In this document: in pieces, positions 1-47,814 of the stretch | Layout: each line of letters begins with the position of its first letter | How positions within the stretch are numbered: the stretch's first letter is position 1 | Origin: Phycisphaerae bacterium | GTDB taxonomy: Bacteria > Planctomycetota > Phycisphaerae > UBA1845 | Length of the DNA stretch: 47,814 nucleotides | NCBI GenBank assembly: GCA_029260055.1 | Contig: JAJDDX010000408.1 | Location: 1 to 47,814 of the forward strand | Reading direction: 5' to 3' | Program-made: the position numbers and the translations under genes | Notes under the pieces: generated by a model | Databases searched by the model: none | Seen by the model: only the letters and a program-made list of their open reading frames with translations | Told to the model about the DNA's origin: nothing

Positions 1-1550
1 ACCATCTTCGGGTCGATCAGGATCATCTTGACGTGGTCGGGCCGCTTGGTCATGAGCATGCTCAGGATCATCGCGTTGACGCACACACTCTTTCCCGATC
101 CGGTCGTGCCGGCAATCAGCGCGTGAGGCATCTTGGCCAGATCAGTGACGAGCGGCACGCCGGCTGCGTCCTTTCCGAGGAACAACGGCAGTGCCATCTG
201 GCTGGCCCGCTTACCGGCAAGCGTCATCAACTCCTTGAGGCGCACCTGCTCCTTGTCGACGTTCGGCACTTCGATCCCGACGGTATTCTTGCCCGAGATC
301 GGTGCAACCACGCGGATAGCATGCGCCTTGAGTGCCCTGGCGATGTCATTCGCGAGGCTGGCGATCTGGGACACCTTGATCCCCGCGCCGAGCTTGAGCT
401 CGAACATGGTTATCACCGGGCCGGTGTCGATCTCGACGACGCGGGCGTCGAGGCGGAACTCCTCGAGCGTGCGCTCGAGGATCTTCGCCTGTTCGCGGAC
501 CACGACTTCTTGTTTGGAGGAGAAGCCGTACTCCGGCTCCATGAGCAAGTCGAGATCGGGCAGCGGCCAGTTCTCGATCTGTTTCGGATAGGGCTGGGCC
601 TTGGCGGTGCGGGCCGGAGAGGCGAAGTTGACGATGGGGCCGGCGAGCTTCTTGGCTAGCTTCCTCGCAGCCGGCGAGGCGGCTGGACGCTCCTGGGGCG
701 CCTCACCTTCCTCCTCGTCGGCGTCATCCTCGTCGGGCTCATCTTCCTCAGCAGCCTCGTCGACCTCTTCGTACTCAGCCGCCTCCTCTTCTTCTTCCTC
801 CTCCTCTTCCTCCGGCTCCACGATCGGCTTGGCGCGGCCGCGTCGCTTCTTCGGTGGCGCGACTTCGTCGAGTTCGTCGTCGCCGAGCACTGCCGCGCGC
901 TCTCGCGCGCTGATGCCTTCGGTCGAGGTGACCGCCCTCGGTAGTCTGGACGACGCCGCCGTCGCCACCGCGCGCCGCGCCATCACGACCGCCCCGCCGG
1001 ACACTTCACCGGCGTGCATGATCATGGACGGGAGCTTGAGCACCCAGCCCTCCGTCGTAAACAGCAACCCGACGAAGAAACTGGACGCGAGCACGATCCA
1101 CGTGCCCAGCAGCGACAGATGCGCCATCATCAGTTCGCCCAGCGCGTGCCCGACCAGGCCCCCGTTGCCGACCGGCAGCGAGCCGGACGCCCGGGCCGCC
1201 ATCAAGTGAACCGAGACCGAAGTACACGTCACGACCAGGGCAAGCCCGATCGCCCGCTCCCAGATGTGGCCAATCTCGCCGCGGATGAGTTTCAGCAGCG
1301 CCGCAAGCGTCGCGAACAGGACCAGGGGGTACGCACCGTCCCCGACGATGTGCAGCAGGTAGTACGACAGCCACGCCCCTACCACGCCGCAGGCGTTGTG
1401 CGCCGGATCGTTGTGCGGGAACTGGTTCGGGCTTGGCCAATCACCGGGGTTGAACGTCAGCAGAGCGGGCCATAGGAAAACGCATGCTACGGCCGCCGCG
1501 AGCGGGCCGAGCAGCGACTTAGGCGCGGTGTATTCGGTTCTGCGTGTCAT
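1..1550 (-). CDS. ftsK: DNA translocase FtsK, N-terminal two thirds (cut by window edge)
   Basis: FtsK/SpoIIIE translocases pump double-stranded DNA at the division septum. The ATG is at 1548-1550 and about 516 codons are present before the gene leaves the window at base 1. The order is: N-terminal hydrophobic segments (FLWPALL, then a YYLLHIVG stretch), a strongly acidic linker read from about 690-860 (a run of Glu broken by Ala/Asp), the FtsK alpha/beta region (NWPLPDLDLL), and the start of the motor with Walker A GTTGSGKSV at about 87-111, followed by MILIDPKM at the edge. Only the N-terminal membrane part, the linker and the first motor strand are seen; the rest of the motor and any gamma domain lie outside. 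The membrane part looks shorter than the four-helix E. coli type. The plus-strand Ser-rich reading frame over the linker is a shadow of the Glu run. Confidence 0.93.
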   Translation of the reverse strand, partial: MTRRTEYTAPKSLLGPLAAAVACVFLWPALLTFNPGDWPSPNQFPHNDPAHNACGVVGAWLSYYLLHIVGDGAYPLVLFATLAALLKLIRGEIGHIWERAIGLALVVTCTSVSVHLMAARASGSLPVGNGGLVGHALGELMMAHLSLLGTWIVLASSFFVGLLFTTEGWVLKLPSMIMHAGEVSGGAVVMARRAVATAASSRLPRAVTSTEGISARERAAVLGDDELDEVAPPKKRRGRAKPIVEPEEEEEEEEEEAAEYEEVDEAAEEDEPDEDDADEEEGEAPQERPAASPAARKLAKKLAGPIVNFASPARTAKAQPYPKQIENWPLPDLDLLMEPEYGFSSKQEVVVREQAKILERTLEEFRLDARVVEIDTGPVITMFELKLGAGIKVSQIASLANDIARALKAHAIRVVAPISGKNTVGIEVPNVDKEQVRLKELMTLAGKRASQMALPLFLGKDAAGVPLVTDLAKMPHALIAGTTGSGKSVCVNAMILSMLMTKRPDHVKMILIDPKM

Positions 1551-1786
1551 CTCAATTGCACTCTAGATCGCCCGGCCCAACAGCCGCGGGCGGTACAGTT
1601 CATCCATCTTCACGTTACGCCCGTCGGTTTCGTCAGACGGCGTGGGCGCACGGCCTCCGCGCGTACGTTCAGCGGCGGCGATTTCAGCTCTTATCGGCCC
1701 GGAAAAGTGATCTTCTGGAGGGAAACCGGTCTGCGAGCAGTTCGAAGGCGCCCGGATCGCTCTGAAGCACAGGCTACGGGGCGTGT

Positions 1787-2689
1787 TCAGTCGACGTTCG
1801 CCCCCATCGATTCGAGGAGCACCGCGACCGCCTCGCGACCGTGCTTGATCGCGATCTCGAATGGCGTGTAGCCGTGCCGGTTCTTCCGATTGATGTCCTT
1901 AGATCGAGCGGCGAGCCGGTCCACGGCCTCAAGCGCGTCCTCTTCGTTCTCGAGATGCAGAATAGCGGCGGTGAGCGCGGTTTGGCCACGGTCGTCCTCG
2001 AGGTCGACATCCGCGCCGCCGGCAAGCAGCAGTTCCAGCACCCTAAGCCAAGCACGCACACCGGATGCGCCGCTTTCCAAAGTGAGCCCGATCAGTGTCG
2101 TTCCGCCGCACACGGCCGCGTTCACGTTCGCGCCGGCGGCGAGCAACACGTCGACGGCTTTCAAGTCGCCGCAAGAGACGGCGTAGCTGAGCGCGGACTC
2201 GTCGGCGCCCGTTCGTGCTTCGAGATCGGGGCGGTGCTTCAGCAGTTCGGTCAGGTTGGCCGAGAAGTCCTCCTCTTCGCCACCGGCGCAGTGCATCAAC
2301 GCGGTGAGTCCACCTGCGTTCTTCCCGCCACGGTGGTTCACATCGGCACCATGAGCGATCAAGGCACGGATCACCTCGACGTTGTCGGGGCGCATACAGG
2401 CGGATAGCAGCGGCGCGCCGTCGCTGTTGATCCCGTTCGGCTTCGCTCCATCTCTAAGCAACAGCCTGACGCAATCGATGTGCCCCTCCTCGGCCGCGAG
2501 TACAAGCGCGGTGTGTCCCTGCTCATTCGCCGTGTTCACGCCGAGCCCGTTTTGCATCAGCGCAGCCATGGTCTCGGCTTCGCCGTTTTCGGCTGCTTCG
2601 AGGAAGGTCTCGAGATGTGGATGCTCGGACAAAATGCGAAGCTCCCCGCCCACATCCCGGGAACCACACACGAGCGATGCCACGCGCAT
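1787..2689 (-). CDS. Ankyrin-repeat protein
   Basis: About 300 residues made almost wholly of ankyrin repeats, a helix-turn-helix protein-binding scaffold. Recognisable repeat cores include NEQGHTALVLAAEEGHIDCVRLLL, read in sections as GHTALVLAAEEGH, then a DGAPLLSACMRPDNVEVIRAL unit, GGLTALMHCAGG, ESALSYAVSCGDLKAVDVLLAAGANVN, GQTALTAAILH and GYTPFEIAIKHGREAVAVLLE. That gives seven to eight repeats. No signal peptide or membrane segment is visible, so it is probably cytosolic. The ATG at 2687-2689 is chosen; a TTG three codons upstream (2698) is also open, and neither has a strong ribosome binding site. It lies 236 bases downstream of the ftsK start on the same strand, which is too far to argue for an operon. 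The binding partner cannot be inferred. Confidence 0.85.
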   Translation of the reverse strand: MRVASLVCGSRDVGGELRILSEHPHLETFLEAAENGEAETMAALMQNGLGVNTANEQGHTALVLAAEEGHIDCVRLLLRDGAKPNGINSDGAPLLSACMRPDNVEVIRALIAHGADVNHRGGKNAGGLTALMHCAGGEEEDFSANLTELLKHRPDLEARTGADESALSYAVSCGDLKAVDVLLAAGANVNAAVCGGTTLIGLTLESGASGVRAWLRVLELLLAGGADVDLEDDRGQTALTAAILHLENEEDALEAVDRLAARSKDINRKNRHGYTPFEIAIKHGREAVAVLLESMGANVD

Positions 2690-2877
2690 CTTCTGCAACC
2701 AAGCTAGGCGGTGATTCCCCGGTGGACGCGAACTTGCACTAGTTTACCGATCGCGGCGCAGCGATGCCAGCCCCGTCCGAGGGGCCGCTCCGCTCTGGTT
2801 GGGCAAACCAAGCATCGAGGTGAAGGTTCGATAATGCCGCCCGGATGGAGGCATGCCGGGTGTACCGGCGCCCCCGG

Positions 2878-3126
2878 CTACGTCAGCCGCTTGCCGCACT
2901 CGGGGCAGGCGCCCGACACGTTGCCGGTCAGGTTGTACTTGCAGGTCGGGCAGACCTCGGGCTCGCCCCAATACCAAACCGTCACGATACCCTCGATCCC
3001 TTCCTGCGAGTGCGAGATGGAGATGAGTTGCTCGCGCCCGACCGCGGTGGCGAAGTCCGACGCGTCCTGGAAGAGTTCGTCCCAACTCTTCAAGGAAGCG
3101 CGGAAGTGTTTGTACAGCACGCACAT
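2878..3126 (-). CDS. Small protein with C-terminal zinc ribbon
   Basis: An 82-residue protein. Residues about 1-52 form an unassigned acidic/aromatic region and the C-terminus carries CPTCKYNLTGN followed by CPECGKRLT, a four-cysteine zinc ribbon of the kind common in planctomycete proteins (CPxCxYxLxG...CPECG). The start is well supported: GGGAGG stands 8 bases upstream of the ATG at 3124-3126. It is probably an independent gene on the minus strand, with 188 bases to the ankyrin gene start. The metal-binding claim rests on the cysteine pattern. The function is unknown; the N-terminal part resembles no family I recognise. Confidence 0.75.
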   Translation of the reverse strand: MCVLYKHFRASLKSWDELFQDASDFATAVGREQLISISHSQEGIEGIVTVWYWGEPEVCPTCKYNLTGNVSGACPECGKRLT

Positions 3127-3375
3127 TCGTGTGTCCTCCCGAGCGTCAGCGTAATCGATCTCCTCAACCGAGCATGGTAGTGTCGCTCCGGGGAAGCCGG
3201 ATGCAAACTCGCGCCAGCGACCATGTTCCGGGCACAGGCCCCTTCTTCTATATCACTTACTCACTCCCCCTGATACACTCTCCGTGAACGGAACGATGGG
3301 CTGCCCGCGACGGGGGCGCAAGGACGCGACAGGCCGTTGGCCGCGAGGCGTTCGGCCAGATTCTGGAGAGACACC

Positions 3376-6300
3376 ATGACCCGTTCCATCACACTCGGTC
3401 TAATCGCCTTCCTTCTGACAGCCTCATCGACAACAGCCCAGATGGTGATCTACGTCGACTCACGCGCACCCGCAAACGGGCCCGGACACGACTGGCAGCA
3501 CGCCTACCACTTCCTACGGGATGCGGCTGCGAGTGCAGGGTCGGGTGACGAGATTCGCGTGGCTCAGGGTGTGTACCGACCGGACAGGACCACGCTCTAC
3601 CCCGCGGGAACCGGTAGCCGCTATGCAGCGTTCCAACTCACGACAGGCGTCACTATTACGGGCGGGTATCGCGGCCTGGCCGGCGGAGGCAATCCCGATG
3701 ACCGCGACATCACAGCCTTCGCCACGATCCTCAGCGGCGATCTGAACGGCGATGACGTGCCCGTCGCATGCAAGTGGGACTGGGATTGTGACGACTACGC
3801 GAGAAGATGCGAGGATGGGTTCTGCATGCTGCCCGAGGGCTTGGAAGACAACAGCTACCACGTCGTCACCAGCGCCTGGGCGGATGCGACGGTTGTGTTC
3901 GACGGGGTCACCATTGCCGCCGGCAACGCCGACGGCGACAGCCCGAGCGATCGCGGTGGTGGCATCCACGTCCTTCACGGCGCGCCGACGTTCATCCAGT
4001 GCACCGTCACAGGCAACTGGGCCGTCTACGGCGCCGGGATGTATAACGACTCCAGCGATCCAACACTGACCGATTGCACGTTCAGCGGAAACAGCTCAAC
4101 GGGGACAATCTGGCCCGGGGGGCGAGGCGCCGGGATGTACAACGATGCCAGTAGCCCAACGCTGACCGGCTGCACACTTCACGGCAACGAGGCCCGTCAA
4201 GGGGCTGGGATGTACAACGTCGACAGTTCCAATCCAACGTTGATCAACTGCACGATCAGCGGAAACCGAGCCCACATCACCGGCGGGATATACAACGGAA
4301 ACGGCCACGCTACGCTTGTAGACTGTGTCTTGACTGGGAACTCAGCCGAGTTTAACGGCGGGATGATCAACGACGCCGGCACCGCCACGCTGACAAACTG
4401 CATCTTCAGTGAGAACCTTGCCGGCGTCGGCGGCGGGCTGACCAACGTTGGCACCGCGACGCTCGTTAACTGCACTTTCAGCGAAAACCGGGCAAGTCTC
4501 TACGGTGGCGGGATGATCGACGGAAACGCGAACGCTACGCTGACTAACTGCACGTTCACCGGGAACATGGCCGCCACTGACGGTGGCGGCTTCGTCAACC
4601 AAACGGGCAGCCCGACGCTGACCAACTGCACGTTTAGCGGAAACTCGGCCAATTCCGGCGGCGGGTTCTTCAACGACGCCGGGAATCCGACCCTGACAAA
4701 CTGCACCTTCACCGCGAACTCGGCCACCAATGACGGCGGCGGGTTGCTCAACTACGTACGCGGCGATGGCTCAACACTGGCCAACTGCATCTTCTGGGGC
4801 AACACGGCCCCCGACGGATCCCAGATCGGCGGCTCCGCCACGGCAACGTACAGTTGCGTTCAGGGCGGATGGCCGGGAGTGGGCAACATCGACGCCGACC
4901 CGATGTTCGCGGACGCCGACGGAGCCGATGATGTTCCCGGCACGGCGGACGACGATGTGCGCCTCGAAGACGGCTCGCCGTGCGTCAACGCCGGTAACGA
5001 CGAAGCCTTGCCGGGCGAGGTGACCACCGACTTCGAAGGCGATGACCGCATCTGGAACTGCCGAGTGGACATGGGAGTCGACGAAACCTCGTCGATCGGT
5101 CTGGACTGTAACGCCAACGGCGTGGCGGACGCCTGCGACATCGAGGACTGGACCAGCGCCGACTGCAATTCCAACGGTGTCCCCGATGAATGCGACGTGT
5201 TCCACGTGGACGACGACGCCGGTCCCGGGGGCGACGGTCTGACGTGGCTAACCGCGTACGACGACTTGCAGGACGCCCTCAGCGCCGCCGCCTGCCGCGG
5301 TATGCAGGTCCGGATGGCAGGTGGAACGTACAGACCATCAGCGCGGACAAACCCCGCAGTGCAGCGCACAGCGACTTTCCAACTCGCCAATGGCGTCGCC
5401 CTACGCGGCGGTTATCGCGGCTTGGCCGGCGGAGGCGAGCCGAACGACCGTGACGTGGTCGCCTTTGCCACGATCCTCAGCGGCGACCTGAACGGCGATG
5501 ACGTGCCTGTCGCGTGTACGTGGGACTCGCCGCACTGTAGCGCATTCGGAAGCCTGTGCAAGAATGACGGCTTCTGCATCCTGCCGGACGGTCTCGAGGA
5601 CAACTGCTACCACGTTGTCACCGGTGCCAGCGTCGACGACACGACTGTCCTCGACGGACTCACTATCGCTGGAGGCAACGCCGACGGCGACTTTCCCCAC
5701 GAACGAGGAGCGGGCGTCTACCTTGTGCAGAGCGACGCGGCACTGATTGGTTGCACGGTAACGGGTAGCTCAGCCAACTTCGGTGCGGCGATGTTCAGCG
5801 ACGCCGGAAATCCGACACTGACACGATGCACTTTCTCAGACAGCAGTGCAGTAGGGGCCAGTCCGGGGCGCCGCGGCGGCGGCGTCTATATTGACAGAAG
5901 CGACGCGACGTTCATTGAGTGCGACTTCCGCTACAACGACGCCAGCAGCGGTGCAGGACTGTACGGCTATTACGCCAACCCGATTCTGGTCGGCTGCACC
6001 TTCAGCGACAACTTCGCCTCCCATGATGCCGGCGGGATGAGGAACTTCAACGGCGACCCCACGCTCATTAACTGTGCCTTCTACGGAAATGGCGCGGAGT
6101 TCGGCGGTGGGATGCAGAGTAGCGATTTCGCCACGCTGATCGGATGTCGTTTCAGCGGAAACGGCGCTGCCCAAGGCGGCGGGATGAGTGCCGGAAGCGT
6201 TACGCTTATCAACTGCGCGTTCAGCGGGAATCAGGCTGGGCACGGAGGCGGAATGAGCGTCGGCACCGCAACGCTCACGAACTGCACGTTCAGTGGGAAT

Positions 6301-6936
6301 TCGGCTTCGCGCGGCGGCGGGCTGTACACCAACGAGAACTGGCTTGGCCCAACGCTGACCGGCTGCATCGTATCAGGCAACACAGCCTCGAATGGCCCAC
6401 AAATCTACGGCGCCACCACCGCTAGCTACAGTTGCATCCAGGGCGGCTGGCCCGGGATTGGCAACATCGACGCCGATCCGCACTTTCTCGACGCTGACGG
6501 GCCCGACGACGTCTACGGCACGACCGACGACAACCTGCGGCTCACGCGGAGCGTATCGCCCTGCATCGACGCGGGAGACAACGCGGCCGTGCCGGCCGAC
6601 GCGCTAGACCTCGACGACGACGGTGACACCGCCGAGCCCATTCCGCTCGACTTGGACGGGGCGAACCGCTTCGCGGACGACATCACGCGACCGGACACTG
6701 GCAGCGGCACGCCACCTGTAGTCGATATGGGCGCCTACGAAATCCAGGCCTGGCCCACCGCCGACATCAACGGCGACGGCACGACGAGCCTCGCCGACTT
6801 CAGAATTCTCCTCAGATGTATGAGGGGCCCGGAAGCGGCCATCCCGACGAACTGTGACGACGCCGACGTCGACCGCGACACTGACGTCGACCTACACGAT
6901 TTCCGGCTCCTCCAGCTCCAGTTAGCCGCGACCTGA
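3376..6936 (+). CDS. Secreted right-handed beta-helix protein (choice-of-anchor Q type) with dockerin-like tail
   Basis: A 1,186-residue exported protein. The start at 3376 is chosen over the longer frame (3337) because GGAGAG lies just upstream and the first 22 residues (MTRSITLGLIAFLLTASSTTAQ) are a clean signal peptide. The bulk is two parallel beta-helix regions built of short rungs of the form P-TLTNCTFSGNSA...GGG, similar to polymorphic outer membrane protein repeats. Each helix ends in a CVQGGWPGVGNIDADP block typical of choice-of-anchor Q proteins. Two DCN-x-N-G-V-x-D-x-C-D units join the halves near 5103-5200. The C-terminus has two acidic loops (DINGDG and DVDRDTDVD), a dockerin type I-like calcium-binding pair. 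It is probably cell-surface or extracellular; a polysaccharide-lyase activity is possible for the fold, but no catalytic set was seen. The two halves are an internal duplication. Confidence 0.9.
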   Translation: MTRSITLGLIAFLLTASSTTAQMVIYVDSRAPANGPGHDWQHAYHFLRDAAASAGSGDEIRVAQGVYRPDRTTLYPAGTGSRYAAFQLTTGVTITGGYRGLAGGGNPDDRDITAFATILSGDLNGDDVPVACKWDWDCDDYARRCEDGFCMLPEGLEDNSYHVVTSAWADATVVFDGVTIAAGNADGDSPSDRGGGIHVLHGAPTFIQCTVTGNWAVYGAGMYNDSSDPTLTDCTFSGNSSTGTIWPGGRGAGMYNDASSPTLTGCTLHGNEARQGAGMYNVDSSNPTLINCTISGNRAHITGGIYNGNGHATLVDCVLTGNSAEFNGGMINDAGTATLTNCIFSENLAGVGGGLTNVGTATLVNCTFSENRASLYGGGMIDGNANATLTNCTFTGNMAATDGGGFVNQTGSPTLTNCTFSGNSANSGGGFFNDAGNPTLTNCTFTANSATNDGGGLLNYVRGDGSTLANCIFWGNTAPDGSQIGGSATATYSCVQGGWPGVGNIDADPMFADADGADDVPGTADDDVRLEDGSPCVNAGNDEALPGEVTTDFEGDDRIWNCRVDMGVDETSSIGLDCNANGVADACDIEDWTSADCNSNGVPDECDVFHVDDDAGPGGDGLTWLTAYDDLQDALSAAACRGMQVRMAGGTYRPSARTNPAVQRTATFQLANGVALRGGYRGLAGGGEPNDRDVVAFATILSGDLNGDDVPVACTWDSPHCSAFGSLCKNDGFCILPDGLEDNCYHVVTGASVDDTTVLDGLTIAGGNADGDFPHERGAGVYLVQSDAALIGCTVTGSSANFGAAMFSDAGNPTLTRCTFSDSSAVGASPGRRGGGVYIDRSDATFIECDFRYNDASSGAGLYGYYANPILVGCTFSDNFASHDAGGMRNFNGDPTLINCAFYGNGAEFGGGMQSSDFATLIGCRFSGNGAAQGGGMSAGSVTLINCAFSGNQAGHGGGMSVGTATLTNCTFSGNSASRGGGLYTNENWLGPTLTGCIVSGNTASNGPQIYGATTASYSCIQGGWPGIGNIDADPHFLDADGPDDVYGTTDDNLRLTRSVSPCIDAGDNAAVPADALDLDDDGDTAEPIPLDLDGANRFADDITRPDTGSGTPPVVDMGAYEIQAWPTADINGDGTTSLADFRILLRCMRGPEAAIPTNCDDADVDRDTDVDLHDFRLLQLQLAAT
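3642..4098 (+). repeat. Internal duplication inside the beta-helix gene, copy 1
   Basis: Encodes a block starting at TGVTITGGYRGLAGG that recurs in copy 2 (5388-5850). The shared core ITAFATILSGDLNGDDVPVAC and the following GLEDNSYHVVTSA are nearly identical at protein level and clearly related at DNA level. Confidence 0.8.
5388..5850 (+). repeat. Internal duplication inside the beta-helix gene, copy 2
   Basis: Second copy of the block at 3642-4098, with the same order of motifs (GGYRGLAGGG, FATILSGDLNGDD, GLEDNCYHVVTGA, GNADGDFPHERGAGV). It points to a duplication of roughly half the gene. Confidence 0.8.
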
Positions 6937-7006
6937 CAGGCTGGCCGGCCGGCGTTCGGGGAGGGCCTGTGGGGTACGATGCCCGCCGTCTGCCCGCTAG
7001 CACGGT

Positions 7007-8026
7007 TCAGCCAAGCAACGCGTCATCGCTCATCGGCGGCGTCGGTGCGGTCGAAAGCAGTGCCTGCCATGCGCGCTGAAGCACACGCGTCCGATCGCGC
7101 ATGCGTGACACGTACAGCACGTCCTCGTGATCGCCGCGCGACAGGTTCAGCACGAGCTTCTTACGGATACGCGTGAAGACGGCGAGCGTCCCAGCCGCAG
7201 CGGGATAGCAACGGACCGCGGGCTTCGTGCGAAACGGCCCGTAGACAAGCACCTGAATCACGCCCGGTGCCATCCGGTAATAGGTCGGACGAAGCATCGC
7301 CTTCCACGCCCATGTGGCAAGCACGAAGACGCCCGCTGCAAGAAACCACGCCATCCCGCCAATAAAGGCACCGGCCCTGGGAATCCATGAGGGAAGCCAG
7401 CCCAGGTAACTCACCGCGCAGAAGACCACGAACACGCCGGCAACCATCGGCCAGACCATTTCGCGCCAAATCGACTCGGTCGGTGTAATGATCTCCGGTT
7501 CGAAGTGGTAGTCGCCCACGTCCGGCACGTCGGCTTCGCCGAAACAGACAATCATTGGACGCTCGTCGCCGTCCAATGCCGCTAAGTCACCTACTGCCGC
7601 GCGCACATCGGCCGACTTCGGAACTCGATCGGGCTCCTTCCAGATGCCTGCGAGCGGCGTGGCCAGAGGATCGTCCCGCCAGTTGGGTCGCTTGGCCAGA
7701 AACGAAGACCGCTCGATCGCATGCGAGCGATCGGCGCGGCAATATGCGATAACGAGCACGACCGCCACTCCGATCACGATCGGCGTCATGACCGCCGCCC
7801 ACAGCAGCGGCGTTCCACCCCGCACGACGATCAGGAAATAGGCCAACACGCCGCCTATCACGAGCGCGGACACCGGGCTGTTCAGGCGACGGCGCGGCAT
7901 GCCCGGCCCCGGCGGCGGCGGCACGAACACCAGCCTTGACGGGTTCCGTGTGGGCACAGAGTCCGCCGGCGGATCACCTGCAAGTTGCGGAGGCTGATCG
8001 TCGTCGATCCGTTCCATGTGGGGCAT
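7007..8026 (-). CDS. Multi-pass membrane protein of unknown function
   Basis: About 339 residues from the ATG at 8024-8026; an ATG nine bases further in (8015-8017) is equally possible. The reading frame stays open upstream into the DinB gene but has no coding character there. A proline-rich cytoplasmic-looking stretch (VFVPPPPGPGMPRRR) precedes one or two membrane helices (ALVIGGVLAYFLIVV and IVIGVAVVLVIAYC). A soluble part of about 90 residues follows, then two more helices (MVAGVFVVFCAVSYLGW and AWFLAAGVFVLATWAW). The C-terminal domain of about 90 residues (YRMAPGVIQVLVYGPFRTK...) has a PH-like/bacterial PH feel, but this is only an impression. It sits 77 bases downstream of the DinB-like gene on the same strand and may be co-transcribed with it. 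Confidence 0.75.
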   Translation of the reverse strand: MPHMERIDDDQPPQLAGDPPADSVPTRNPSRLVFVPPPPGPGMPRRRLNSPVSALVIGGVLAYFLIVVRGGTPLLWAAVMTPIVIGVAVVLVIAYCRADRSHAIERSSFLAKRPNWRDDPLATPLAGIWKEPDRVPKSADVRAAVGDLAALDGDERPMIVCFGEADVPDVGDYHFEPEIITPTESIWREMVWPMVAGVFVVFCAVSYLGWLPSWIPRAGAFIGGMAWFLAAGVFVLATWAWKAMLRPTYYRMAPGVIQVLVYGPFRTKPAVRCYPAAAGTLAVFTRIRKKLVLNLSRGDHEDVLYVSRMRDRTRVLQRAWQALLSTAPTPPMSDDALLG

Positions 8027-8103
8027 CGCTTCCGAGCCAGGGACCGAATCTCGCGGGCGACCCGGCAGCCGCGTCTTGCCTGGTCCCGATCGAGCAACCG
8101 CCG

Positions 8104-8592
8104 CTAGATCAACACCGGTTTTCCGAGCTTGCGCCGCACGGGCACGAATTGCGCCGCGTGCATCATCGTGTGGAGGCCGACGATGTTGAAGGCCGAGCCG
8201 ACGGTCGGCGCGTACTCCTGCATCGCCTCCGGCGTGGCCTTGTCGAGATCGGCGTCGGCGATCGCATCGAGTGCGGCGATCGTGCCGGCCCGCTGCTCGC
8301 CCATCCACTTCAGGTAATCGTCCTTCTTGTGGAACTTGGACGCGTCGTCCGAAGTCGACGTTTCCTTCGTGTGCGACTCCGCGAACCCGTCGGGCAAGGC
8401 GGGCATATTGCAGCCGGCCCCCAACATCATCTCACGTTCTGACGCGACCAGATGACCGAGTTGCCACGCAATGTGGTTGGCGCCGGGCACGGGGCGTACC
8501 ATCAGGTCGGCGTCGCTCATATCGCCGATGTAGGTCGTCAGTATCTCGTGGCCCATATTGATGGTGTTCTTGATCACGTCCTTCGCGTTCAT
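8104..8592 (-). CDS. DinB-family (YfiT-like) putative metalloenzyme
   Basis: 162 residues with the DinB four-helix-bundle signature. A GHL motif places His47 at the end of helix 2 (IAWQLGHLVASE), and HTMMHAAQ gives His141 and His145, the usual metal triad. Members of the family act as thiol-dependent S-transferases or damage-induced proteins, but the substrate here is unknown. No signal peptide is present, so it is cytosolic. AAGGGA stands about 9 bases upstream of the ATG at 8590-8592. The gene is followed by the membrane protein on the same strand and diverges from the DUF1579-like gene. Confidence 0.85.
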   Translation of the reverse strand: MNAKDVIKNTINMGHEILTTYIGDMSDADLMVRPVPGANHIAWQLGHLVASEREMMLGAGCNMPALPDGFAESHTKETSTSDDASKFHKKDDYLKWMGEQRAGTIAALDAIADADLDKATPEAMQEYAPTVGSAFNIVGLHTMMHAAQFVPVRRKLGKPVLI

Positions 8593-8846
8593 GTCACTTT
8601 TCCCTTCTTGACTATGTTCACCCGACCCGTCACGTCGCTCGTGTCGCGTGCCTCATTCTGAGGCCGCATCCTACCGCCACGGCGTTACCCGCACACGTCC
8701 GCCGCCGTCGGCAGACAGGCTAGCGGAATCCGGATGTTCGGTCAATGTTCGGCTTGCGTTTCGCCGTCACGAGCCGATTGACCCCGGACCGGGCGCGCGG
8801 GCAGCCCGGCCCGGTGTCCGCGTGGGCGATCGGCGAATCGCCGCGG

Positions 8847-8876
8847 TTGCCGGAAAGCTTCCCACCCCGCTACTAT
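8847..8876 (+). promoter_or_regulatory. Candidate sigma70-type promoter for the DUF1579-like gene
   Basis: TTGCCG at 8847-8852, an 18-base spacer and TACTAT at 8871-8876. The expected start near 8883 leaves a 30-base leader before the ATG at 8912. Confidence 0.4.
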
Positions 8877-8911
8877 CTCGACGGTTCAGACACCGCAAAG
8901 GAGATGTTGCC

Positions 8912-9379
8912 ATGCAGATGCCGGAGGTCACGGAACACCACAGGAAGCTCGAAGCGATGGTCGGCGAATGGATCGGGGCGGAGACCATCCACCCCTCACC
9001 GTGGGATCCCAACAGCGGAGCCTCGGAAGGCCGATTCACGACCCGTGTCGGCCTCGACGGCTTCTTCGTCATCGCCGACTATGAGCAGCGGCGCGACGGC
9101 AAGGTCAGCTTCGAAGGTCACGGCGTCTACGGCTACGACGACAAGCGACAGCGCTATACCATGCACTGGTTCGACACGATGGGGGCGGACCCGGGAGCGC
9201 CGACCCTCGGCACGTGGACCGGCGACACCCTCTGCTTCGAACATCAACACCACATGGGTCACAGCCGCTACACCTACCAGTTCGATGGCACCGACAAGTT
9301 CGCCTTCAAGCTCGAAATGTCACAGGATGGTGAGCACTGGAACTTGTTCCTCGAAGGGGCGTATACGCGGGTGGAGTAG
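8912..9379 (+). CDS. DUF1579-like protein
   Basis: 155 residues. The start at 8912 is fixed by AAAGGAG at 8897-8903, 8 bases upstream; the longer open frame back to 8648 crosses the promoter region and is not coding. Typical family features are EHHRKLEAMVGEWIG near the N-terminus, then a beta-rich barrel (GRFTTRVGLDGFFVIADYEQR, GHGVYGYDDKRQRYTMHWFD) ending in EGAYTRV. DUF1579 proteins have a lipocalin-like fold and no settled function. There is no signal peptide. The gene stands alone and diverges from the DinB-like gene. Confidence 0.85.
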   Translation: MQMPEVTEHHRKLEAMVGEWIGAETIHPSPWDPNSGASEGRFTTRVGLDGFFVIADYEQRRDGKVSFEGHGVYGYDDKRQRYTMHWFDTMGADPGAPTLGTWTGDTLCFEHQHHMGHSRYTYQFDGTDKFAFKLEMSQDGEHWNLFLEGAYTRVE

Positions 9380-10067
9380 CCCGCACAGCTCCGGACATCG
9401 CCACGGCCGGTTAGTAGCCCGCGGACGGGGCCGACGAGCATCTCCTCATTCGGAGCCGCCCGGCTACACAGGGCTCATGCCTCTCAATCCTCAGGACTCA
9501 CCGAGATCGCCGCGGAGACTATCCGATCAGGGTAAACACCTACGGGTCCCTCCACCTTCACGCCGGCCCCTCTCAGGCCTGAGAAGACCCGCGCTCACGA
9601 ACGTCTCACAGGGATACTCGGCCAGCATCAGGCCCGGCGGGATCGTCGGAAGTTTCAAATCCGGGCGCCCCGCCACCATCTCATACGTCATTGGCCGCCG
9701 CCCACGCGTGATGGCAAGCAGGACCGGGGGGGAGGAGACTTGTCTCACTGCCTGCGACACACGCCGCGTTTCGCGCCGCCTCGGCACGTGCGGGTGGGCA
9801 CTGCAAAGTAATCACGGCGAAGCATGGCCACCGACTGTCCGATAAGTTAAGGTGGTAAACAGGCGCAGCGGCCTCAAAGTAAGTGGTAGAAACGCGAAGA
9901 GCGCATCGCCGCGCGCCGAGAAGAGTACGGCGACTTCACCCTCGCGGGGATGGAACGTCTGGTTGAGCGATTGGCGCCGCAGGTCCTTCCACGGGAAAGC
10001 CGGGGGCGCTACCGCACCGTCGCAGGCGAGCGTTGCACCGGCGCCCGCGACGCGAGGAGCCGGAACG
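9380..10067. other. 688-base stretch without a confident gene
   Basis: Both strands carry open frames (for example an 86-codon minus frame at 9527-9787), but their composition is rich in Arg/Pro and none has a good start site or recognisable motif. The plus frame that joins the kinase at 9852 begins at a GTG without a binding site. I see no clear promoter for the kinase here. Confidence 0.5.
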
Positions 10068-12563
10068 ATGGGCGAAGGGACGGACCCTGCCGGACCGGTA
10101 CAAGACGCGGGTAGTGTATCGGCGCAAGGGTCGACCAGGTCTCACGGCGATCTCGCCACGATGGCCATCGAGGACATCGAGAGGCTGCTCCTCGAACTCC
10201 AGACCCGCGAAGCTGCGCTTGAGCGTCAAAACGCGGAGCTGCGGAGAATGCAGGTGGAGGCCGAGTCGGCGCGCGAGACGCCACCGCACTCGACGGAAGC
10301 CTATTTTCGCGCCGTCTTCCAGCAGGCGGCGGACTCCTTCGTCGTGATCGATCGCGACACCGGCGAGATCGTGGAGTTCAACGACCGGGCCCACGAGCAC
10401 CTCGGCTACACGCGGGAGGAATTCCAGGGACTCAATCTCACCGACATCGAGGCAGCCGAGGACACGGACGAAATCACGCCGCACATCGCCCGCACCCCGT
10501 CAGGCCCGCACAACGTGCTGGAAACCAAACACAGGACCAAGACGGGCGAATGGCGGGACATGCTGATCAGTTCCAGAGTGCTCTCCGTGCCCGGGCACAA
10601 CCTTGCGGCGAGCATCTGGCGCGATATCACGGAACAGAAGCAGGCCGAGCGGGCGCTGCGGGAGAGCGAGGAACGCTATCGCCGGCTGAGTTCCCTGGCA
10701 CCGGTGGGCATCTTCCAGGCTGACAACGACGGATACTGCCTCTTCGTCAACGAACGCTGGTGCGAAATCGCCGGGCTCACTCCGGACGAGGCGAGAGGCA
10801 CCGGCTGGGCGGCCGGCCTGCATCCGGATGACCGCGAGCGCGTGTTCACCGCTTGGTACGAGTGCGCGCGGACGGGTGGGGAGTTCAAACTCGACTACAG
10901 GTTTCGGACTCGCGCCGGGAAGGTCACCTGGGTCAGCGGAAATGCGATTCTTCTTGCAGATGCAGCCGGTGAGCCAAGCGGGTTCCTCGGCACGATTTCC
11001 GACATCACGGCAAAGAAGCAGGCGATCGAGGATCTGCACCGATCCCAAGAGCGGTACCGCGCGCTGTTCGAGCAGTCGTTGGATTCCAACGTCGTCATCG
11101 ACGGCGGCACGGGGGAGATCGTCGAATTCAACGACCGTGCATACGGGGACCTCGGTTACACACGTGAGGAATTCCAACAGCTCACGATCGCGGACATTGA
11201 CGCCATCGAATCATCCGACGACGTCACCGAGCACGTCCGGAAGATCATGCACGAAGGAAGCGACATCTTCGAGACACGGCACCGGACGAAGAACGGCGAC
11301 ATCCGCGATCGCCTCGTCAGTTCGAAGAAGCTGTCGATTCCCGGTAGCAACCTCGTGTCGAGCGTCTGGTGTGACATCACGGAGCGCAAGCGGCTCGAGG
11401 ACCAGTTGCGGCACGTACACAAGATGGAAGCGCTCGGTCAATTGGCCGGCGGCGTGGCGCACGACTTCAACAACCTACTTACAGTCATACTCGCCAACGC
11501 CGAGACGCTGCTCTCCACGTCGATGCCGGGGGCGGCCGCCCTGACCGACGAGCGGACCGTCGTCAGCCTGGAGCAAATCAAGACCGCCGGGCAGCGCGCC
11601 GCCACGTTAACGCGGCAGCTCTTGGCGTTCAGCCGCAAGGAGGTGACGAGAATAGAAGTGCTCGATCCGGTGACCATGATCACCGGCACGCAGAGCCTGC
11701 TTCGCCGCTTGATCGGGGAGCACATCACGCTCAGCTTCGAGCCGGAACCGGATGTCGCGCACATTCGCGCCGATGCCAACCAGATCGAACAGATGATCAT
11801 GAACCTCGTCGTCAACGCCGCCGACGCCATGCCCGACGGAGGCACGATCACGGTGAACGTCGCCAACACAGAGCTGAGCACCGCGCACGTGACGGCCCAC
11901 ACGGGCGCGCGGGCCGGTCCCCATGTCGTCTTCACGGTGCGCGATAGCGGCGTGGGTATGACGCCGAACACGATGAGTCGCATGTTCGAGCCGTTCTTTA
12001 CGACCAAACCCGTTGGGAAGGGAACGGGGCTGGGGCTCGCCACGGTGTACGGCGTCGTGACGCGCGCCGAAGGGCACGTTACGTGTGAAAGCGAGCCGGG
12101 AAAGGGGACGACCTTCAGTGTATACCTTCCGGCCACGCAGAGCGAGAGTGTTCACCCTGAAGGCGCCACGTCGAAGGACGTTCCGCGCGGCGACGAAGTC
12201 GTTCTGGTTTGCGAAGATGAAGCGATGGTGCGCGACGTCACCTGCGCCGCGCTGAGGTCCCGAGGCTACGACGTTCTGGTGGCGAGTCACGGCAGGGAGG
12301 CCCTGCGGATCGCCGATGAGCGCGATACGCCGATTGACTTGCTCGTGTCCGACTTGGTCATGCCGGAGATGAACGGGCTGCAGCTCGCGAAAGCCTTGTC
12401 CGACCGCTACCCGCAGATGCGGACCCTGTTCGTCTCGGGTTACCCGTCTGACATCATCGAGGCACCACGGGATGCAGGCGAGCAGGTAGAGTTCCTCCAA
12501 AAGCCCTTCGGCCCCACGGCTTTGCTCCGGCGCGTCCGTCGAATCCTCGACGACGATGCGTAG
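10068..12563 (+). CDS. Hybrid sensor histidine kinase with three PAS domains and C-terminal receiver
   Basis: 831 residues, cytosolic (no membrane segment). The start at 10068 is chosen because GAGGAG (10054-10059) lies 8 bases upstream; the frame is open back to 9852. Order: a short coiled coil (IERLLLELQTREAALERQ), PAS1 (about 75-200), PAS2 with PAC (about 205-325), PAS3 (about 330-450), a HisKA-type box GGVAHDFNNLLTVI with His465, then HATPase with N-box MNLVVNAADAMPDGG, DSGVGM and FTTKPVGKGTGLGLATV, and finally a receiver domain with phospho-acceptor Asp762 (LLVSDLVMPEM). PAS1 and PAS3 are close copies of each other. The layout matches the VAHDFNNLL family of hybrid kinases in delta-proteobacteria and planctomycetes. 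The signal is unknown and no separate response regulator is adjacent. Confidence 0.95.
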   Translation: MGEGTDPAGPVQDAGSVSAQGSTRSHGDLATMAIEDIERLLLELQTREAALERQNAELRRMQVEAESARETPPHSTEAYFRAVFQQAADSFVVIDRDTGEIVEFNDRAHEHLGYTREEFQGLNLTDIEAAEDTDEITPHIARTPSGPHNVLETKHRTKTGEWRDMLISSRVLSVPGHNLAASIWRDITEQKQAERALRESEERYRRLSSLAPVGIFQADNDGYCLFVNERWCEIAGLTPDEARGTGWAAGLHPDDRERVFTAWYECARTGGEFKLDYRFRTRAGKVTWVSGNAILLADAAGEPSGFLGTISDITAKKQAIEDLHRSQERYRALFEQSLDSNVVIDGGTGEIVEFNDRAYGDLGYTREEFQQLTIADIDAIESSDDVTEHVRKIMHEGSDIFETRHRTKNGDIRDRLVSSKKLSIPGSNLVSSVWCDITERKRLEDQLRHVHKMEALGQLAGGVAHDFNNLLTVILANAETLLSTSMPGAAALTDERTVVSLEQIKTAGQRAATLTRQLLAFSRKEVTRIEVLDPVTMITGTQSLLRRLIGEHITLSFEPEPDVAHIRADANQIEQMIMNLVVNAADAMPDGGTITVNVANTELSTAHVTAHTGARAGPHVVFTVRDSGVGMTPNTMSRMFEPFFTTKPVGKGTGLGLATVYGVVTRAEGHVTCESEPGKGTTFSVYLPATQSESVHPEGATSKDVPRGDEVVLVCEDEAMVRDVTCAALRSRGYDVLVASHGREALRIADERDTPIDLLVSDLVMPEMNGLQLAKALSDRYPQMRTLFVSGYPSDIIEAPRDAGEQVEFLQKPFGPTALLRRVRRILDDDA

Positions 12564-12621
12564 GCTCAGTTCGACGCGCCACGCCGAGAATCTCGACACA
12601 AAACCGATTTTTCGCGAACGG

Positions 12622-12650
12622 TTGGGCCGTTAGACACACCTTACTATAAG
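12622..12650 (+). promoter_or_regulatory. Promoter-like site with no adjacent gene
   Basis: TTGGGC at 12622-12627, a 17-base spacer and TATAAG at 12645-12650. The -10 box is among the best in the window, yet the next plus-strand gene starts about 880 bases away. Confidence 0.35.
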
Positions 12651-13121
12651 CAGAGGGGCTCGCCCTGCCATCGCACATCCGTACGTTAGCGCGGTGGGCG
12701 CATGCTCGAGACTCGGACGGCCCGCACGCATCCGGCACGCCGACGGAGGGAGTTGCTGTTCCGCGATGTGGACGCCGGGCCCGACGCCAGTGCCGCGTCC
12801 GTGCCTCGGCCTGATTCCGCGCCGAGTGCGGATGGTTAGACGGGCGGCGCCCGTGGCGGAGGCAGTACGAGCCCCTCATTCCTACTGGACGCGCTCTGAC
12901 GGGACCACGTGTCCACGATCCCGGCTGGCGACCTCACCGTGCGGACGCGCAAGCCCGCCATACCCGAAGCCCGAGCGCCCTCTCCACACCAGCGGTCCAT
13001 GCTCAGCCTACCCAGCCTGGACAGGTGCCGCCGACACCACGACGACCCGGGCGAGGCCGATCGGTCCCGTTTGGGAGTCCACCACAGACGGTTTTTGCCT
13101 CTTTTGAAGAAAACCGGGTTT

Positions 13122-13151
13122 TCAGCGTCAGCTTTTTCGACCGTTGACGCT
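13122..13151. repeat. Short inverted repeat (hairpin)
   Basis: CAGCGTCA at 13122-13129 and TGACGCTG at 13144-13151 form a perfect 8-bp stem with a 14-base T-rich loop. It could be a terminator-like or operator-like element; its role is unknown. Confidence 0.4.
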
Positions 13152-13528
13152 GTATGCAGATGAGGGCTTTACCCTCCCTCCGTCGGCGTCTCGTCGCGTT
13201 CATTTGCGCGGCGAGGCGCCTTTTCATGCCCTTCACCGATAGCCAATTGTCCTGGCCACGGCGCAAGCTTCGTCCGGCGGTCCGCGAAATGTGCCGGACC
13301 CCGCTCGATTCGACGGAAGCGTCGTCCCGCGGGCAGCCCATGGCCACTTCCCGATGCCGAAACTACAATGGAGTGGAAGCCGTGGATGGCCCGCCCGCCG
13401 CCACGACACCCGAGCGCAGCAGGAATACGTCAGGTCGGCCCCGTCAGGGGTTTTCGGTTTCGAGACGCCGGCTGGAAGCTCCCGGGGGCACGTGCTGCAA
13501 CGGGAAGATACACGGGCAGGGGTCCGGC

Positions 13529-14608
13529 ATGACGAAATACAAGACAACACTCCTTGCCGCAGCCGGGGTAACGGCGATCGCGCTGGTGGCGCTTCGCGCG
13601 GGTGAACCCGTGGTGAAGCCGCCGGACGCACGGCCTTCCCCTCGCGCCGCAAAGAGCCAGACGGATCGCGCAATGACCTACTCGAAAAGCGGATACAGCA
13701 TCACTCCGCTCTCGGCCGAGCGGATCGACGGACTCGCCACCTCTCTTACGCCTGACGAGCGCCGAGTCCTTCTCGACAGCGGGACGGAGCGGGCGGGCTG
13801 TGGCACGCTGCTGGACAACAAGGAAGAAGGGACCTACGTCTGCCGGCTCTGTGGCTTACCGTTGTTCAGCTCAGCGGCCAAGTTCAAATCCGGCACGGGC
13901 TGGCCGAGCTTCTTCCAGCCGTTCGACCCGGTCCACATTCACAACAAGCGCGACCTGGGCCACGGTATGGTTCGGGTCGAAACGCAGTGTGCCCGGTGCC
14001 GATCGCACCTCGGACACGTATTCGATGACGGCCCCGATCCGACTGGCCTGCGGTACTGCATGAACTCCGCGGCGCTCCGCTTCTTTGCGAAGGGCGTGGA
14101 GTTGCCGTCCGAGTCGAGGCCGATCCCCACCGAGACGGCTTACTTCGCCGGCGGCTGCTTCTGGGGCCTGGAGGACCGCTTGCAGCAGGTGCCCGGCGTC
14201 ATCAGCGCCGTCTCCGGCTTCATGGGCGGTAAGAACGACAAGACCAGTTACAAGGAGGTCTGCTCCGGCACGAGCGGACACGCCGAAACGGTGCGCGTGA
14301 CGTTCGATCCGAAGCAAGCCCCCTACCGCAAGTTGCTGGAGTGGTTCTTCAAGTTCCACGATCCCACGCAACTCAACCGCCAAGGTCCCGATGTCGGCAC
14401 GCAATACCGCTCTGCCATCTTCGTCGACGACGATGAGCAACTGAAGCTTGCGGCCGGCTACGTGGAAGAGCTTCAGCGGACCGACCGCTTCCGTGATCGG
14501 AAGATCGTCACGCAACTCGAGAAAGCGGGCGTCTTCTGCGAAGCGGAGGAGTACCATCAGGACTATCACGAGAAGCACGGTGGCTCGTGCGCCCTGCCGA
14601 CTGAATGA
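13529..14608 (+). CDS. msrBA: Exported bifunctional methionine sulfoxide reductase, MsrB-MsrA fusion
   Basis: 359 residues. Residues 1-25 (MTKYKTTLLAAAGVTAIALV...) form a signal peptide or anchor, so the enzyme should repair oxidised methionines outside the cytoplasm. The MsrB domain comes first: zinc cysteines C105/C108 (CRLC) and C154/C157 (CARC), and catalytic C177 in RYCMNS; it reduces the R-sulfoxide. The MsrA domain follows, with catalytic C210 in GGCFWGLE and the family motifs GHAETV and GTQYRSAIF; it reduces the S-sulfoxide. The B-A order is the reverse of the commoner A-B fusions. The ATG at 13529 is preferred over the longer frame (13154), which lacks coding character, although its binding site (CAGGGG) is weak. 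The downstream dockerin-like gene starts 82 bases after the stop and has its own promoter. Confidence 0.93.
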   Translation: MTKYKTTLLAAAGVTAIALVALRAGEPVVKPPDARPSPRAAKSQTDRAMTYSKSGYSITPLSAERIDGLATSLTPDERRVLLDSGTERAGCGTLLDNKEEGTYVCRLCGLPLFSSAAKFKSGTGWPSFFQPFDPVHIHNKRDLGHGMVRVETQCARCRSHLGHVFDDGPDPTGLRYCMNSAALRFFAKGVELPSESRPIPTETAYFAGGCFWGLEDRLQQVPGVISAVSGFMGGKNDKTSYKEVCSGTSGHAETVRVTFDPKQAPYRKLLEWFFKFHDPTQLNRQGPDVGTQYRSAIFVDDDEQLKLAAGYVEELQRTDRFRDRKIVTQLEKAGVFCEAEEYHQDYHEKHGGSCALPTE

Positions 14609-14640
14609 TCCAGGCGCACCGTCCGGCAGCCGGAACGTCG

Positions 14641-14649
14641 TGATATGAT
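14641..14649 (+). promoter_or_regulatory. Extended -10 promoter for the dockerin-like gene
   Basis: TGATATGAT gives the extended -10 TGn plus TATGAT (5 of 6). No good -35 is seen, as is usual for extended -10 promoters. The start would be near 14656, giving a 35-base leader. Confidence 0.45.
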
Positions 14650-14690
14650 GCTCCAAGGCCCTTTACCCGGTCATAGGCTCCGGTGCGGCG

Positions 14691-15536
14691 ATGATCCGTG
14701 CACTGCGTATAACCTGTCTGCTTCTGACCCTTCTTGTCGACTCGCGTGCCTCCGCGGGTCCTTGCGACGGCACATCGACGGTACCCGCGCTCGTCACGGT
14801 GCGGACGGCCGGCCCGGAGCAATACATCGTACGCGTTGTTGACCAAGGCCGTCTCGACGAGATGATCGACATCTGCACCGGCACCGCGCCGCCTCAATTC
14901 GTGGGGATCGGATTGGCTACGGGCAATGCGGGCTACAACCGCGATACACTCAATGGCAACGTCTGGTCCTGGCACGCGGCCACCGTGGGGTTGGGCAACA
15001 TGTGCGCCGAGATATACGACGGTGTGCCCTCCTTCATAGAGGGCAATCTCGAGTACTGGGTCGAAACCGTCGGCGCCTTTTGCCCTTGGACGGGGCAGAT
15101 CGTCGCCATCGACCCCGACTCTTCCATCCCGGGGGACTTCGACATCGATGGTGATGTCGACGCGGACGACGGCGCGCTGCTAAGTGTTTGCCTGGGCGAC
15201 GCGGGTAATCCGTGTTACGGCCTCGCCCAGGGTTGTTGTGCCGTTGACATGGACAGTGACACGGACGTCGACTGCGTCGACTGGTATCTCTTCCGCCGGG
15301 GCTGGACTGCGCCTGCCGAGCCGCCGACGCCCCACTTTTGCACTGCCGCCGTACCCACGGTTTCAACGTGGGGACTGGCGATCATGACGCTGGCGTTACT
15401 TGCCACCGGAACGCTCACAATCCGGACACGCCAGCAGACGCGCATCCCGCCTCCGGGTGCATGTACCCCACCCTTCGCGAGTACGCGAAGGACGGGGCAC
15501 CCGCCGCATGACACTCTCGTGATATCACGCCCGTAG
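14691..15536 (+). CDS. Secreted protein with dockerin-like domain and PTVSTWG sorting tail
   Basis: 281 residues. Signal peptide at about 1-22 (ALRITCLLLTLLVDSRASAG), then a Cys-containing domain of about 125 residues that I do not recognise. A dockerin-like pair of acidic loops follows (DFDIDGDVDADD at about 149-160 and DMDSDTDVDCVDW at about 186-198). At 221-247 is a tail of the IPTL-CTERM type: VPTVSTWG, a hydrophobic helix (LAIMTLALLATGTLTI) and a basic cluster (RTR). Such tails are thought to be recognised by a membrane sorting protease. Normally the protein would end a few residues after the basic cluster; here 34 extra residues follow, part of which is encoded by a palindromic repeat (15455-15502). 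The protein is probably displayed on, or released from, the cell envelope. Confidence 0.82.
   Translation: MIRALRITCLLLTLLVDSRASAGPCDGTSTVPALVTVRTAGPEQYIVRVVDQGRLDEMIDICTGTAPPQFVGIGLATGNAGYNRDTLNGNVWSWHAATVGLGNMCAEIYDGVPSFIEGNLEYWVETVGAFCPWTGQIVAIDPDSSIPGDFDIDGDVDADDGALLSVCLGDAGNPCYGLAQGCCAVDMDSDTDVDCVDWYLFRRGWTAPAEPPTPHFCTAAVPTVSTWGLAIMTLALLATGTLTIRTRQQTRIPPPGACTPPFASTRRTGHPPHDTLVISRP
15455..15502. repeat. REP-like palindrome (family D) inside the 3' end of a coding region
   Basis: Outer arms GGGTGC (15455-15460) and GCACCC (15497-15502), and a perfect inner stem CCTTCGCG/CGCGAAGG (15472-15479 and 15484-15491) around an AGTA loop. CCCC and GGGG also pair between the two stems. It shares the GGGTGC border with the palindromes near 31.6-36 kb and resembles the element at 34811-34849. 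Confidence 0.7.
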
Positions 15537-15585
15537 GACAGGTCGAGGAACGAGACCTGCCGCAGATGCTTGCGCCGTCCCGGCG

Positions 15586-17109
15586 CTACTTCCGCCGCCC
15601 GATCAGTTCCGTGATCTTCCCGGTTACCAAGGAGGCTCCGCGATCCTGATTCGACATGACGGCGGCTGTGTAGCCCGAGTCCAGGAAGATATCCAGGTTC
15701 GAGTTGATGCCCGAGAACCCGCCGCTGTGCCCGACGACGCGGTCGCCGGGATCGCCGCCGATGCCGAACCCGAAACCGTAATCGGGAGAACCCCAGTCGG
15801 GCTTGCCGCTGGTCACCATGTCGGCGTACTTCGGGCTGAGCAGTTTGCCGCCGCGCAGGGCCTCGGCGAACCTGAAGAGATCCTCGACGGTCGAGAACCC
15901 GCCGCCCGCGGGCCCGCCCTTGAGCACGTGCTTGTAGAGATTGTTGGTCCACACCGGCCCGCCTTTCGCCTTCTCCTGAGAGTAGCCGATGGCGAGGTTG
16001 GGCACGGGTCGGTCCATCTCGTAGCAGTCGGTGTTGATCATTCCGGCCGGCTCGTAGATGTGCTGCCTCACGTAGTCAAAGTAGGTCCCGCCGGTGACCT
16101 TCTCGATCACCACGCCGAGCAGGAACATACCTGTGTTGCTGTACTGCCAATCGGTACCCGGCTCGAACGCAAGCGTGCTGCCCTGGATGAGCGGTTTGTA
16201 GTCGTCTAGCGCTCGAAAGAGCGCACGCGATGACTTGTCATACGTCTCGTTGAAGTAGCTGCCCAGGCCCGACGTGTGCGTAAGCAGGTGCTTGATTCTG
16301 ATCTTATCGGTTACGTCGCGCGGCAGCCAATCGGTCGACAGATACTTTCTCAGCGGGTCTTCCAAGGACAGCTTGCCACGCTCGACGAGTTGGGCGATGG
16401 CCACGCCGGTGAACATCTTGTTCATCGATCCGAGATTGAACTTGGTGTCGATCTTGTTGGGCACGTTGAAGCGACGGCTGGCCAGTCCGGAAGCCTGCTT
16501 GAACATCACGTTGCCGTCCTTGGCGAGCAGCACCGTACCGGAGAAGGCGTCGGACACGGCGAGTCGATCGAGGTGGGCGCGAAGCTCGGCGACGATCTCT
16601 GCGTCGTTGAGCTTCTTGGCGGCTGGAAGATCGCTCGGTGGACGCGCGGGCGCAAACGAGAGCCCCGCGATGCGGTGTGGCGGGCCGGGCTCGATGTGCA
16701 TGATGAGTCCATGCCACGCCTGCGTCAGTTTGGCACGAGCAATGACGACGACCTCCTCCGGCGGCGTCTTCGCCTCGTATTTACGCACACCGTAGAACTC
16801 CATGCCATGGCTTTGGCTGTACAGGTCCGCCATGATCTCGAGATGCTGCTCCATTGGCACAAAGTCGCGGAAATCGGAGGTGAAGCGCTCTTTGATGAAC
16901 GCCTCCGCTTTCGCCGGATCATTGGCGTTGATCACCTCGAGAAACTCGGTGATGCGCTCGCCGACCGGTCCCGCCGGCAGTTCACGCATGTCCGTGTATG
17001 CGCCGCGCGTCTGCTGCGCCCGCGCCGCGTCCGTCGTTCCGACGGCGAAACATGCCATTAGCAGTGCGACGCTGATCCGCGCTGCGCCAACAGTTCGTGA
17101 ATCACGCAT
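15586..17109 (-). CDS. Exported serine hydrolase, class C beta-lactamase family
   Basis: 507 residues with a signal peptide (RISVALLMACFAVGTTDAARAQ). Residues about 40-160 form an N-terminal domain of the DUF3887/NTF2-like sort (RITEFLEVINANDPAKAEAFI). The catalytic domain has the SxxK motif S228-M-N-K231, the YxN motif Y323-S-N325 and H461-SGG in place of the KTG box. This set is typical of esterases and D-aminopeptidase-like enzymes of the beta-lactamase/DD-peptidase superfamily rather than of true resistance enzymes. It probably acts in the periplasm; the substrate is unknown. GGAGA stands 6 bases before the ATG at 17107-17109. The gene diverges from the methyltransferase across 259 bases. 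Confidence 0.92.
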   Translation of the reverse strand: MRDSRTVGAARISVALLMACFAVGTTDAARAQQTRGAYTDMRELPAGPVGERITEFLEVINANDPAKAEAFIKERFTSDFRDFVPMEQHLEIMADLYSQSHGMEFYGVRKYEAKTPPEEVVVIARAKLTQAWHGLIMHIEPGPPHRIAGLSFAPARPPSDLPAAKKLNDAEIVAELRAHLDRLAVSDAFSGTVLLAKDGNVMFKQASGLASRRFNVPNKIDTKFNLGSMNKMFTGVAIAQLVERGKLSLEDPLRKYLSTDWLPRDVTDKIRIKHLLTHTSGLGSYFNETYDKSSRALFRALDDYKPLIQGSTLAFEPGTDWQYSNTGMFLLGVVIEKVTGGTYFDYVRQHIYEPAGMINTDCYEMDRPVPNLAIGYSQEKAKGGPVWTNNLYKHVLKGGPAGGGFSTVEDLFRFAEALRGGKLLSPKYADMVTSGKPDWGSPDYGFGFGIGGDPGDRVVGHSGGFSGINSNLDIFLDSGYTAAVMSNQDRGASLVTGKITELIGRRK

Positions 17110-17368
17110 GGCTATCTCCGAAAGTTGTCAGTCGCGGCTCGCAAGGCCGCGAGCGAGTGCCGGAGGATCAGCATCCTCCCGGAAGTAGACGTTCGACGCC
17201 GGGCGGTCCCTGTCAAGGCAGGGGCAAAAGTAAGCCGCCGGCGCTTCAGGACGGCCTTGACCGGGTTGATCTTGCGCGTTCAAGTCCTGGAAACTCGCTC
17301 GCCTCGGCCGGTTGGCGGCGTTGTGCCCAAGGCGAGGCGAGCAATGGGACAACTCTGAGGCCTAAGCC

Positions 17369-18106
17369 ATGCATTCGGACGGCATGCATTCAGACGCCAT
17401 GGAACCGTTCGGGCGGGCCCTGACGGCCTACCTTGACGGTGATACGAGTGCGGAGTTGATCGTCCGTCGCGATGACGGCAAGGCGGTTCCGTTGCCGGTC
17501 GCCGTCTTCTTCCGCGAGCCGACCGAGTTCAACCCGATCGAGCGGGACGCATTAGAGCTCTGCGCCGGCCGGGTGCTGGATGTGGGCGCAGGGACCGGTT
17601 TGCACAGCCTCGCGCTCATCGAGCGCGGGCTCGAAGTGACACCCATCGACATCAACCCGAAAACCGTCGAAGTCATGAAGAGGCGGGGTCTTACGAACGC
17701 AGAATGTGCAGACATCTCCGGCTTCCGGGCGGGCCCCTTCGACACGCTGCTGATGATGGGGCACGGAATAGGTATGGTCGGTTCGATCGCCGGACTCGAT
17801 CGGTTCCTGGCTCGGCTGAGTGACCTGACGACGGCGGGCGGGCAAGTGCTGCTGGATTCGCTTGACGTGCGCAAGACGGACGATCCGTCCGATCTAGCCT
17901 ATCATGAAGCCAATCGGAAAGCGGGTCGATATATGGGCGAAATTCGCATGCAATCGGAGTTTCGCGGCGTCGCCGGGAAGTACTTCGGTTGGCTTCAGGT
18001 TGACGCTGAGACACTGGGCCAACACGCCGCCTCCGCCGGTTGGCACCGCGAACTTGTACGTCAGGAGGAGCGTGGCGACTACGTGGCACGTCTGACGCGA
18101 GGGTAG
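17369..18106 (+). CDS. Class I SAM-dependent methyltransferase
   Basis: 245 residues. Motif I is VLDVGAGTGLHSLALIERG (about 68-86), followed by an acidic loop (PIDINPKTVEVMKRRG) and LLMMGHGIGMVGS as motif II/post-II. The Rossmann fold that binds S-adenosylmethionine is therefore clear; the acceptor is not. There is no signal peptide. The first ten codons contain a near-repeat of ATGCATTC; starts at 17369, 17384 and 17399 are all in frame. GAGG about 9 bases before 17369 favours the first. Confidence 0.88.
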   Translation: MHSDGMHSDAMEPFGRALTAYLDGDTSAELIVRRDDGKAVPLPVAVFFREPTEFNPIERDALELCAGRVLDVGAGTGLHSLALIERGLEVTPIDINPKTVEVMKRRGLTNAECADISGFRAGPFDTLLMMGHGIGMVGSIAGLDRFLARLSDLTTAGGQVLLDSLDVRKTDDPSDLAYHEANRKAGRYMGEIRMQSEFRGVAGKYFGWLQVDAETLGQHAASAGWHRELVRQEERGDYVARLTRG

Positions 18107-18418
18107 CGAGGCGGCTCATCGCTCGCCTGCCGGCCCCCTCGCCACTCGTACGGAACCGATAGATCGTAAGGCGGGAAGGTTCTGTCACGGCGTTGGATCA
18201 AGCTGGGGTCGACGGTAGCAGCGTCGACCGATCTGACGGGCGCGAGTCATACGCATCGGTGTGTGACGGAGACCGGGGCCCACCGCCGAGGAGGTACGTA
18301 ATATACCCCAGTTGGGCGGTGATAGGACCCTTCTATAGGAAATGGTGTGCTTGCCGACTTGCCGCATTGCCAATAAGATCCGTTTGTTCTCGCCCGTGCG
18401 CATGATTGGAGGACAACC
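18107..18418. other. 312-base non-coding stretch
   Basis: It contains no credible ORF; the minus frame 18185-18562 lacks coding character. The only element recognised is the promoter at 18351-18379, close to the next gene. Confidence 0.5.
18351..18379 (+). promoter_or_regulatory. Candidate promoter for the small membrane protein gene
   Basis: TTGCCG at 18351-18356, a 17-base spacer and TAAGAT at 18374-18379. It stands 40 bases before the TTG start at 18419. Confidence 0.4.
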
Positions 18419-18751
18419 TTGAATCTTTCTCAAGAAACAGCTTCCGACGTGCGAACCAGCAAGCCTACAATCATTCCGGGTGCCACCGATATTGCAGAAA
18501 GCGGACGCGCGCAGCTGAATGGATTCGACTCGCCGAGAGCCGCGCCGAGGCAGGCAATGCACAGCACACGTTATTCAAACGCTAGACTCGCGGTGCTGGC
18601 TACGGTCCTGACGGCCGCAGCTGCCGTGGTCACCGTGCGGTTCTCCACGGTGGGCGCTGTTGTCGTTGCGGTGATCGGACTTACCTGCGTGGAGATCCTG
18701 CTACGCAGAGCGCGCAAGCGCGAGCGACCGGACAGGTCGGACCGGCGGTAA
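18419..18751 (+). CDS. Small membrane protein, function unknown
   Basis: 110 residues starting at a TTG codon, supported by GGAGG 6 bases upstream and by the promoter-like site at 18351. Residues about 1-55 are polar and probably cytoplasmic. Two hydrophobic segments follow (LAVLATVLTAAAAVVTV and VGAVVVAVIGLTCVEIL), ending in a very basic tail (RRARKRERPDRSDRR). No family was recognised. It is convergent with the HExxH gene, with 16 bases between their stops. Confidence 0.6.
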   Translation: MNLSQETASDVRTSKPTIIPGATDIAESGRAQLNGFDSPRAAPRQAMHSTRYSNARLAVLATVLTAAAAVVTVRFSTVGAVVVAVIGLTCVEILLRRARKRERPDRSDRR

Positions 18752-18767
18752 CGTCACACGAGGTCCG

Positions 18768-19634
18768 TTAACCTGAGTGGAGCCAGCCCGCAAACAAGAC
18801 GAGCACGGCCACGAATGCCGCGGCGAGGACGAGCGTCCTGGCGGGGCGGAAGATGTACTCCCGGATCATGATCTTGTCAGGCCAAAGCAGCGCGCGGCGA
18901 ACCAGGTCTCTCGGATCGGTAAGGCGTCGCGTCGTTTCTTCGTTTTCCCACTCCTCGTCGTCGGGGATCTTGCCGGCCGCTTCGCGGGCGAAGTCGTCTC
19001 TCCCCTTGTTCTGCTTCGCGCGGATGGCGAGGAGCACGTGCCCTGCCTCGTGGCAGAGCCTTTCCGTAAAAGTCCGGCGCGGGTCACACAGGCAAACATG
19101 AAGCCAAAGCTGCGCGGGATGGAGGCACGGCCCGTAGACTTTGCTGGGCTTGAGCGGGTTACAACTGGCGGAAATCCGGCCGAGTCGAGCCATGGTGATC
19201 ACGATGTCCACGGCGTCATCGACGAGCGGAGCTAAGGCCGACCTGGCGCCGACACGCGTCCGGAGCATGTCGCGGAGTTTCGGTTCCAGCGCGATCGCGC
19301 GCCGGCTCGCATCACGCGCCGTTCGCCAATGCCACGGGCCGAACGCGTATACGACCACCGCCGCCCATACACCGACTACGCCCCGCCAGAGGATCAACCC
19401 GGCCTGTCGCCGCGTGACGCGCCAGCCTCCGCCCGCAGCGGCGAGCCCCCGGCGCGCGCTGCCGACGTCCGTGGGGTCTCGACCCGGTTCTGCCGCGAGG
19501 TCCCCGGGACTGGGTGCTGTGGCTGCTGCGACAGCGACCGCGCAGTTCGAGGGAGTTGTAACGGTAGACCGGCTGGTGCCGGCCGCCGCAAAAGCGGGAA
19601 GACTCAACAGGATTATCCGAGACCTGACGCACAC
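18768..19634 (-). CDS. Membrane protein with HExxH zinc-protease-like motif
   Basis: 288 residues from a GTG at 19632-19634, chosen because GGGAGG lies 7 bases upstream and the protein then begins with a signal-like sequence (RSRIILLSLPAFAAAG). The open frame continues to 19766 without a binding site. A transmembrane helix (LILWRGVVGVWAAVVVYAFG) is followed by a domain of about 120 residues with LCHEAGHVLLAI, giving H195-E196-xx-H199, the zinc-binding core of gluzincin/metzincin-like peptidases; the third ligand is not obvious. A second helix (LVLAAAFVAVLVLFAGWLHSG) ends the protein. It may be an integral or envelope peptidase. It diverges from the kinase-like gene across 222 bases that hold an A/T-rich promoter region. 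Confidence 0.7.
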   Translation of the reverse strand: MCVRSRIILLSLPAFAAAGTSRSTVTTPSNCAVAVAAATAPSPGDLAAEPGRDPTDVGSARRGLAAAGGGWRVTRRQAGLILWRGVVGVWAAVVVYAFGPWHWRTARDASRRAIALEPKLRDMLRTRVGARSALAPLVDDAVDIVITMARLGRISASCNPLKPSKVYGPCLHPAQLWLHVCLCDPRRTFTERLCHEAGHVLLAIRAKQNKGRDDFAREAAGKIPDDEEWENEETTRRLTDPRDLVRRALLWPDKIMIREYIFRPARTLVLAAAFVAVLVLFAGWLHSG

Positions 19635-19791
19635 ATCCGGACCTCCCGAGACCGCAGCACGGTACCAAACAGCGATTCTGCCGTCAAGAGAAAATGTCTC
19701 GTAGTTTCTCATTTTGCCGTACGGGCTGATTGCGACACACTCCCGCGGTTTCTCCTTTGGGCACATCTGTAGTTTTTTTCTTATTTCTTAG

Positions 19792-19820
19792 TTGACATAA
19801 ATCCCATGGCGTGGTACACA
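19792..19820 (+). promoter_or_regulatory. Sigma70-type promoter for the kinase/receiver pair
   Basis: A perfect TTGACA at 19792-19797, a 17-base spacer and TACACA at 19815-19820, preceded by an A/T-rich run (19771-19790) that looks like an UP element. Transcription would begin near 19827, 30 bases before the ATG. Confidence 0.55.
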
Positions 19821-19856
19821 TACTACCTGTTTCGGACATCGTGTTGGTAGCGCTCG

Positions 19857-21677
19857 ATGGAGGCGTCAGCCTTGACGGCTCTGGATTTCATGCTCACGCA
19901 AGGCCCACGGCTGGTTAACTTGGCCGTGCTTCTCCTGGGCCTTTACTGCCTTTGGAAGGTCAGGCATCGACATCCGATCGCCTTCGGCCACTTCGCTGCT
20001 GTCAGCCCGCTGTTGCTGTGGCTCACCGGCTTCGCTCTCTTCTGGGCGATCGAGTATTTGGTTCTGCTCATCCATCCTGATGGTTCACTCCACGGCCCAG
20101 CGCGTCCGCAGTATTTGCAGCTCGCGGTCCTTCTGCTCGAAGTGGCGACGCTTGCGTGCATCATGTTCGGCGTGGCAAGTTATTGGCGCCGCCTTCGCGG
20201 CTGCGTTTACGATCGATGGTCAGCGTTCATCTTCCCGTGCGGGCTCTGCGCGGGTCTCTTGGCCGTCGGAATCGTGCTGATTGCCCGCCCGGAAGAGCAC
20301 CGGCAGGCGGCGTCCGGCGTGGGAATGTGTTGGGCTTCGCTCCCGGAAGCACTTATGTCCGCATCGGCCATGTTCGGCCTGGGTATGTTCTTCGTGGAGT
20401 CGTACTCACGTCTCCGGCAGAGGCTCGTAGCCAGGTTTCTGCTGTGGACCATGCTGGTGTATGGTGCCGTGCAACTCGTCCAGGTTCTGGAGGTGGGGCT
20501 TCAGCGGCAGGAACGCCTCAATTCAGCTCTGTTTGTCGCCTGCATCTTCCTCAAAGGTCCACTTCTCGGCGGCATGGTCGGGCTGGGTCTCGTCGGCAGG
20601 TCAACTGCCAAGTTGCGCAAGTCGCTGGGACAGGCGGCCATCGTGGTTGACGAGAGAGATCGCGTCATTTTCAGCGCCTTCGAGGGCACGGCGCACCCGA
20701 TCCCCGAGATTCAGGTCGGCGAGCCGCTGGAAACAGCGTTGCACCAGGAGGACAGAAGGAGCTACGGGCGATGGAGCACGAACGTCCCGGGCGCAAAGCA
20801 GGGGCACGTTGCCCATCAGTGCAGGTTGCGCAATGGTGAACGCGTGCGCGTTGAGCGGATGCAGTTCGACGACGTCGGGGACGCAGACGGGCATGCGTCA
20901 GCTGTCGTTCACCTATTAGCGGACGACGAGAGCTACGTCGTCTTCCAGGGACAGGACCTCGCCGCGCTGCACGAAGCGGTTACCCTCTGGTCCGCGCTTC
21001 AGCACGTGTTGCGAGGTAATCTGGATCAAGTCAGTACACTGGTCAAGGAGGCCGTCCGAAACGGAAACCAGGCACGTCTCGACGAACTGCCTAGGGTCTG
21101 CAGCCACCTTAACGATGAGGTCATGGAACAGCTCTCACTGATTCAGCACATCTATTCCGACGCGGGCTACGCGAAACTGGTCGTCAAGGAGGAGATGATT
21201 GATATCGCCGCGATCCTGCGCAGCGAGGTGGATCGCTGGAAGATGGTCATGGGTTGGGACGCGAAGCACTACAACGTCTCCTTACGCAGTGATTCACGGA
21301 TCATGGACCCTGAGAGCCTGATCGAATTCACGAGCTCGCTCGACACGTTCTACTGTGAAATCTCGGTCGTTATTCTGAAAACGACGATCCGTGAGATGCT
21401 GCTTAATGCCCTGAAACACCGGGCCCACGGCCCGGTTAGCGTCAAGTTGACGCGGGCACAGGACGGTCGTCCGGTGGTTCACGTGCGCAATTCCCTTCGC
21501 GGGCGATCGGAGGAGGACGTGATGAAGGCGGTCGCGGCTCGGAACGGTGGCATTCAGCTTGTGCGCCGCGCGCTGGAGCACACGCGAACTCAACTGAATT
21601 ATCAGTTCAACGATTCCCAGGCTCCCGAGGAATCCACACTGACAGCAACCTACAAGATCGGGCTGGTGGTCACATGA
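19857..21677 (+). CDS. Membrane histidine-kinase-like protein with degenerate catalytic motifs
   Basis: 606 residues. The first about 245 hold roughly seven hydrophobic helices, then a PAS-like segment (LGQAAIVVDERDRVIFS, about 258-274). A dimerisation-like helix follows, with LQHVLRGNLDQVSTLV at about 381-396, then a HATPase-like C-terminus. In the HisKA-like type VLRHNLRN the phospho-histidine stands where this protein has Gly387. The N-box is present (IREMLLNALKH, Asn517), but the DxGxG box reads VRNSLRG (Asn545 for Asp) and the last glycine box is NGGIQLV. It is therefore kinase-like but may not autophosphorylate in the usual way. The stop overlaps the next gene by four bases (ATGA), so the two are translationally coupled. 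The signal is unknown. Confidence 0.75.
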   Translation: MEASALTALDFMLTQGPRLVNLAVLLLGLYCLWKVRHRHPIAFGHFAAVSPLLLWLTGFALFWAIEYLVLLIHPDGSLHGPARPQYLQLAVLLLEVATLACIMFGVASYWRRLRGCVYDRWSAFIFPCGLCAGLLAVGIVLIARPEEHRQAASGVGMCWASLPEALMSASAMFGLGMFFVESYSRLRQRLVARFLLWTMLVYGAVQLVQVLEVGLQRQERLNSALFVACIFLKGPLLGGMVGLGLVGRSTAKLRKSLGQAAIVVDERDRVIFSAFEGTAHPIPEIQVGEPLETALHQEDRRSYGRWSTNVPGAKQGHVAHQCRLRNGERVRVERMQFDDVGDADGHASAVVHLLADDESYVVFQGQDLAALHEAVTLWSALQHVLRGNLDQVSTLVKEAVRNGNQARLDELPRVCSHLNDEVMEQLSLIQHIYSDAGYAKLVVKEEMIDIAAILRSEVDRWKMVMGWDAKHYNVSLRSDSRIMDPESLIEFTSSLDTFYCEISVVILKTTIREMLLNALKHRAHGPVSVKLTRAQDGRPVVHVRNSLRGRSEEDVMKAVAARNGGIQLVRRALEHTRTQLNYQFNDSQAPEESTLTATYKIGLVVT

Positions 21678-22612
21678 AAGCTATCATCGTCGACGACGAC
21701 TACAGGTCGCTGGAGAAGCGCGCCAAGTTCTTTCTTCAGTGGCATGACGATGGATACGTCCCGCATCGGGAGTGCGCCTTCCGAGATCTCACAGTCGTAG
21801 CCACGCCTCTGTTCCCGAGCCGCAACCTGATCGAAGACTTGCGCGAGACATTCAAGGCCGCACCCGTCGAAATCTGGGCAGATGAGCAGTTGTTCCACTC
21901 GAGGGCCGCGTTTGTCGAACACTTCGAGAAACACGTGCAACTCCGTGACCTCATTCTGTGGGACTATCATCTGGGCCAAGTCCCATGGGCAAAAGAGGAC
22001 CAGACCGCTTCGATCCATGTGCTATCTGAAATCCGTCGACGACGGCCGACACACGCGATCATCTGGACCCGTGACCAATTCGTCGTCAACGTCAAGACGA
22101 TTGAGGAGTTTCGGCGCTACTTCACGTCGGACGAGTTCATGGCTGAGGGGTTCAACGCAGACCCGGTCAAGCTGCGCCAGTACTTCCGTGACATCCAAAA
22201 CGCCTCCCCAGACTGGGTGACCGTCTGGGCCGGCGAAACCGGTGGGCCGTTCGAGCAGTTTCCCATCGAGCGCAAGGAAGTGGAGTTCCGCAGGCGGTAC
22301 GCTGATTGGTGCATCGATGAGAACACGGGCGTGTTCGAAACCAAACGCCACCTGATGAAGCCAAGTCCGCGGCCGTCGCCATCGAATTGTGCCACGCTAT
22401 GCGAATTGATTCTCAATCCGGAAGGCATCGAGTCGGATCCCTCCGACTCCAGGGCCGCGAACGCCAAAGCCCAACGCATCAGCGGCATCCGATCCTGGCT
22501 CGCTGACGCCGGCGAGGCGGACGCAATCCCGCGTATGACCGACAACCGCTATCGGATCGAGTCCGGTATCACGGTACTGATCGTGCCGAAGAAGCAGCCC
22601 GCAACCCTGTGA
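21674..22612 (+). CDS. Atypical response-regulator-like protein
   Basis: 312 residues. It begins like a receiver domain (MKAIIVDDDYRSLEKRA, acidic Asp7-Asp9) and has a phospho-acceptor-like strand LRDLILWDYHLGQ (Asp97), a switch-like AIIWTRD (Thr132) and helices in between. The spacing from the acidic pocket to Asp97 is about 40 residues longer than in ordinary receivers, owing to an insert around 25-75. The C-terminal about 160 residues contain no DNA-binding motif or enzyme domain I recognise. The ATG overlaps the kinase-like stop, and the pair most likely works together. It is convergent with the glycosidase-like gene 63 bases away. The output is unknown. Confidence 0.65.
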   Translation: MKAIIVDDDYRSLEKRAKFFLQWHDDGYVPHRECAFRDLTVVATPLFPSRNLIEDLRETFKAAPVEIWADEQLFHSRAAFVEHFEKHVQLRDLILWDYHLGQVPWAKEDQTASIHVLSEIRRRRPTHAIIWTRDQFVVNVKTIEEFRRYFTSDEFMAEGFNADPVKLRQYFRDIQNASPDWVTVWAGETGGPFEQFPIERKEVEFRRRYADWCIDENTGVFETKRHLMKPSPRPSPSNCATLCELILNPEGIESDPSDSRAANAKAQRISGIRSWLADAGEADAIPRMTDNRYRIESGITVLIVPKKQPATL

Positions 22613-22675
22613 GGGCTGTTGGCGCGTTGTGCGGGGACCGTGTGCCGCGAGCCCGGAAGCGCGACTCGTCGGTGG

Positions 22676-24730
22676 TCAGTCCGTCGCGCGCAGGTCGATC
22701 AGATGCGGCTCGCCGTCGGGCAGCGTGCGAGCGTATAGCCTTCGTCCGGCTGCGTTGGAGATGTCGACCCGGATTCCGCCGTCGACGCGCGACACTTCCA
22801 AATCCCACACGCGCCCGAATGCGTGAATCCGGCGCAGCGCCATGTGGCTCCAACCCCGCGGGAGTCGGGGCGTACATCCAAAACGCCGTAGCCCCGTCGG
22901 CACGATTCCGAAGAGGCCTTCCGTGAAAACGCGACAGTAGAGGCCGCTTTCCGCGGAGAGGTGGCTTTGATTGAACTCCGGGAAGGCCTCGATCGCGTAG
23001 GGGACATGAGCACCCAGCAATCGCTCGCGCGAGTAGTCGATTAGCTTCGACATGCCTTGCTCGACCGCCCCGCAGAACAGGACGCCGCGAAGCGCGTAGA
23101 GCGTCGAACGATCCCAGTAGGTCTTCTCGCCCGCGCGCGTAAGCAGGCCGTTGCCCATCCAGAGCCGCGGCGAGCACAGTGCCCTCACGGTTCCATCGAC
23201 ACGCTCCCTCATGCCCGCGCAAAGCGGGATGCAAATCCAACTTCGCAGGATCGTGTTTCCGTCGTAGTAGCGATATGTGGCAAAGCCTTCCACGTCCGCC
23301 TCGAAGTATCGCCGGATGGCTGCGCGCATGTCGCTCGCTTCGGCTCGATAGCCTTCGACTATCGCGTCGCCCTTGCCCAAGCACCGCGCTAGCCGAGAAG
23401 CGCTAAGCAAGGCGTCGTAGTAGAGCACAGCCGTACAGAGATTCGCCTTGCCGGCTGGGAACCGCCCCTCGAGTTCGTCCGTGTCCGAGGCGACGACGCC
23501 TTTCGCGGTCTTGTGCTGTCGGCAGTATTCCAAACACCATTCAATCAGCGGCCAGAGCTCCTCGGCCCACGCCCTGTGGCCCGATGCGAGCGCGAATCGC
23601 GTAGCACCGTAGGCGATCATCGCCTGGTCACCGCGATCACCCGCGCCGTCCCAGACATCCATACCCTCGGCGATGATCGAACTGGGGATCGGCCGATAGT
23701 CGGCGCTTACGAAACGCGCGAAATGGCGGAACGCGTTCATCGCGCTCTCGTTTCCGACCGCGCTCCCAAGGAACGGGAAGAACGGATTGACATACTCGGC
23801 TTGATCATTCGCCCAGATCGCCGCCAAGTACTTATTGTACCCGCCCGGCCCGTGCATGAGGCCGCCGCGCGTCGAGAAGATGCTCTCGACAGCCCGCAGT
23901 TTCGCCATGGTGAACATGCGGTTAAGAACCGGCTCGGGTGTTTCGAGGATGAGTTCCTCGGCGACGCTCGCAATCAGTCGCCGCCGGGCCGCCAACTCCG
24001 CTTCCGGTTCGGCGAAATATGGCGATGCATCGCGCAATCGGGCAGCGCGCACGACGGCAAAGTGCAGAGACTCACCCGGTGAAAGTACACGCGTCTGGTC
24101 TCCGATGACGAACTGTTCCACGACGTAGTGGCCGAGCACGCCTTCCGGTGTGTCTGACTTGTCGCGCCAACTTGGAACCGTCACCTCTCGCGAGGTATCG
24201 GAGTCGTTCCTTAGCTCGATGTAGTCGACCACAATCGGCGATGCGACGGACGGGAAGATAGTGCGACTGACCGAAACGCCTTCCGCGTAGTCCTGGACCA
24301 CACGGAATGTCCCGTCGATATCTATCCGCGCCGTTCGCCCCGGCGCGAGCGGCCGCCCGTCCACAGACGGGTTCGGCTCATCCGAATCAGGAAACCGAAG
24401 TTCGAGGCTCGCGTGCGTGTCGTTGGGGACCGTGCGCAGCATCGGCCAACGAATCACGCGCGTGGCGCTGAAATGCCCTCGCTCGTCAACGCCCCACTCC
24501 AGGATCATGTCGACCTTGCGGCCGGACATCGCCAGGTGATCGCTGTGCGGCACCGCGGGCCTGGCACTGAGATCCCAGGTGACACCGGCGCGCGGATGGA
24601 GCGCCCAGCGGACTATCGCCGCGTCGGTTCCCGGCTCGGCTCGCCCGGACTCGTCCTTCACCCTGTGTCCGAACGATGTGCACCCTGCCGCAAGCAGTAC
24701 GCTACTCAGTGCAAGCAACAACGACCGCAT
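22676..24730 (-). CDS. Lipoprotein of the six-hairpin glycosidase superfamily
   Basis: 684 residues. A lipobox LLAAGC places the lipid-anchored Cys at 17. Residues about 40-250 form a beta-sandwich (ASLELRFPDSDEPNPSV..., IVVDYIELRNDSD). From about 270 an alpha/alpha toroid follows, with motifs seen in rhamnosidase/debranching-type enzymes: GGLMHGPGGYNKYLAAIWANDQAEYVNPFFPF in sections, then IIAEGMDVWDGAGDRGDQAMIAYGA, and Trp-rich segments near 490-560. The acidic residues in WDGAGDRGDQ are catalytic candidates. It probably cleaves a plant- or algal-type glycan at the cell surface. It is the last gene of a three-gene minus-strand cluster, 62 bases after the phosphatase. GAGGAG is about 10 bases before the ATG. 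Confidence 0.82.
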   Translation of the reverse strand: MRSLLLALSSVLLAAGCTSFGHRVKDESGRAEPGTDAAIVRWALHPRAGVTWDLSARPAVPHSDHLAMSGRKVDMILEWGVDERGHFSATRVIRWPMLRTVPNDTHASLELRFPDSDEPNPSVDGRPLAPGRTARIDIDGTFRVVQDYAEGVSVSRTIFPSVASPIVVDYIELRNDSDTSREVTVPSWRDKSDTPEGVLGHYVVEQFVIGDQTRVLSPGESLHFAVVRAARLRDASPYFAEPEAELAARRRLIASVAEELILETPEPVLNRMFTMAKLRAVESIFSTRGGLMHGPGGYNKYLAAIWANDQAEYVNPFFPFLGSAVGNESAMNAFRHFARFVSADYRPIPSSIIAEGMDVWDGAGDRGDQAMIAYGATRFALASGHRAWAEELWPLIEWCLEYCRQHKTAKGVVASDTDELEGRFPAGKANLCTAVLYYDALLSASRLARCLGKGDAIVEGYRAEASDMRAAIRRYFEADVEGFATYRYYDGNTILRSWICIPLCAGMRERVDGTVRALCSPRLWMGNGLLTRAGEKTYWDRSTLYALRGVLFCGAVEQGMSKLIDYSRERLLGAHVPYAIEAFPEFNQSHLSAESGLYCRVFTEGLFGIVPTGLRRFGCTPRLPRGWSHMALRRIHAFGRVWDLEVSRVDGGIRVDISNAAGRRLYARTLPDGEPHLIDLRATD

Positions 24731-24792
24731 CTCACTTCATCTCCTCGGTCCCATTCAGAATGGATCTGTTGCGGCACCTCGCACTTCCAGGT

Positions 24793-27480
24793 TCACCGAG
24801 GCGGCTGCACCGTGTGGATCAGGCGCGCCTCGGCCTGCTCTCCGCGATTGCTTACCATCAGCAGCGCGGTCCCGGGAGCGATATCCGGCAGACCGGTGAG
24901 CGGCACCGTACCGTCCGAAAGACTTCGAACTCCGCGCACGGGGCGTCCATCGAGGCGTAACAGATTCACGGCGGCATCGGGAAGGGTCGTTACCGCCGGC
25001 AATACGCACGTCGGCGCCCGTCCCGTCTCGCTTGCTGCCATGTCGACGACACCACCGCCGCGCGCCTCGGCGGTAGGTGGATCTTCGATATGGCGGATCT
25101 TCACGCGCATGCGCGGATCAGGCGGCCGCGTATCGAACTCTTGTTCGAGGAAGTTCCATATCTGAGGCTTGTCATCGGTTCTCGGCCGCTGCTCGGGCGT
25201 GTCGAATCGATCGTGATACAGTGCCATCACGTCGACCTCACGGCCGTCGACATCCGTCATCCGGGGGCCGAAGCCTCGAATCAGGCCGCGCGACCCGGTT
25301 CGCCCGATCGGCCCGCACGAACACTCGATCACGCGCTGCTTGCGATCTCGCACGATACTCGCCAGGTGAATGTCACCGTAAACCGAGATGATACCCGAGC
25401 GCGAGCCGAACAGGTCCAGCACCCGATCGGCACCGGCCTTGGCCCAGCCCGCATAGTCCGCGGCGATACGGCACTCGTTCGCGAACTTGTACCCGGTCGT
25501 TTCATCGCGCATGCCGCCCGTGAAGATCGGGTGCAAACAGTTGATGCCGGTCACGCAAATCAACGGTGACGTATCCGTCCTGATTCGCTCACTCAACCAC
25601 GCAAACTGCTCCTCACCCAGCAGGGCGCGGGTCGGGTCGCGCCGGCCATACAGGGCGCGCCGCTCGCCCCAGCCGGCGTCGACCCACAGGTTCGTATCCT
25701 GCGACGTGCGCCACAGGCGGGCTTCAACGACGTAGACCGAGAAGTCGCCGTTCGGCATCTTCCACCGCCGCCAGTCCTTCGGGTTTTCTGCCCCGGTGCG
25801 CTCCTGCGTACCGGTGACCAAATGCCGAACGATGTCGAAGTTGCGCCGCATGTAGGCCGGGTCCTGCCCGAGATCGTCGCGCCGGCGCACGAGCATCTGC
25901 TCGGGCCCTTTTACGTCGTCCATACCGTAGTCGTGGTCGCCGGGGTTGAGGATGTTCCAATGCCGCATCATCAGCCAACGGGTCGTGGGTTCGGCGATCG
26001 TCAGCGTGATGATCTTGTACGCGTCGTCCGTGCTCGGCGGTGGAAAGAGCAGTTCCAAGTACCAGACGTCATCATCCCAGTTGATGATCTGAAACCGGTA
26101 ATCTTCGAAGTGTCTGTAGGCGTCCCGACACGGCTGCCCGTGAATCCAGTTCTTCTGGTAGGTGCCCGCGCGCGGCAGGTCGGGCCTACCTCCGTGGATC
26201 GCATGACCACCTAGCGTACACATCCGATACGGCGAGCCCAGTCTCGGCAATCGGCCTACGTAGTCCTTGTGGCCCAGGAAGCCCTCACGTGGATCACCCG
26301 TGACGTCGCGTCCATCCTTCCAGACAGTGTAATAGAGCGTCGCGTCGGCCGGGCCGCACGGCAGACGCACGTCGACGACGGCCGTATAGCGACGGAAGTC
26401 GTTGTCCACGATTCCAGCATCACCGGCGACCGGTACGCTCTCCCATCCACCGGCCGGGTGCTCGCTGTCCGCGACTCGAACGGCGACACGCGAGCCGGGG
26501 TTGCGGAACATCGCGATCATCTTGCACGTCCAGCGCCCGTCCGCTTCCTGCCGCAACGTGTCGCCAAGCCCATAGCATGTGTGAAGCTCGTTGAGTACGA
26601 CGGGCTCGGCTTCGTTCGCACCCGGAACCAGGCCGACGCGGTTGATCTCCACGTCGAGTCGGCCGCGAGCGACGAGGCCGAACAGGCCGTCCGTAAACAA
26701 CCCGCGATCCACTTCCTCGCGCTGCACCACGTATTCCCGACCGTCGAGAATAAGACGCGCCAAGACCGTGGCAAGCTGATCGCTTTCGCCGTGAACGTGA
26801 ACCTCGATGTGTGCTTGTCGCTCAGCCGCGACCCCGGTAACGCTCTGCTCGGCGCCGTCCCACGCCGGAGGCGAGTCTCGCTCGGCGTGGTCGTACACGC
26901 CGAAGCGCCCATCATCGTGAAGCAGGGCCATCCAGGAGCCATCGCCGGGCTTCGCGGTCCAGTCGCGGCTCTCATAGAGCGACCCTCCGCCGAAACAGAC
27001 GCCGAAACACGCGTAGCCGGGCTGACGGTTTCGCCAAGGCGGGTCTTTCGAGTACTCGGGCAACGTGCGGATGGTCGCATCGACCACAATCGTGTAGTTC
27101 CCCGTCAGGCGCCAATCGCGCCGCCAGATCATGCCGAACGGCAACGACGGATCGCGCTTCGCCGCGACCGGCGAAACGCTCTTGCCACCTTGCGACCAGT
27201 GCCACGGAAACGACGTGGTCGGGTTGTGATCGCCGACATTGTCGAGCCGGCGTCGCAACGATCCACTCTCGACCTGCCAGTAGCCGGGATTCAGCGATTC
27301 CCATCCGTCGCCGTGATACGTGGCGTCCGCGCGCTCGAAGTCGTCGACTAGAACCAGATCGTCTGCGCGAATCACCGGAACATCGACACCATCACCCGAG
27401 GTTTCGGGGACGGCAGCGCATGGAGTGATGACCGTCGACGAGATCAGGAGGCACGCGGCGAATGTCGGTATTCTAGTCAT
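24793..27480 (-). CDS. Secreted multidomain protein with PhoD-like phosphatase domain
   Basis: 895 residues from the ATG at 27478-27480. This start is chosen for AAGGAAG 6 bases upstream and the signal peptide RIPTFAACLLISSTVITPCAA; the frame opens 13 codons earlier. An N-terminal lectin/jelly-roll-like domain (LVLVDDFERADATYHGDGWES...) of about 230 residues is followed by a linker domain. The metallophosphatase part then has HDYGMDD (compare DDHDYG in alkaline phosphatase D), CVTGINCLHP and VYGDIHLASI (compare GDVHLA), the metal-binding motifs of the PhoD family (phosphodiester/phosphomonoester hydrolysis). A beta-sandwich ends the chain. It stands between the sulfatase (75 bases) and the glycosidase-like gene (62 bases), so it probably removes phosphate or a similar substituent, or binds the same glycan. 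Confidence 0.85.
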   Translation of the reverse strand: MTRIPTFAACLLISSTVITPCAAVPETSGDGVDVPVIRADDLVLVDDFERADATYHGDGWESLNPGYWQVESGSLRRRLDNVGDHNPTTSFPWHWSQGGKSVSPVAAKRDPSLPFGMIWRRDWRLTGNYTIVVDATIRTLPEYSKDPPWRNRQPGYACFGVCFGGGSLYESRDWTAKPGDGSWMALLHDDGRFGVYDHAERDSPPAWDGAEQSVTGVAAERQAHIEVHVHGESDQLATVLARLILDGREYVVQREEVDRGLFTDGLFGLVARGRLDVEINRVGLVPGANEAEPVVLNELHTCYGLGDTLRQEADGRWTCKMIAMFRNPGSRVAVRVADSEHPAGGWESVPVAGDAGIVDNDFRRYTAVVDVRLPCGPADATLYYTVWKDGRDVTGDPREGFLGHKDYVGRLPRLGSPYRMCTLGGHAIHGGRPDLPRAGTYQKNWIHGQPCRDAYRHFEDYRFQIINWDDDVWYLELLFPPPSTDDAYKIITLTIAEPTTRWLMMRHWNILNPGDHDYGMDDVKGPEQMLVRRRDDLGQDPAYMRRNFDIVRHLVTGTQERTGAENPKDWRRWKMPNGDFSVYVVEARLWRTSQDTNLWVDAGWGERRALYGRRDPTRALLGEEQFAWLSERIRTDTSPLICVTGINCLHPIFTGGMRDETTGYKFANECRIAADYAGWAKAGADRVLDLFGSRSGIISVYGDIHLASIVRDRKQRVIECSCGPIGRTGSRGLIRGFGPRMTDVDGREVDVMALYHDRFDTPEQRPRTDDKPQIWNFLEQEFDTRPPDPRMRVKIRHIEDPPTAEARGGGVVDMAASETGRAPTCVLPAVTTLPDAAVNLLRLDGRPVRGVRSLSDGTVPLTGLPDIAPGTALLMVSNRGEQAEARLIHTVQPPR

Positions 27481-27555
27481 GCTGGGCTTCCTTCGCTTCG
27501 CCACACGAGCAGCCGGCACGGCTTCCGATCCCTGCTCGTCGTGCAGAACACCGAA

Positions 27556-29088
27556 TCACCCGGACTGCGGCGCACTGCGGCCGGTCCTTTGGTAACGCTC
27601 CAAGAGGGTGGTCAGTCGCCGCACCACGTCGGGCTGATCCTGCCAGACGTTCCGCGTTTCGCCGAGGTCTTCGACGAGATCGTAGAGTTGCCCGGTCGGC
27701 TCGCCCTCGCTCGGCTTGACCTTCTTCGGCTTAGTGAAGCCACCGGAACCGCGGCCGAGGATCAACTTCCACTTTCCCTGGCGAATCGCGAACATGCCGT
27801 TCAACGAATGATGTACCGTCGCCTCGCGAATGGGGCGAGCCGGCTTACGCCCGAGCATATAGGGCATGATGTCGTAGCTGTCTTCACCAGCGTCGCCGGG
27901 CAGCCGAACGCCCGCGACGCCGGCACAGGTCGCGATCAGGTCCGTCTGACAGATCGTCTCGTCACACCGGCTTTCGGGCTGCACATGCCCCGGCCAGCGT
28001 GCGATGAACGGCACGCGGTGCCCGCCCTCCCAGATGTCGGCCTTTTGCCCGCGGCATGCGCCGTTGGCACGGTGGCCGTGCCGCTCGATCTGCGACGCGG
28101 GCCAATGTGCGCCGTTATCCGAGGTTAGTATGACCAGCGTGTTGTTCCGCAGGCCTTGTCGCTCAAGCGTCGATAGCAATCGCCCGACCGCCCAGTCGGT
28201 TTCGTGTACGAAGTCGCCGTATGCCCCCGCCCCACTCTTGCCACGATGTGCCTCGTTCGGTACCCACGGTGTGTGCGGCGACGCAAACGGCACATAAAGG
28301 AAGAACGGCTTGCCGTCGGCCCCGCGTCGGTCGACGTAGGAACACGCCCTGTCGGCAATCGTCGGAAGGACCTCGTTGAACCGGAAACTCGGGGAGCGAA
28401 GCCCCTCGCGCCAGAAGCCGCCCCCACCGGCCCATACGCGCTTGGACCCCGGGTCCATGACAGTCGGCGGCTCGACACACCGCCCGTTTTCGATCCAGCA
28501 GTACGGCGGCATATCGAGGGAGGCCGGGATGATGCAACTGTAGTCAAACCCAACGGCGTTCGGGCCGCGCGTGACCGGCTTGCTGAAGTCGACGTGGTCG
28601 TGGTCTTGCGCGGACACCGGAGCACCCGTCTTGCTCGCCCAGTTGAAGCCGAGATGCCACTTTCCGACGCAGCCGGTGTGATAGCCTCGGGTCTGGAGCA
28701 ACGCAGCCACCGTCGTACGATCAGGCTCGATCAGGGCGGGGGCGTAGCCGGTCCAAAGCACACCTTGCTTCAGCCGCGTGCGCCAGCAGTACTGCCCGGT
28801 CAGTATGCCGTACCGCGTTGGTGTGCAGACGGCCGACGGCGAATGGGCGTCAGTGAAGCGTACCCCCTCACCCGCGAGCCGATCGATGTTCGGCGTGGGG
28901 ATCTTCGACTCGGCATTGTAGCAGCGCGGATCGCCGTACCCCAGATCATCCGCGAGGATCAACACGATGTTCGGCGGCTCGCCGTTTCCTCCGGGACCGG
29001 CCAGAAGCGAATCCGGAAGCGCAAGCGACGCGGCACCGGCACCGGCGATCCTGAGCCAATCACGACGTGTACAAGTTTGTACATCCAT
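27556..29088 (-). CDS. Tat-exported arylsulfatase family protein
   Basis: 510 residues. A twin-arginine signal (TRRDWLRIAGAGAASLA) leads into NIVLILADDLGYGD, the first metal-binding strand. The formylglycine motif is C88-T-P-T-R (CxPxR), to be matured by an anaerobic or FGE-type enzyme encoded elsewhere. GKWHLG, the DNGAH loop and a conserved C-terminal region complete a family S1 sulfatase. It should remove sulfate esters outside the cytoplasm. It is the first gene of the minus-strand cluster with the PhoD-like and glycosidase-like genes, which suggests a sulfated polysaccharide as substrate. AGGA is about 8 bases before the ATG. The gene diverges from the prepilin-like gene over 229 bases. 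Confidence 0.95.
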   Translation of the reverse strand: MDVQTCTRRDWLRIAGAGAASLALPDSLLAGPGGNGEPPNIVLILADDLGYGDPRCYNAESKIPTPNIDRLAGEGVRFTDAHSPSAVCTPTRYGILTGQYCWRTRLKQGVLWTGYAPALIEPDRTTVAALLQTRGYHTGCVGKWHLGFNWASKTGAPVSAQDHDHVDFSKPVTRGPNAVGFDYSCIIPASLDMPPYCWIENGRCVEPPTVMDPGSKRVWAGGGGFWREGLRSPSFRFNEVLPTIADRACSYVDRRGADGKPFFLYVPFASPHTPWVPNEAHRGKSGAGAYGDFVHETDWAVGRLLSTLERQGLRNNTLVILTSDNGAHWPASQIERHGHRANGACRGQKADIWEGGHRVPFIARWPGHVQPESRCDETICQTDLIATCAGVAGVRLPGDAGEDSYDIMPYMLGRKPARPIREATVHHSLNGMFAIRQGKWKLILGRGSGGFTKPKKVKPSEGEPTGQLYDLVEDLGETRNVWQDQPDVVRRLTTLLERYQRTGRSAPQSG

Positions 29089-29215
29089 GTGCCATTCCTG
29101 ATTCCAGCACTCGCATCGTTCTAGATCCTGCCCGCACGGCGCACGCCGGTCAAGAGAGGCAGTGCATATGGCACCGCCGAGTGAAGCCCGGATGCGACCT
29201 TTCGCTCATCACCGA

Positions 29216-29243
29216 TTGACGCCCCACAAGCCTTCGCTACATT
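29216..29243 (+). promoter_or_regulatory. Promoter for the prepilin-like gene
   Basis: TTGACG at 29216-29221, a 16-base spacer and TACATT at 29238-29243. The same layout (TTGAC, 16 bases, TACnTT followed by C) precedes valS. Confidence 0.45.
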
Positions 29244-29317
29244 CTCGGGCGCGATGGATCGCATGCTACGGCACGGTTGCCGCGCAAACCGGTCTTACCG
29301 GAGAGGAGCATGACACG

Positions 29318-30019
29318 ATGCGAAATGGAAAGAAAGCGTTCACACTGATTGAACTGTTGGTGGTCATCGCGATCATCGGCCTGTTGATGTCGATCTTGAT
29401 TCCGGTGATGGGACGCGCCCGGGGCAAGGCCAAGCAGATCGCCTGCAAATCCAATCTGCGCCAGGTCGGCGTGGCGATGACGCTCTATTCGGATAGCGCA
29501 CGGTCGACCTATCCGAGCTGGTCAGCCTGGCAAGTGTGGGGTTTCTACCGCACGCCCTCGGACGGAACCGGCGTCGATGGCGAAGGGCCGGCCTGGACCG
29601 AACTCCTGCAATCCGCGGGCCTGGCGGACCCGGACATCTACGCCTGCCCGGAGTACAAGGGCGACGTGTCGATCAGCTACTTCGAAGCGGCCTACGCCGC
29701 GTGGCATCGCCACGACAGGCACGCCACAAACGTGAGCTTCATCCGGCACGCGAGTAGGTTCGTACTGAGTGGAGACTGCACGAATCCGCTGTTCTACGCG
29801 CCGCCGTTCGGCACGAATTCGGAACTCAACATCGACGATGCCGACATGGATAACGCGACGTTCCCCTGCCTCGACTGGTATCGGCCGGCGCATCTGGAAG
29901 AGGAGAACAACGTCCTCTTCGCTGACGGGCACGTGGCGGCCTACAAGGACTTCGATGCCAACGAGATGACGCACGACACGATCAAAACCGGCGTCGATTG
30001 GGGTGAAGACCTGGACTAG
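29318..30019 (+). CDS. Prepilin-type N-terminal methylation protein (planctomycete H-X-DG type)
   Basis: 233 residues. GAGAGGAG (29301-29308) stands 9 bases before the ATG at 29318, so the longer frame from 29162 is rejected. The N-terminus MRNGKKAFTLIELLVVIAIIGLLMS, quoted here only as landmarks KKA and FTLIE, is a type IV prepilin leader with cleavage expected after Ala7 and Glu at +5 of the mature protein. The pilin helix runs to about residue 30. The globular part ends with NNVLFADGHVAAYKDFD, the FxDGHV tail common in the many planctomycete pseudopilins. It is probably inner-membrane anchored or assembled by a type II secretion-like system. Its stop overlaps the stop of the converging FG-GAP gene in a shared CTAG. 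Confidence 0.9.
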   Translation: MRNGKKAFTLIELLVVIAIIGLLMSILIPVMGRARGKAKQIACKSNLRQVGVAMTLYSDSARSTYPSWSAWQVWGFYRTPSDGTGVDGEGPAWTELLQSAGLADPDIYACPEYKGDVSISYFEAAYAAWHRHDRHATNVSFIRHASRFVLSGDCTNPLFYAPPFGTNSELNIDDADMDNATFPCLDWYRPAHLEEENNVLFADGHVAAYKDFDANEMTHDTIKTGVDWGEDLD

Positions 30020-31563
30020 CAGTCTCGTCGCAGGCCCACGCGCCGCAGCAGGATGGTAGCAGACGTAAGGAGCATCAGGGCCATCGCGCCGAATCCCCAG
30101 GTGCTCACAGTCGGGATGGGCGTCGTGTTGGCCGGGAGCGAGTTCTCGAACGCGTAGAACGCGCCCGCATTGCCTCCCAAATCGTCGTCCGCGGGAGCGC
30201 CGACGTAGATCACATCCTGTGACACAGCCAACCCGCCGCCGAACAGGTCGTCGCCTTCCGCGTCGGTCGGAATCAGCTTGGCTCGCTCGAGCCACCGGTC
30301 GTCCTGTGGCAAGTCGGGTGTGGAGAAGTCGTCCAACTCGAACACGTAGACCGAGCCCGATCGGTGGGCTACCCCCCAGTGAAAGTCCACGCCCACGATT
30401 GCCCGGTTCCCGACAAGAGCTACCTCCTGTCCGAACCAGTCGTTTTGGGCGGCGTCCGACGCGATCAGTTTGACCTCTTCGTCCCAGGTATCGTCCGTCG
30501 GGTTTTGCGGCGTACCGTTATCGTTCAAACGGAAGATGTAGGCTGCCCCCGCATCGCAGCCTGGTATGCCGGCTGGACATCCCTCGTCATCGAAGTTCGA
30601 GCCAACAATGAGTCGCTCGCCCTCAATCGCGAGTCCGCCGCCGAAAAGGTCGTCACGCTCGAGTGAACCGCCCAGCAGCTTGGCCTCCTGGAGCCACGTG
30701 TCATCGCTGTAGTCGCCCGGCGTACCGGCGGCGTCGTGACGGAATACATACGCCGCGCCGGAGTTCAGGCTGACATCGTCGTCGCGTCTGGCACCGATCA
30801 GCGCACGGGAGCCGTCCAAGGCCACGGGCGAGCCGAACCAATCGCCGGGACCCGTGTCACTGCCTTGCAGCTTGGAGGCGTACACCCACAAATCGTCACT
30901 GGGGTCCTGCGCGGTTCCATTGTCGTCCCGATAGAACATGTAGGCCGAACCGGTGTTACAGTTTGGGTCGGAAGTGCAGCCGTCGTCGTCCCCCCTTGAC
31001 CCCGCGATGATCCAATCGCCGTGTATCGCCACCTCTTGTCCAAACCGGTCGAATTGCTCGCCGTCCGGTGCGAGCAGCTTGACTTCCTCGATCCACGTGT
31101 CGTCGCCGGGATCACCGGGCGTGCCGCTGTCCTCTCTGCGATAGACGTAGACAGCCCCCGACGTAGGGCCGTTGTCCTCGTCGTTGTAGGTGGCGACGAG
31201 CGCGTGGCTGGATGACATCGCAACGGCATTGCCGAAGGCGAAGCCGAGCGTCGTCGGTTGATCAGAGGGATGAAGGCGCTGCGATTGCTCCCACAGACCC
31301 TCCAGCGGGTCGCCTGGGTTTCCGGTGTTGTGCCGGAAGAACACATAGGCCGCCCCGTAGGCAATCGAGACGTCGTCTCGGCCCTGCGCGCCCACGATGA
31401 GCCAATCGCCGTCGCAGCTCATCGCCTCTGAGAACCAATCACCGACATCGGTATCCGCACCGCTTAGTTTCTGCAGCGCCGGCGTCGGTTCCGCGTATGC
31501 GACGCCTGCCATAGCAATCGCGGCGATACTCCAAACGAGCCCAGAAATGACGTGGCTTTTCAC
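30016..31563 (-). CDS. Secreted FG-GAP repeat protein with PTVSTWG sorting tail
   Basis: 515 residues from the GTG at 31561-31563, chosen because AGGAGG lies 7 bases upstream; the frame opens at 31590 without such a site. Signal peptide SHVISGLVWSIAAIAMAGVAYA. Six to seven repeats follow of the form DWFG-x-x-V-A-L-x-G-x-x-A-(I/L)-(I/V)-G-(A/V), which correspond to FG-GAP blades of an integrin-like beta-propeller. Each is followed by a GAAYVF strand and a GTPxDxxDDTW loop, which may bind calcium. The tail TPIPTVSTWG, a helix (FGAMALMLLTSATILL) and RRVGLRR form the same CTERM-type sorting signal as the protein at 14691. It is predicted to be on the surface or released. It is downstream of uup with a REP palindrome between them. 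Confidence 0.88.
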   Translation of the reverse strand: MKSHVISGLVWSIAAIAMAGVAYAEPTPALQKLSGADTDVGDWFSEAMSCDGDWLIVGAQGRDDVSIAYGAAYVFFRHNTGNPGDPLEGLWEQSQRLHPSDQPTTLGFAFGNAVAMSSSHALVATYNDEDNGPTSGAVYVYRREDSGTPGDPGDDTWIEEVKLLAPDGEQFDRFGQEVAIHGDWIIAGSRGDDDGCTSDPNCNTGSAYMFYRDDNGTAQDPSDDLWVYASKLQGSDTGPGDWFGSPVALDGSRALIGARRDDDVSLNSGAAYVFRHDAAGTPGDYSDDTWLQEAKLLGGSLERDDLFGGGLAIEGERLIVGSNFDDEGCPAGIPGCDAGAAYIFRLNDNGTPQNPTDDTWDEEVKLIASDAAQNDWFGQEVALVGNRAIVGVDFHWGVAHRSGSVYVFELDDFSTPDLPQDDRWLERAKLIPTDAEGDDLFGGGLAVSQDVIYVGAPADDDLGGNAGAFYAFENSLPANTTPIPTVSTWGFGAMALMLLTSATILLRRVGLRRDC

Positions 31564-31646
31564 GTAGAGTCCTCCTGCTCGGTTTTCCATTTAGCAGTTC
31601 TGATGCAGCGATCGTACCGAAACGGAATTCTTGATTCAAGCGAAAA

Positions 31647-31677
31647 GGGTGCCACTGGTGGCTTGCCCACCAGTGCC
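31647..31677 (+). repeat. REP palindrome, family A, copy 1
   Basis: A GGGTGC border and stem CACTGGTGG/CCACCAGTG (31653-31661 and 31667-31675) with loop CTTGC. It lies between uup and the FG-GAP gene. The same sequence recurs at 34873, 35619, 35662 and, inverted, at 35977. Confidence 0.8.
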
Positions 31678-31709
31678 GCGTCTGACGACGCGATCGTGGC
31701 AGTGGCCGC

Positions 31710-33515
31710 TCAGCGTGCCTTCGCCTCGAGTGCCTCCCAGCGGGCATAGAGCCCCTCGACGTGCTTTCTGGCAGCCTCCAGTTGCTCCCAGCGTTTCTGC
31801 GCCTCGACGTGATCGCCGGCGACTTCCGGGTCATCCACCGCCAGTCGGCACTGCTCGACACGCTCATCCGCCTCCTGGATGGTCTCCTCCATGGTCTGTA
31901 GTTCTTTCGTCTCACTGGCGGTCAGGCGCTTTCGATCGGCCTTCTTCTTTGACTCCTTCGCCTTGGCCTTCGCGGCGTCTTCATCTTGCACGCTTCCCAG
32001 ACGGCCTTGCGCCGCCTGCCACTGGGCACAGTCGGCATACCGCCCTACCCGCCCGTCGCCGTCGAGCCCGAGAATCTCTGTGCAAACGCGATCGAGCATG
32101 AAACGATCGTGCGTCACCAGCACGATCGCACCGGGGAACTCAGCCAGGCTCTCCTCGAGCACGTCGAGGGACGCAATGTCCAGATCGTTGGTGGGCTCGT
32201 CGAGAATGAGCACGTCGGCCGGGCGCAGCATCAGGCGCGCAATCATGATCCGAGCCTGCTCCCCGCCCGACAGCTCGCTTACCGGGATGTCGAGTTGGTC
32301 GGTCCGAAAGAGAAACCGCTTGGCCCAGGAACTGATGTGGATGCTCCGCCCGCGAAAGTCCACGCTGTCGTTCTTACCCGCGAGCGCCCGCCGCAGGGTC
32401 ACCTCCTGGGGAAGCTCTTCGCGCTTCTGATCGAACACGACGACGCGCACGTCCTCAGTCGTGACCGCCTCGCCCTCGTCGGGCGGCAGATCACCCGTCA
32501 GCACACGGATCAGCGTCGTCTTGCCGCTGCCGTTCGCCCCGAGCAGCCCCAGCCTCGTCCCCGGCGACAGCAACAACGAGACATCCGTAAAGAGCAGTTT
32601 GTCGCCGAGCGTCTTGGCGAGCCCGTTCGCCACGAGCAGCTTCTTGGACCTTCGACCGGTGCCCTCGAAGTCAATGCCGGCTGAGGCCTTTTGATCGTTG
32701 CGGTCTTTCAGCTCGCGAAGTTCATCCTGCGCCCGGTAGGCATCGTCGATTCGCGACTTCGACTTGCTCCGTCGGGCCTTGGCGTGCGACTTGAGGAAGG
32801 CAACCTCGCGCCTGACGAGGTTGGTCAGCGTCTCTTGCTGTGCCTGCTGCGCTTCGAGGAAGTCGGCCCGTTTTTGAATGAACATGCTGTAGTTGCCGCT
32901 GACGCTGAAGTAGCCGTCGGGGTAGACCCGGTTCAGTTCGACGACGCGGCTTGTGACGCGTTCGAGGAAGTACCGATCGTGACTGACCGCGACGAAGGCG
33001 AACGGTACGCCAACTAGCGTCTCTTCAAGCCAGGTGATGCCGGCGAGGTCGAGGTGGTTGGTGGGCTCGTCCATCAGGAGCAGATCGGGCTGGCGGATGA
33101 ACTCGCGAGCGAGCGCGAGCCGCTTGCGCCAGCCGCCGGAGAGCGCTTCGACGGGTTGATGGACATCGCCGAAGCCGAACTTGCCGAGGATGATGCTGTA
33201 TCGTGCGTCGCGCTCGTATGGCTCTAGCGGCTGATCCCCAATCGCGGCGGTGAGGACACTGTCGACCGTCGCCCCGGCTTCGAATTGATCTTCCTGCGGC
33301 ACGTAGCAGATTCGCGCGGACCGCCGTCGGTCGACTTCGCCGCCGTCGGGCTGGATCAGGCCTGTCATGATCTTGAGCAGGGTGGTCTTACCCGCACCGT
33401 TCGGGCCCAGGAAGCCCACCCGCTCTAAGTCGGCGAAGCTGATGGATAGGCCCTCAAAGAGCTCGCGCGTAGCGAAGTGCTTCGAGATCGCCTTGCATGT
33501 AAGTAGTGTGGCCAT
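31710..33515 (-). CDS. uup: ABC-F family ATPase (Uup-like)
   Basis: 601 residues with no membrane segment: two ABC domains in one chain, the ABC-F layout. ABC1 has Walker A GPNGAGKTT (37-45), signature LSGGWRKRL and Walker B LLLMDEPTNHLDL. A charged linker (KARRSKSKSRI) follows. ABC2 has GANGSGKTT (near 330), LSGGEQARI and LILDEPTNDLDI. The C-terminus (DEDAAKAKAKESKKKADRKRL onwards, about 530-601) is a coiled coil as in Uup, which distinguishes it from EttA or resistance-type ABC-F proteins. ABC-F proteins act on the ribosome and, for Uup, in DNA/transposon precise-excision phenotypes. GGAG stands about 5 bases before the ATG at 33513-33515. Confidence 0.93.
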   Translation of the reverse strand: MATLLTCKAISKHFATRELFEGLSISFADLERVGFLGPNGAGKTTLLKIMTGLIQPDGGEVDRRRSARICYVPQEDQFEAGATVDSVLTAAIGDQPLEPYERDARYSIILGKFGFGDVHQPVEALSGGWRKRLALAREFIRQPDLLLMDEPTNHLDLAGITWLEETLVGVPFAFVAVSHDRYFLERVTSRVVELNRVYPDGYFSVSGNYSMFIQKRADFLEAQQAQQETLTNLVRREVAFLKSHAKARRSKSKSRIDDAYRAQDELRELKDRNDQKASAGIDFEGTGRRSKKLLVANGLAKTLGDKLLFTDVSLLLSPGTRLGLLGANGSGKTTLIRVLTGDLPPDEGEAVTTEDVRVVVFDQKREELPQEVTLRRALAGKNDSVDFRGRSIHISSWAKRFLFRTDQLDIPVSELSGGEQARIMIARLMLRPADVLILDEPTNDLDIASLDVLEESLAEFPGAIVLVTHDRFMLDRVCTEILGLDGDGRVGRYADCAQWQAAQGRLGSVQDEDAAKAKAKESKKKADRKRLTASETKELQTMEETIQEADERVEQCRLAVDDPEVAGDHVEAQKRWEQLEAARKHVEGLYARWEALEAKAR

Positions 33516-33649
33516 GGACGCTCCGTCGGTTTCGCTGCGTCGGCATCGCTACGTCAGCGTCGCCGCTCGCCCGCAACCTAAGCTTCGCGTGTTACGGGCC
33601 GATTGTCCATCGCTGGGTTCGGCGGTCGCGTGTCGTCCGACGAGCTTCC

Positions 33650-33682
33650 CCCCTTGCCACGGGGGTATTGAGGGGGGTCTGA
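33650..33682. repeat. Dispersed C-tract/G-tract repeat
   Basis: A CCCCCCTTGCCACGGGGG core followed by TATTGAGGGGGG. This resembles the widespread intergenic CCCCTT...GGGGG...GGGG repeats whose translations read like NPPQxPLxKGG. Family membership is from memory and not tested. Confidence 0.4.
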
Positions 33683-33705
33683 CTTCGGCGGGCGGCCGCG
33701 TCGGT

Positions 33706-33722
33706 CAACGCCGTGAACTGAA
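33706..33722 (+). repeat. 17-bp inverted repeat, left arm
   Basis: CAACGCCGTGAACTGAA is the exact reverse complement of 33914-33930 and encloses the palindrome pair at 33802-33889. Confidence 0.65.
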
Positions 33723-33801
33723 GCCGAGAATGGCCATATAGTAGCTCGACGACGGGGAGTCGTTGCCCGAGGGACCGGCCTACCAGCGTTCTCGGCTTGG
33801 C

Positions 33802-33889
33802 GGGTGCCACGGACAAGCGGAGCTTGTCCGTGCTTCAGGCCAGGGTTCGAACGGCCACGGACAAGCGAGTACGCTTGTCCGTGGCACCC
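33802..33889. repeat. Paired REP palindromes, family B (BIME-like)
   Basis: Two palindromes face each other. The left one (33802-33832) has border GGGTGC and stem CACGGACAAGC/GCTTGTCCGTG with loop GGA. The right one (33854-33885, border ACCC to 33889) has a perfect 14-bp stem GCCACGGACAAGCG/CGCTTGTCCGTGGC with loop AGTA. Head-to-head REP pairs of this kind are the bacterial interspersed mosaic element layout mobilised by RAYT enzymes. Confidence 0.7.
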
Positions 33890-33913
33890 AGGCCGATGTG
33901 CCCACATGTGTTC

Positions 33914-33930
33914 TTCAGTTCACGGCGTTG
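33914..33930 (-). repeat. 17-bp inverted repeat, right arm
   Basis: TTCAGTTCACGGCGTTG, the exact reverse complement of 33706-33722. Confidence 0.65.
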
Positions 33931-34073
33931 CCCGTCGGCCCGCTGCCAGAACCGAGGACGGAGAGCGCGCTGCGGGCTTGCGGTGTAGCCAGGTCTCGGC
34001 GGCGCATGGCCGGACCCGCCGGTCCTGCAACGAAGGCGTGTCGAAACCGGTTAGCCTCTCGCCAAGGTTTCGC

Positions 34074-34643
34074 CTACTCTTCGATGCGCAGCGACGCCAC
34101 GATCGTTTCTAACTGATCGCGACGCTCGTTGATCTCATGGGCAAGCATTTCGCAGATGACGGTAAACGCGCGTCCGTTCGTGATTGTGGTGTAGACGAGG
34201 ACGGTCACGGTCGGTTCCGGCGATCCGGGCTCGTAGTTGTAGGTCATCCACCTCGCGTCGTGCCCGGCCAGCATGCCTTCGCCCTCTTCGGCGATCTCAA
34301 AGCTCCACATGGCTTCCTTCCAGAATTCCACCGATGCGGCCATGTACCTGGCCGGCGTCCAATCGGGCGGAAGCTTCTCGACCTTCACGGTGATGCTGTC
34401 ACGAAACATGAGGACACGCTTTTGATAGATCGCGCCGTCCGGGTTGCGGACGATGAGGGCGTAGGCCGTGTCCAGATACTCGTGCGGCTCCATTCTCTTG
34501 ATCTTCCAGTCTTCCGGGAACTCGATCGAGAACTTCTCCACGGTGTCATTGCAGCGGCGGAGTTCCCAGTCCGTCGAGCGTGTGGACAAGGCGATCATCA
34601 CGATCATGATCCCGATGACGCCGAGGCCGGCGAGTAACTTCAT
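34074..34643 (-). CDS. Membrane-anchored protein of unknown function (PsbP/DUF1795-like fold possible)
   Basis: 189 residues from the ATG at 34641-34643, with GGAG about 10 bases upstream; the longer open frame to 35027 runs through REP palindromes and is not coding. The N-terminus KLLAGLGVIGIMIVMIALS is a single membrane anchor. The remainder resembles the FSIEFPEDWKIKR...ALIVRNPDGA...TVLVYTTITNGRAFTVICEM pattern of small antiparallel-sheet proteins that begin with F-x-hydrophobic-P-x-W (PsbP/DUF1795 style). It ends in ETIVASLRIEE. The fold guess is from pattern only. The protein is probably periplasmic. Confidence 0.75.
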   Translation of the reverse strand: MKLLAGLGVIGIMIVMIALSTRSTDWELRRCNDTVEKFSIEFPEDWKIKRMEPHEYLDTAYALIVRNPDGAIYQKRVLMFRDSITVKVEKLPPDWTPARYMAASVEFWKEAMWSFEIAEEGEGMLAGHDARWMTYNYEPGSPEPTVTVLVYTTITNGRAFTVICEMLAHEINERRDQLETIVASLRIEE

Positions 34644-34720
34644 TTTCGACGTCTCCGAAAAGGACTTGTCTTCACGACGCACCGCTTGCCGGCCGCCTGC
34701 GTGCCGACGTCCGCGTGTCA

Positions 34721-34758
34721 GGCGATAGCCTACCCGCCCGCGGTGCCGGAAGGCAAGT
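34721..34758 (+). repeat. Imperfect direct repeat bounding the RAYT locus, left copy
   Basis: Starts with GGCGATAGCCTACCCGC and continues to a GGCAAGTAC-like end. The right copy at 36007-36046 starts with the same 17 bases and differs by small indels. Confidence 0.6.
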
Positions 34759-34810
34759 ACGTGTTGAGTGCATCGGTGTTGTGATCGACGAAGCAAGGCG
34801 CCGCCGGTGC

Positions 34811-34849
34811 GGGTGCCCCATCCTTTGGGTATTCCCGAAGGGTGGGGGA
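34811..34849. repeat. REP-like palindrome, family D, copy 2
   Basis: A GGGTGC border and stem CCCCATCCTTTGGG pairing with CCCGAAGGGTGGGG around a TATT loop, with two G-U pairs. It is related to 15455-15502. Confidence 0.6.
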
Positions 34850-34872
34850 CGGACCTAGGACCGAAGGGCGCC

Positions 34873-34903
34873 GGGTGCCACTGGTGGCTTGCCCACCAGT
34901 GCC
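34873..34903 (+). repeat. REP palindrome, family A, copy 2
   Basis: The same 31 bases as 31647-31677. It lies 18 bases beyond the RAYT stop codon (34922), where REP ends recognised by the enzyme are expected. Confidence 0.8.
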
Positions 34904-34921
34904 GACATCCAGAGGCCGGAC

Positions 34922-35506
34922 TCACTCCACGAACCCATGGACGGCCGGCAGGTCCAAGCTTCGAGGCTTCTCCGGTGCCCAATAGTAGCTCCAACTCGAC
35001 CAGTGCCAGTCTTCCGGCGAATCGCACAAACCACGGCGGACCGGGTTGTGGTGGACGTAGTCGATGGCCGTCTTGAGCGTCGACACGTTCGTGATGTTCC
35101 GATCGTAGCCGCCCCCCTCCTGCCAGAATCGAAACGTCGTCCTCCCCGGCCGCTCTCGGATCGTAAGCCGATCGACCCAGTGGTCGTTCCGTTCAAGCAT
35201 CATCCGCTTGAATCGGTACGAGGATGGCCGCTTGATCGCAAAGAGCAGGGATGAGACGGTAGCATCCGACTCAACGGGAAACACGATCAGATGCACGTGC
35301 TCGGGCATGTAGACGAAAGCGACGAGTTCGAAGCCCTGCTTCCCGACGGCCCGATCGATCTGTGCCGAGAGAACGGCACATCTTCGGTGATCGGTCAGCA
35401 ACGGCAGCCGCTGATAGCACGAGAAGGTCAGTTCGTGAGCCTGGCCTGGCTCATCGTAATGACGGACGAGCTTGCGATGTGGACGCTCGACGGGCATGTC
35501 GAGCAT
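34922..35506 (-). CDS. REP-associated tyrosine transposase (RAYT, Y1/IS200-like)
   Basis: 194 residues. Single-strand DNA transposase domain with the HUH pair H70-V-H72 in FVYMPEHVHLIV and catalytic Tyr150 in TAIDYVHHNPVRRGLC, the two core motifs of the Y1 family. The YVHHNPVRRGL extension is the mark of the RAYT subgroup, which processes REP palindromes. Starts at 35506 and 35497 are both possible. The open frame runs to 35701, but that part only translates the tandem palindromes (a repeated GGQATSGT pattern). It is flanked by family A REP units on both sides. The gene may be intact and active: no internal stop or missing motif is seen. Confidence 0.85.
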   Translation of the reverse strand: MLDMPVERPHRKLVRHYDEPGQAHELTFSCYQRLPLLTDHRRCAVLSAQIDRAVGKQGFELVAFVYMPEHVHLIVFPVESDATVSSLLFAIKRPSSYRFKRMMLERNDHWVDRLTIRERPGRTTFRFWQEGGGYDRNITNVSTLKTAIDYVHHNPVRRGLCDSPEDWHWSSWSYYWAPEKPRSLDLPAVHGFVE

Positions 35507-35558
35507 TCGTACCCGCTCGCCCGGGGTGCCGCAATCCGGGTTTCCCTGGATAGCCGAC

Positions 35559-35704
35559 GGGTGCCACCGGCGGCTTGATGGCTCAGTTGGGTGCCACTGT
35601 TGGCTTGATCGCTCAGTTGGGTGCCACTGGTGGCTTGCCCACCAGTGTCCTTGTCCACGGCGGGTGCCACTGGTGGCTTGCCCACCAGTGTCCTTGTCCA
35701 CGGC
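35559..35704 (+). repeat. Tandem family A REP units
   Basis: Four head-to-tail units begin near 35559, 35589, 35619 and 35662. The last two (35619-35661 and 35662-35704) are identical 43-bp units containing stem CACTGGTGG/CCACCAGTG plus a TCCTTGTCCACGGC spacer. The first two are shorter, about 30 bp, and have lost the right half of the stem. Confidence 0.8.
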
Positions 35705-35874
35705 AGGTGCCGCTCAGCCCTTCCAGAACCCATGTTCGGCAAGGTGGCAGGACCCTCGAATATCGGGAGCGGCTGATAGCACGAGTAGCTCAACTCATGG
35801 GGATGCCCGGGCTCATCGGCCTGACGGACCAGGCTGCAGACTTGATGCAAGATAGGCACGTAGGACGGCCGCAA
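35705..35874 (-). pseudogene. Truncated RAYT remnant
   Basis: The minus frame encodes SLVRQADEPGHPHELSYSCYQPLPIFEG, matching the N-terminus of the intact RAYT (RHYDEPGQAHELTFSCYQRLPLLTD). Homology stops within about 40 residues, and the frame then runs into the tandem REP units. The HUH and Tyr motifs are missing. It is a 5' fragment of a second copy. Confidence 0.7.
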
Positions 35875-35976
35875 CCGCTTGTCGAGGTCGTCGCAATCCG
35901 GAGTTCGTTGAGGAACTCCGGTCCGCGGAACGCCGGAACGGTGCTACGGGTCGCCGCCTTCGCACGGCTCACGACA

Positions 35977-36006
35977 GCACTGGTGGGCAAGCCACCAGTG
36001 GCACCC
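35977..36006 (-). repeat. REP palindrome, family A, inverted copy
   Basis: Reverse complement of the family A unit, ending in GGCACCC. It abuts the right direct repeat (36007-36046). Confidence 0.8.
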
Positions 36007-36046
36007 GGCGATAGCCTACCCGCGCCCGCTGCCGGAACGCAAGCAC
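36007..36046 (+). repeat. Imperfect direct repeat bounding the RAYT locus, right copy
   Basis: Matches 34721-34758 over GGCGATAGCCTACCCGC and a following TGCCGGAA-GCAAG segment. Confidence 0.6.
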
Positions 36047-36079
36047 TTTGCGGTGCCCTTGTTGCAGAACGCCGCCTAA

Positions 36080-37249
36080 TCATCGATCCGGGTCCCAGCC
36101 ACCTGCCTCGTCGTAGCTTCGACTGCGTGGGAAACCCGCCGCATTCCAAAGCGCGTCAAATGCGGGTCGCAACTCACTCGCCACCTCACACTCGTATGAG
36201 TCGAGCAGAACGTCCGGCAACAGCAGTACGTCGCGATCAATCGCAATCGGCTCCGCAAACCGATTGGCCGACATGCACGCCCCCTTGACTCCCATCGCGG
36301 AAATGCAGACGACCAACGGCATCGACACGTCCACTTTCTGCAATCCCGGCAGAAGAATGCGCAGTGTCGCCACGACACTGGACTCGCATTGGTTGCAGGA
36401 GATGCGTCGCTCACCACCACCTTCCGAGACTATGCCGGCTCGAACAGCCTCCACACGTCCTGAGCGAAAAACCTGACAGTATGCGTTCGATTCGCGCCCA
36501 TCGCCATACGGCCGGAAGTTCAACAGTCCGTCCACGTTGATGCGGGGATCCCCTCCACTGGGGCCAAGCGGCGGGAACGAAGCGCCACACTTGATGAGCT
36601 CCGCTACGTCCAGTCGGTTGTCATTGACGAACGAATCCAGCGGGACCAGATGCAGCACCAATACGGAACCGTCAACCAGCGGAACGGGGCTCTCTCGCGC
36701 TATGATCCTACTCAGGCGCTCGTCTCGCCACCGCTTGATGCGCTCAGCAAGCTCCCCAGACGAGGCGAAGGCCGAACGAATCTCGGTCACATCCAATTGG
36801 TACACCCCGGCACTGCTGCGCGTGAAGAAACGGGAAGAACCCTTGAACCTGACCATGTGCGGCGCGGACCAACTCTTCGGGATACGGACAAGCAGTATCG
36901 CCCCTTTCTTGCCCGCGTCGACCGCGTGCAAGCGGATCCCCGGGATGCGTGGCTCGATCCCGTCACGAATGAGCGGCTCTATCCGCAGCTTTTGCTCGTC
37001 TTCTTGGAAGCCGGGCAAGCCAACGATCTCGACGGGCAGCCCGTCCTCCTCTCTGATCCCGAAGATCAGGTCGCCACCTCCTGCGTTTGCAAACGACGAA
37101 ACATCCTTAAGTAGTTCCTTCTTTCCGCTGTCGCTGCCGTCTGGCAGTTTCAGCTTGTACTCGATCGTTCGGGCTTCTCGCACGCCGTTTGCGAGAAGCG
37201 CCTCAACATCCTCAAGGGTAATGCTGTCGATCGACTTGCCAATCACGCT
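36080..37249 (-). CDS. AlbA_2 (Schlafen-like) domain protein
   Basis: 389 residues from the GTG at 37247-37249, with GAGGAG 8 bases upstream. Residues about 10-150 match the AlbA_2 (Schlafen N-terminal) domain: E-x-x-T-I-E-Y-K-L-K-L, KKELLKDVSSFANAGGGDLIFGIRE, then IPGIRLHAV...ILLVRIPKSWSAPHMV and the RFFTRSSAGVYQLDVTEIR end. AlbA_2 domains bind nucleic acid and occur in regulators and in some defence proteins. The C-terminal about 230 residues are not recognised. The gene lies between the REP/RAYT locus and ftcD. A role in defence or in RNA/DNA regulation is possible, but no partner gene points to it. Confidence 0.82.
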   Translation of the reverse strand, partial: SVIGKSIDSITLEDVEALLANGVREARTIEYKLKLPDGSDSGKKELLKDVSSFANAGGGDLIFGIREEDGLPVEIVGLPGFQEDEQKLRIEPLIRDGIEPRIPGIRLHAVDAGKKGAILLVRIPKSWSAPHMVRFKGSSRFFTRSSAGVYQLDVTEIRSAFASSGELAERIKRWRDERLSRIIARESPVPLVDGSVLVLHLVPLDSFVNDNRLDVAELIKCGASFPPLGPSGGDPRINVDGLLNFRPYGDGRESNAYCQVFRSGRVEAVRAGIVSEGGGERRISCNQCESSVVATLRILLPGLQKVDVSMPLVVCISAMGVKGACMSANRFAEPIAIDRDVLLLPDVLLDSYECEVASELRPAFDALWNAAGFPRSRSYDEAGGWDPDR

Positions 37250-37276
37250 ATCTTCTCCTCGACGCCTGAGTCCAAC

Positions 37277-38965
37277 CTACAGCTTCCCGTCCACCATCTC
37301 CAGTATCTCGCTCTCCAGGGCGACTGCATCATCCTGCATCTTCTTGCCTTTGGCGAGGATGTCTTTGATCCACGCTTTGTCTTCCACGTCGCCGGCGTTG
37401 ATGCGGACGTTCAGATACGCTCCCATCACAGCCGACCGGGCGGCGAGGGCCCCTACCCCCGCGTCGGAGACGGAGGCCGGGTTGCCTATCTCGGCCATCG
37501 CCTTGCATACCTCCATGCACGCCAGTGACTGCTGCATGACACTGAAGGGCATCTCGATCGCCTCTTTCGTGGCGGCCTGGATGGCCTCCTTCTTGGCGTC
37601 CTTCTCGGCGTCACTGCCGGCCGGCAAGCCCCAGGCCGCCATGATCTTGTTGAACGCGTTCGTGTCCTCGTCGATCAGTCGAAGCAGCTCGTCATGACAC
37701 GCCTTGCCTTTTTCCGCCCACTCGGAGAACTCCTCCCATCGCTCGTCCCAGCCTCGTTTATGGGAGGAGAGATTGGCTACCATCGTACCCAGAGCAGCCC
37801 CCATCGCTCCCATGGCTGACGAGATCGACCCGCCGCCCGGGGCCTTGGACTCCGAGGCGGTCTCGTGGACGAACCCCGCGACCGTCATATCGACGAGCTT
37901 CTTCGTCTTGGCCCCGGCTGCGATGGCGTACTCGATGATCTTCTCTTCCGGCTTGAAGGGATAGAGTTCGTCGAGCCCGAGCGATTTCACCGCGATCTTG
38001 ATCAGCTCCGCATCGGACACGCCGAGCGACCGCTCCTGCTTGCGAAGGAAGTACTTGCCGGCGTCGAGCATGGCGTTAAGCGGGATCAACCCGACCAACT
38101 CCGAGCCGGTCACGCGAATGCCGCGCACCTGCGACCGCTCGCACACCGCGTCGAACGCGACGTGAGCCGGTGTGACGCTGATGTTGGTCAGGTTCATCGA
38201 AATCTGGGCGACGCCGTACTCCTCGATGAACCAGCCGATGCCCTTGCAGCACTTGAGCATACCCGGCGACCAGACCTTCTTGCCCTTCTCGTCGAGGACC
38301 GGCTTGCCGCTGGGCGTGCCGTCGCTGGTCTTCACGCGGCCCTTCTCACGCACGTCGTATGCGATGGCGTTGGCGCGGCGGGTCGAGGTCGTGTTGAGGT
38401 TGACGTTGTAGGCGACGAGGAAGTCGCGGGCGCTGACGGCCGTCGCCCCGGACTTCGCGTTGAACGTCGCGGGGCCGAAGTCCGGCTTCCATTCGGGCTT
38501 GGCCAGACGCTCCTTGAGCGCTTCGTACTCACCCGCGCGGACGGTGGCGAGGTTGCGGCGCTCGTCGGATAGCGCGGCGTTCTCGTAGCAGAAGACGGTG
38601 ATGCCGACCTCTTCGCCGAGTCGCTTGGCGAGCTTGCGGGCCCACTCGACCGTCTCGTCCATAGTGATGTTGGACACCGGCACGAGCGGGCAGACGTCGG
38701 TCGCGCCGAAACGCGGGTGCTCGCCGGTGTGCTTGCTCATGTCGATCAGCTCAGCCGCCTTGCGGACGACCAGCACAGCCGCGTCGAGCACGGGCTCAGG
38801 AGCACCGACGAACGTGACCACGGTTCGGTTGGTGGCCGCTCCGGGGTCCACGTCGAGTAGCTTGACGCCGTCGACGGTCTCGACCAGGTCGGTGATCTGC
38901 TTGATGACGGCCAAGTCTCGGCCTTCGCTGAAATTCGGCACGCATTCGATAAGCTGATTGCTCAT
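37277..38965 (-). CDS. ftcD: Bifunctional glutamate formiminotransferase / formiminotetrahydrofolate cyclodeaminase
   Basis: 562 residues from the ATG at 38963-38965, with AAGGAAG about 8 bases upstream. The formiminotransferase part (about 1-330) has LIECVPNFSEGRD, a DPGAATNRTVVTF segment, HTGEHPRFGATDVCPLVP and VAQISMNLTNISVTP. The cyclodeaminase part (about 350-562) has SKAPGGGSISSAMGAMGAALGTMVANLS. The protein moves the formimino group of formiminoglutamate (histidine breakdown) to tetrahydrofolate and converts it to methenyl-THF, in the cytosol. No other histidine-degradation gene is in the window. It diverges from valS across 354 bases holding a double-hairpin REP and the valS promoter. 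Confidence 0.95.
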   Translation of the reverse strand: MSNQLIECVPNFSEGRDLAVIKQITDLVETVDGVKLLDVDPGAATNRTVVTFVGAPEPVLDAAVLVVRKAAELIDMSKHTGEHPRFGATDVCPLVPVSNITMDETVEWARKLAKRLGEEVGITVFCYENAALSDERRNLATVRAGEYEALKERLAKPEWKPDFGPATFNAKSGATAVSARDFLVAYNVNLNTTSTRRANAIAYDVREKGRVKTSDGTPSGKPVLDEKGKKVWSPGMLKCCKGIGWFIEEYGVAQISMNLTNISVTPAHVAFDAVCERSQVRGIRVTGSELVGLIPLNAMLDAGKYFLRKQERSLGVSDAELIKIAVKSLGLDELYPFKPEEKIIEYAIAAGAKTKKLVDMTVAGFVHETASESKAPGGGSISSAMGAMGAALGTMVANLSSHKRGWDERWEEFSEWAEKGKACHDELLRLIDEDTNAFNKIMAAWGLPAGSDAEKDAKKEAIQAATKEAIEMPFSVMQQSLACMEVCKAMAEIGNPASVSDAGVGALAARSAVMGAYLNVRINAGDVEDKAWIKDILAKGKKMQDDAVALESEILEMVDGKL

Positions 38966-39037
38966 TTCGCTCGCTTCCTTGTTGAACGGGTCCGCCGCGT
39001 ACGAGAGGCGGCGGGTCTTGACGCCCACGGCATTCGT

Positions 39038-39073
39038 GGTCCGCACAGCGGACCCTACGGCTTGACTCCGTAG
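39038..39073. repeat. Double-hairpin REP-like element, family F
   Basis: Two adjacent perfect stems: GGTCCGC/GCGGACC (39038-39044 and 39048-39054, loop ACA) and CTACGG/CCGTAG (39055-39060 and 39068-39073). A GTGGTCCGCACAGCGGACC-type repeat is, from memory, common in planctomycetes. Confidence 0.6.
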
Positions 39074-39263
39074 GCGCCGTATCGAACTTACGGATCACCC
39101 CTCGAAACGGCGGTCACACCGCCCACCCGGCGCTCACGAAGACCGCGGGTAATCTCGCCGAGACGGTGGTTAAGGTCAACTCGGAAGCGCGGCCGAACGC
39201 CTGTTTTCAACGGGCGAAAACCACGCTGCCGCTCGCGGCTGAGGCACTGCCGCGGCTGGATCA

Positions 39264-39291
39264 TTGACTTTTGGACCCCAACGCCTACCTT
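39264..39291 (+). promoter_or_regulatory. Promoter candidate for valS
   Basis: TTGACT at 39264-39269, a 16-base spacer and TACCTT at 39286-39291. It has the same form as the promoter at 29216-29243. The leader would be about 20 bases. Confidence 0.45.
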
Positions 39292-39319
39292 CGATATTCC
39301 GTACGTTTGGAACCGTCTT

Positions 39320-42300
39320 ATGGAACGATTTGTGATGGCTGACAACACCGCCCTGGACACCGTCTACGACCCGAAAGCGGTCGAACCCGAGATTTACGCC
39401 GAGTGGGAATCGAGCGGCGCGTTTCGCTCGAAGCCCGCGGACACGCCGCGCGACAAGACCTTCACTATCGTCATTCCGCCGCCGAACGTAACGGGGGCCC
39501 TTCACCTTGGGCACGCACTGAACAACACGCTTCAGGACATCCTCGTCCGTTATCACCGGATGCGCGGCTTCAACACGCTCTGGCAGCCCGGCACCGACCA
39601 CGCGGGTATCGCCACGCAAGCGGTCGTGGAAAAACGCATCCTCAAGTCCGAGGGCAAGACCCGCCACGGCCTTGGCCGGGAGGAACTGGTCAAGCGCATC
39701 TGGCAATGGAAGGCCGACTACGAGAAACGAATCATCAGCCAACTCAAGCTGATGGGTTGCTCCTGCGATTGGGAGCGCACGCGGTTCACGCTGGACGACG
39801 GGCTGGCTCGCGCGGTGCGGCACCAGTTCTTCCGCATGTTCAAGGACGGGCTCATCTTCCGAGGCAAGCGGCTGGTCAACTGGGACACGCAGCTTCAGAC
39901 CGCCGTCGCGGACGACGAGGTCTACCACGAGAAGCTCAAAGGCCACTTCTGGCACTTCAAGTATCCGGTCATCGACCCGAAGCCGGGCGAGCCGGAGCAC
40001 GTGATCATTGCGACGACGCGTCCTGAAACGATGCTGGGCGACACAGCCGTCGCCGTGCATCCCGATCCCGAAGGCTTCATGGACCGGCTCGACGCTCGCC
40101 TGAAGGATGACCTTGCCAAGGCACCGGCCAAGGACAAGGCGGAGATCGAGGCGAAGCTGGCGTCACTGGCGGAGCGTCGTGAGTCGTCGCTTGCGTCGTT
40201 GGCGAAGTTGCGCGACATGGCCAAAGACGGGCGGATGTTGATGCTGCCACTTGTCGAGCGGCCGATCCCACTGATCGCCGATGAGTGGGCCGATCCGACC
40301 AAGGGCAGCGGCTGCGTCAAGATCACACCGGCGCACGACCCGAACGACTACGAGGTGGGTCTGCGTCATCAACTACCGATGATCAACGTGCTGAGTGCCG
40401 ACGGCATGGTCGCGCGAATCATCGAGCCTGACGGCAGCGTGAACGCTCACTCGGGGGATTACGAAGGCCTGACCTTCGCCGCCGAGGGACGTGCGAAGGT
40501 CGTGGAAGACCTCGAAGCACGCGAGTTGCTCCACGAGATCGAAGACCACGAAGTCGAGATCGGCCATAGCGACCGCAGCAAGGTCCGTATCGAACCCTAC
40601 TTGTCCGATCAGTGGTTCGTGCAGACGGGGGATCTTCCCGAGCCGCAGGCTTCCCCCGAGCCGCAGGCTTCAGCCTGCGCGGACGCACAACGGCAATCCG
40701 GGCCGCAAGCACCGTACCGCGTTCCACGTCCGACCCCTGATCTCGCCCAGGGCGCCACGCTGCTCACCTGGACCACGTATGGCAACTGGCTCCCCGGAGA
40801 CGAGCGCGGCTTCGTCTCGCGCGTGCCAACCGATGAAGGCACGCGCGAACTACACAATCTTCCGGGTGAACCTTACGACGACGATGAACCCGAACTCCGT
40901 GAAAGTGCGCGCGAGCGCATGAAGGGCAAGCCGGTCCTTCTGACTCCGGAGCACATCGACTCCGTCGTTTCGACAATCGCCGCCGCATGCGAACGGCACG
41001 CGATCGAGCTGCTGGCATTCGCCGTGATGCCGAATCATATCCACGTGCTCTGCCAGAGCGAGTTGCACGGGCGCGACCTGCTTCAGTACTTGAAGGGCGA
41101 CCTCTCGCGCTCGCTGAACAAGGGGTTCGCCCTCGCCGGGTCGCCCCGGTGGTGGACCAAGAGCGGCTCGCGCCGGCGCATCAAAGAGAAGTCTGACCTG
41201 ACCGCCGCCATCGAGTACGTGCAGAAGCAGAGTGGCGCGCTCGCGGTGTGGTCCTTTGATCAGGATGACGGAAAGGTTGTCGAGTTAGTGAAGGCCGCGC
41301 AGGCTGAAGCCTGCGGCTCAGGTGGGCTTACGCTCGGCGATGGTTCTCGCACGCCCGGGCTAGCGCAGGCAGCGATGGAGGTGGTCAAGGACGGAGCCGT
41401 CACCATCTATCCCGAGCGGTACGGCAAAAGCTACCTGGACTGGCTCGCCGAGAAGCGCGACTGGTGCATCAGCCGCCAGCTTTGGTGGGGACACCGAATA
41501 CCGATCTTCACGCTCAAGTTGAGCCAACAGGACGTCGTTGACAGTACTCCGCTTGCGCACGACTTGAGCGTGCTCTTCGAAGCAACAGGTATCAGTGATG
41601 ACGTGTTTGTTCGACAGGAACATGAGTACTACTGGCGAATCGCCGCTCGATCCCAAGAAGCCAGCGAAGTGCTAGCGGGATTGGAGAAGTTCCTTCTACC
41701 GCCGGCGCTTGACACCGAAATCGTACCCGGTGAAGAGCCGCCAGAAGTCGTCGACCACCCCCCTGATGCTCTGAAAGACATCGAGTCTGTTGTAGTGCAG
41801 ACGTTCCTCGGAAAAGGGCGTTATGTCATCCAAGACTCCGACGTCCTCGACACCTGGTTCAGCTCCGCCTTGTGGCCGTTCAGCACGCTCGGTTGGCCCG
41901 AGAAGACGGACCATCTCAGGCAATACTACCCCGGTAGCGTGCTTTGCACGTCGCGCGACATCATCACCAACTGGGTCGCGCGCATGGTGATGTTCGGCCT
42001 CTACTCGATCGGCGAGGTGCCGTTCGACGAGGTCTATATCCACCCGAAGATCCTCGACGGCCGCGGCGAGACGATGAGCAAGTCCAAGGGCAACGGCGTC
42101 GACCCGGTGGACATCATCCAGACACACGGGGCGGACGCGCTGCGCTACTCGATGGCGGACATGTGTACCGAGACGCAGGACATCCGCATGCCCGTCGACT
42201 ACATCTGCCCCCACTGCGGCAAGCTCACGGACCAAAGTGCGGCCGTCAAAGCCGAGGAGCAGGCTCGCAAGTCTCGCGGCGAGAAGCTGGACCACAAGGT

Positions 42301-43402
42301 GCAGCCGGCGGACTGCGTGCGCGTCAAGTGCCGCAACTCCGACTGCGGCTGGGAGTTCGCCACCCAGTGGGCGGACGACACGCTCAAGGAGGAACTCCAT
42401 CTCGCGCGCGAGACCTCGGAGAAGTTCGAGGTCGGGCGTAACTTCTGCAACAAGCTTTGGAACGCCGCACGGTATGCGCTTCTCAACCTCGAAGGCACGC
42501 CGTGTAACAAACTGGACATCGCAGCCTTACCACCCGAGGACCGCTGGATTCTGGCGCGACTCAACCAGACCATCCGCAACTACCATCAGTACGTGCGGAA
42601 GTACCAGTTCTCGGCGTCGATCAAGGAACTCCGCGTCTTCTTCTGGGAGTCGCTTTGCGATTGGTACATCGAGCTGACGAAGCCGAGGATGGCCGCCCCG
42701 CCGACCGATCCCGCCGGTGGGAGCGCCAGGCAGGTCCTCGCTTTCTGCATGGATCAGATCTTGCGGCTGCTGCACCCGACGGTGCCGTTCATCACGGAGC
42801 ATCTGTGGAAGAGGCTCGGCGCGCTCGCACCGAAGCGCGGCTTCCCCGGCGTCGCGGAACTCGAGACGGACAGGGCGTTGATCGAATCGGCGTTCCCGCC
42901 TGAAGCCGGCCACGTCGCAGCTGATGACGCGGCCGTTCTCGAAACATTCGCCGAGTTACAGAACGCAGTGCGCGGCGTGCGCGACTTGCGCACGCAGTGC
43001 ACGGTACCGCCGCGCAACAAGGTGACCGTCACCGTGGTCGTGCCGGCCGAGCACAGAGACGCCTTCACTGCCCAGGCGCACGTCGTCAAGCACATGGCGA
43101 ACATCGGCGATATCTCGATCGCGACCGAGGGCAAGCGTCCCAAGAACGCCGGAAGTGTGAGCGTCGAAGGCCTGCGCATCTTCGTCCACGACATCAGCGA
43201 CGACGATGCTGAGCGCAAGCGAACCAAGCAGGCGCTGGCCGACGCGGAGCGGCAGATCAAGGGCAAGGAAGGCAAGCTCGGAAACGAGAAGTTCGTCGCC
43301 AACGCCAAGCCGGAGGTCGTCGAGGCGGAGCGTCAGCGGCTGGCTGAGCTTGTCGCCCAACGCACGACCCTCGAAGCGCACCTCGCCGAGCTGGACTCGT
43401 AG
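39320..43402 (+). CDS. valS: Valyl-tRNA synthetase carrying an in-frame RAYT transposase domain
   Basis: 1,360 residues; starts at 39320 and 39335 are both possible. It charges tRNA-Val. Class I motifs are intact: PPPNVTGALHLGH (HLGH at 62-65), GTDHAGIATQ, the CP1 editing domain (about 200-430, with KITPAHDPNDYEVG), WCISRQLWWGHR (about 715), DVLDTWFSSALWP, the KMSKS loop as TMSKSKGNG (Met919) and a C-terminal tRNA-binding coiled coil. A CPHC...C-x4-C zinc-ribbon insert follows the core near 955-1010. Between LSDQWFVQTGD and GSRTPGLAQAAM (about residues 439-674) an Y1 transposase domain is inserted in frame: HUH H573-I-H575 (VMPNHIHVL) and Tyr633 (AAIEYVQKQSG). Removing the 708 bases between matching GAT triplets (40631 and 41339) restores about 1,124 residues. 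No stop or frameshift is seen. Confidence 0.9.
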   Translation: MERFVMADNTALDTVYDPKAVEPEIYAEWESSGAFRSKPADTPRDKTFTIVIPPPNVTGALHLGHALNNTLQDILVRYHRMRGFNTLWQPGTDHAGIATQAVVEKRILKSEGKTRHGLGREELVKRIWQWKADYEKRIISQLKLMGCSCDWERTRFTLDDGLARAVRHQFFRMFKDGLIFRGKRLVNWDTQLQTAVADDEVYHEKLKGHFWHFKYPVIDPKPGEPEHVIIATTRPETMLGDTAVAVHPDPEGFMDRLDARLKDDLAKAPAKDKAEIEAKLASLAERRESSLASLAKLRDMAKDGRMLMLPLVERPIPLIADEWADPTKGSGCVKITPAHDPNDYEVGLRHQLPMINVLSADGMVARIIEPDGSVNAHSGDYEGLTFAAEGRAKVVEDLEARELLHEIEDHEVEIGHSDRSKVRIEPYLSDQWFVQTGDLPEPQASPEPQASACADAQRQSGPQAPYRVPRPTPDLAQGATLLTWTTYGNWLPGDERGFVSRVPTDEGTRELHNLPGEPYDDDEPELRESARERMKGKPVLLTPEHIDSVVSTIAAACERHAIELLAFAVMPNHIHVLCQSELHGRDLLQYLKGDLSRSLNKGFALAGSPRWWTKSGSRRRIKEKSDLTAAIEYVQKQSGALAVWSFDQDDGKVVELVKAAQAEACGSGGLTLGDGSRTPGLAQAAMEVVKDGAVTIYPERYGKSYLDWLAEKRDWCISRQLWWGHRIPIFTLKLSQQDVVDSTPLAHDLSVLFEATGISDDVFVRQEHEYYWRIAARSQEASEVLAGLEKFLLPPALDTEIVPGEEPPEVVDHPPDALKDIESVVVQTFLGKGRYVIQDSDVLDTWFSSALWPFSTLGWPEKTDHLRQYYPGSVLCTSRDIITNWVARMVMFGLYSIGEVPFDEVYIHPKILDGRGETMSKSKGNGVDPVDIIQTHGADALRYSMADMCTETQDIRMPVDYICPHCGKLTDQSAAVKAEEQARKSRGEKLDHKVQPADCVRVKCRNSDCGWEFATQWADDTLKEELHLARETSEKFEVGRNFCNKLWNAARYALLNLEGTPCNKLDIAALPPEDRWILARLNQTIRNYHQYVRKYQFSASIKELRVFFWESLCDWYIELTKPRMAAPPTDPAGGSARQVLAFCMDQILRLLHPTVPFITEHLWKRLGALAPKRGFPGVAELETDRALIESAFPPEAGHVAADDAAVLETFAELQNAVRGVRDLRTQCTVPPRNKVTVTVVVPAEHRDAFTAQAHVVKHMANIGDISIATEGKRPKNAGSVSVEGLRIFVHDISDDDAERKRTKQALADAERQIKGKEGKLGNEKFVANAKPEVVEAERQRLAELVAQRTTLEAHLAELDS
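40637..40682 (+). repeat. Left REP end of the valS element (family C) with tandem half-copy
   Basis: The 25-bp arm at 40658-40682 contains the palindrome GCAGGCTTCAGCCTGC. It is preceded by a direct half-copy: CCCGAGCCGCAGGCTTC occurs at 40637-40653 and again at 40655-40671. Confidence 0.85.
41295..41319 (-). repeat. Right REP end of the valS element (family C)
   Basis: Exact reverse complement of 40658-40682 over 25 bases, containing the palindrome GCAGGCTGAAGCCTGC. Confidence 0.85.
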
Positions 43403-43608
43403 CGAATATCACAGCCCGCTGCACCCCCTTCTCAGGCTCCCCAGCCCATCCGCGCCGTGTTCGCGCCCTTTTCGCTGACCAGCAGCGACGCTGCGCGCCG
43501 ATGACATCGCTAGGTGGCGGTCCGCCGCCTGGATCGGCTGCGTGGTGGGTCCGCGCCCATCGCGGCCGGGCTCGGGAACGACAGCGCGGCTTTCGGTAAG
43601 CACCAACC

Positions 43609-44361
43609 ATGATCTACGCAGCTATGACCTTCTGGCTCCTGGTGATCGTTCTGACGGCCTGGGGCGTACACCGCCTTTGGAGCGGGATGGTCAAGCCCAA
43701 GGTGTTCAACGCGATCCTGCTACCCGGCACGCTGGTCGCTCAGCTCGGGCAGGTGCTCGGCCTGCTCGTCACCGGCGCGACGGTCACGAACACCACCCTC
43801 TTCAAGGACGACGACTCCGGCGATCCCGAGACCACGCCGAACCCGCAATCGAGAATCCCGGTCGTCGGCCCGGTGATCATCGGCATGCTTCCGGTCATGG
43901 CCTGTGCGATCGCCATTTACTTCGCCGCCCTTCACCTCGGGACCGCCATCCTACCGACGGTCACCGTACAAGCTGTCGGCCCGGAACTGCCGACGACGAT
44001 GGCCGGCGCGTGGCAACTGCTGCGTGACCAGATCAGCCTGGCGGAATCGCTCGTAACCGCCGCCCGTGTCGCTGACTACGCCAACTGGCACACGTGGGCG
44101 TTCCTCTACCTTCTGATCTGCCTCTCGGTTCGCACTGCACCCTTCCCGGGCAACCTGAAGGGTTCACTGGGCGCGATCGTGGTGCTCGGTGTCATAGCCG
44201 CGGCAGTCGCATCCATGTTCGCCGTCGAGGACCCGCGGATCATCGATGCTTGGTCCGTACTGAACCTCACCGTCGCGGCACTGCTGGTACTGTTGATGGC
44301 GAGCCTCTTCGTTCGGGGCGTCGTCGGTCTGGTCCAGGTACTGAGAAATGACGCATCCTGA
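43609..44361 (+). CDS. Multi-pass membrane protein, unknown function
   Basis: 250 residues with about five membrane helices: FWLLVIVLTAWGVHRLW, a NAILLPGTLVAQLGQVLGLLVTG segment, GPVIIGMLPVMACAIAIYFAALHL, TWAFLYLLICLSV and IVVLGVIAAAVASMF/AALLVLLMASLFV. A charged loop (KDDDSGDPETTPNPQSR) separates helices 2 and 3. The N-terminal region resembles planctomycete proteins that sit near zinc-dependent membrane proteases, but no HExxH or LDG motif is present, so no activity is claimed. The ATG at 43609 lacks a strong binding site. It starts 206 bases after valS, whose intervening bases include a short G/C hairpin (43511-43529). Confidence 0.7.
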   Translation: MIYAAMTFWLLVIVLTAWGVHRLWSGMVKPKVFNAILLPGTLVAQLGQVLGLLVTGATVTNTTLFKDDDSGDPETTPNPQSRIPVVGPVIIGMLPVMACAIAIYFAALHLGTAILPTVTVQAVGPELPTTMAGAWQLLRDQISLAESLVTAARVADYANWHTWAFLYLLICLSVRTAPFPGNLKGSLGAIVVLGVIAAAVASMFAVEDPRIIDAWSVLNLTVAALLVLLMASLFVRGVVGLVQVLRNDAS

Positions 44362-44775
44362 GGCGCCGCAACCTCGTGGGAGGCGCGCCCGGAATCGCTA
44401 CACGCGCCCGATTCTCTACCCCAAAACGGCGATTTGCCTACCTTCGCTGCGCGCTTCGGCGTCGCAGTGTAAGCAGTCACAAGTCGCCCTGCGGCAGTCT
44501 GGGGAAGCTCTTCACTCCCCACAGCACTTCCCGGTTCGGGGAATTCCCGAACTCCTGTCGCCAATGAGAAGGTGAGTCCGAAAATGTCTTGTCGCCGAGC
44601 GCCCGTTCAACTATAATGCTGGCGTCGTGCGACTTCCCGTCCTACCCGCACGACTTTGGGCATCGCTCGGCCGGGCCCCACTTTGAATCGACATCCAGAC
44701 GACGCCGTCATTCGCGGGGAAGTGACGCAATGAGAACTCAAAGTGATCGCCCGACCGATCGGTTGACGTGCTGTG
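44362..44775. other. 414-base intergenic stretch with a palindrome
   Basis: No gene recognised. It contains the palindrome at 44534-44552 and a TGGGGA/TCCCCA inverted pair at 44500-44521. Confidence 0.45.
44534..44552. promoter_or_regulatory. 19-base palindrome, possible operator
   Basis: GTTCGGG/CCCGAAC with centre GAATT. No T-run follows, so a terminator is unlikely; it could be a protein-binding site or another REP-like element. Confidence 0.3.
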
Positions 44776-44930
44776 TGCGCCCCAGTCTGGCATGGCGCCG
44801 CGCCGTGGGCCGGCGACTTTCGGCGCTTCGACGACACCAACGCGACGGCGGTGGGCTTCCTGAGGATAATCGTATCCGTTCTTCGCCCCGGTCGATGGCC
44901 CGGACCAACTCAGTCCGTTGGCGCGGAGGA
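44776..44930 (+). pseudogene. 3' remnant of a third copy of the YWTD-family gene
   Basis: The frame from about 44776 encodes PVWHGAAPWAGDFRRF-D-D-T-N, which lines up with PRVWLDLRPFLPDF...F-V-D-I-N near the C-terminus of the 45053 gene. The DNA then matches through GTATCCG and GGCCCGGACCAA, the counterpart of GATTGCCCGGACCAA at 47081. Matching the two parts needs a one-base frameshift and the original stop is lost, so this is decayed. Confidence 0.55.
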
Positions 44931-45085
44931 CGAACGAAGAGCGCGTTTGCCTGATAACTAAGCAGTCGACTGACCGGAAGCCCGTGTCCTCGACTCGCAT
45001 GCACAGGTTTTTTGGGGTGCGTCGCCGGACAGCGACGAGAGGAGACCGGATCATGACACTACGCTCAGCAATGCTCGTGATGGTT
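44894..45085 (+). repeat. Direct repeat covering gene end, leader and signal peptide, copy 1
   Basis: About 190 bases matching 47081-47270: the tail of the preceding gene copy, the leader (GTCGACTGACCGGA, GTGTCCTCGACTCGC, a small GTCGC/GCGAC stem), AGAGGAG and the first codons MTLRSA. Confidence 0.75.
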
Positions 45086-47107
45086 TTCGTGTTCGCGGTG
45101 CCGCCGATGTCCTTTCCCGGCACGTCGGCGTTAGCCCAGCAGATCTACTGGACTTCGCCTTCCGAGATCACCCGCGCCGAACTCGACGGGACGGATCCCA
45201 CCGTGCTCGTTTCAACGCACCCGCACTACGCCCTTGTCGGGCTCACGCTCGACCTGGCGGCCGGCAAGATGTACTGGGGGCAGTTGGACTCGAACGATCC
45301 GAACGGACCGGGGATTCGTCTCGCGAACCTCGACGGATCAGGGGCGGAACTCTTCATCCAGTCGACGCCGGACATCATCTCAGCCATCGCGTGGGACTTC
45401 AGCCGGGACAAAATATACTGGGCGATCGAAGACGGCGGCGGTCACGGGGTATGGCGTGCGAACGGAGACGGCACCGACGCCGCACACATCCACACCAGCC
45501 TGCGTCCCGAAGGGCTCGCCATTGATGTGCTGGGTGCTAGACTCTACTTCCAAGATGGTCGTCATCTTTACCGCTCCGACCTTGACGGTCGCGATATCGA
45601 GGATCTCCACACGGAGTCCTCCAGCATCGTAAACATCGCCTTGGATCCTGCGGCAGGCAAGCTGTATTGGTCTCATGGCAACTCGATTAGCGGAAGCAAC
45701 CTGGATGGCACGGAGCCCATCGCAATCTTGACCGGCCTGGCGGACCCGCGGGCAATAGCGGTCGACGCGGCCGGCGGGAAGATCTATTGGGGTGAGCAAG
45801 ACACGGGATGGATCATGCGGGCCGATTTGGATGGAACCAACGTCGAGCCGGTCGTCGTGACGGGCGCTTCGACGTACGTACGGGCCATGTTCCTGACGGC
45901 GAACGACTGTAACGATAACGGGGTCAATGATGACGAAGACATCGCGAGTGCGTCGAGCACCGACTGCAACCTGAACACCGTTCCGGATGAGTGCGAGCCG
46001 GATGACGACTGCAACGCTAACGGCGTGCCGGACTTCTGCGACAACCTCGATGGCACGAGCGACGACTGCAACGCCAACCTCGTCCCCGACGAGTGCGAAC
46101 CTGACTGCAACATCAACGGCGTGGCCGATGAGTGTGATATCACCGGAGGGCTCAGCGACGACTGCAACTTCGACATCGTCCCGGACGAGTGCCAGCCGCT
46201 CGAGGACTGCAACAACAACGGCGTAACCGATATCTGCGACATCGGGGCGAGCTTGGCTCTGGACTGCAACGTCAACCTGCGACCCGACTCCTGCGATATC
46301 GCCGGCGGGAGCAGCCCAGACGGCAACGCCAACGGGATTCCCGATGAGTGCGAAGGGAGCCCGATGCCCGACGCCACGTTCCACATCGACGGCACGGTTG
46401 TCGCCTGCACGACCGATGCTGACTGCCTTGTCGGTCTCGCCGCCAGCTCCGACGTATACTGTGTTCCGGCTTCCGGCACATGCTACGTGCAGCGCAACAG
46501 GTACCTCTCGATCGACCCGGACCCCGCCTTGGCCGAGGTACAGCCCGCACGCCGCATCAGCCTCGTCCTTGACGGCGGCGCGACCGCCGTGCTCGGCTGG
46601 GTCGGCGAACCCGTGCCCCTCACGAACATCGTCACGATCCCGCCGCAGCTTCTGTCCCGCATCGAAGCTGATCCGCACTACCGGAACTGGACGCTGGACA
46701 ACGACGGCCGTCCGTGGGAAGACTGGACCGTGCACGTCGGCGACTGCGAGACTTCACCGGGGCATACCTATCTCATACAGTCGATCCCTCCGGGGGCGGA
46801 CATTCTGGACGAGGCCAATTACTCCGAGTCGCTTGAGTTGCGTACCGTGACTCACAGTGGCGACGTCACCGGCTCCTCCATCGGGCAGCCGCCGGACGCA
46901 CTCAGGAACTTCAAGGATATCACTGCCGTGATCAGGGGCTTCGGGGGCGGCCAGACCGAGCCCAGGGTCTGGCTCGACCTTCGACCATTCTTACCGGATT
47001 TCACGAATATCAGCTTCGTGGACATCAACGGGGTGGTCGACGGCTTCAAGGGCGAGTCGTATCCGCTCGGCGCCCCGCTCGATTGCCCGGACCAAGTGAA
47101 TCCGTAG
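45053..47107 (+). CDS. Secreted YWTD beta-propeller protein with calcium-type DCN repeats
   Basis: 684 residues. AGAGGAG (45038-45044) stands 8 bases before the ATG at 45053; the frame opens earlier at 44918 inside the duplicated leader. The signal peptide is in the first about 30 residues (MLVMVFVFAVPPMSFPGTSALAQ). Residues about 33-280 form LDL-receptor class B/YWTD blades: KMYWGQLD, KIYWAIED, RLYFQDGR-like, KLYWSHGN, KIYWGEQD, each followed by xADLDGT. Residues about 284-434 hold nine tandem DCN-x-N-x-x-P-D-x-C-(D/E) units, a rigid calcium-binding stalk of thrombospondin type 3 style. The C-terminal about 250 residues form an unassigned domain with CTTDADCLVGLA and RNRYLSIDPDP. It is surface or extracellular. 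It is the upstream member of a tandem pair. Confidence 0.88.
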   Translation: MTLRSAMLVMVFVFAVPPMSFPGTSALAQQIYWTSPSEITRAELDGTDPTVLVSTHPHYALVGLTLDLAAGKMYWGQLDSNDPNGPGIRLANLDGSGAELFIQSTPDIISAIAWDFSRDKIYWAIEDGGGHGVWRANGDGTDAAHIHTSLRPEGLAIDVLGARLYFQDGRHLYRSDLDGRDIEDLHTESSSIVNIALDPAAGKLYWSHGNSISGSNLDGTEPIAILTGLADPRAIAVDAAGGKIYWGEQDTGWIMRADLDGTNVEPVVVTGASTYVRAMFLTANDCNDNGVNDDEDIASASSTDCNLNTVPDECEPDDDCNANGVPDFCDNLDGTSDDCNANLVPDECEPDCNINGVADECDITGGLSDDCNFDIVPDECQPLEDCNNNGVTDICDIGASLALDCNVNLRPDSCDIAGGSSPDGNANGIPDECEGSPMPDATFHIDGTVVACTTDADCLVGLAASSDVYCVPASGTCYVQRNRYLSIDPDPALAEVQPARRISLVLDGGATAVLGWVGEPVPLTNIVTIPPQLLSRIEADPHYRNWTLDNDGRPWEDWTVHVGDCETSPGHTYLIQSIPPGADILDEANYSESLELRTVTHSGDVTGSSIGQPPDALRNFKDITAVIRGFGGGQTEPRVWLDLRPFLPDFTNISFVDINGVVDGFKGESYPLGAPLDCPDQVNP

Positions 47108-47270
47108 ACACGGAGGGCGAACGGAGAGTACGTTTGTTTGACAACTCAGCCGTCGACTGACCGGAGGTCCGTGTCCTCGACTCGCGTGAATAGGTTTTGG
47201 GGTACGTCGCCGGACGGCGACGAGAGGAGACCTGACCATGACACTTCGATCAGCATTGCTCGTGACAGTT
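47081..47270 (+). repeat. Direct repeat covering gene end, leader and signal peptide, copy 2
   Basis: Second copy of 44894-45085. In this copy the leader stem is GTCGCC/GGCGAC around GGAC (47206-47221), one pair longer than in copy 1. Confidence 0.75.
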
Positions 47271-47814
47271 CTGGCGTCCATTTTGGCGCCAGCCGTGGCC
47301 GCCGACGAGTTCCGCATCTACTGGTCCGAGGAACGAAAATACGACGGCTTTAGCGGAATCCGCCGCGTCGCGACGGATGGAATCCAGGTCGAGACCGTCT
47401 TATGGACCACGGCGGATCACATCGCGCTGGATGGAGCACGGGACAGGATCTATTGGACTTTTGGAGGGCCGCAGAACCGCATCATGACGGCTTCCAAGCT
47501 GGGCGCGGCCCCCGAGATCCTCGTCGATGCACCGTACGGCGAAGGCGTGACGGTCGACCCCGTCGGAGCCAAGATCTACTGGGCGACGTCCGACCCAGGT
47601 ACCGTCCAGCGCGCCAACCTGGACGGCACGTCGGTCGAAACGCTGACCACGTACACCGATGACCTCCACGAGGTCGAGTTGGACATCAGCGGTGGGAAGA
47701 TGTACTTCGCTGGTTGGAGTTCCGGTTCCGGGGGCACTATCCGGCGTGCAAACCTCGATGGTTCCGACGCCGAGACGCTCGCAACTGGGCTGCCGACACC
47801 GTTCGATATCGCGC
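47238..47814 (+). CDS. Secreted YWTD beta-propeller protein, 5' part (cut by window edge)
   Basis: 192 codons are present before the window ends. The ATG at 47238 follows AGAGGAGA at about the same distance as in the upstream paralogue, and the first residues are almost the same (MTLRSALLVTVLASILAPAVA). Blades seen: RIYWSEER, RIYWTFGG, KIYWATSD and KMYFAGWS, followed by RANLDGT/S. The propeller is diverged from that of the 45053 gene, while leader and signal peptide are nearly identical. This is a tandem duplicate; whether it carries the DCN stalk cannot be seen. Confidence 0.85.
   Translation, partial: MTLRSALLVTVLASILAPAVAADEFRIYWSEERKYDGFSGIRRVATDGIQVETVLWTTADHIALDGARDRIYWTFGGPQNRIMTASKLGAAPEILVDAPYGEGVTVDPVGAKIYWATSDPGTVQRANLDGTSVETLTTYTDDLHEVELDISGGKMYFAGWSSGSGGTIRRANLDGSDAETLATGLPTPFDIA

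Follow-up and report, generated by a model that had tools for sequence, protein, structure and literature searches.

An overlapping gene pair for a worn membrane histidine kinase and a receiver-like partner in a Phycisphaerae bacterium: a possible diverged phosphotransfer system

Introduction

Does a kinase-like membrane protein that seems to lack both its phospho-histidine and the Asp of its DxGxG box still pass a phosphoryl group to the regulator encoded by the gene overlapping its own? This question is raised by two genes, here called ORF1 and ORF2, of a Phycisphaerae bacterium (assembly GCA_029260055.1, contig JAJDDX010000408.1), which lie in the 47,814-nucleotide stretch of DNA analyzed here (the window). 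An earlier sequence-only reading of this locus offered two answers, namely signaling without classical phosphotransfer, or the use of another phosphoacceptor such as His383. Our preferred explanation, to which we give about an even chance, is that the two genes form a two-component system which has diverged strongly but still works by phosphotransfer.

Gene organization and upstream region

ORF1 (19857..21677, + strand) encodes a 606-amino-acid putative membrane sensor with seven helices and a histidine kinase-type C-terminus, as judged from its reading frame, codon bias, hydropathy, and HATPase_c homology. ORF2 (21674..22612, + strand), recognized by its reading frame and codon bias, encodes a 312-amino-acid receiver-like regulator, and its start overlaps the ORF1 stop in the sequence ATGA, which implies co-translation. 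The GC contents at codon positions 1/2/3 are 0.66/0.41/0.74 in ORF1 and 0.60/0.42/0.74 in ORF2, and the codon bias of both is clearly positive in the annotated frame only. Because third-position GC reaches 0.74 and the codon bias is confined to their own frames, we regard both as genes, in agreement with the earlier claim of two overlapping coding frames. The degenerated motifs described below and the lack of a known relative would suit a two-component pair that is losing its function, but over their 2.7 kb neither frame is interrupted by a stop or frameshift, the codon bias is normal, and the ATGA overlap is precise; we consider such decay highly improbable.

The pair is flanked on the - strand by genes for a 332-amino-acid protein upstream and a 684-amino-acid protein downstream. 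Since these genes point away from it or converge on it, the pair is an isolated two-gene unit. A strong promoter had been proposed in front of it. The TTGACA at 19792 is a perfect match, but the best -10 candidate at a spacing of 16-18 from it agrees at only three of six positions, and a promoter scan covering one promoter type found no site, so that the proposal could not be upheld. The divergent 332-amino-acid neighbor (18768-19766, - strand) may have membrane helices, carries CHEAGHVLL as an HExxH-like motif, and matches no Pfam family; the 90-bp intergenic region common to this gene and the pair (19767-19856) is a possible regulatory target.

Three further genes of the window, all on the + strand, may be mentioned. 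An ordinary hybrid kinase (PAS repeats, HisKA, HATPase_c, and receiver) is encoded at 9852-12563, 7 kb upstream of the pair, and a 1199-amino-acid protein with beta-helix repeats and a dockerin domain at 3337-6936. The 1360-amino-acid valyl-tRNA synthetase frame at 39320-43402 contains an in-frame Y1_Tnp domain (IS200-like HUH transposase) at residues about 540-637, which carries MPNHIHV and places a single-strand transposase inside an essential tRNA synthetase.

Membrane part of ORF1

The earlier description of ORF1 as a seven-helix membrane protein agrees with the Kyte-Doolittle profile, which has seven hydrophobic segments at residues about 17-35, 54-72, 89-107, 124-142, 162-180, 190-208, and 225-243 (19905..20585, + strand), a putative sensor. 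This part has no Pfam family above the cut-off, with DUF805 appearing only at E 2.1. The segment between it and the predicted DHp domain (residues about 256-355; 20622..20921, + strand) resembles a PAS domain by eye only, and profile searches gave no significant family.

ATPase domain of ORF1

Judging from several profile comparisons, the C-terminal ATPase domain of ORF1 is clearly homologous to those of histidine kinases. Pfam HATPase_c matches the whole of ORF1 at E=1.8e-4, and residues 482-606 alone at E=1.1e-5 with 26.2 bits, 0.2 bits short of the curated cut-off of 26.4; the kinase-like C-terminus noticed earlier is borne out by this homology. Aligned to 25 kinases of the same genome, ORF1 scored 38.5, whereas the highest of 200 shuffles reached 20.3. 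The nearest of the class-specific ATPase profiles is the HisKA_3 type (score 43), followed by the HPK1 type (37), and the profile probability for ORF1 versus the HPK1 and HisKA_3 ATPase domains is 89-93%. The genome itself has 72 HATPase_c matches and no HisKA_3 match, though the ATPase domain of ORF1 is nearest to the HisKA_3 type.

Profile alignment to the HPK1 and HisKA_3 ATPase domains places the N-box at Glu513-Met-Leu-Leu-Asn517-Ala-Leu-Lys520 (21393..21416, + strand), with Asn517 and Lys520 kept and with the ExxxN form of the HisKA_3 kinases compared here. In the same alignments, Asn545 of HVRNSLRG takes the place of the first residue of DxGxG (Asn545-Ser-Leu-Arg-Gly549; 21489..21503, + strand), just as the sequence-only reading had it when it reported the Asp as missing. 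The G-box, located by forced global alignment at Asn563-Gly-Gly-Ile-Gln-Leu568 (21543..21560, + strand), is poor, reading NGGIQL versus the consensus GTGLGL. Thus neither the DxGxG nor the GxGL box expected of GHKL sensor histidine kinases is matched in ORF1, and the domain appears worn but recognizable.

AgrC, a working kinase, has no DxGxG and carries Asn for the D-box Asp (PMC10482373), and kinases of the HPK10 family lack the D box, the F box, and the H-box Pro (PMC3353171). Because of these precedents, the loss of the D-box Asp in ORF1 is no evidence against kinase activity. ORF1 shares with HPK10 members (AgrC and ComD) a polytopic sensor, the D-box Asn, and the absence of the H-box Pro and of the F-box (PMC3353171; PMC10482373; PMC4873836), but it lacks Tyr at position +2 relative to the His, and ORF2 is not recognized as LytTR. 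The HPK10 family was absent from the Pfam, NCBIfam, and PDB sequence matches of ORF1. The HisKA_3/HPK7 kinases (NarX, NarQ, and DesK type) are the best-scoring ATPase relatives of ORF1 and have in common with it the ExxxN N-box and a short lid, whereas ORF1 lacks their LHD H-box (Arg386-Gly387 standing in register) and DxGxG, and Pfam HisKA_3 misses it.

Candidate phosphoacceptor of ORF1

Weight matrices of 27 residues around the phospho-His were built for four classes (25 HPK1 windows from the same genome, 7 haloarchaeal, 9 HisKA_3, and 6 HPK8), and all four were scanned along ORF1 and compared with shuffled sequence. The result depends on the register: the haloarchaeal VLRHNLRN places Gly387 (21015..21017, + strand) at the His position, HisKA_3 places Arg386 there, and the common HELRTPL places His383 (HVLRGNL; 21003..21005, + strand), as did a forced global profile alignment. 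By eye, the HPK8 H-box also aligns with His383. The earlier statement that the phospho-His is absent, being replaced by Gly387, therefore stands only in the haloarchaeal register, and even there His383 outscores Gly387 (+2.7 versus -4.7 bits, not significant). The haloarchaeal model scores highest at His383, and so does the HPK1 model among cytoplasmic positions, so that His383 is the top cytoplasmic candidate in two of the four models, though significantly in none; the best scores of the HisKA_3 and HPK8 models fall elsewhere. The fraction of shuffles reaching the best ORF1 score was 0.51 for HPK1, 0.07 for haloarchaeal, 0.09 for HisKA_3, and 0.06 for HPK8, none of which is significant. Because no H-box model stands convincingly above the shuffles, neither a missing His nor the identity of His383 as the phosphoacceptor is proven by these comparisons, but His383 appears to fit HxLRxxL at least as well as Gly387 fits VLRHNLRN.

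The residues around His383 are not the usual ones: where an acid is common at +1 and Thr/Asn at +4, ORF1 has Val and Gly. Its distance to Asn517 is 134 residues, versus 111-121 in the other kinases of this genome (one pattern-matching outlier ignored), which indicates a longer linker in ORF1. A single-sequence AlphaFold2 model of residues 356-606 has a helical hairpin at residues 367-402 and 411-436 (20955..21164, + strand), with a pLDDT mostly of 62-73, middling there and poor elsewhere in the model. His383 lies mid-way in the first helix, about 19 residues from its end, so that this is probably the two-helix hairpin with a mid-helix His expected of a DHp domain.

Several His residues (372, 383, 417, and 431) lie in the predicted hairpin. 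Their presence, together with the weak receiver similarity of ORF2, would allow the kinase to use another His of the DHp domain (372, 417, or 431) or to phosphorylate another protein, ORF2 being controlled by a different mechanism. We think this unlikely: overlapping genes normally encode partners, nothing independent points to another acceptor, and His372 and His417 score worse than His383 with the HPK1 and haloarchaeal models.

Receiver-like half and C-terminus of ORF2

ORF2 weakly resembles a receiver in its N-terminal half, as judged from profile alignment. Its first 185 residues scored 19.1 against a profile of 35 receivers, which 2 of 120 shuffles also attained. In this alignment, Asp7-Asp8-Asp9 (21692..21700, + strand) corresponds to the receiver acidic pocket and Asp97 of DLILWDYHLG (21962..21964, + strand) to the phosphoacceptor, while Thr132 (22067..22069, + strand) is, by eye from spacing and motif, the putative equivalent of the conserved Thr/Ser. 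ORF2 has an excess of ~44 residues before Asp97, and an insert relative to canonical receivers was placed by eye at residues about 29-62 (21758..21859, + strand), between alpha1 and beta2. When it was dropped, the receiver alignment became longer and the score was 19.0, reached by none of 120 shuffles, an optimistic figure since the residues to be removed were picked after reading the sequence. Pfam PF00072 and other receiver families did not match ORF2, PF00072 not even with the insert removed. No Lys occurs about 22 residues past Thr132, the nearest being at +9 (141) and +34 (166).

With its Lys as at least one active-site residue off the usual place and with its unusual insert, ORF2 is similar to pseudo-receivers and atypical response regulators, some of whose features it shares; it differs in that it appears to keep the phosphoacceptor Asp, the Thr, and the acidic pair, and in that PF00072 misses it.

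The C-terminal region (residues 205-312; 22286..22609, + strand) has no family assigned by profile searches and no match in the family libraries. The earlier description of a receiver-like gene with a long insert and an unrecognized C-terminus is consistent with these alignments and searches. Several candidate assignments were rejected. An OmpR-type winged helix had no Pfam match, and 37 of 120 and 26 of 120 shuffles reached the Trans_reg_C profile score; the stretch AANAKAQRISGIRSWL...YRIES as a recognition helix was unsupported by profiles from 35 regulators; and a PDB match to BURRH repeats was dismissed as a sum of weak repeat matches. PADLOC and PHROGs gave no match for the pair, the structures predicted by AlphaFold2 from single sequences were of low quality (mean pLDDT 48 and 51), and no meaningful match was found by Foldseek.

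Distribution

No relative of the pair was found in its own genome or in 392 genomes of the phylum, the 60 nearest genomes, 114 of the order, and 397 of the class, nor in 85,000 genomes scanned twice by exact peptides, nor among plasmids and viral contigs, part of these searches having been run with one of the two proteins only. What was found consisted of generic ATPase-domain matches and chance matches. As a control, both flanking proteins were searched in the 114 genomes of the order, giving a single partial match. Because they are almost equally unmatched, the pair does not stand out as an orphan, and the missing relatives appear to be a property of the whole genome stretch or of sampling. 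The contamination estimate of the genome is 4.84%, so that a foreign contig is possible. Since no homologue was found, no residue of the pair is demonstrably conserved.

Phosphotransfer or conformational signaling

Pseudo-histidine kinases and pseudo-receivers are recognized categories (PMC12632262). In the main rival explanation, ORF1 is such a pseudokinase, which would bind ORF2 and signal through conformation or sequestration, with no phosphorylation of a His. This would agree with the degenerate H, D, and G boxes of ORF1, with the Gly387 (haloarchaeal register) or Arg386 (HisKA_3 register) at the His position, and with the lack of a Lys at the usual spacing in the ORF2 receiver; the His is missing from about 0.9% of HisKA domains (PMC12632262). 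The established example is DivL of Caulobacter (PMC4211667), in which likewise a degenerate histidine kinase core is functionally paired with a receiver and acts as a sensor or a platform for docking. In DivL, however, only the His is changed (to Tyr) and the other boxes are all kept (PMC4211667), whereas in ORF1 the ATPase pocket is degenerate and a His is possibly present. Against a pseudokinase, ORF2 seems to keep the two acids, the Asp, and the Thr, which suggests that phosphorylation still matters, and in ORF1 His383 is available and N517 and K520 are kept. We hold this explanation to be possible but doubtful, and give it that much weight because an acidic residue is lacking at +1 from His383, the G-box is poor, none of the H-box profiles reaches significance, and the receiver Lys is off its usual spacing. 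It would not be a new kind of system, since both categories are already recognized. The stricter version, in which a kinase core without self-phosphorylation controls ORF2 by nucleotide-dependent binding alone and forms a cognate pair without phosphotransfer, seems to us improbable.

We favor the phosphotransferring system because four receiver residues are apparently kept and His383 is available. Likewise, of the two earlier alternatives, another phosphoacceptor (His383) is favored over signaling without classical phosphotransfer, because of the mid-helix position of His383, its best placement in two models, and the residues apparently kept in ORF2. In the diverged two-component system that we prefer, ORF1 would sense a signal via its seven-helix membrane part and dimerize through the DHp hairpin; a low-efficiency, AgrC-like ATPase pocket with Asn for the D-box Asp would use ATP to phosphorylate a histidine of the DHp domain, for which His383 is the likeliest candidate; from there the phosphoryl group would pass to Asp97 of ORF2, which is translated together with ORF1; and ORF2 would act via its C-terminal domain, possibly on DNA.

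Each of the features called degenerate in the pair has a known precedent, and we therefore see the pair as a curiosity and not as proof of a new mechanism. Its unusual trait is that two atypical-looking partners are translationally coupled. As a hypothesis drawn from one sequence, such a coupled pair with two atypical partners would make a clean test case for signaling between cognate two-component partners without phosphotransfer.
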